From positions 1 through 24,071 of IMG/VR virus record IMGVR_UViG_3300037146_000041: a stretch of 24,071 nucleotides of DNA; one strand, written 5' to 3'. Source of the stretch: a virus. Both the position numbers and the translations under genes were made by a program. Below, one piece after another: positions 1 through 24,071 of this stretch (its first letter is position 1; each line of letters starts with the position of its first letter). The notes beneath the pieces were generated by a model. It saw nothing but the letters and a program-made list of their open reading frames with translations, ran no database searches and was not told where the DNA came from.

Positions 1-169
1 CGTAGCCCTCCAACCAAGCGTTGCCGCCTATCGTGCAGCCCTGGGGCAATTGGTGATCGTAGCCTCTTAAAAAAGCATCGCCGCCAATCGTGCAGCCATG
101 GGGCAATTGGTGGTCGTAGCCCTCCAACCAAGCCATGCCGCCTATCGTGCAGCCCTGCGGCAATGGGCG
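1..169 (-). repeat. 57-bp coding tandem repeats, copy 2 array (partial)
   Basis: About three 57-bp units encode the 19-residue repeats of the truncated protein. They closely match the array at 524-1126, so the two arrays could recombine or convert each other. Confidence 0.85.
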
Positions 170-193
170 GTTGTTTTTTATATGTTCACTCAT
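1..193 (-). CDS. Repeat protein with 19-residue GCTIGG repeats, copy 2 (partial, 3' end outside window)
   Basis: The open frame starts at 193 and runs off the left edge. After an eight-residue start (MSEHIKNN) it enters tandem 19-residue repeats of the form HQLPQGCTIGGxAxLxGYD; nearly three units are visible, each with a Cys at the same position. It is a paralogue of the 389-1282 protein: both enter the repeats through the same KNN-x-PLPQGCTI junction, and the DNA repeats are close to identical. The Leu-Pro-x-G-x-x-I-G-G-x-A-x-L pattern resembles short-period beta-solenoid repeats seen in some phage and bacterial proteins; function is unknown. It is the last visible gene of the minus-strand operon, 13 nt after the stop of the 207-362 gene. 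Its start codon lies in an AT-rich inverted repeat (192-210). Confidence 0.75.
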   Translation of the reverse strand, partial: MSEHIKNNRPLPQGCTIGGMAWLEGYDHQLPHGCTIGGDAFLRGYDHQLPQGCTIGGNAWLEGY

Positions 194-210
194 AAAATTT
201 CCAATTTTAT
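192..210. repeat. Perfect 8-bp inverted repeat over a start codon
   Basis: The arms ATAAAATT and AATTTTAT are separated by 3 nt. On the minus-strand transcript the hairpin would hold the AU of the start codon (191-193) in one arm and the GGA of the weak Shine-Dalgarno in the loop. The other arm contains the stop codon (207-209) of the upstream small gene. Termination by ribosomes on that gene could open the hairpin, so translational coupling is plausible but not shown. Confidence 0.5.
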
Positions 211-362
211 TTAAATTCGCGATTAACCAGTATCCATAGCGCAGTTTGCAGTGGCCAATCGTTAGCGCGCATGTACTTCGCTGCGCAGAAAGTTCCTGTT
301 AAACTTTTAAGACGTAACGCGAACGATAATTGCGCCATGTTATTGTCAACTATATTTTTCAC
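207..362 (-). CDS. Small protein, 51 aa, unknown function
   Basis: A GTG start at 362 follows an AAGGA ribosome binding site (minus strand AAGGAAAATACC then GTG). The frame of 51 codons ends in TAA at 207-209. It fills the gap between the two repeat-protein genes, 26 nt downstream of the first, so it fits the same operon. The C-terminal half (AAKYMRANDWPLQTALWIL) resembles short bacterial proteins with an 'aromatic/hydrophobic, then ALxIL' helix, but I cannot name a family. No signal peptide or clear membrane helix is visible. Support is the good ribosome binding site and the operon position; length alone would not be convincing. Confidence 0.5.
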   Translation of the reverse strand: MKNIVDNNMAQLSFALRLKSLTGTFCAAKYMRANDWPLQTALWILVNREFK

Positions 363-388
363 GGTATTTTCCTTGATTAAATGTTATT

Positions 389-1282
389 TCAGAAACCGTC
401 GATTTCTTTCAAAATCTCATCAACAGTTTCAATTTTAGGCGCGTCTAACAAACTATTTGCAAACGCCAACAACATGCTCGTAGAAAATTCTTTTAGCACG
501 TTTTGAGCGTCGTCGATAATTTCGCCGCCTATCGTGCAGCCCTGGGGCAATTGGTGGTTGTAGCCTCTCAAATCGGCGTTGCCGCCAATCATGCAGCCCT
601 GGGGCAATTGGTGGTTGTAGCCTCTCAAATCGGCGCTGCCGCCTATCGTGCAACCCTGGGGCAACGGGTGGTCGTAGCCCTCCAACCAAGCGTTGCCGCC
701 TATCGTGCAGCCCTGGGGCAATTGGTGGCCGTAGCCCGTCAAATCGGCGCTACCCCTTATCGTGCAGCCCTGGGGCAATTGGTGGCCGTAGCCTCTTAAA
801 AAAACGCTGCCGCCTATCGCGCAACCCGGCGACAACGGGTGGTCGTAGCCCGCCAAATAGGCCGTCCCGCCAATCGTGCAGCCCTGGGGCAATTGGTGGT
901 CGTAGCCCTCCAACCAAGCCATGCCGCCTATCGTGCAGCCCTGGGGTAATTGGTGGTTGTAGCCTGTCAAACAGGCCGCCCCGCCAATCGTGCAGCCCTG
1001 GGGTAATTGGTGGTTGTAGCCTGTCAAATAGGCCGTCCCGCCAATCGTGCAGCCCTGCGGTAATTGGTGGCCGTAGCCCGTCAAATAGGCGTCGCCGTCT
1101 ATCGTGCAACCCTGGGGCAATGGGTGGTTGTTTTTTATCAGTTTCTTTATCGTTTTCTTCTTCAAGCTGTCCTTAATGACCTCGATTTCGACTTTTGCAA
1201 AAAGTCTTTCACTCCCTATTTCTCGCGTCAAAACAGCTAAATACTCAACTTGTGAATCTTGATTTTTAAATAAGCTATACAT
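389..1282 (-). CDS. Tandem-repeat protein with 19-residue Cys-containing repeats (predicted beta-solenoid)
   Basis: 297 residues. Residues 1-52 form a charged, probably helical N-terminal part. Residues 53-242 are ten complete 19-residue repeats of consensus H(Q/P)LPQGCTIGGxAxLxGY(D/N/G), followed by an 11-residue partial unit (243-253) and a helical C-terminal cap of about 44 residues. Every unit keeps Cys at the same position (59, 78 and so on to 249), which would put a ladder of eleven Cys along one face if the repeats stack as a solenoid. Pro, Ile, Gly-Gly, Ala and Leu are nearly invariant; the variable positions are just before and after the conserved Leu. The start at 1282 has a GGAGA site, and the gene overlaps the preceding HTH gene by 8 nt. 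Function is unknown; binding or structural roles, or counter-defence, are guesses. There is no signal peptide. Confidence 0.85.
   Translation of the reverse strand: MYSLFKNQDSQVEYLAVLTREIGSERLFAKVEIEVIKDSLKKKTIKKLIKNNHPLPQGCTIDGDAYLTGYGHQLPQGCTIGGTAYLTGYNHQLPQGCTIGGAACLTGYNHQLPQGCTIGGMAWLEGYDHQLPQGCTIGGTAYLAGYDHPLSPGCAIGGSVFLRGYGHQLPQGCTIRGSADLTGYGHQLPQGCTIGGNAWLEGYDHPLPQGCTIGGSADLRGYNHQLPQGCMIGGNADLRGYNHQLPQGCTIGGEIIDDAQNVLKEFSTSMLLAFANSLLDAPKIETVDEILKEIDGF
524..1126 (-). repeat. 57-bp coding tandem repeat array, ten full units plus a partial
   Basis: Ten 57-bp units and a 33-bp remnant encode the 19-residue repeats. Conservation extends to third codon positions, which points to recent unit duplication or gene conversion. 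Unit number is expected to vary between related phages. Confidence 0.9.
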
Positions 1283-1520
1283 TTACATTCTCCAATAATT
1301 TAAATCCGGCCAACAGGTAAACTTTTTCGATTTGCCAACCCGTTTTTAATCGGGCGTTATTTAAAAAGCATCGCGAAATGGTATGCTCTTTTTTTCGATA
1401 GCGCGTGATCGTATCGCGACAATATCCGAGTTTATCCGCTAGCGCGCTATCGAACTTTACGTCAAAATGTTCTTGCAACGCATTCAACAGACGATTCGGA
1501 GTTGAACAATCATGCTTCAT
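1275..1520 (-). CDS. Small helix-turn-helix DNA-binding protein, 81 aa
   Basis: Residues about 20-60 (DSALADKLGYCRDTITRYRK followed by a KEHTIS linker) have the spacing of a Cro/phage-repressor type helix-turn-helix: an 'ALA..LG' first helix, then a polar recognition helix. The shape resembles small phage regulators in which an HTH is followed by a helix of the form 'L..A...TGW.I..VY.LAG'. The start at 1520 is preferred because the frame is closed by a stop seven codons upstream. The Shine-Dalgarno (GAGCGG) is weak and far, and the upstream small gene stops 2 nt before this start, so coupling is likely. It overlaps the downstream repeat gene by 8 nt. It is a candidate regulator for the CTAG-centred operators in this region; that link is inference. 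Confidence 0.7.
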   Translation of the reverse strand: MKHDCSTPNRLLNALQEHFDVKFDSALADKLGYCRDTITRYRKKEHTISRCFLNNARLKTGWQIEKVYLLAGFKLLENVNV

Positions 1521-1521
1521 T

Positions 1522-1623
1522 TCAGTCGAACATCCGCTCTATCTCTATCTCGCGAATTTTGTTTGAGATCGACTCGGAAATATTTCGCGCTGTCGCGAAA
1601 AACAATTTAAGAAGCGTTGACAT
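1522..1623 (-). CDS. Very small protein, 33 aa, unknown
   Basis: The ATG at 1623 follows AGAGGA at good spacing, and the frame ends in TGA at 1522-1524, just before the HTH gene start. The product has a hydrophobic stretch near the N-terminus (LLKLFFATA) and then a charged helix (NKIREIEIERMFD). It may be a small amphipathic or membrane-associated peptide, or only a leader that couples translation of the HTH gene. No family is recognised. Confidence 0.45.
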   Translation of the reverse strand: MSTLLKLFFATARNISESISNKIREIEIERMFD

Positions 1624-1627
1624 GATT

Positions 1628-1783
1628 CTATCCTCTGTAAGGACGATAATAAAATTGACCGTCGAACTTGCTGTGCAATCTCGCCTTCACTTTTTCCACA
1701 GCGTCGAAACCGGTGTCGGCAAAAACAGTCGCCTGCACAAGGAACTTTCCTGCAAATTTAACTATGACCGTGTACTTGTTCAC
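1628..1783 (-). CDS. Small protein, 51 aa, first gene of the distal minus-strand operon
   Basis: A GTG at 1783 follows GGGGAAG and opens a 51-codon frame ending in TAG at 1628-1630. The frame extends back in phase to ATGs at 1801 and 1807, but the -10 box at 1815-1820 places the expected transcript start near 1808, so those starts would be leaderless; I prefer the GTG. The protein begins with a beta-like stretch (KYTVIVKFAGKFLVQATVFA) and then a helix (FDAVEKVKARLHSKF) and a basic aromatic tail, a compact alpha/beta look. Function is unknown. The next gene begins 5 nt after its stop. Confidence 0.6.
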   Translation of the reverse strand: MNKYTVIVKFAGKFLVQATVFADTGFDAVEKVKARLHSKFDGQFYYRPYRG

Positions 1784-1814
1784 TGTCTTCCCCGTTTGCA
1801 TTTCCATAAACTGA

Positions 1815-1842
1815 ATTATAGTCCACTTACTAGAAAGCGCAA
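1815..1842 (-). promoter_or_regulatory. Sigma70-like promoter of the distal minus-strand operon
   Basis: On the minus strand there is TTGCGC (-35, 1842-1837), a 16-nt spacer and a consensus TATAAT (-10, 1820-1815). The spacer contains a CTAG-centred operator. A 20-nt stretch, CTTGCGCTTTCTAGTAAGTG, is shared exactly with the promoter at 4527-4554, so the two are probably co-regulated. Confidence 0.75.
1826..1837. promoter_or_regulatory. CTAG-centred operator, copy 1
   Basis: CTTACTAGAAAG (minus strand CTTTCTAGTAAG) is a 12-bp quasi-palindrome with one mismatched pair, lying in the -35/-10 spacer. It matches copy 4 exactly and copies 2 and 3 in the CTTTCTAG arm. Confidence 0.6.
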
Positions 1843-1878
1843 GAGGAGTTTGATCGCTTTATAATCCTGCAAATTTAA

Positions 1879-2052
1879 TTAAAGTCGCTTTAATTTTAGT
1901 TCTGCAAGAACTGTTTTCGTAACAGGCAGGCGCTTAACATAGCGCCGAACTGCCTCGATTTCGGAAGTATGAACATACAGATTCAACTGTTTTACATCAG
2001 CTGCCAAGCGTCTTTCCCGAATCGCTTGTGTGTGACGCTTGTTTGTTGTCAT
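1879..2052 (-). CDS. Small ribbon-helix-helix-like DNA-binding protein, 57 aa
   Basis: The start at 2052 is chosen because a strong AAGGAG site lies just upstream (minus strand AGAAGGAGAAGCGAAA then ATG); a longer in-phase reading from 2145 would lie inside the ParB-like gene. The product is basic. A Lys/Arg-rich N-terminal part is followed by a short strand (KQLNLYVHT) and a helix (SEIEAVRRYVKRL), the order expected of ribbon-helix-helix repressors and similar small phage proteins. It is the last gene of the DUF3310-ParB operon. It could be an autoregulator or a ParB-associated factor; the fold is inferred from pattern only. The stop codon lies in an AT-rich inverted repeat (AATTAAAG/CTTTAATT on the minus strand). 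Confidence 0.6.
   Translation of the reverse strand: MTTNKRHTQAIRERRLAADVKQLNLYVHTSEIEAVRRYVKRLPVTKTVLAELKLKRL
1880..1892. repeat. Degenerate copy of the TAAAGTNACTTTA palindrome
   Basis: TAAAGTCGCTTTA differs from the exact 13-bp palindrome at one arm position. It covers the end of the RHH-like gene and is flanked by further AT complementarity, so it may also act as a weak transcript-end hairpin. Confidence 0.3.
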
Positions 2053-2078
2053 TTTCGCTTCTCCTTCTTTCTTGTAAA

Positions 2079-2858
2079 TTATTTCGATCCGCGCAAATAA
2101 GCAATTAAATCGGCGTGTTTTTCGCAAAACTTTTCTGCGCGCCACAGACCGTTAGACCTTATTTCCAGCCGGATCGCTTTTTCAAGGCTGATTTGATCGT
2201 CGTTTAAATCTCTTTTCACCGCTTTCGCTCTGCCAGCCGCGTGCGCTTTGTAGATGCCTGCTTGTAAAACGGATTTCGCTGCCGCGTCGTTTTTCTTTAC
2301 TGCCGCCATTGCGACTCTAGCTGAGACATCGCCCGATTTCACCATCACCAAAACGTCTTCGGGCAGCTCAATCAGTTTCAGCATCTGTCCTACATGCTGG
2401 ACGGTTTTTCCAATTTTCTTGGCAATCTGCGCGTGCGACAACCCTTTTTTCGTCAACTTTTTGAATTGACATCCCTGTTCAACAGGAGCTAAAGGTTTTC
2501 CTTGCGCACTGGTCAAAAGCAGAAAGATTTCGTCAACGCACGTGCCCTTAAACTCTATCGCATCGATTTTATCGATTTTTTCGCCTTCACGAATTAATTG
2601 ACAATAAGCTTCCACGCGATGATGGCCGTCGCGGACATAAATGGCGTTTCCAACCGCTTTCACGATGATAGGCGGGATCCGCATATTTTCTTTTATTGAC
2701 GCTTTTATGCTTTCGACATGATTTTCATCGATAGCGCGAGCATTGAATCCGCTTTCGATCCGGATTTCACGCGGATCGATTTTGAACGCAGTAGATTTTG
2801 TCAACCCTTCGTGCGTTTTCAACTCCACCATCTGCCGGAGAGTTTTTTGTTCAGCCAT
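2079..2858 (-). CDS. ParB/sulfiredoxin-fold domain protein with helix-turn-helix
   Basis: 259 residues. The N-terminal ParB-like domain spans about residues 26-125: the GFNAR segment (37-41) is in the place of the family's N-P-R box, and DGHHR (77-81) replaces the GERR/GxHR motif. A ParB-type helix-turn-helix follows (about 141-160, starting SHAQIAKKIG), then SGDVSARVAMAAV (175-187), which matches the ParB segment after the HTH. The tail is basic. ParB family proteins bind DNA and, with CTP, slide and spread. Phage versions serve in plasmid-like partition, gene regulation or as nucleases. No ParA gene is visible, so partition is not supported here. It overlaps the DUF3310 gene by 8 nt, with an AGAGGA site upstream of the start. 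Confidence 0.85.
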   Translation of the reverse strand: MAEQKTLRQMVELKTHEGLTKSTAFKIDPREIRIESGFNARAIDENHVESIKASIKENMRIPPIIVKAVGNAIYVRDGHHRVEAYCQLIREGEKIDKIDAIEFKGTCVDEIFLLLTSAQGKPLAPVEQGCQFKKLTKKGLSHAQIAKKIGKTVQHVGQMLKLIELPEDVLVMVKSGDVSARVAMAAVKKNDAAAKSVLQAGIYKAHAAGRAKAVKRDLNDDQISLEKAIRLEIRSNGLWRAEKFCEKHADLIAYLRGSK

Positions 2859-3387
2859 TTCGTTCCGTCTCCTCTGAATATTCGATTTCCAGCAGCTTTT
2901 GGATATAGCGCGTCGCTTTCAACAAATCATCTTTACCGTTTTTCGAGCGGTGCCGCGTTATATATTTAATCGCGTTTCCCTCTAAATAATTAAGGTTGTT
3001 GGCGACGATAAAATCCCGAACCTGAATTTTCGATTTTTTGTAATGATCGCCGTCGCGTTGAATGTCGTTCGCTTTTTCTTGTTTTTTGTCCGGCTCCCGG
3101 TTCGGGTCGCATGCGTTGAAGGCTCCGCGGGTTGCGTCTGCAAACGCAGGAAGGAGGCGGAATAGCTCGTCAAGCATTTTAATGCTGCTTTCAGGCAGAT
3201 AACCGGCGCCAGCTAGCGCTTTGCCGGTTAAATTAAACATGAACGCTTTTTGCACAGGGGAAAAAGAATTGGGGTATCCTCGTGCCCGAGCTAAGAGATA
3301 ATCCAGCTTAAGCTTAAGCCTGTCGTTAAATTCAACAAGGCCTTCTTTTTTCGCCTTATCGAGATGAGTGTTTCCGCCACAGTCCAT
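2851..3387 (-). CDS. DUF3310 domain protein
   Basis: 178 residues from ATG 3387. An in-phase ATG at 3420 is rejected because it lies within the -10 box of the operon's own promoter. Residues 1-90 are a helical region without a recognised family. Residues about 112-168 carry the DUF3310 signature: DHYKK, DFIVANNLNYLEGNAIKYI (126-144), then a basic R-H-R-S-K-N-G-K-D-D-L-L-K-A segment. DUF3310 proteins are common in phages, often near nucleotide-metabolism or replication genes, and are sometimes labelled nucleotide kinase-like without biochemical proof. This is the first gene of an operon with the ParB-like and RHH-like genes. The Shine-Dalgarno (AGAAAG) is weak. Confidence 0.8.
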   Translation of the reverse strand: MDCGGNTHLDKAKKEGLVEFNDRLKLKLDYLLARARGYPNSFSPVQKAFMFNLTGKALAGAGYLPESSIKMLDELFRLLPAFADATRGAFNACDPNREPDKKQEKANDIQRDGDHYKKSKIQVRDFIVANNLNYLEGNAIKYITRHRSKNGKDDLLKATRYIQKLLEIEYSEETERNG

Positions 3388-3418
3388 TTTTATCTTTCTA
3401 AATCGTTTTCGTAAAATC

Positions 3419-3447
3419 ATTATAGCGCAAACTTTCTAGCGAATAAA
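3419..3447 (-). promoter_or_regulatory. Sigma70-like promoter of the DUF3310-ParB operon
   Basis: On the minus strand: TTTATT (-35, 3447-3442), a 17-nt spacer, and a perfect TATAAT (-10, 3424-3419). The spacer holds operator copy 2. The expected start of transcription near 3412 leaves a short leader before ATG 3387. Confidence 0.65.
3432..3443. promoter_or_regulatory. CTAG-centred operator, copy 2
   Basis: CTTTCTAGCGAA keeps the CTTTCTAG arm but has a diverged second arm. It lies between the -35 and -10 of the minus-strand promoter. Confidence 0.5.
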
Positions 3448-3453
3448 TTCTTT

Positions 3454-3482
3454 TTGAATAAAATCAGCGAGTGTGTTAAAGT
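3454..3482 (+). promoter_or_regulatory. Sigma70-like promoter of the rightward early operon
   Basis: TTGAAT (3454-3459), a 17-nt spacer and TAAAGT (3477-3482). The expected transcript start, near 3489, falls next to operator copy 3. It diverges from the promoter at 3419-3447, so both can be controlled in this 110-bp region. Confidence 0.5.
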
Positions 3483-3490
3483 AAAGTCGA

Positions 3491-3502
3491 GTGACTAGAA
3501 AG
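3491..3502. promoter_or_regulatory. CTAG-centred operator, copy 3
   Basis: GTGACTAGAAAG is the same arm in the opposite orientation (CTTTCTAGTCAC), placed over the expected start point of the rightward promoter. Confidence 0.5.
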
Positions 3503-3530
3503 TTTAGGGGTTAAATTAAGAGGAGTTTTT

Positions 3531-3809
3531 ATGAGCAAATTCAAGCCGGGAGATTTAGCGATTGTCGTTCGGGAAAGCGGTAAATCGCAAATCGCAGGGC
3601 GCATCGTGGAAATAGTCGCTTTTCACGGGGTGATTCGCGATTGCAACGTCTGGGCGGCACGCATGGATCGGAAAGGTATTTGTCAAACCGGCTTTACGCT
3701 TCTCGCGGGAACTTGGTATTTCGACGAGCGAACGATTGAGCCGCTCGCGAAGCCGGTGGAAGAGGATGTTACCGATGCGGCAGAGCCTAAGGAGGCACAG
3801 CATGGTTGA
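3531..3809 (+). CDS. Small SH3-like phage protein, 92 aa
   Basis: A strong AGAGGAG site precedes ATG 3531. The opening FKPGDLAIVVRESGKSQIAG and the later segment GTWYFDERTIEPL follow the pattern of small phage proteins that begin 'pGdlA.vv' and end 'W.yde..LrPl', probably an SH3-like beta barrel. The last 20 residues are acidic and likely disordered. It is the first gene of the rightward early operon. Its molecular role is unknown. Its stop overlaps the next start by 8 nt, and the ribosome binding site of the next gene lies in its last codons. Confidence 0.75.
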   Translation: MSKFKPGDLAIVVRESGKSQIAGRIVEIVAFHGVIRDCNVWAARMDRKGICQTGFTLLAGTWYFDERTIEPLAKPVEEDVTDAAEPKEAQHG

Positions 3810-4164
3810 CTGTTATTGTGATTATAGCTCGCCAGATTTTTACTCGGTAAAAAACGTTTTATCCGCACGAAAGGCGCATCGATGCTTAGAATGCAAAGGT
3901 AAAATTGATGCGGGCGAGAAATATGAAAGAGTCGCAGGGAAGTGGGACGGAAACTTTTCAACTGCAAAAACGTGCGCTCACTGCGTCGAACTCAGGGATT
4001 ACGTTCTGGCGCACGTGCCTTGCTTTTGCTGGTACCACACAGATTTATTAAATGGCGCAATAGATTGTGCGAGAGATTTCAACAGCGAAGCGCCCGGATT
4101 TCTGTTCGGCGCGTATCGACGCTTAATCCGAATAGAGAAGCATGGAGGTAAAATATGGCGATGA
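3802..4164 (+). CDS. Small zinc-ribbon phage protein, 120 aa
   Basis: ATG 3802 is chosen for its near-perfect AAGGAGG site (3789-3795). Two CxxC pairs, CLEC (28-31) and CAHC (58-61), with KIDAGEKYERVAGKWDG between them, form a four-Cys zinc-ribbon knuckle seen in small phage proteins. An extra C-x-C near the N-terminus (4, 6) and PCFCWYH after the second pair may add metal ligands. It likely binds DNA, RNA or protein; no enzymatic motif is visible. It overlaps both neighbours by a few nucleotides, so the three genes from 3531 are translationally coupled. Confidence 0.75.
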   Translation: MVDCYCDYSSPDFYSVKNVLSARKAHRCLECKGKIDAGEKYERVAGKWDGNFSTAKTCAHCVELRDYVLAHVPCFCWYHTDLLNGAIDCARDFNSEAPGFLFGAYRRLIRIEKHGGKIWR

Positions 4165-4508
4165 CGGCTTATCGTTGCATGAGGTGCCGAGCGAGAAATA
4201 TGTTCCGCAAAAAACTGGAGGAATATATTTCTTTCAAAAAGTGCAAAACCTGCGGGCATCGACGCTTTTATTTGGACAAAGAGCGCAACGACCGTGCAGC
4301 AGGTCGCATTGACCGAAGTAAAGAGACCTGTTATTGCTCAGGGCACAAACACCCGCATCGCCCCGGCGTCAAGTTTTGTTTTCATCATTCGAATTGTGAA
4401 AAAGACACGCGCATCGCCAGGTACGACGAAAATCCAGATGATGTTGAGACGGATATTTCCTGGAATCATGATCGACGCCTGCCGCCCGACGCCAAATGCC
4501 CGTTTTGA
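4155..4508 (+). CDS. Small zinc-ribbon phage protein, 117 aa
   Basis: GGAGG precedes ATG 4155; a second in-phase ATG is two codons later. CMRC (8-11) and CKTC (30-33) form a classic zinc ribbon with a basic spacer, and a second Cys/His-rich cluster follows (CYCSGHKHPHR, then CFHHSNC), so one or two metal sites are likely. The C-terminal part is acidic, with a final DAKCPF. Small proteins of this form recur in proteobacterial phages as hypothetical proteins. It ends the first rightward early transcript; the next promoter begins 18 nt after its stop. Confidence 0.75.
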   Translation: MAMTAYRCMRCRARNMFRKKLEEYISFKKCKTCGHRRFYLDKERNDRAAGRIDRSKETCYCSGHKHPHRPGVKFCFHHSNCEKDTRIARYDENPDDVETDISWNHDRRLPPDAKCPF

Positions 4509-4526
4509 TTTTTTGTTTAAATTTCC

Positions 4527-4554
4527 TTGCGCTTTCTAGTAAGTGTGGTATTAT
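4527..4554 (+). promoter_or_regulatory. Sigma70-like promoter of the replication operon
   Basis: TTGCGC (4527-4532), a 16-nt spacer and TATTAT (4549-4554). It shares 20 nt with the promoter at 1815-1842 on the opposite strand. It lies in the 81-bp gap before the 4590 gene and likely drives the primase and helicase genes. Confidence 0.7.
4532..4543. promoter_or_regulatory. CTAG-centred operator, copy 4
   Basis: CTTTCTAGTAAG, identical to copy 1, in the spacer of the replication-operon promoter. Confidence 0.6.
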
Positions 4555-4589
4555 GAATTCATCGAATCAACAAACAACCGGAGAAAATC

Positions 4590-4904
4590 ATGTCGCTGCC
4601 AGTCCTCTACCCTAGTGTGCAAGGCTGTAACCCGATTCACGCAGTTAACGATTGGTGCAAAGTGCGCGCATTAATCCGCGCTGCAAAACGCGGCGATAAA
4701 ATCCCGTCGATTTTGATCGATTGCAAGGACGGAAATATGCTTACAGGCACGCACCGCGCCGCCGCAAATAGGATTATGTTTAGTTTAGGCATCAATGCCG
4801 AAATCGAGGTTGTGACTCTGGACGATATCGAGGTGAGCGATGAGCTGCAAGAAGCCGTTGAAGCACTCGATTACGAGACTATTCAATCGCTTGTGGACGA
4901 ATAA
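4590..4904 (+). CDS. Small ParB/sulfiredoxin-like protein, 104 aa
   Basis: ATG 4590 follows a GGAGA site. The core IPSILIDCKDGNMLTGTHRA (38-57) matches the ParB/sulfiredoxin-fold loop (D-G-x-x-x-x-G-x-H-R-x-A), here as GTHRAA. There is no helix-turn-helix, and the C-terminal 40 residues are acidic, so it is a minimal ParB-fold domain rather than a partition protein. Such small proteins occur near phage replication genes. It may be a modulator or an ATP/CTP-binding module. It is the first gene after the replication-operon promoter. Confidence 0.65.
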   Translation: MSLPVLYPSVQGCNPIHAVNDWCKVRALIRAAKRGDKIPSILIDCKDGNMLTGTHRAAANRIMFSLGINAEIEVVTLDDIEVSDELQEAVEALDYETIQSLVDE

Positions 4905-4905
4905 A

Positions 4906-5151
4906 ATGACCCACGCGAACCGAGACAGCATTGCCGTCGCTCTCCGCGATAATTGTTGGCTCTACACCGACAAGCTGCCGATTGGTAGTCGCTTCGTAGG
5001 CGTTGTGTCGTGTGACGGCAGCGTTTCCGAGTCTGGCGCGCTTGTGCGCATTATCGCTACCGGCATTTACGCGCAAGTCAACAACGGGATAGTCCGCGCT
5101 CTCGATCAAGCAAAGGTAAGGGCTGCACTCGCCGAGATAAAGAATATTTAA
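4906..5151 (+). CDS. Small protein, 81 aa, unknown
   Basis: ATG 4906 begins one nucleotide after the previous stop codon, so reinitiation or coupling is likely; the nearest Shine-Dalgarno-like stretch (GGACG) is inside the previous gene. The product looks like a compact beta-rich domain (WLYTDKLPIGSRFVGVVSCD, then ALVRIIATGIYAQVNNGIVR) with a C-terminal helix. No family is recognised. It lies 13 nt upstream of the primase gene. Confidence 0.65.
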   Translation: MTHANRDSIAVALRDNCWLYTDKLPIGSRFVGVVSCDGSVSESGALVRIIATGIYAQVNNGIVRALDQAKVRAALAEIKNI

Positions 5152-5164
5152 ACTTGAGGGCAAA

Positions 5165-6133
5165 ATGTCGCAAAACGAAGAGTTTATGTCCGCGCTTGGA
5201 GCGGATTTGCCAAAAGAAAAAAGATTAATCGTTTGCGGATTCGCAGGCGATCCGAATAAAGTCGGGCCATCCGCCTGGAAGCCGCGTCCATGGTCGGCAG
5301 ACAAGGATTTGATGTACGACTGTGGAATTTTGCCGAAAATGAACGCTTACGTCACCATCAGCAGCTTCGGGCGTGCTGCTGATAATTCGTTCCGCCGTAG
5401 AGGCGCATGTTTCGACGCAGGTCGGGCGCTGTTTATCGATGATGTCGGAACTGGCCTCGGGTCGAAAGTGTCTCCAGATATCATCAAGGCTTTGCCGCCT
5501 ACATCGATTGTCGAAACGTCCCCGAACAATCATCAGTGCTTGTACATCCTGGACAGGCCGGAAACGGATATGGGGCGGTTCGACGGATTAATCAGGGCGT
5601 TCATCTCTGCGCAATTGCTCGGCCATGATCCAGGGCAAGCCGGTGTGACGCGGGTGGCGCGGATCCCCGGTTATGTCAACGACAAAGCGAAATATGGCGG
5701 CGCGTTTAAAGTGACTTTATTGGAATTAAACGAAAAGCGGTATTCAATCGATGCGCTGCTCAAAGCGTTTAAACTAACCATTAACGGGACGATTGTCAAG
5801 CCGCTGCGCTTGGTTAGCGAGGATGCGATTGAGCGTAATCGCATGTTCCTCGTTTATTGGAAATGGCTTTATGCGCGAGGAATGTTAAAAAGAGACACGC
5901 CCGACAGCTCCGGGTGGATGGAGGTTCACTGCCCTTTCATCGGCAATCATACCGATAGAGCCGACACCGGCGCGGCCATTCGGGAGCCTGCGCCGGAAAA
6001 CGGATATTTCGGGTCTTTTCGTTGTCACCATGGCAACTCTGTTTGTTCCAGCGCAGGATGGCATGAGTTGACGGATTGGATAAACGAAACGTCCGGGGAG
6101 GAATTGGAGAATGCAGCGGAAGATAACGGTTGA
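5165..6133 (+). CDS. Archaeo-eukaryotic (RepB-like) DNA primase with C-terminal zinc site
   Basis: 322 residues. Motif order fits the AEP/RepB-primase superfamily: ALFIDDVGTG (88-97) supplies the catalytic acidic pair, ETSPNNHQCLYIL (117-129) is the S-x-x-x-x-Q/H segment, and RVARIPGYVNDK (163-174) is the R-x-P-G-x-x-N-x-K box typical of phage and plasmid primases. The C-terminal region (about 250-305) carries CPF..NHTDR (C256), FRCHHGNSVC (C287, C294) and a trailing WHEL (H300), which suggests a zinc-binding module like those that help primases pick a template. It would make primers for phage replication with the helicase at 6411. GAGGG precedes ATG 5165. An exact TAAAGTNACTTTA palindrome lies inside at 5707-5719. 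Confidence 0.8.
   Translation: MSQNEEFMSALGADLPKEKRLIVCGFAGDPNKVGPSAWKPRPWSADKDLMYDCGILPKMNAYVTISSFGRAADNSFRRRGACFDAGRALFIDDVGTGLGSKVSPDIIKALPPTSIVETSPNNHQCLYILDRPETDMGRFDGLIRAFISAQLLGHDPGQAGVTRVARIPGYVNDKAKYGGAFKVTLLELNEKRYSIDALLKAFKLTINGTIVKPLRLVSEDAIERNRMFLVYWKWLYARGMLKRDTPDSSGWMEVHCPFIGNHTDRADTGAAIREPAPENGYFGSFRCHHGNSVCSSAGWHELTDWINETSGEELENAAEDNG
5707..5719. promoter_or_regulatory. TAAAGTNACTTTA palindrome, copy 1 (inside the primase gene)
   Basis: TAAAGTGACTTTA, a perfect 6+1+6 palindrome, is identical apart from the central base to the copies at 8970-8982 and 20579-20591. It is in coding sequence, so it may be fortuitous or a true binding site. Confidence 0.4.
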
Positions 6134-6159
6134 TTTTCGGTAATTTGTATTATTATAAG
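6130..6159 (+). promoter_or_regulatory. Possible promoter before the small HTH gene
   Basis: TTGATT (6130-6135), an 18-nt spacer and TATAAG (6154-6159), 27 nt before ATG 6186. An overlapping TATTAT (6151-6156) gives a 15-nt spacer. There is no CTAG operator here. Read-through from 4527-4554 is equally possible. Confidence 0.35.
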
Positions 6160-6185
6160 TTGTCGTCAAACGTAAAGGAGGTTTT

Positions 6186-6359
6186 ATGGGAGCGAAGCGA
6201 TCGGAAGAAATGAGAACGGCCCTGAAATTAATCGCGTCAGGGGAAAGCGTTACGCAAGCCGCGAGGAGATCCGGCGTCCTGCCGACATCTCTTCATAGAG
6301 CGAAAAGAGATGAAGAGATGAAGAGAAAAAGAATGTCAGCGCGCTTGTCTATGAAATAG
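6186..6359 (+). CDS. Small helix-turn-helix protein, 57 aa
   Basis: A near-perfect AAAGGAGG site precedes ATG 6186; the frame of 57 codons ends in TAG at 6357-6359. Residues about 8-45 (MRTALKLIASGESVTQAARR, then SGVLPTSLHRAKRD) follow the homeodomain-like/Psq helix-turn-helix pattern 'AL..I..G.SVtqAAr..GV..tsL.RA'. The C-terminal tail is Lys/Arg-rich. It sits between primase and helicase, 51 nt before the helicase start, and could bind the nearby AT-rich origin or act as an operon regulator. No catalytic part is present, so it is not a transposase. Confidence 0.75.
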   Translation: MGAKRSEEMRTALKLIASGESVTQAARRSGVLPTSLHRAKRDEEMKRKRMSARLSMK

Positions 6360-6410
6360 AGGAGTTCATCGTCAATATAATTCCGATTCGACAACGAACT
6401 TAGGAACGTC

Positions 6411-7952
6411 ATGGAAACCGAAACGCCAACTCAGATTGAGATGCAAGCGCGTGTAGAAGCGCGTGAAAAAAACTTAATCGAAGCAACAAAAAAACAGAGG
6501 CGGTTAGCAAAAATAGAAGATTACATTTATGACAAATCTCAAGAAAAATTTTGGGATTTGGAAGATGGCACCCTGAACGGCCCTGATGCCGTAGACGCAT
6601 CTATCCCTATTGAGAGGTGGCGGCTAATTAACAGTGAATCTGAGTCACCCATGGAACAAGGGGATTCAGCTGCGCCAAAAAAAGCCGGAAGACCTAAAAC
6701 AAAAAAAGCAAAATTGATAAAGCCTAGCGAAGACATAAAGCGCGTGGAGCGGAATCAGTTCGTCGAAGGTTCCACATGGTGGCCTGGAAAGCCTCAAATC
6801 ATCGAAAATTTTTTCGTCGGAGAAGCGGGAGCTTCCCCAGTTCCCGGAAGACGTTTCTATAATCAATACGTTCCGCCGCCAGACCTGAAAGGTGATGTGG
6901 ACATGGCGTGGCCTTGGATAAATCACGTAAAAAAGCTTTGGCCTGACAAAGAAGAGCACAATGTTTTCTTTGATTATTGCGCGCACATGGTGCAAAAGAC
7001 ATATGAAAAATGCAATATCGCGATAATTTTGTCGGGCGAAACGCGAATAGGGAAAGATGTCGCTCTCCAACCCGTCATAAAATCGATGGGGCACTGGAAC
7101 TGCCGCAGAATAGGGCCGGATCAATTGTTTCTTCGATTCCAGCCTTTTTTGAAAACAGCGTTACTCGTCATCGATGAAGTAAAACCTGTGGCCAAAGCAC
7201 AGGCGATTGCGATGTACAACATTTTAAAGCCGTTGTGCGCCGCGCCGCCTGACACGCTACCGATAGAATATAAAGGCATCAACCAGCAATACGTCATCAA
7301 CATTCTGCGGATTATCATGACGACAAACGATCCTTTCGCTATGCACATCCCCGAAGAAGATAAACGGATGTTTATCATGCATTCCCCATTAGCCTCAGAA
7401 TGGTTCAAAAGAGAAGATGATGAAAGCTACTTTAAAAATCTTGTGGCATGGATGGATAAAGTAGGGTTCGCAGCGGTCAACGCATGGCTCATGCAGCGAG
7501 ACATATCCTCGTTCGATCCCAAAGCATCGGCAAAAGACACCGTGATGAAACAGAGTGTGTGCAATACGTGGGGGGTACCGGAAGACGCTTTCGATGCAGC
7601 GCTTGATCGATTGGGAAGACCACAGATTGTATTCGGGTTCGAGTTGCTTCGCGACGGATTCGACCATGCAGATAAAGTTCGGGAGGTGGTCTCAGCCACG
7701 CGCTTACTGCATAAACGGATGCAACAGGCCGGGTACGTTTCAAAAAATCCGCAGTCGGGGCAAGAAAAGTGGATTTTTCGGGGCGGCACGAGGATGGAAA
7801 GGTCGCGTGTAGCTTTCGTGAGGAAAGAAATGCTTTCCGACGAAAATCTTAATGAAAAAATAATCGCGCACGGAGAAAATGTCGTGAAAAACGCCAGTCA
7901 GATGTCAAACGGGAAAGTTTTTGAGTTAAATAAAGATAGATTTGAAAAATAA
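6411..7952 (+). CDS. SF3-type replicative helicase (DUF5906-like ATPase) with AT-hook-like segment
   Basis: 513 residues. Walker A is SGETRIGKD (208-216), Walker B LLVIDEV (251-257), and sensor/motif C IIMTTNDP (301-308), the order seen in superfamily 3 phage and plasmid helicases. The flanking 'YCAHMVQ' and 'IPEEDKRMFIM' segments also fit phage DUF5906-type proteins. The primase domain usual in such proteins is absent; it is a separate upstream gene (5165-6133). The N-terminal 110 residues are charged and include KKAGRPKTKK (90-99), an AT-hook-like core. It is expected to unwind DNA at the origin, and the AT-rich inverted-repeat region follows directly after its stop. AGGAA precedes ATG 6411. 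Confidence 0.85.
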   Translation: METETPTQIEMQARVEAREKNLIEATKKQRRLAKIEDYIYDKSQEKFWDLEDGTLNGPDAVDASIPIERWRLINSESESPMEQGDSAAPKKAGRPKTKKAKLIKPSEDIKRVERNQFVEGSTWWPGKPQIIENFFVGEAGASPVPGRRFYNQYVPPPDLKGDVDMAWPWINHVKKLWPDKEEHNVFFDYCAHMVQKTYEKCNIAIILSGETRIGKDVALQPVIKSMGHWNCRRIGPDQLFLRFQPFLKTALLVIDEVKPVAKAQAIAMYNILKPLCAAPPDTLPIEYKGINQQYVINILRIIMTTNDPFAMHIPEEDKRMFIMHSPLASEWFKREDDESYFKNLVAWMDKVGFAAVNAWLMQRDISSFDPKASAKDTVMKQSVCNTWGVPEDAFDAALDRLGRPQIVFGFELLRDGFDHADKVREVVSATRLLHKRMQQAGYVSKNPQSGQEKWIFRGGTRMERSRVAFVRKEMLSDENLNEKIIAHGENVVKNASQMSNGKVFELNKDRFEK

Positions 7953-8007
7953 TTAAGATTTATAAATTATATTAAAACCGTTTTATATACTTTTTAGTTA
8001 TCATTTA

Positions 8008-8031
8008 AAACCCACAAACCCTCATACCCTC
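8008..8031 (+). repeat. Left iteron array, three 8-bp units
   Basis: AAACCCAC, AAACCCTC and ATACCCTC in tandem. The units share A-x-ACCC-x-C, facing the units at 8141-8164. Confidence 0.65.
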
Positions 8032-8054
8032 TTTCATATACCGGAAGATAAAAT
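8031..8054. repeat. Left arm of the origin inverted repeat
   Basis: 24 bp ending in GATAAAAT. Read on the minus strand it matches 8117-8140 at 19 of 24 positions, including ATTTTATC and CGGTATAT. Confidence 0.65.
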
Positions 8055-8116
8055 TAATTAAATATAAAAAAGATAACGTAAATTGTATAAAAGACATCGA
8101 AAAAGTAATTTAATTT

Positions 8117-8140
8117 ATTTTATCAAACGGTATATAAATG
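8117..8140. repeat. Right arm of the origin inverted repeat
   Basis: ATTTTATC, three variable bases, CGGTATATAAATG; reverse complement partner of 8031-8054. Confidence 0.65.
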
Positions 8141-8164
8141 GCGGGTTCTCGGGTTCGCGGGTTT
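8141..8164 (-). repeat. Right iteron array, three 8-bp units in opposite orientation
   Basis: GCGGGTTC, TCGGGTTC and GCGGGTTT in tandem. On the minus strand each reads (A/G)AACCCG(A/C), equivalent to the left array. Confidence 0.65.
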
Positions 8165-8218
8165 TTGATTGATTTTGCGCAACATTGACTTTTAATTTGA
8201 AATAGGATAGATAAAATT

Positions 8219-8635
8219 ATGAGCAAAGAAAATGTGTGCGGCTTAAACATTGTGCATGCGCAGCACTATGCTATCGATGTCAGGCTGCAAAATTGGGCGC
8301 GTTGGGCGCGGCCTTGCGGTCAAGTCTCGAAAGTGTCGCCGATGTTTAAATATTATCGCCCTCGGCTGGAAAACATCGATATGGCCGAGGGAAGCGCCGA
8401 TACGCGGCATAGTCTGGGGGAGATCGATGTCCTCGATGCGATTGAGATGGAAAAGAAGATTGTGCGGCTTAGGTCGATTCAACGAATTGTCATTGTTTGG
8501 TATTACATTGACGATAAAGGGTCGCCAGGCCGTTTAAAAAGGCGGCTGGCTAGGGGGTACTCGACAATCGCTTCGACGCTGCACGCGGCCCGTGATAGCC
8601 TTTGCAGCGGGAAGTTTCATGCGGATGTCGTTTGA
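8219..8635 (+). CDS. Q-antiterminator/sigma-region-4-like late regulator (candidate), 138 aa
   Basis: ATG 8219 follows AGGATAG. The N-terminal region has VRLQNWARWARP and an MFKYYRP segment; the middle is DVLDAIEMEKKIVRLRSIQR with RIVIVWYYIDDKGSP, and the end has a helix-turn-helix-like GRLKRRLARGYSTIASTLHA. This order (a D-A-x-E-x-E helix, a hydrophobic W-Y-Y helix, then an HTH and A-R-D-x-L) resembles short phage proteins annotated as antitermination Q-like or sigma-70 region 4-like. Its place just before the packaging genes suits a late-gene activator. The function is inferred; no direct motif proves antitermination. Confidence 0.6.
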   Translation: MSKENVCGLNIVHAQHYAIDVRLQNWARWARPCGQVSKVSPMFKYYRPRLENIDMAEGSADTRHSLGEIDVLDAIEMEKKIVRLRSIQRIVIVWYYIDDKGSPGRLKRRLARGYSTIASTLHAARDSLCSGKFHADVV

Positions 8636-8645
8636 GGAGAAAGTT

Positions 8646-8867
8646 ATGGGGAAACAAAGGATTGGTCGCGTAATCGATTCAAAATGGAAAATCGAGGTTG
8701 ATGCGAATAATAGAGGGAGGAGCGCGAATCTGGACAGGCTCAGGGCGATCAGAACTAAAGCTGATTTCGCAGTAGACAGTCACGAAAAAGAACAAATTGC
8801 TAAAAGAAAGTTCTCTTCTGACAGTCTTCAGGCGGCAATGGATGAGTTTTTGAAAAATAAATCTTGA
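8646..8867 (+). CDS. Small charged protein, 73 aa, unknown
   Basis: A strong GAGGAG site places the start at ATG 8646; a longer in-phase reading from 8592 would overlap the previous gene and lacks a site. The product is basic and probably helical, with RRDRL-like runs (RGRSANLDRLRAIRTKADF) and an acidic-basic C-terminal helix. No family is recognised. It lies 10 nt after the Q-like gene and is probably cotranscribed with it. Confidence 0.65.
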   Translation: MGKQRIGRVIDSKWKIEVDANNRGRSANLDRLRAIRTKADFAVDSHEKEQIAKRKFSSDSLQAAMDEFLKNKS

Positions 8868-8870
8868 ATT

Positions 8871-8972
8871 ATGAAAAAGAAGCGATTACAATCCGAAAAG
8901 AAACATTTCGATACGGAAGAGCGAATACGCATAGGTTCCGATCTGCCCGCAAGGTTGGATCGGTGTCCGTAA
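8871..8972 (+). CDS. Possible very small basic protein, 33 aa
   Basis: ATG 8871 opens 33 codons that end in TAA at 8970-8972, inside the palindrome before the terminase gene. The product begins with four basic residues (MKKKR) and has an RIRIGSDLPARLDR segment. There is no Shine-Dalgarno site and no recognised family, so this is a weak call that may be only chance. Confidence 0.25.
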   Translation: MKKKRLQSEKKHFDTEERIRIGSDLPARLDRCP

Positions 8973-8989
8973 AGTTACTTTAATCGGAC
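8965..8989. promoter_or_regulatory. TAAAGTNACTTTA palindrome, copy 2, within a longer inverted repeat
   Basis: TAAAGTTACTTTA (8970-8982) is flanked by GTCCG and CGGAC, which pair with a 2-nt bulge, so dyad symmetry spans 25 bp. It lies just upstream of the terminase small-subunit start, which has no clear Shine-Dalgarno. There is no following U run, so it is unlikely to be a terminator. A regulator site or mRNA hairpin at the late-gene junction are options. Confidence 0.55.
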
Positions 8990-8995
8990 TGGGCA

Positions 8996-9676
8996 TTGAT
9001 CGTGAAAGCAAAACCTGTTCCTATTCCTGACCCTCCGAAGAGAAAGCGCGGCAGACCGCCAAAGAACCCTCCACCTCCACCTCCACCGCCTCCTGAGCCT
9101 AAATCGCTTGCTGGACGTAAAAGCAAATTGCGTCCGTTTCAATGGGATGAGATTCGAAAAAAACACATCGTAGATAAAGTGCCGATGTCAACGTTGGCTG
9201 GTGAGTATGGCGTTTCGGGCAAGGCTATCGGGCAGCAAATTAATTCCGATGCGGAAAAAATTAGAGCGCTCGCAAAAGAAAAAATAGAATGGGAAAGTAA
9301 ATTGTCTAAATTGCCCATTTATTCAAACGGGCTAGTAAACATGGTTGCGGACAATTTGCGAACGATGGCACTGAATATGTCTAATGTCGGATGTCGGCAA
9401 TCGGCAGTTGCGGCACGTGTTTCGCGTCTTGCAGAGCTTAAAACGGAGCAGCTGGACGAGTGCGCAGAGCCTGGCACGAATCGTTCGGTACTGATGGAAA
9501 TTGCCGAAATGACACAAGTTGTCAACGAAGCGTCGAAAGTGCCTTTAGCAATTCTTAACGGCAACAAAGAGCAGGCGGCAGAGGCGGCGCGAGCAGAAAA
9601 AGACATTACGCCTGTTGCGATTCCCGATGACAGCGTTGATGCGAGCAAGGCTTATCTTAAGCTTATTGGCGGGTAA
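8996..9676 (+). CDS. Terminase small subunit-like protein
   Basis: 226 residues if started at TTG 8996; GTG 9002 two codons later is equally possible. Neither has a good Shine-Dalgarno. Residues 15-23 (KRKRGRPPK) are an AT-hook-like basic patch, followed by a run of nine prolines (25-33). A helix-turn-helix region (about 48-83, ending GVSGKAIGQQI) is of the kind that binds the packaging site in small terminases. The C-terminal half is a helical region (about 105-195), compatible with oligomerisation. The call rests on the HTH, the size and its position upstream of the large terminase. The AT-hook plus poly-Pro head is unusual. Confidence 0.65.
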   Translation: MIVKAKPVPIPDPPKRKRGRPPKNPPPPPPPPPEPKSLAGRKSKLRPFQWDEIRKKHIVDKVPMSTLAGEYGVSGKAIGQQINSDAEKIRALAKEKIEWESKLSKLPIYSNGLVNMVADNLRTMALNMSNVGCRQSAVAARVSRLAELKTEQLDECAEPGTNRSVLMEIAEMTQVVNEASKVPLAILNGNKEQAAEAARAEKDITPVAIPDDSVDASKAYLKLIGG

Positions 9677-9698
9677 CGCGCACTACCGGTAGTGTGTG
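9677..9698 (+). promoter_or_regulatory. Strong stem-loop after the terminase small-subunit gene
   Basis: CGCGCACTACCGGTAGTGTG and two more bases. A perfect 14-bp DNA palindrome extended by G-U and C-G pairs in RNA. It lacks the U tract of an intrinsic terminator. Confidence 0.45.
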
Positions 9699-9866
9699 TG
9701 TCAGCAAAAACGCAAATTGTTTCACGAAAATTCCCTAGATGTAGTGTTGCGCGAAGAAAAACGTTGCAAGTCGTTGATTTATAAGCGTGTTGCAGCGCAA
9801 TATTCGCATAACATACATTATGTAAAATGGAAGTAGAGAGCTTTCTCAACTCTTGATGCGGTTGAT
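9677..9866. other. 190-bp gap between terminase genes with hairpins
   Basis: No convincing gene is seen. Directly at the stop of the small-subunit gene, 9677-9698 can form a 9-bp RNA stem (two G-U pairs) around the perfect 14-bp palindrome CACTACCGGTAGTG (9681-9694); no U run follows. A second small dyad, CATAA-N6-TTATG, lies in the later part, before the nine-codon mini-frame MEVESFLNS that overlaps the region ahead of the large-subunit start. The gap could hold a processing site, promoter or packaging (pac/cos) signal; I cannot decide. Confidence 0.4.
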
Positions 9867-11600
9867 ATGCGCGATGTTGAAAAAGCAAAGTTGCTCCCTG
9901 CCGAAACTTATAATTGGCAAGCGTCGGACATAGCTGGAGAATTTAAACGCCGTGCGGCAATGCTTCAAAGAATTCGAAAAGAGTTCGACGCAAAGGATTT
10001 GGCCGGATTAAAGTCGTTTTATAAAACGAATCCCGCGAAATTTATTGATGACTGGGGCATGACGTTTGACCCTCGCAACATCGAGATAGGATTACCTGTC
10101 GCGATACCGTTCAAATTATTTCCGAAACAAATCGAATGGATCGAGTGGATTGTCGCTAATTGGAAGAATCGGCAACCTGGAATTACCGAAAAATCGCGTG
10201 ATATGGGCATGTCGTGGTTGTCGGTGTCGTTAGCTTGCACGCTGTGCTTGTTCTACGATGGCATGGCGATAGGGTTTGGATCGCGCAAAGAGGAATATGT
10301 GGATAAAATCGGCGCGCCGAAATCCTTATTCCACAAAGCGCGGCAGTTTATGGACAGCCTGCCGCATGAATTTAGAGGCGGGTGGGAGCGCGATAAGCAT
10401 GCGCCTCACATGCGGATAATATTCCCCGAGACTGAGGCGGTTATTGCCGGGGAATCTGGCGACGGCATAGGACGCGGCGATAGAACATCGATTTATTTCG
10501 TCGATGAATCGGCATATTTAGAGCATCCAGAACTTGTCGAAGCGTCGCTTTCGCAGACGACGAATTGCAGGCAGGACATCAGCACGCCGCATGGATTAGC
10601 GAATCCTTTTGCGCAGAAGCGTCACGCAGGTAGATTACCGGTATTCACTTTTCACTGGCGCGACGATCCGCGCAAGAACGAAATTTGGTACGCAAAGCAA
10701 CAGGCAGAACTTGATCCTGTCACGCTGGCGCAAGAAGTCGATTTATCGTATTCTGCCAGCGTGACAGGTGTCGTTATTCCGCACCAATGGGCGATGGCGG
10801 CTATAGACGCGCATTTAAAGCTTCAAATCAAGCCTACAGGCGCACGAATCGCAGCGTTGGACGTAGCAGACGAAGGGCGAGATAAAAACGCCCTGTGCGG
10901 CTCGCATGGCGTTTTGATTGAGTATGTAAAGGAGTGGAGCGGAAAAGGCAGCGACATATTCGATACGGTGGAACATGCCTTTGAGCTGTGCGACGCAAGC
11001 GGTTACGCACTGTTGCGTTATGATGCGGATGGCCTAGGCGCAGGTGTAAAAGGCGATGCGCGCATCATCAACGAGACGCGGAAAAAAATGCAACGGCAGT
11101 TGTTGGAGGTTGAAGCGTTTAGAGGCAGCGCAAGCGTTTTTAATCCGCTTGGCGAGGATGTGAAAGGCCGAAAAAACGAAGACTACTTTATGAATTTGAA
11201 GGCACAAGCGTGGTGGTCGCTGCGCACTCGATTTCAAAAGACTTTCAGGGCTGTTGTCGAGGGTGCGCCGTTTGATCCTGACGAAATAATCTCGATATCT
11301 TCGAGTTTTGCGGATCACATGAAGCTTATCGGAGAGCTTTCTCAGCCGACGTATAAGCAGAATGGCGTTGGCAAGATAGTGATCGACAAATCCCCGGACG
11401 GAACAAGATCGCCAAACCTTGCCGATTCGGTGATGATTAAATTTGCTCCGATCAAACGTCAGCAGATGATTATCAACCCGACAGCCGTGCGACAGATGGC
11501 GGCGGGTAAGGCGATAGTTTTGACGAACAAGCCGTCGGCAGAACAGCGCCCGAAACAAAATATGGTTGACGCCTTGAAGGGATTTGGGCGGACAAGATAA
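9867..11600 (+). CDS. terL: Terminase large subunit (ATPase-nuclease)
   Basis: 577 residues. The N-terminal ATPase has the deviant Walker A ITEKSRDMGMSWL (106-118) typical of one terminase group, Walker B IYFVDESAY (209-217) and coupling motif region TTNCRQDISTPHG. The C-terminal RNase H-like nuclease has the expected three acidic sites: AALDVADEGRDKNAL (first Asp 332), DADGLGAG (Asp 386) and NLADSVMI (Asp 520). It packages DNA into proheads and cuts the concatemer, working with the small subunit upstream and the portal downstream. ATG 9867 has no strong Shine-Dalgarno. Length fits the family. Confidence 0.95.
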   Translation: MRDVEKAKLLPAETYNWQASDIAGEFKRRAAMLQRIRKEFDAKDLAGLKSFYKTNPAKFIDDWGMTFDPRNIEIGLPVAIPFKLFPKQIEWIEWIVANWKNRQPGITEKSRDMGMSWLSVSLACTLCLFYDGMAIGFGSRKEEYVDKIGAPKSLFHKARQFMDSLPHEFRGGWERDKHAPHMRIIFPETEAVIAGESGDGIGRGDRTSIYFVDESAYLEHPELVEASLSQTTNCRQDISTPHGLANPFAQKRHAGRLPVFTFHWRDDPRKNEIWYAKQQAELDPVTLAQEVDLSYSASVTGVVIPHQWAMAAIDAHLKLQIKPTGARIAALDVADEGRDKNALCGSHGVLIEYVKEWSGKGSDIFDTVEHAFELCDASGYALLRYDADGLGAGVKGDARIINETRKKMQRQLLEVEAFRGSASVFNPLGEDVKGRKNEDYFMNLKAQAWWSLRTRFQKTFRAVVEGAPFDPDEIISISSSFADHMKLIGELSQPTYKQNGVGKIVIDKSPDGTRSPNLADSVMIKFAPIKRQQMIINPTAVRQMAAGKAIVLTNKPSAEQRPKQNMVDALKGFGRTR

Positions 11601-11617
11601 CTTATGCGAGGTGCGTC

Positions 11618-11767
11618 ATGCCTGACCGTCTACCGAGCAAGGAAAAAATAAGAAAGTGGCTGTCGGAGCGCGTCAAAAGCCATAAACCGTTGCCTAGTCA
11701 GAAAGAATTGCGCAGAAGTCTGGGCATGGATTTGATCGACGAACAGAGAAAGAAGAAGAGCAAATGA
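11618..11767 (+). CDS. Small basic protein between terminase and portal, 49 aa
   Basis: GAGGTG precedes ATG 11618 at good spacing; the stop TGA at 11765-11767 overlaps the portal start as ATGA, so translation is coupled. The product is helical and highly basic (RLPSKEKIRKWLSERVKSHK, ending QRKKKSK). No family is recognised. Its tight packing between terL and portal and the ribosome binding site support it as real. Confidence 0.7.
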   Translation: MPDRLPSKEKIRKWLSERVKSHKPLPSQKELRRSLGMDLIDEQRKKKSK

Positions 11768-13368
11768 ACTGGAGAAAGCGGATTGCAGACTGGCTGTCGC
11801 CGCCTGAGGTTAAAGTCGTTTTACCAGCAATCGTTGCGCCTGTCGCGCCGGTAAAAAAGCGCGTAAAGATTTCTGCCGATGCAGTGGCAACGATGCACCG
11901 GAAAACGAAACGCGAACAAAGAGCAATTGCCGAAAGGTTTTTTGCCCCGGCAGAACCGCCTCCAGGCGTGTTGCCGAAAGGCGTAACAGGCAAAAAATTG
12001 GCGATGGACGCCGGATATCAGGGCGGCTCTTACGCTGATATGACTGCGCTAGGCAACGTTAATCAAGCGTTCAATCAAGGCTATGCGTGGCCCGGATTCA
12101 TGACGCTTGCGGATTACATGCAGGTGACGGAATATCGAAAACCTGCTGAAATTTATGCGCGTGAAATGACGCGGCGCTGGATCAAGTTTCAGGCTGTTGG
12201 CGAAGAAGACAAGTCCGACAAAATAAAACTGATCGAAAAAGAGTTCAAACGCTTGAATGTACAAGGCGTATTTCACGAGGCGATTTGGAAAGCGGAAGGA
12301 TTCGGGCGCTCGCAGATATTCATCGATGTCGGTTTGAAATCCGATCAATTGGACGAGCATGAGCTGACGACTGAGTTAATTGAGTCGAAGAGCAAAATAG
12401 GGTTGAACTCGATCAAACGGTTAACGGTTATCGAACCGGTTTGGTGTTACCCGAATCGTTATAACGCTGATGACCTGTTAGATGAGACGTTTTATAAGCC
12501 GATCAGCTGGTTTGTGATGGGCAAGGAAGTGCACAGTTCGCGACTGCTTACTTTTGTGCCGCATCCTGTTCCCGACATTTTAAAACCTGCGTATTCGTTT
12601 GCCGGGTTGTCGTTGCCGCAGATGATGACGCCCTACGTGGACAACTGGCTTCGGACGCGGCAATCAGTTAGCGATCTTGTTCACTCTTTCACGGTGTGGA
12701 CTCTTTCAACGGACATGTCCGCGATATTAAACAATGAAGGTGCAGAAGACTTCTTTGCGCGCATGCAAATATTCAATCTCGGGCGCGATAATCATGGTGT
12801 TAATGCCATAAACAAGGATACGGAAGAATTTTCCAACGTATCCGCAAGTTTGGCAGGGCTGGCTGATCTACAGGCGCAGGCGCAAGAGCAAATGAGCGCT
12901 CCTACCGGGGTGCCTTTGGTCTATCTGACAGGCATCACACCGAAAGGCTTGAATGCCTCTAGTGAAGGCGAAATAAAGATTTTCAAAGACAATTGCTCGG
13001 CAAATCAGGAAATTTATACGCCGTTATTGAGTAAAGTGCTGAATCTGGTCATGCTCTCGACTCTCGGTGAAATCGATTCCGACATTGGGTTTAAATGGGT
13101 CGAGTTGAATTCTCCGACAGAAACTGAACTATCCGCGATGCGCAAGACAGAAACTGACACAGCCGTGGCGCTGATCGATGCCGGTGTCATTTCGCCGCAG
13201 GAAGAACGGACGAGAATTGCGCAGCAGGAGGACAGTCTTTACACCGGACTGGACTTGAACGCAAAGATCGAACCTCCTGCCGACCCTTCGCAAGACCCAG
13301 ACATGCACGACATGCACGAGCCTGAAGAAAAGGATGACAAGAATAATGACGAGCATGCTGACGATTGA
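11764..13368 (+). CDS. Portal protein, DUF1073 family
   Basis: 534 residues. The N-terminal 85 residues are basic and variable. Then follow the family features: a 'W.G...LA.Y.q..eYR.PaeIYArEMTRRW' helix region (about residues 110-145), 'EAIWKAEGFGRSQIFIDV' (about 178-195), the Y-P-N-R-Y-N wing, 'GKEVHSSRLLTFV' and 'SAPTGVPLVYLTGITPKGLN' (around 380-395). The C-terminal region is acidic. The portal ring forms the DNA gateway at the head vertex and docks the terminase. The neighbours on both sides (terL, head morphogenesis) agree. Databases group DUF1073 proteins with the Acb1 anti-CBASS family, but I see no paired H-x-T/S motif here, so only the portal role is supported. Confidence 0.9.
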   Translation: MNWRKRIADWLSPPEVKVVLPAIVAPVAPVKKRVKISADAVATMHRKTKREQRAIAERFFAPAEPPPGVLPKGVTGKKLAMDAGYQGGSYADMTALGNVNQAFNQGYAWPGFMTLADYMQVTEYRKPAEIYAREMTRRWIKFQAVGEEDKSDKIKLIEKEFKRLNVQGVFHEAIWKAEGFGRSQIFIDVGLKSDQLDEHELTTELIESKSKIGLNSIKRLTVIEPVWCYPNRYNADDLLDETFYKPISWFVMGKEVHSSRLLTFVPHPVPDILKPAYSFAGLSLPQMMTPYVDNWLRTRQSVSDLVHSFTVWTLSTDMSAILNNEGAEDFFARMQIFNLGRDNHGVNAINKDTEEFSNVSASLAGLADLQAQAQEQMSAPTGVPLVYLTGITPKGLNASSEGEIKIFKDNCSANQEIYTPLLSKVLNLVMLSTLGEIDSDIGFKWVELNSPTETELSAMRKTETDTAVALIDAGVISPQEERTRIAQQEDSLYTGLDLNAKIEPPADPSQDPDMHDMHEPEEKDDKNNDEHADD

Positions 13369-13966
13369 AGAAGTTGCTGATTGCTATCGACGAGATAGAA
13401 GGAAGATTTTCCTTTTTATTTGTCGCTACCGTTCCGGCAGAGAAGCGGAAGCGGAAGAGATCGTTCAAGACGCTTTTTTGACAGCCTTGACGAAGAGAGA
13501 GAGTTTTAACGGCGAAAGCGCCTTATCAACGTGGATTAATTCTATAGCGTTGAATCTTCTCAAGAATAAATTTAGACAAGAAAAGAAAATGCCGTTTGTA
13601 GACGTTTATCATGCTGACGATCTTCCTGGTAATTTTGATGATGGCTTTGATTTGGAATCAATGCTTGATCTAAGAGCCGATCCGGCGCGGATTTGCGAAA
13701 ACAGAAGCGACATTGAAAAGGCAGATGCGGCGCTTGATAATCTTTTTAGTTGCGGCATTCGTAGGCGCTGTGCGCCAGCTAAGCAAAAGCTGCACAAGGC
13801 GATCTTCGTGTCTTGGCTTAACACGGGCATGGGTCTAACAGGCTCATCTCATAAAGTTGATGAATATCAGTTGATTGCCGACGAGCATCGAGTTCCTGTC
13901 GGGACGGCTAAATCGAGTATCAGCCGAACGCGAAAAAAGATCAAAGAGGCGATTTGCGAATCATGA
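13346..13966 (+). CDS. ECF-like sigma-70 family sigma factor
   Basis: 206 residues from ATG 13346 (AAAGGA upstream); in-phase ATGs at 13334 and 13355 are alternatives, and the start lies inside the end of the portal gene. Region 2 is clear: REAEAEEIVQDAFLTALTKR then SALSTWINSIALNLLKNKFR matches the sigma-2 core helices that bind RNA polymerase and the -10 element. Region 4 is near the C-terminus: DEYQLIADEHRVPVGTAKSS followed by ISRTRKKIKEAI, the '..IA..l.vPvGTvkSri.RAR..L' helix-turn-helix. The 2-4 linker is long (about 80-90 residues) and contains a small Cys-containing basic segment. It may redirect host polymerase to phage promoters. It is unusual to find one inside a morphogenesis operon. 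Its stop overlaps the next start as ATGA. Confidence 0.8.
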   Translation: MTSMLTIEEVADCYRRDRRKIFLFICRYRSGREAEAEEIVQDAFLTALTKRESFNGESALSTWINSIALNLLKNKFRQEKKMPFVDVYHADDLPGNFDDGFDLESMLDLRADPARICENRSDIEKADAALDNLFSCGIRRRCAPAKQKLHKAIFVSWLNTGMGLTGSSHKVDEYQLIADEHRVPVGTAKSSISRTRKKIKEAICES

Positions 13967-14142
13967 CTAAAGAAGATTTGGCGACAATGGAGGCGGCAGT
14001 TTCCGATTTTAACGACAATTTGCGCAGCTTTCGCCTTCAAGTCGCGAAAATGTGCATCGTTTTAGAGCAGCAGGAAGATGCTGCGCACAAGCTGAACGCA
14101 AGTTTAATCGAAGCGAAAATTAATTTAGGATTGCCAGGATGA
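13963..14142 (+). CDS. Small helical protein, 59 aa, unknown
   Basis: ATG 13963 overlaps the sigma-factor stop as ATGA; its own stop overlaps the next start in the same way. The product is a predicted coiled helix (LATMEAAVSDFNDNLRSFRL then KMCIVLEQQEDAAHKLNASL). No family is recognised. It may be a capsid-associated or sigma-associated small protein. Confidence 0.65.
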   Translation: MTKEDLATMEAAVSDFNDNLRSFRLQVAKMCIVLEQQEDAAHKLNASLIEAKINLGLPG

Positions 14143-15800
14143 GTTCGATTTTTACAGGATTGACCACTGCGCAAATATCGGCATTAGGCACCGCTCCGAT
14201 TGCTGCGGCAGGGACGGACGACATCCTTGGGCTGTTTCCTGACCAAGTGCCCGGATTAACGACTGCGCAAATTCCTGCTTTCGTGACTGCGACGCTTACG
14301 GATATGCCCTTGTTAGATGTTGCGGCTTTGTCGTCTCAACAAGTCCAAGCGTTAAGCACGGCGCAAATCAATGAGGCGTTGACGACCGCGCAAGTTGCGT
14401 CAATCTCAATAGGCGCAGTCCCAGGCTTGACGACGGCGCAAATTTTGGCGTTGACGACCGCTCAAGTGACCGCGCTGACTCCTGCGCAGATTAATCAAGG
14501 TTTAACGACGCTTCAGACGTCATCTCTACCGACGAATGATTTTTCCGTATTAACGACTGCGCAGATTGGCGCGTTTAGTCCGCCGCAAGTGGCAGCGATC
14601 AACTCGGCACAATTTGAAGCGCTAACGACAAACCAGATTTCAAGCGGACTCATCCCCGATCAAATTCATTCTTTTAGTACCGCCAATATCGCGTTGCTGA
14701 CGACTAGCCAAGCTGTTGCGCTTACGTCTGACGCGATTACAGCGCTAACATCGGCACAGGTTGCGACACTGACGGCGACCGATGTCGCTGCGCTAACCAC
14801 TTTGCAAGCAACTAGCTTTGGTTCGAATTTAGCTGGACTCACGACAGCGCAGGTTGCATCCGTAAGCACCGCGCAGTTGAATGCGTTGCCGGTTGCCGCT
14901 GTGATTGCATTGCCGTCTGGCGATTTTGCGGCGATGTCCACTGCACAAATTGCCGCACTCAACACGAATCAGGTTTTTCGCGGACTGACGACTGCCGATG
15001 CGCAAGCGCTGACGACCGCGCAAATTCAGGCAATGACTACAAGTCAAGTGGCATCGTTGTCGGCGTTTAGTCTTGCAGCACTAAACACGTTACAGGCGTC
15101 AAAATTGCTTTCCGCGCAGATTCAGGCGTTGACGACTGCACAAATCCCTGCGGTTTCCACGACAGGGTTGACGACCGCGCAGATTCAAGCGTTGCTTACG
15201 AATCAAATTCAAGCGCTGTCCGGGGCGCAAATTGCTGGTCTAACGACCGCGCAATTTGCCAAGTTGACGACAAGCCAGATTCAAGCGTTGACGTCGAGTC
15301 AAATAGCTGCGCTGACGATTGCAGAATGGACAGCGATGCCGACTGCACAAGCTGCTGCGCTGACTGCCGCGCAAATTTCAGCAATTCCTACTTTAATTTT
15401 GCCTGGCGCGTCTGCTTATCCTTTGCGCATTTCAGGTAACTCGCAATTGCCGATTGCAATCTCGGTGCCGTCTGTCGTTCCGACCGGAACGACAGCGCAA
15501 TTGCCGGTCATTCCTATGTCGCAATACAACATGTTGAATGGGGCGATTCAGGGGTATGGCGGTTTGACATTCTCTTGGACGGCGAGCGCCGCGACCACAG
15601 CGACGATTGAGCAGTCGTCTGATTATCTCAATACGTTAAGCACAGGCTCGTCTGTCGATGCGGTCGGCACTGGCGGCGCGAATGAATTCGCTACGATCAC
15701 GACGAACGGCGCAAATTTTACGACGGTTACGATAGCGAATTCGTCTGGAATTAATGCTATAATTTCCGCCGCGTCCGCAATTTTGCTGCCGAATAACTAA
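14139..15800 (+). CDS. LTTAQI-repeat structural protein, 553 aa
   Basis: Residues about 7-420 are roughly forty short imperfect repeats with core L(T/S)(T/S)xQ(I/V), spaced 8-11 residues apart, rich in Thr, Ala, Gln and almost free of charge and Cys. The C-terminal part (about 425-553) is a separate domain that starts AYPLRISGNSQLPIAISVPS and has beta-rich Gly/Ser/Thr segments (GGLTFSWTASAATTATIEQS). Proteins with LTTAQI/LSTAQV-type repeats occur among large phage and bacterial surface proteins, but I do not know a proven function. Position after the portal and before head morphogenesis suggests a virion or head-associated fibre or length-variable protein. ATGA overlap with the previous gene. 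Confidence 0.75.
   Translation: MSSIFTGLTTAQISALGTAPIAAAGTDDILGLFPDQVPGLTTAQIPAFVTATLTDMPLLDVAALSSQQVQALSTAQINEALTTAQVASISIGAVPGLTTAQILALTTAQVTALTPAQINQGLTTLQTSSLPTNDFSVLTTAQIGAFSPPQVAAINSAQFEALTTNQISSGLIPDQIHSFSTANIALLTTSQAVALTSDAITALTSAQVATLTATDVAALTTLQATSFGSNLAGLTTAQVASVSTAQLNALPVAAVIALPSGDFAAMSTAQIAALNTNQVFRGLTTADAQALTTAQIQAMTTSQVASLSAFSLAALNTLQASKLLSAQIQALTTAQIPAVSTTGLTTAQIQALLTNQIQALSGAQIAGLTTAQFAKLTTSQIQALTSSQIAALTIAEWTAMPTAQAAALTAAQISAIPTLILPGASAYPLRISGNSQLPIAISVPSVVPTGTTAQLPVIPMSQYNMLNGAIQGYGGLTFSWTASAATTATIEQSSDYLNTLSTGSSVDAVGTGGANEFATITTNGANFTTVTIANSSGINAIISAASAILLPNN
14157..15400 (+). repeat. Coding array of short LTTAQI-type repeats
   Basis: Units of 24-33 bp with the recurring DNA core 'ttgacgac(t/c)gcgcaaat'. 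Copies such as those at 15001-15060 and 15121-15260 are close to identical, so slippage or recombination is likely to change repeat number. Confidence 0.8.
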
Positions 15801-15814
15801 TCGTAAAGGGGTTT

Positions 15815-15985
15815 ATGATGAGACAGATCGACATTGAAACAATTAACGCGCCGATTGAGGCGGTCGTCAAAGAAACGCGCAGTCAAAAATCAACTTTCGA
15901 CAACTGTGCGGTTGAAATTGGCGGTCTGGAGCTTGAAGGATATTCTGAAGAGGACATCGAGCCTGAAGAGGATGCCGCTTCGTAA
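15815..15985 (+). CDS. Small acidic protein, 56 aa, unknown
   Basis: AAAGGGG precedes ATG 15815 (a second ATG follows at once at 15818). The 56 codons end in TAA at 15983-15985. The C-terminal half is very acidic (GGLELEGYSEEDIEPEEDAA). It fits tightly between the LTTAQI gene and the next gene, whose start is 2 nt after this stop, and is preferred over the longer overlapping frame that begins near 15834. No family is recognised. Confidence 0.65.
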   Translation: MMRQIDIETINAPIEAVVKETRSQKSTFDNCAVEIGGLELEGYSEEDIEPEEDAAS

Positions 15986-15986
15986 C

Positions 15987-16265
15987 ATGAAAAATCAAAA
16001 GTTCCGTTTAAAATTCAGTTTCGTTCGGATGCGCGAAGATGGAACGGAAGAGGTAATCGTTCCTGAAAGTCGATTTGCGTTTGGCCTATCAGCTGCGCAA
16101 ATCGAAAATATTCAAAGCAAAAACCATTCAGCAGACATCGAACTCGATCAAGTCGAACAGTTTATCAATCAAGGCGCGACAGCGAATATTCGAAACATGC
16201 CGCGTAGGTCGGGCGCTATGCTCGCTCTGGTCAGGAGTTTTAACGAGGCGCTGTACGAAGAATGA
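15987..16265 (+). CDS. Small protein, 92 aa, unknown
   Basis: ATG 15987 lies just after the previous stop; an in-phase ATG at 15972 is the other option. The protein starts with a basic beta-like part (MKNQKFRLKFSFVRMREDGT) and is then helical with an acidic patch (SADIELDQVEQFINQ). The stop overlaps the next start as ATGA, so it is part of a coupled run of small genes. No known family. Confidence 0.65.
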   Translation: MKNQKFRLKFSFVRMREDGTEEVIVPESRFAFGLSAAQIENIQSKNHSADIELDQVEQFINQGATANIRNMPRRSGAMLALVRSFNEALYEE

Positions 16266-16450
16266 CTAATAAAGACGCATTGGAAATTAGGCGGCTGGAA
16301 GCACAGAATAGGAATCTCATTTCGCTGCTGGCGATGACTGTTCGCGCTTTGGATATTGAAGTGCCGAATCACGCTTCTTCCGCTGAAGCGAAAAAGTATC
16401 TTCGTGCGCAAAAATTATTTACCGGTTTCAGAGATGAAGCGAAAGCGTAA
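16262..16450 (+). CDS. Small helical protein, 62 aa, unknown
   Basis: ATG 16262 shares ATGA with the previous stop. The product is a charged helix (DALEIRRLEAQNRNLISLLA) that may form a coiled coil, followed by a short basic region. It overlaps the head morphogenesis gene by 17 nt. Not recognised; possibly a head-associated chaperone or virion protein. Confidence 0.6.
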   Translation: MTNKDALEIRRLEAQNRNLISLLAMTVRALDIEVPNHASSAEAKKYLRAQKLFTGFRDEAKA

Positions 16451-17243
16451 GCTACTGGCGGCAATCAACCCGAACGAAGGTTTGATCCGCGAATACCAAA
16501 GCAAGCTTGATCGCCTCATCGACGAGATGCAAAACTCGTTGGTGTACTGGTTGAGCGCCGCGTACAAAGCGAATAAGCCGGAAATGGCACAAGACATCAG
16601 CCCGGCAGCATTCTTGACGCTCGTTATGAAGCGCTTAGCGAAAAAGTGGAATCGCAAGTTTGCTGAAGCCGCTGTTGAAATGGCCGCGTATTACATGCAA
16701 GCAAACAAAGACCGAACGGATGCCGCGCTTAAAGCGACTTTAAAGAAGGCTGGATTCGCTATCGAATTCAAGGTGACGCCGGTCATTCAAGATATTCTGA
16801 CAGCGGCAGTTAATCAAAACGTTTCGCTCATTAAAACGATTGCTAGTGAGCATCTGTCGGATGTGAATGAGATCGTTATGCGCTCCGTCATGGCTGGGCG
16901 TGATCTCGGAGGGCTGCGCGAAGAGCTGCAAAACCGATACGGAATCACCAAACGTCGGGCATCGTTGATTGCTAGGACATCCAACAACCAAGCCTCTGCG
17001 GAGATTTTGAGAGCTAGAGCGGAACGGCTGGGGATTGAAGAGGCACAGTGGGTGCATTCTAATGCGGGAAAAGAGCCGCGCCCTGAGCATGTGCATTGGA
17101 GTGGCACGATGTTTAACATGAAAGAGGGGAAATACTCTTTTGTATCGAAAAAATATGTGTGGCCGGGCACGGATTTTAATTGCCGCTGTTCAATGCGTTT
17201 AATTGCCCACTCAACTAACATCGCAACAAGGACGAACGGATAA
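16434..17243 (+). CDS. Head morphogenesis protein, Mu gpF/SPP1 gp7 family
   Basis: 269 residues from ATG 16434; the longer reading from 16356 would overlap the previous gene fully and has no supporting site. The last 80 residues carry the family signature: ITKRRASLIARTSNNQASAE, then IEEAQWVHSNAGKEPRPEHV, WSGTMF, and a final 'WPGTDFNCRCSMR' with C-R-C. The N-terminal part is helical. Proteins of this type are minor head proteins that act with the portal in head assembly. It fits its position between portal and protease/scaffold. Confidence 0.9.
   Translation: MKRKRKLLAAINPNEGLIREYQSKLDRLIDEMQNSLVYWLSAAYKANKPEMAQDISPAAFLTLVMKRLAKKWNRKFAEAAVEMAAYYMQANKDRTDAALKATLKKAGFAIEFKVTPVIQDILTAAVNQNVSLIKTIASEHLSDVNEIVMRSVMAGRDLGGLREELQNRYGITKRRASLIARTSNNQASAEILRARAERLGIEEAQWVHSNAGKEPRPEHVHWSGTMFNMKEGKYSFVSKKYVWPGTDFNCRCSMRLIAHSTNIATRTNG
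16730..16742. repeat. Degenerate copy of the TAAAGTNACTTTA palindrome
   Basis: TAAAGCGACTTTA inside the head morphogenesis gene. It is the exact reverse complement of the variant at 1880-1892, with one arm mismatch to the perfect form. Likely of little weight alone. Confidence 0.25.
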
Positions 17244-17246
17244 TTT

Positions 17247-17681
17247 ATGGCTGGCGAAAAAAGCGGTTATTGGTCTAACGGGTTGCTTGCGCTATTATTC
17301 AACGCAACGACTTTAGCGACGATTGCTCAGAACGTTTCTTCTTCGCCGCTGACAAATTTGTACGTGGCGCTGCATACTGCCGACCCCACGGCAAGCGGAA
17401 ATCAATCGACGAACGAGGTTGCCTATACAAGTTATGCCCGCGTCGCTGTTGCGCGAACGTCTGGCGGCTGGACTGTTTCGACAAACACTGTCGAACCTGT
17501 CGCGGCAATCTCTTTTCCCGCATGCACAGGCGGCTCAACTACCGCAACTTATTTTTCGATTGGCGTTGCAGCTTCCGGCGCAACGCAATTCTTGTATGCG
17601 GGGCCGATTACGCCTTCGCTTGCAATTTCTACAGGCGTGACTCCGCAGCTGACGACGGCTACGATGGCGTCTGAGAGTTGA
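17247..17681 (+). CDS. Phage structural protein, tail-fibre-like family, 144 aa
   Basis: The start MAGEKSGYWSNGLLALLFNA and the segment SPLTNLYVALHTADPTASGN with EVAYTSYARVAVART match a widespread small phage structural family, often labelled tail fibre or hypothetical. The C-terminal half is beta-rich and neutral (GGSTTATYFSIGVAASGATQ). It is likely a virion protein, but its place in the particle is not known. It starts 3 nt after the head morphogenesis gene. Confidence 0.75.
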   Translation: MAGEKSGYWSNGLLALLFNATTLATIAQNVSSSPLTNLYVALHTADPTASGNQSTNEVAYTSYARVAVARTSGGWTVSTNTVEPVAAISFPACTGGSTTATYFSIGVAASGATQFLYAGPITPSLAISTGVTPQLTTATMASES

Positions 17682-17682
17682 T

Positions 17683-18111
17683 ATGACTGACACCCAGATT
17701 TTGTCGTTGATTCAGGCGGCTTATCCCGGATTGACGAAGGAGACTCGCGAAACGATTGGCGATGTTGCTATCGCGGCACAAATAAGCGTAGGCTTGACTA
17801 AACAGGTGACGACGAGAATAGGCATTGGCAATGTATTGCAAGCGCTGGATCCCGTTGATGGCGCTGTTGTGCTTGGTGCGATGGAATCGGCAGCGTCGGC
17901 AAACACATCTCCTTTATATTGGGGTCTTATGTTGCTCAACAAAGGCATTCTCGACATATCTTTGTCGGCAACGCAAGCGCAATTAGCCGCGCTTGTTACC
18001 GACGGTCTAATGACTTCGACGCAAGCGGCAGCGATCATAGCGCTTTGCACGGTGCCTGATTCGATCAGTTACAATCGCGTGTCGAATGTTCTTAACGCGA
18101 ACGGATATTAA
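17683..18111 (+). CDS. Phage structural protein, 142 aa, unknown
   Basis: ATG 17683 starts just after the previous stop. The product is mostly helical and hydrophobic-neutral, with TDTQILSLIQAAYPGLTKET at the start and SATQAQLAALVTDGLMTSTQ near the end, without clear membrane segments. It belongs to the run of four small virion-type genes between head morphogenesis and protease. Function is not recognised. Confidence 0.65.
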   Translation: MTDTQILSLIQAAYPGLTKETRETIGDVAIAAQISVGLTKQVTTRIGIGNVLQALDPVDGAVVLGAMESAASANTSPLYWGLMLLNKGILDISLSATQAQLAALVTDGLMTSTQAAAIIALCTVPDSISYNRVSNVLNANGY

Positions 18112-18558
18112 ATGTCTACGCCTCTGATTCGCGATTCTGGAACGCCGGTAACGTTGACAACCGCGAATGCGATTGCGAACAATGCTTACGCGAATAGCGC
18201 GGATGCGATGAGATTGGAAATTTCTGCGCTTTCCGCTGCATATTTGCTTGCCGATTTCTGTTTGACTGGCGCGACATTTGGAACGGCCCCTTCCGGGGGA
18301 TCGGTGCAATTGATTGCGGTTGATCGCACGCCGTCCGGGACGCAAGGCCCAACGCCTTCCGCATCGCTGTTGGGTCGTGTGGCGGGAACGTTTAATCCTG
18401 TTCCATCTACGTCCAACGTTTTGACGACGTGGACGATGACAATTAATGCCGTTCCACTTTCCGCAGATTGCGATTACTGGCTGTACAACAACGGGACGGG
18501 ATATACAATCGCGTCCGGCTGCACGCTTACCGCAACACCGTGGAGTCCTGGCACGTAA
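18112..18558 (+). CDS. Phage structural protein, 148 aa, unknown
   Basis: The start codon follows the previous stop directly. It is a beta-rich, almost uncharged protein: GTPVTLTTANAIANNAYANS near the N-terminus, then SVQLIAVDRTPSGTQGPTPS and ADCDYWLYNNGTGYTIASGC, typical of small phage virion proteins with a jelly-roll or Ig-like look. Not assigned to a named family. Two Cys at the C-terminal end flank the GTGYTIASG loop. Confidence 0.65.
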   Translation: MSTPLIRDSGTPVTLTTANAIANNAYANSADAMRLEISALSAAYLLADFCLTGATFGTAPSGGSVQLIAVDRTPSGTQGPTPSASLLGRVAGTFNPVPSTSNVLTTWTMTINAVPLSADCDYWLYNNGTGYTIASGCTLTATPWSPGT

Positions 18559-19983
18559 ATGAGTACGCCGTATGATTTGTCCAGCGTCGTTTGGCCTGCC
18601 GCAGATCAAGGGCGGCAACCGCAGCAACCGATACAGATTGATCCTCATTGGTTGGCGCGTGGGCTTCAATTAGCTTTTTTGCCGAGCGTCGGTTTCGTCA
18701 ACTTAGTTACTGGGATAGGTTGGCAGAATAACGGCGCGTATCTACAGAACATTATCGAGTCAGGAATATCTTACGCGGGAAGCGCGCAAGCGTTGTCGGA
18801 CGTCACGATAGATACTGCGAACGGGCTGACGTTAATTTCGATTTGGAAGGCTGCGGCAGGGCAGGACTACTACAGCAGCGGGGATTACTCAAGGATAGCT
18901 GCCACCAATTCCGGGTGGGCATGGTCACGCGGAATTACGGCAGGCGGCGGGTCGGAAGGAAACATTACAAGTCAACAATTGACGTTTTTCGGCGTTGCCG
19001 ACTATCAAGAATCGAATGTAACAATCGCGTCCTACGTTGACACCCCGGTCGCTTGCCGATATAACCCTGGGACCGGGTTGATTTCATGGTTTGCATTTGG
19101 TGAAAGAACATCTCCCGACACTAGCGCCGGAACAAGCAGTCCTAGTTCGTCGAACGTCATTATAGGCGCGACACAAGGCTATCCGTCGATCTCGCAAGAA
19201 TGGCTAGATCAAGCGGCTGTTGTGTTGATGTTCAACCAGGCGTTGACGGATCAAGAGATATTGCAGCTTACCGCGACGATTCAAAATCCGTGGCAGGTTT
19301 TTCGCAATCAGCTGCCTGGATTTTTTATATCGTCAGGAGCTTCGACCGCAACGGGAACCGCGGACGGGACTTGTACGGTAAGCGGGGTCGGACACTCGAT
19401 TTTTAGTTCGGCAGGCGCAGCAAATGGCTTTTGCGCGGTTGAAGCGATAGGCGCGGCGTTTGCGATCTCGACAGGTGCAGCGACAGGCGCTTGCGTAGTA
19501 AGCGGGTTTAGCAGCGCGACAGCAGTCTCGACAGGTGCAGCGGCAGGCGCTTGCGTAGTCGAAGCGATAGGCGCTGCATTTGCGGCTTCAACAGGCGCAG
19601 CCGCGGGCACTTGTGTAGTGAGCGGGTTTAGTGGCACGTTTGCTATTTCAACGGGCACAGCGGCTGGAACTTGTGTAGTTGAAGCGATAGGCGCGGCATT
19701 TGCTGTTTCAATAGGCACAGCGGCTGGAACTTGCGCGGTGAATGCAGCCGGACGCTCGTTTTTTGTTTCAACGGGTACCGCTGCTGGCACTTGCGCGGTC
19801 AGTGGATTTATTAGCGCAACGGCAGTTTCAACAGGCACAGCAGCTGGCACTTGCGTAGTCGCAGGCTACTCACCGTTCGTTGGCCCGATAATCGCAAGAA
19901 TGACTGTGTTGGATGCCTCCGCGTTTAGTGTAAAAACGAAAGATCAAAAAGCTTTTCGAATTCGCGTAAATGAGAACTCATGA
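18559..19983 (+). CDS. LamG-like domain protein with nine Cys-containing 20-residue repeats
   Basis: 474 residues. Residues about 25-255 look like a concanavalin A/LamG-like domain: the region ends 'QAAVVLMFNQALTDQEILQL' then 'NPWQVF', a strong sign of phage LamG domains. Residues about 262-441 are nine 20-residue repeats (S-T-G-x-A-x-G-x-C-x-V-x-x-x-x-x-x-F-A-x) with one Cys each at 272, 292 and so on to 432. Two types of unit (VEAIGAAFA and VSGFS) alternate for much of the array, a 40-residue superrepeat. A short C-terminal domain follows (about 445-474). Likely a virion surface or fibre-like protein that binds glycans, by analogy with LamG. The Cys ladder is notable. Confidence 0.7.
   Translation: MSTPYDLSSVVWPAADQGRQPQQPIQIDPHWLARGLQLAFLPSVGFVNLVTGIGWQNNGAYLQNIIESGISYAGSAQALSDVTIDTANGLTLISIWKAAAGQDYYSSGDYSRIAATNSGWAWSRGITAGGGSEGNITSQQLTFFGVADYQESNVTIASYVDTPVACRYNPGTGLISWFAFGERTSPDTSAGTSSPSSSNVIIGATQGYPSISQEWLDQAAVVLMFNQALTDQEILQLTATIQNPWQVFRNQLPGFFISSGASTATGTADGTCTVSGVGHSIFSSAGAANGFCAVEAIGAAFAISTGAATGACVVSGFSSATAVSTGAAAGACVVEAIGAAFAASTGAAAGTCVVSGFSGTFAISTGTAAGTCVVEAIGAAFAVSIGTAAGTCAVNAAGRSFFVSTGTAAGTCAVSGFISATAVSTGTAAGTCVVAGYSPFVGPIIARMTVLDASAFSVKTKDQKAFRIRVNENS
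19342..19881 (+). repeat. Nine 60-bp coding repeats with regularly spaced Cys codons
   Basis: Nine units of 60 bp encode the 20-residue repeats; a 120-bp pair repeat is visible from about 19440 to 19730. Third positions differ more than in the 57-bp arrays at 1-1126, which suggests older duplication or selection on protein. Confidence 0.85.
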
Positions 19984-20258
19984 ACTTCTATACGCAAGGG
20001 ACATTGATTCAGGTAAGCATCGCTTTAACGACGCCTACCGGGGCACTGATTGATGCGCAGAATTTGGCTTTTAGGGTGAAATCGCCTAGCGGCGTCGTGA
20101 CGGATTACTCTTCTGCAATTTTAAATCCGTCAACAGGGAATTACACTTGCGCTGTACTTGCCGATCAGATTGGATTGTTCCAGTACGAATGGCTGGCAAC
20201 AGGCACCGTTCAGGCATCGGCAGTCGGGCAATTTTTGGTCAACCAGGGGACGTTTTAA
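19980..20258 (+). CDS. Small Ig-like phage structural protein, 92 aa
   Basis: ATG 19980 shares ATGA with the previous stop. The protein is all-beta: YTQGTLIQVSIALTTPTGAL, a core 'LAFRVKSPSGVVTDY' and then 'GNYTCAVLADQIGLFQYEWL' with a final VGQFLVN. This is the layout of small Ig-like or BppU-like phage domains. It is likely a virion or tail component. It is followed by a gene with a membrane anchor. Confidence 0.65.
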   Translation: MNFYTQGTLIQVSIALTTPTGALIDAQNLAFRVKSPSGVVTDYSSAILNPSTGNYTCAVLADQIGLFQYEWLATGTVQASAVGQFLVNQGTF

Positions 20259-20259
20259 C

Positions 20260-20574
20260 ATGACCGCTCAAATAGTGCAGCTGATAACGAAACCGGAAGG
20301 CGCGCCGCCGGTCGTCTTTCCGAAAACCATTTGGCTTGCGGACGATGGAGGTTGGTTTTATAAAAAGCCGCTGCTGATGCAATCTGAAGAGCTGGTTGCT
20401 TGCGCAGAGGAAGGCGCGCAACTTTCGTTATCGTCGCAAGAAAATGGAGTGCGACATTATCATTACTATATGCGCAAGCCTGTGCCGATGTTTGCCCGCG
20501 ACATGTTGCTTATTTCCGGGATATTGGTTTTGTGCGCGCTGATTGTAGCTAGCGCAGTTTTGTGTTTGCGGTAA
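20260..20574 (+). CDS. C-terminally membrane-anchored small protein, 104 aa
   Basis: AGGGGAC precedes ATG 20260. The first 75 residues are soluble, with a YKKPLLMQ segment. Residues about 80-103 (ARDMLLISGILVLCALIVAS and a short VLCLR end) form one hydrophobic transmembrane helix at the extreme C-terminus. There is no second helix and no signal peptide, so it is a tail-anchored protein and not a usual holin. In a structural operon this is unexpected; it might anchor something at the membrane during assembly or serve in superinfection exclusion. Function unknown. Confidence 0.65.
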   Translation: MTAQIVQLITKPEGAPPVVFPKTIWLADDGGWFYKKPLLMQSEELVACAEEGAQLSLSSQENGVRHYHYYMRKPVPMFARDMLLISGILVLCALIVASAVLCLR

Positions 20575-20578
20575 TTTG

Positions 20579-20591
20579 TAAAGTCACTTTA
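20579..20591. promoter_or_regulatory. TAAAGTNACTTTA palindrome, copy 3 (at the Nudix/protease start)
   Basis: TAAAGTCACTTTA ends 2 nt before ATG 20594, in the place where a Shine-Dalgarno would lie. A regulator bound here, or the RNA hairpin, could control translation or transcription of the head protease. Confidence 0.55.
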
Positions 20592-20593
20592 TC

Positions 20594-23500
20594 ATGTCAG
20601 TTGACGAAAAAATCAAAGGCGCAGGAATAATGCTGGTCACGCCTGAAGGAGAGGCGCTATTCCTATTGCGCTCTCCCGACGCGAATCATCCGAACGAATG
20701 GGATTTTCCAGGCGGCAGAGCTGACGAAGACGAAACGCCGGAAGAAACCGCCAAGCGCGAAACGCGAGAAGAGATCGGCGCAATGCCGTATGGCGAGCTA
20801 GAACAGCTAGCCGACACGTCTAGTAAAGACGATAGCGGCAGCGATGTGGATTTCATTACCTACCGCATGTTTGTTCGTCATAAATTTACGCCGAAAATCG
20901 ATAAATCGGAGCATACGGCATTCGTTTGGCGCAAGTTGGTAGATGCTCCTGAGCCGATGCACCACGGCATGCGAGAAGTGGTTGACGCAGCTATGGGGAA
21001 GATGGCGAAGGATGCTTCACAGCATTGGATAACGTCCCAAACCGGTACGCATTTGTTGCTGAACGGCGAGGGTGAAGTGATTGGCGGCGCTGGCGGGAGC
21101 TTAAACGGAAAGAAACTTTCCCCGAAAAGCAAAAGCAAGGATGTAACAAAACTTTTGGGGTATTCGCCGAAAGCAAGTGAGCAACCGTCTAAAAAAATCG
21201 ATTTAAAGACTGCGTTTAATGACTTGGAAACGTCAGAATTTAAAGGAGAGCTTTCCGACGAGCAAAGGAAAAGCATTCAGAAGAACGAGGATTTGTACAA
21301 AAAGCATGGCCCGAAAGGCGAAGGCTCGCGCTCTCAATGGAAAGAACAAGTTAAAAGCGGAAAGTTCGACCATCTTCTAAAAGAACATGAAGAGGTCGTT
21401 CAGAAAAACGCAGAAGAAGCAAAAGAGCGTGCAAGAACAGAAAGAGAAAAGAGGGCGGAGCCTTATCGACAAGCCGCGATAAAAAGGGCGGAAATCGAAG
21501 CGAAACGGAAATCTGAAGAAGCGAAACGGAAATCTGAAGCGGCTGCTGCAAGGCAGGAAGAAAGAGAAAAATCTCTGGCGAAGCCTTTTGAAAAGCCGAC
21601 TGAGCATGAAACCTTGACTGTCCCGAAGAAAATAATAAAAGAAACCGACGCTGCGTATGGAGTTGAAAATCCCGGTCAGGGAGAAAAGGACGTGCTGTGG
21701 ATTCCAAAAAGCGCGTCGAAAGCGCATGGATACGAAATAAAATCGATGGCTCCATGGTTGGCTGACAAATTAAATTTCGGGACACATGAGCGTCAAGAGA
21801 GAAAACAAAAAGAAGCTGTGCAAAGGACGTACTTGAATGTGAAATACGACGACAAAGACCATGCGAAGAAGCATGGCGCAAGATGGGACGCAGACAAAAA
21901 GAAGTGGTATCACTCTGGAGGGGAATTGCCGAAAGAATTGGAAAAGTATTCGTCGAATGCCGCATCTCCTCAGACTAAGGCTGTTTCTGGAGCGCAGAAT
22001 CAATCGGCAACTGTGAAAAGGCAAATGCCGACAACTGGACGGATTGATGAAAACGATCCGTCGATATGGGGACACGAGTTGTTGGGTCATGAAGGCGAGT
22101 TGTGGGCTGATTTTCATAGGAGGCATGCCCCGCGCTATGAACCGGCTTCTGCCGCTGAGGTCGAATTCGATTCCGCCTTGGGAGAAGACGCAGGATTTTA
22201 TTGCGGATACACGCAAGATCAAATCGCTGTCATGAATCGGGAGAATGCGCAGGATTCCGATTTTAAAGAGTCGGATCACCCTCGCGCCAACGATTCCCTA
22301 ACCTTCGATAAAGCCTCTGTCAGAACAGTAGACCAAGATGGGCGGATGCATATCGCTTTGACGCATATCAGCAAAGCGAACGTCTGCCAATATGCAGGAG
22401 CAGAAATCCCGGATTATCAAAAACTGGGATTGCAAGCCGATAAAGTGTATTTGCTCTATCGTGACCCGGAAGAATTGAAAAAGGGCGCGTCAACGGCGAA
22501 TAACATCCCTCTGTTGAACGACCATGTTGCGGTTGATGTGACAGATCACAAGCCGGATTCGATCGTCGGAGCGACAGGCACGGACGCAGTGTTCAACGCG
22601 CCGTACCTGGATCAATCGTTAGTAATTTGGACGAAAGACGCAATCTGCGGTGTAGAAACCGGTCGGCAGCAGGAAATCAGTTGCGCATATTATTACCGCC
22701 CCGACATGACTCCAGGCGTTTCGCCGGACGGCAGTCATTACGATGGCGTGATGCGCGACATTAAGTTTAACCATATTGCTTTGGTGCAAGTTGGGCGTGC
22801 TGGACATGATGTTAGAGTGGCAAGCGACAGTAAAATCAATTTCAACCCAGGAGTTTTAACTATGAGCAAGCTAAGTAAAAAGGCGGTTCTCGCGCACGGA
22901 GCTTTGCTCGCAGTGCTTACCCCAAAGATGTTGGCTGCGGACTCGCAGATCGACTTAAATAAAATCCTTGAAGGCGTCAAGCGGAAAAACTGGCTTGAAA
23001 AGAAGCCGGGGATTATTGCCGCTGTCAAGCCGCATTTGGCGGCGGATGCCGATTTGAAAGATATCGTCGCGCTACTGGACAAACTTGATTCTGAAAAGCC
23101 TGACGATGACAATGTAGCGATGGACGATCCCGGCCCAAAGTGCGAAAGTATCCTTGGCATGCTTCGTGGGAAAATCTCTGACGAAGATTTAATGCAGATT
23201 GAAAGCATGCTATCCGCCAAGCCGGTCGAAAAAGCGAAAGCGAAGGACGAACCGACACAGACCCCGGGCGCGGCAACTGCGAATCCTGGCGGTAAGAAGG
23301 ACAAGGACGCTGCAAAAGGCATGGATGACAAAGAGAATAAGGAAGATATGATGGATGCGAAAGAAATGAAGAAAGCCATGGATAAAGCGATTCAACTTGC
23401 TTGCGATGCGACGGAAAAGAAAACCGAAGCGAAGGTTATGGCGAATATGCGCGCTATCGTTGAAGCCGAAGAGTTCATCAAGCCTTACGTCGGCAAGCTT

Positions 23501-23713
23501 GTTGCCATGGATAGTGCCGAAGCGGTTTATAAAGCCGCGCTTGAAGCGATGAAAATCGATATTAAGGATTTGCACCCGAGCGCCTATAAATCTGTTTTAG
23601 CCGCGCAACAGAAGCCGGGCGAAGCGCATAAATCGCGCATTGCGCAAGACGCGCAGCCGCAAGGCGATGGCATGGAAAAGGCGTTTCCCGAACTTCTCCG
23701 TCTAGTCAAATAA
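20594..23713 (+). CDS. Nudix hydrolase-DUF5710-DUF2213 protease-scaffold polyprotein, 1039 aa
   Basis: Domains in order: a Nudix domain (1-135) with a perfect Nudix box, G41-x5-E47-x7-R55-E-x-x-E59-E60-x-G62, so hydrolysis of a nucleoside diphosphate-linked compound is likely; THLLLNGEGEVIGGAGGSLN (about 151-170), a motif of phage head proteins; a Lys/Glu/Ala-rich coiled coil (about 264-335); DUF5710 (about 411-455, YLNVKYDDKDHAKKHGARWD); and DUF2213 (about 525-755), the Mu-like head maturation protease, with probable His644 (PLLNDH) and Ser696 (EISCAY) in the HK97/S78-like places. The C-terminal part (757-1039) is a charged helical scaffold-like region with its own internal start (22862). 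Expected to cut itself and other head proteins. ATG 20594 lacks a Shine-Dalgarno. ATG 20630 has AGGA but would remove the first strand of the Nudix fold. Confidence 0.8.
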   Translation: MSVDEKIKGAGIMLVTPEGEALFLLRSPDANHPNEWDFPGGRADEDETPEETAKRETREEIGAMPYGELEQLADTSSKDDSGSDVDFITYRMFVRHKFTPKIDKSEHTAFVWRKLVDAPEPMHHGMREVVDAAMGKMAKDASQHWITSQTGTHLLLNGEGEVIGGAGGSLNGKKLSPKSKSKDVTKLLGYSPKASEQPSKKIDLKTAFNDLETSEFKGELSDEQRKSIQKNEDLYKKHGPKGEGSRSQWKEQVKSGKFDHLLKEHEEVVQKNAEEAKERARTEREKRAEPYRQAAIKRAEIEAKRKSEEAKRKSEAAAARQEEREKSLAKPFEKPTEHETLTVPKKIIKETDAAYGVENPGQGEKDVLWIPKSASKAHGYEIKSMAPWLADKLNFGTHERQERKQKEAVQRTYLNVKYDDKDHAKKHGARWDADKKKWYHSGGELPKELEKYSSNAASPQTKAVSGAQNQSATVKRQMPTTGRIDENDPSIWGHELLGHEGELWADFHRRHAPRYEPASAAEVEFDSALGEDAGFYCGYTQDQIAVMNRENAQDSDFKESDHPRANDSLTFDKASVRTVDQDGRMHIALTHISKANVCQYAGAEIPDYQKLGLQADKVYLLYRDPEELKKGASTANNIPLLNDHVAVDVTDHKPDSIVGATGTDAVFNAPYLDQSLVIWTKDAICGVETGRQQEISCAYYYRPDMTPGVSPDGSHYDGVMRDIKFNHIALVQVGRAGHDVRVASDSKINFNPGVLTMSKLSKKAVLAHGALLAVLTPKMLAADSQIDLNKILEGVKRKNWLEKKPGIIAAVKPHLAADADLKDIVALLDKLDSEKPDDDNVAMDDPGPKCESILGMLRGKISDEDLMQIESMLSAKPVEKAKAKDEPTQTPGAATANPGGKKDKDAAKGMDDKENKEDMMDAKEMKKAMDKAIQLACDATEKKTEAKVMANMRAIVEAEEFIKPYVGKLVAMDSAEAVYKAALEAMKIDIKDLHPSAYKSVLAAQQKPGEAHKSRIAQDAQPQGDGMEKAFPELLRLVK
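22849..22864 (+). promoter_or_regulatory. Internal ribosome binding site and start for the scaffold
   Basis: AGGAG, 8 nt, then ATG in frame with the surrounding gene. It lies at the boundary between protease and scaffold regions, which makes a chance match less likely. Confidence 0.6.
22862..23713 (+). CDS. Nested scaffold-like protein from internal in-frame start, 283 aa
   Basis: ATG 22862 is codon 757 of the large gene and has its own AGGAG (22849-22853) 8 nt upstream. The product opens MSKLSKKAVLAHGALLAVLT, then has charged helices with many Asp/Glu/Lys (DDKENKEDMMDAKEMKKAM) and an MRAIVEAEEFIKPYVGKLVA region near the end, typical of phage scaffolding regions. In lambda (C/Nu3) and Mu (I/Z), the scaffold is likewise the C-terminal part of the protease gene made from an internal start. 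The nested product would fill the prohead and be degraded. Both forms share the TAA at 23711-23713. Confidence 0.65.
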   Translation: MSKLSKKAVLAHGALLAVLTPKMLAADSQIDLNKILEGVKRKNWLEKKPGIIAAVKPHLAADADLKDIVALLDKLDSEKPDDDNVAMDDPGPKCESILGMLRGKISDEDLMQIESMLSAKPVEKAKAKDEPTQTPGAATANPGGKKDKDAAKGMDDKENKEDMMDAKEMKKAMDKAIQLACDATEKKTEAKVMANMRAIVEAEEFIKPYVGKLVAMDSAEAVYKAALEAMKIDIKDLHPSAYKSVLAAQQKPGEAHKSRIAQDAQPQGDGMEKAFPELLRLVK

Positions 23714-23741
23714 TCGTTCTCAAATCTTAAGGAGTAATACC

Positions 23742-24071
23742 ATGTTCGGAGATTTTCCACGTTTAGTGAACACCCAGGGCGCGCCAGCAGTTCTAGGCGA
23801 TTTTTGCGACGGCACGGCGGCTAACGTCGCGTCCACCGTCGATGCAGGTCAAGGCGCGTTCGTTGCCGGGCCTAACGGGCTGTCTGTCGGGTGCTTTGCT
23901 TGGGCCGATCCCACAAACACGTTTCTAAACAGTTTTGGCCCGGGATTGCCTACCGGATTTTTCCGCCGCAATCAACAAGGCATCATTACGAATTACCTCG
24001 CGTATGCTGTGATGACAGCTTATCCAGGTTCCCCGTGCGAAATATTTAATGCCGGTGGTTTCTGGGTGCTT
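23742..24071 (+). CDS. Structural cement protein, Gp24-like (partial, cut by window end)
   Basis: A perfect AAGGAG (23729-23734) precedes ATG 23742; 110 codons are visible and the frame remains open at the edge. The segments QGAFVAGPNGLSVGCFAWAD, NSFGPGLPTGFFRRNQQ and IITNYLAYAVM match the phage capsid cement (Gp24-like) family, which decorates and stabilises heads. The major capsid gene, usually next in such clusters, would lie beyond the right edge. Confidence 0.8.
   Translation, partial: MFGDFPRLVNTQGAPAVLGDFCDGTAANVASTVDAGQGAFVAGPNGLSVGCFAWADPTNTFLNSFGPGLPTGFFRRNQQGIITNYLAYAVMTAYPGSPCEIFNAGGFWVL

Follow-up and report, generated by a model that had tools for sequence, protein, structure and literature searches.

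A mirror-symmetric candidate replication origin beside the SF3 helicase gene of an uncultured tailed phage and its relatives

The stretch of viral DNA analyzed here (the window; 24,071 nucleotides) belongs to the same virus as IMGVR_UViG_3300037242_000178 (62,017 bp), with one mismatch over 24,071 bp. Its replication module begins with the gene for a RepB-type primase of 322 residues (5165–6133, plus strand; Pfam RepB_primase, E 3.7e-13; PHROG 4861 'DNA primase', 1.3e-34). This is followed by a small possible HTH reading frame of 57 residues (6186–6359, plus strand), read from the sequence and without a match in a PHROG search, and by the gene for an SF3/D5-type helicase of 513 residues that is the proposed initiator (6411–7952, plus strand; Pfam DUF5906, 2.9e-8). 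The element described below lies 3' of the helicase in a gap at 7953–8218, between the helicase stop at 7952 and the next gene start at 8219, with its first iteron 55 bp past the stop. Its position beside primase and SF3 helicase genes, as given in the initial annotation, is borne out by the two Pfam matches and by Foldseek. The same annotation called this the only sizeable non-coding gap; at 266 bp it is the window's largest stretch without a 60-residue reading frame, but another of 239 bp separates primase and helicase.

The window also contains tailed-phage late genes, including terminase, portal and head maturation protease. Positions 20594–23713 encode a single protein in which an N-terminal NUDIX hydrolase domain is fused to a C-terminal head maturation protease. 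A phage-encoded sigma-70 region 2 protein (13334–13966) lies between the portal and structural genes, and the product of 14139–15800 is rich in short LTTAQ-type repeats and matches only a PHROG with unknown function. Tandem repeats of 57 bp at 1–195 and 389–1282 (minus strand) encode PLPQGCTIGG-type units of 19 residues; they recur close to either end of the 62-kb contig, where the assembly may have broken.

The predicted structure of the helicase (pLDDT 73) was compared with known structures using Foldseek, which matched the C-terminal region of NrS-1 polymerase (E 9e-16), SaPI5 PriRep1 (E 2e-7) and the poxvirus E5/D5 proteins (approximately 1e-7 to 1e-6). No SaPI Rep is among the sequence-level PDB matches. 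The modeled fold is that of an SF3/D5-type helicase, the class of self-loading initiators. Its C-terminal domain (7554–7949, plus strand; AlphaFold pLDDT 84) is composed of helices followed by β-hairpins and is the proposed iteron-binding domain, a function assigned by analogy with Cch2 (PMC7581432). Similarity of this domain to winged helices is weak and not significant (best E 0.07), which counts against the origin model, and a winged-helix assignment is suggestive only.

The element is organized around a single dyad. The left iteron set (8008–8031, plus strand) consists of three 8-bp repeats with ACCC starting at 8010, 8018 and 8026, and the right set (8141–8164, minus strand) consists of three inward-facing 8-bp repeats with GGGT starting at 8143, 8151 and 8159. 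The three ACCC/GGGT pairs share a common centre at 8086, from which they are exactly equidistant. Inside the iterons lie two inverted-repeat arms of 31 nt (8033–8063, plus strand; 8108–8138, minus strand) that are 84% complementary (26/31 paired). They are separated by a 44-nt centre (8064–8107; 80% A+T), which with the inner arms is the proposed site of melting. If a single 1-nt indel is allowed, arm pairing extends through the iterons to about 59 nt per side. On the minus strand, the right iterons read AACCCGAGAACCC, as in relatives, and the right half contains AACCCGCGAACCC-like repeats (full read GCGAACCCGAGAACCC), the iteron of the relatives' family. The near-symmetric element of inverted repeat and opposed iterons described initially is thus confirmed and proves larger than first described: the 24-bp arms (19/24 matched) and the 62-bp core under-read it, the core overlapping the arms given here.

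The AT-rich stretch at 8048–8124 is 87% A+T. Across the parent contig (61,942 positions), only 14 start points give a 75-bp stretch less stable than that at 8048, and the least stable 75-bp stretch of all (window 7926–8000) adjoins the element. The inverted-repeat score is 61.0, compared with 20.5 ± 4.3 for dinucleotide shuffles, none of which reached 61.0 in 2000 trials. Ranked genome-wide by raw score the element comes first, and three other sites have a similar z as calculated from per-window shuffles; those of the three that were looked at are palindromes or hairpins with short loops, and they lack iterons. In the 62-kb parent contig, which may be incomplete, each strand has just one ACCC triplet at period 8, and both triplets are the iterons of the element. 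A scan of IMG/VR with the pattern of one arm matched a single contig, once per strand. Formation of a stem-loop at the element is possible (DNA fold z −3.3). Two other symmetric sequences were observed: a perfect 32-bp palindrome, ACACGCTCTTCGAAACGTTTCGAAGAGCGTGT, near reverse-complement coordinate 59071 of the parent contig, and a perfect 14-bp inverted repeat, CCTGTCACGCTGGC, within the terminase large subunit gene (window ~10716–10769).

Single-protein searches of IMG/VR recovered only the same virus, and alignment-based searches were therefore used for relatives. No named phage with nucleotide similarity to the window was found. A primase alignment search identified about 45 relatives with primase identities of 44–58% and helicases that are mostly 45–51% identical. 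Most relatives with helicases in this range have a counterpart element, usually starting 9–230 bp 3' of the helicase stop and in a few cases about 620 bp or 2.6 kb from it. The design 3' of the helicase is shared by many of them: inward-facing iterons of 8–10 bp, with a consensus near ACCCGAGAT, are followed by an AT-rich core, often with a TATTGTT-like box between the two.

A half-element model built from 16 hand-picked halves located facing pairs near primase–helicase genes in 22 further non-redundant loci, more than half of which had supplied no seeds (L027, L039/L121, L043, L048/L124, L052, L057/L117, L058/L111/L113, L070/L156, L115, L120, L123 and L137). The window's own element, with its more diverged left iterons, goes undetected by the model, a point against the origin reading; on layout, position and right-half iterons, the window element is placed in this family. 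Further observations count against the origin model. The element of L052 and of L156 is placed upstream of the primase rather than 3' of the helicase, in the opposite orientation as read from its two halves, and in L052 it directly adjoins terS. In the sequence examined of L038, L051, L053, L054 and L066, no element was detected despite a close helicase.

In an unbiased scan, the 450 nt following the helicase on its 3' side were searched for inverted repeats (z > 4), with 432 windows drawn at random from these loci as background. Such repeats are present in 13 of 32 window-like relatives (at least 43% identity), in 10 of 24 relatives at 26–42% and in 7 of 26 Lindbergviridae-like phages, versus 8 of 432 background windows. 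The figure of 13/32 is a lower bound because the scan misses elements found by the half-element model. P4, with its annotated facing iterons, served as a positive control and scored z ~6.4. The initial annotation held that an origin would be refuted by arms and iterons that are not conserved in close relatives; the element is conserved, a result that favors the origin. As judged from sequence, an element of this kind is present in dozens of uncultured relatives. Other repeats were seen near these genes. In L035 the sequence immediately preceding the primase (~5840–6005) contains a strong inverted repeat, part of which resembles repeated GAAAGGAACTTG leader sequences. Xanthomonas phage FoX7 (L016, 9126–9220) and Burkholderia phage WTB (L015, 10029–10147) have an inverted motif in common, ATCAAYGACTTA, located in the gap that follows the helicase on its 3' side.

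The two halves of the element diverge together; covariation of both arms was a check put forward in the initial annotation. Among 23 elements, left and right halves of the same element are more alike than swapped halves, with 228 of 20,000 permutations reaching the observed sum, a value that is only indicative because the elements are phylogenetically related. For the left half of the window element, its own right half ranks first as a match. The stronger evidence comes from phages with helicases of 29–40% identity, in which the iteron motif varies from phage to phage while the two sides of each element have the same or almost the same motif: AATCGGC/AATCGCC in L154, CCGCGCGG in L152 and L159, ACGCGGAA in L149, AACCCA in L147, CGCCCG in L103 and ACCCATAG in L067.

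The element is very probably the replication origin of the phage and the cis-site of a primase–SF3 helicase–ori module that would function as the PICI/SaPI origin and P4 crr do. An origin, as first proposed, is the best-supported reading given that layout, position and co-divergence are conserved and packaging is disfavored; origin function itself we infer. Drawing on PICI, pRN1 and the Pbunavirus proposal, we suggest that the ACCC iterons would be bound by the helicase via its C-terminal domain, with the mirror layout seating an inward-facing helicase assembly, probably hexameric, on either side. The two initiator assemblies would converge on the AT-rich core, which would melt, and helicase rings would be loaded on opposite strands. 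Priming of synthesis by the RepB-type primase would then give divergent forks, such that the origin would fire bidirectionally. A switch in GC skew, which had been put forward as a check, is absent at the element; the minimum lies near window position 2981, 5 kb away, where gene direction switches, and this counts against the origin model.

A packaging site is another reading: as a cos or pac site, the element would have its iterons bound by the small terminase subunit and its core cut by the large subunit. The element does lie between the replication and terminase genes. In L033, L034 and L044, the genes that come next after it are (HNH)–TerS–TerL, and in L052 the element, terS and terL are kept together in an order that is reversed relative to the primase. 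This adjacency made a cos/pac site a serious alternative. However, when TerL of the window was compared by blastp with those of L034 and L044, no mutual similarity was detected, although the helicases of the three are 45–63% identical, within a range of 45–70% for phages sharing the element. The two linkages were separated using phages with an L044-type TerL (80–100% identical) and at least 5 kb of upstream sequence: the element is present in 5 of 5 with a close helicase and in 0 of 17 without (Fisher p = 4e-5), two of the 17 having only a distant (27–29%) helicase. L171, L180, L189 and L196 have an element and no helicase; their contigs stop a short way upstream of the element, before primase–helicase genes would be reached under the L052 arrangement.

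The inferred genome ends point the same way. Among contigs with an L033-type TerL (L244–L323), 49 of 80 start 495–560 nt before TerL, suggesting a fixed cos-type end just upstream of terS, between HNH and TerS. In L033, the phage in which this was tested, the inferred end falls at 10305–10370, about 0.5 kb from the element at 9697–9816. The element tracks the helicase and not the terminase, and the inferred L033 end is outside it, so that a packaging site is disfavored and in our estimate improbable.

The iterons could alternatively be operators, or part of a terminator region, between early and late genes, through which a phage regulator controls the genes from 8219 onward. The element is positioned between replication and structural genes, and the gene at 8219 has a weak antitermination-Q-like match (E 0.005). 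Against this, promoter-like sites in the region are about as frequent as in shuffles and the one terminator-like site is close to the shuffle count, and on these numbers a promoter or terminator was rejected. The absence of an Rfam match to the element also speaks against regulation, and an RNA element was rejected on the same ground. In addition, the downstream genes vary between relatives while the element persists. Regulation as the sole function is accordingly very unlikely. Origins often overlap with regulation, and for this reason control of neighboring genes may be an added role of the element.

A centromere-like parS for the ParB-like protein of the phage (2079–2858; PHROG 1033, E 1.7e-52), or another partition or recombination site, would fit the frequent occurrence of inverted repeats in partition sites but is extremely improbable: the ParB-like gene is 5 kb from the element, no homologue was found in the element-bearing loci of relatives and it is the primase–helicase pair, unlike the ParB-like gene, that is always near the element, so a ParB site was rejected.

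For the wider interpretation we see roughly even chances. It holds that a large family of full tailed phages, mostly uncultured, replicates from a PICI-like two-sided origin in which iterons and helicase diverge together under a strict mirror layout. Such a family would provide an initiator-to-origin recognition code and two opposed helicase rings, and would suggest exchange of modules between phages and satellites. To our knowledge, the PICI-like two-sided origin had been considered confined to phage satellites, and this family may be an evolutionary link between satellites and full phages. Few tailed phages have known replication origins, and GC skew locates origins poorly. Because both halves diverge together with the neighboring initiator, the sequence itself yields candidate origins for dozens of phages, which supplies an origin annotation for phages with RepB-primase/SF3 modules. 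Recognition and opening of origins by SF3 helicases is a problem common to poxviruses, papillomaviruses and parvoviruses, for which these elements are a natural data set.

Several known systems share parts of this arrangement. In plasmid pRN1, an inverted repeat of about 100 nt (21-nt stem, 58-nt loop) just 3' of the prim-pol/SF3 gene is the essential origin (PMC4234260); the long inverted repeat and its position are common to both, but pRN1 lacks the iterons of the window element. The Cch2 protein of SCCmec is an SF3 helicase that binds iterons downstream of its own gene via a C-terminal domain and unwinds them (PMC7581432). The iterons of the window are likewise downstream of an SF3 helicase gene, and C-terminal binding, demonstrated for Cch2, is predicted here by analogy. 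SCCmec differs in having only three iterons, with no two facing sets, and its inverted repeats are dispensable for binding.

Among phages, the stem-loop proposed for BIP-1 did not stand out in the inverted-repeat scan. The Pbunaviruses (PB1-like) have a related primase and SF3 helicase pair and a long gene-poor stretch after the helicase. The published study of this group proposes that the helicase is an initiator that loads itself as in SaPIs; it does not locate the origin and puts forward only GC-skew minima elsewhere (PMC12390725). In Pseudomonas phage F8 (L018, 8436–8582), facing AAATTCCC repeats surround a low-GC core 3' of the SF3 helicase. This exact pattern was not found in the other Pbunaviruses checked, and because it is seen in F8 alone the facing repeats of this group are a lead only.

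The closest parallels are found in satellites. In P4, the crr site directly follows the primase–helicase α gene on its 3' side and has short iterons of opposite orientation that face one another from the two sides of a core (P4 annotation). P4 crr differs in being a duplicated 120-bp unit with TGTTCACC type I iterons, whereas the window iterons are ACCC-based, and in its pairing with a second cis site (ori) about 4.5 kb away, whereas the window has a single element in a 62-kb contig that may be incomplete. Primase and helicase are fused in P4 and encoded by separate genes here. In PICI/SaPI origins, the sequence immediately 3' of rep consists of an AT-rich region with an iteron set on each flank, and this segment replicates a plasmid (PMC6092414). 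The window matches them in the order primase, SF3 helicase, element, in the placement of the element immediately 3' of the helicase and in the two iteron sets around an AT-rich region, a likeness of described layout. For the helicase the likeness is at the level of fold, where the model matches SaPI5 PriRep1, with no SaPI Rep among the sequence-level PDB matches. The differences are that the window comes from a phage contig of 62 kb that itself encodes terminase, portal and head protease, rather than from a satellite island that needs a helper, and that exact dyad symmetry, long arms and a RepB-type primase are found here. The initial annotation did not recognize the layout as a described phage origin, yet it is known from PICI/SaPI origins and P4 crr, and the element is therefore not categorically new. 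The literature searched, consisting mostly of papers outside subscription, contained no description of such an element in phages with their own packaging genes. What is new is that this satellite-type layout, in an exactly mirror-symmetric form whose iterons diverge together, recurs among tailed phages equipped with packaging genes of their own.
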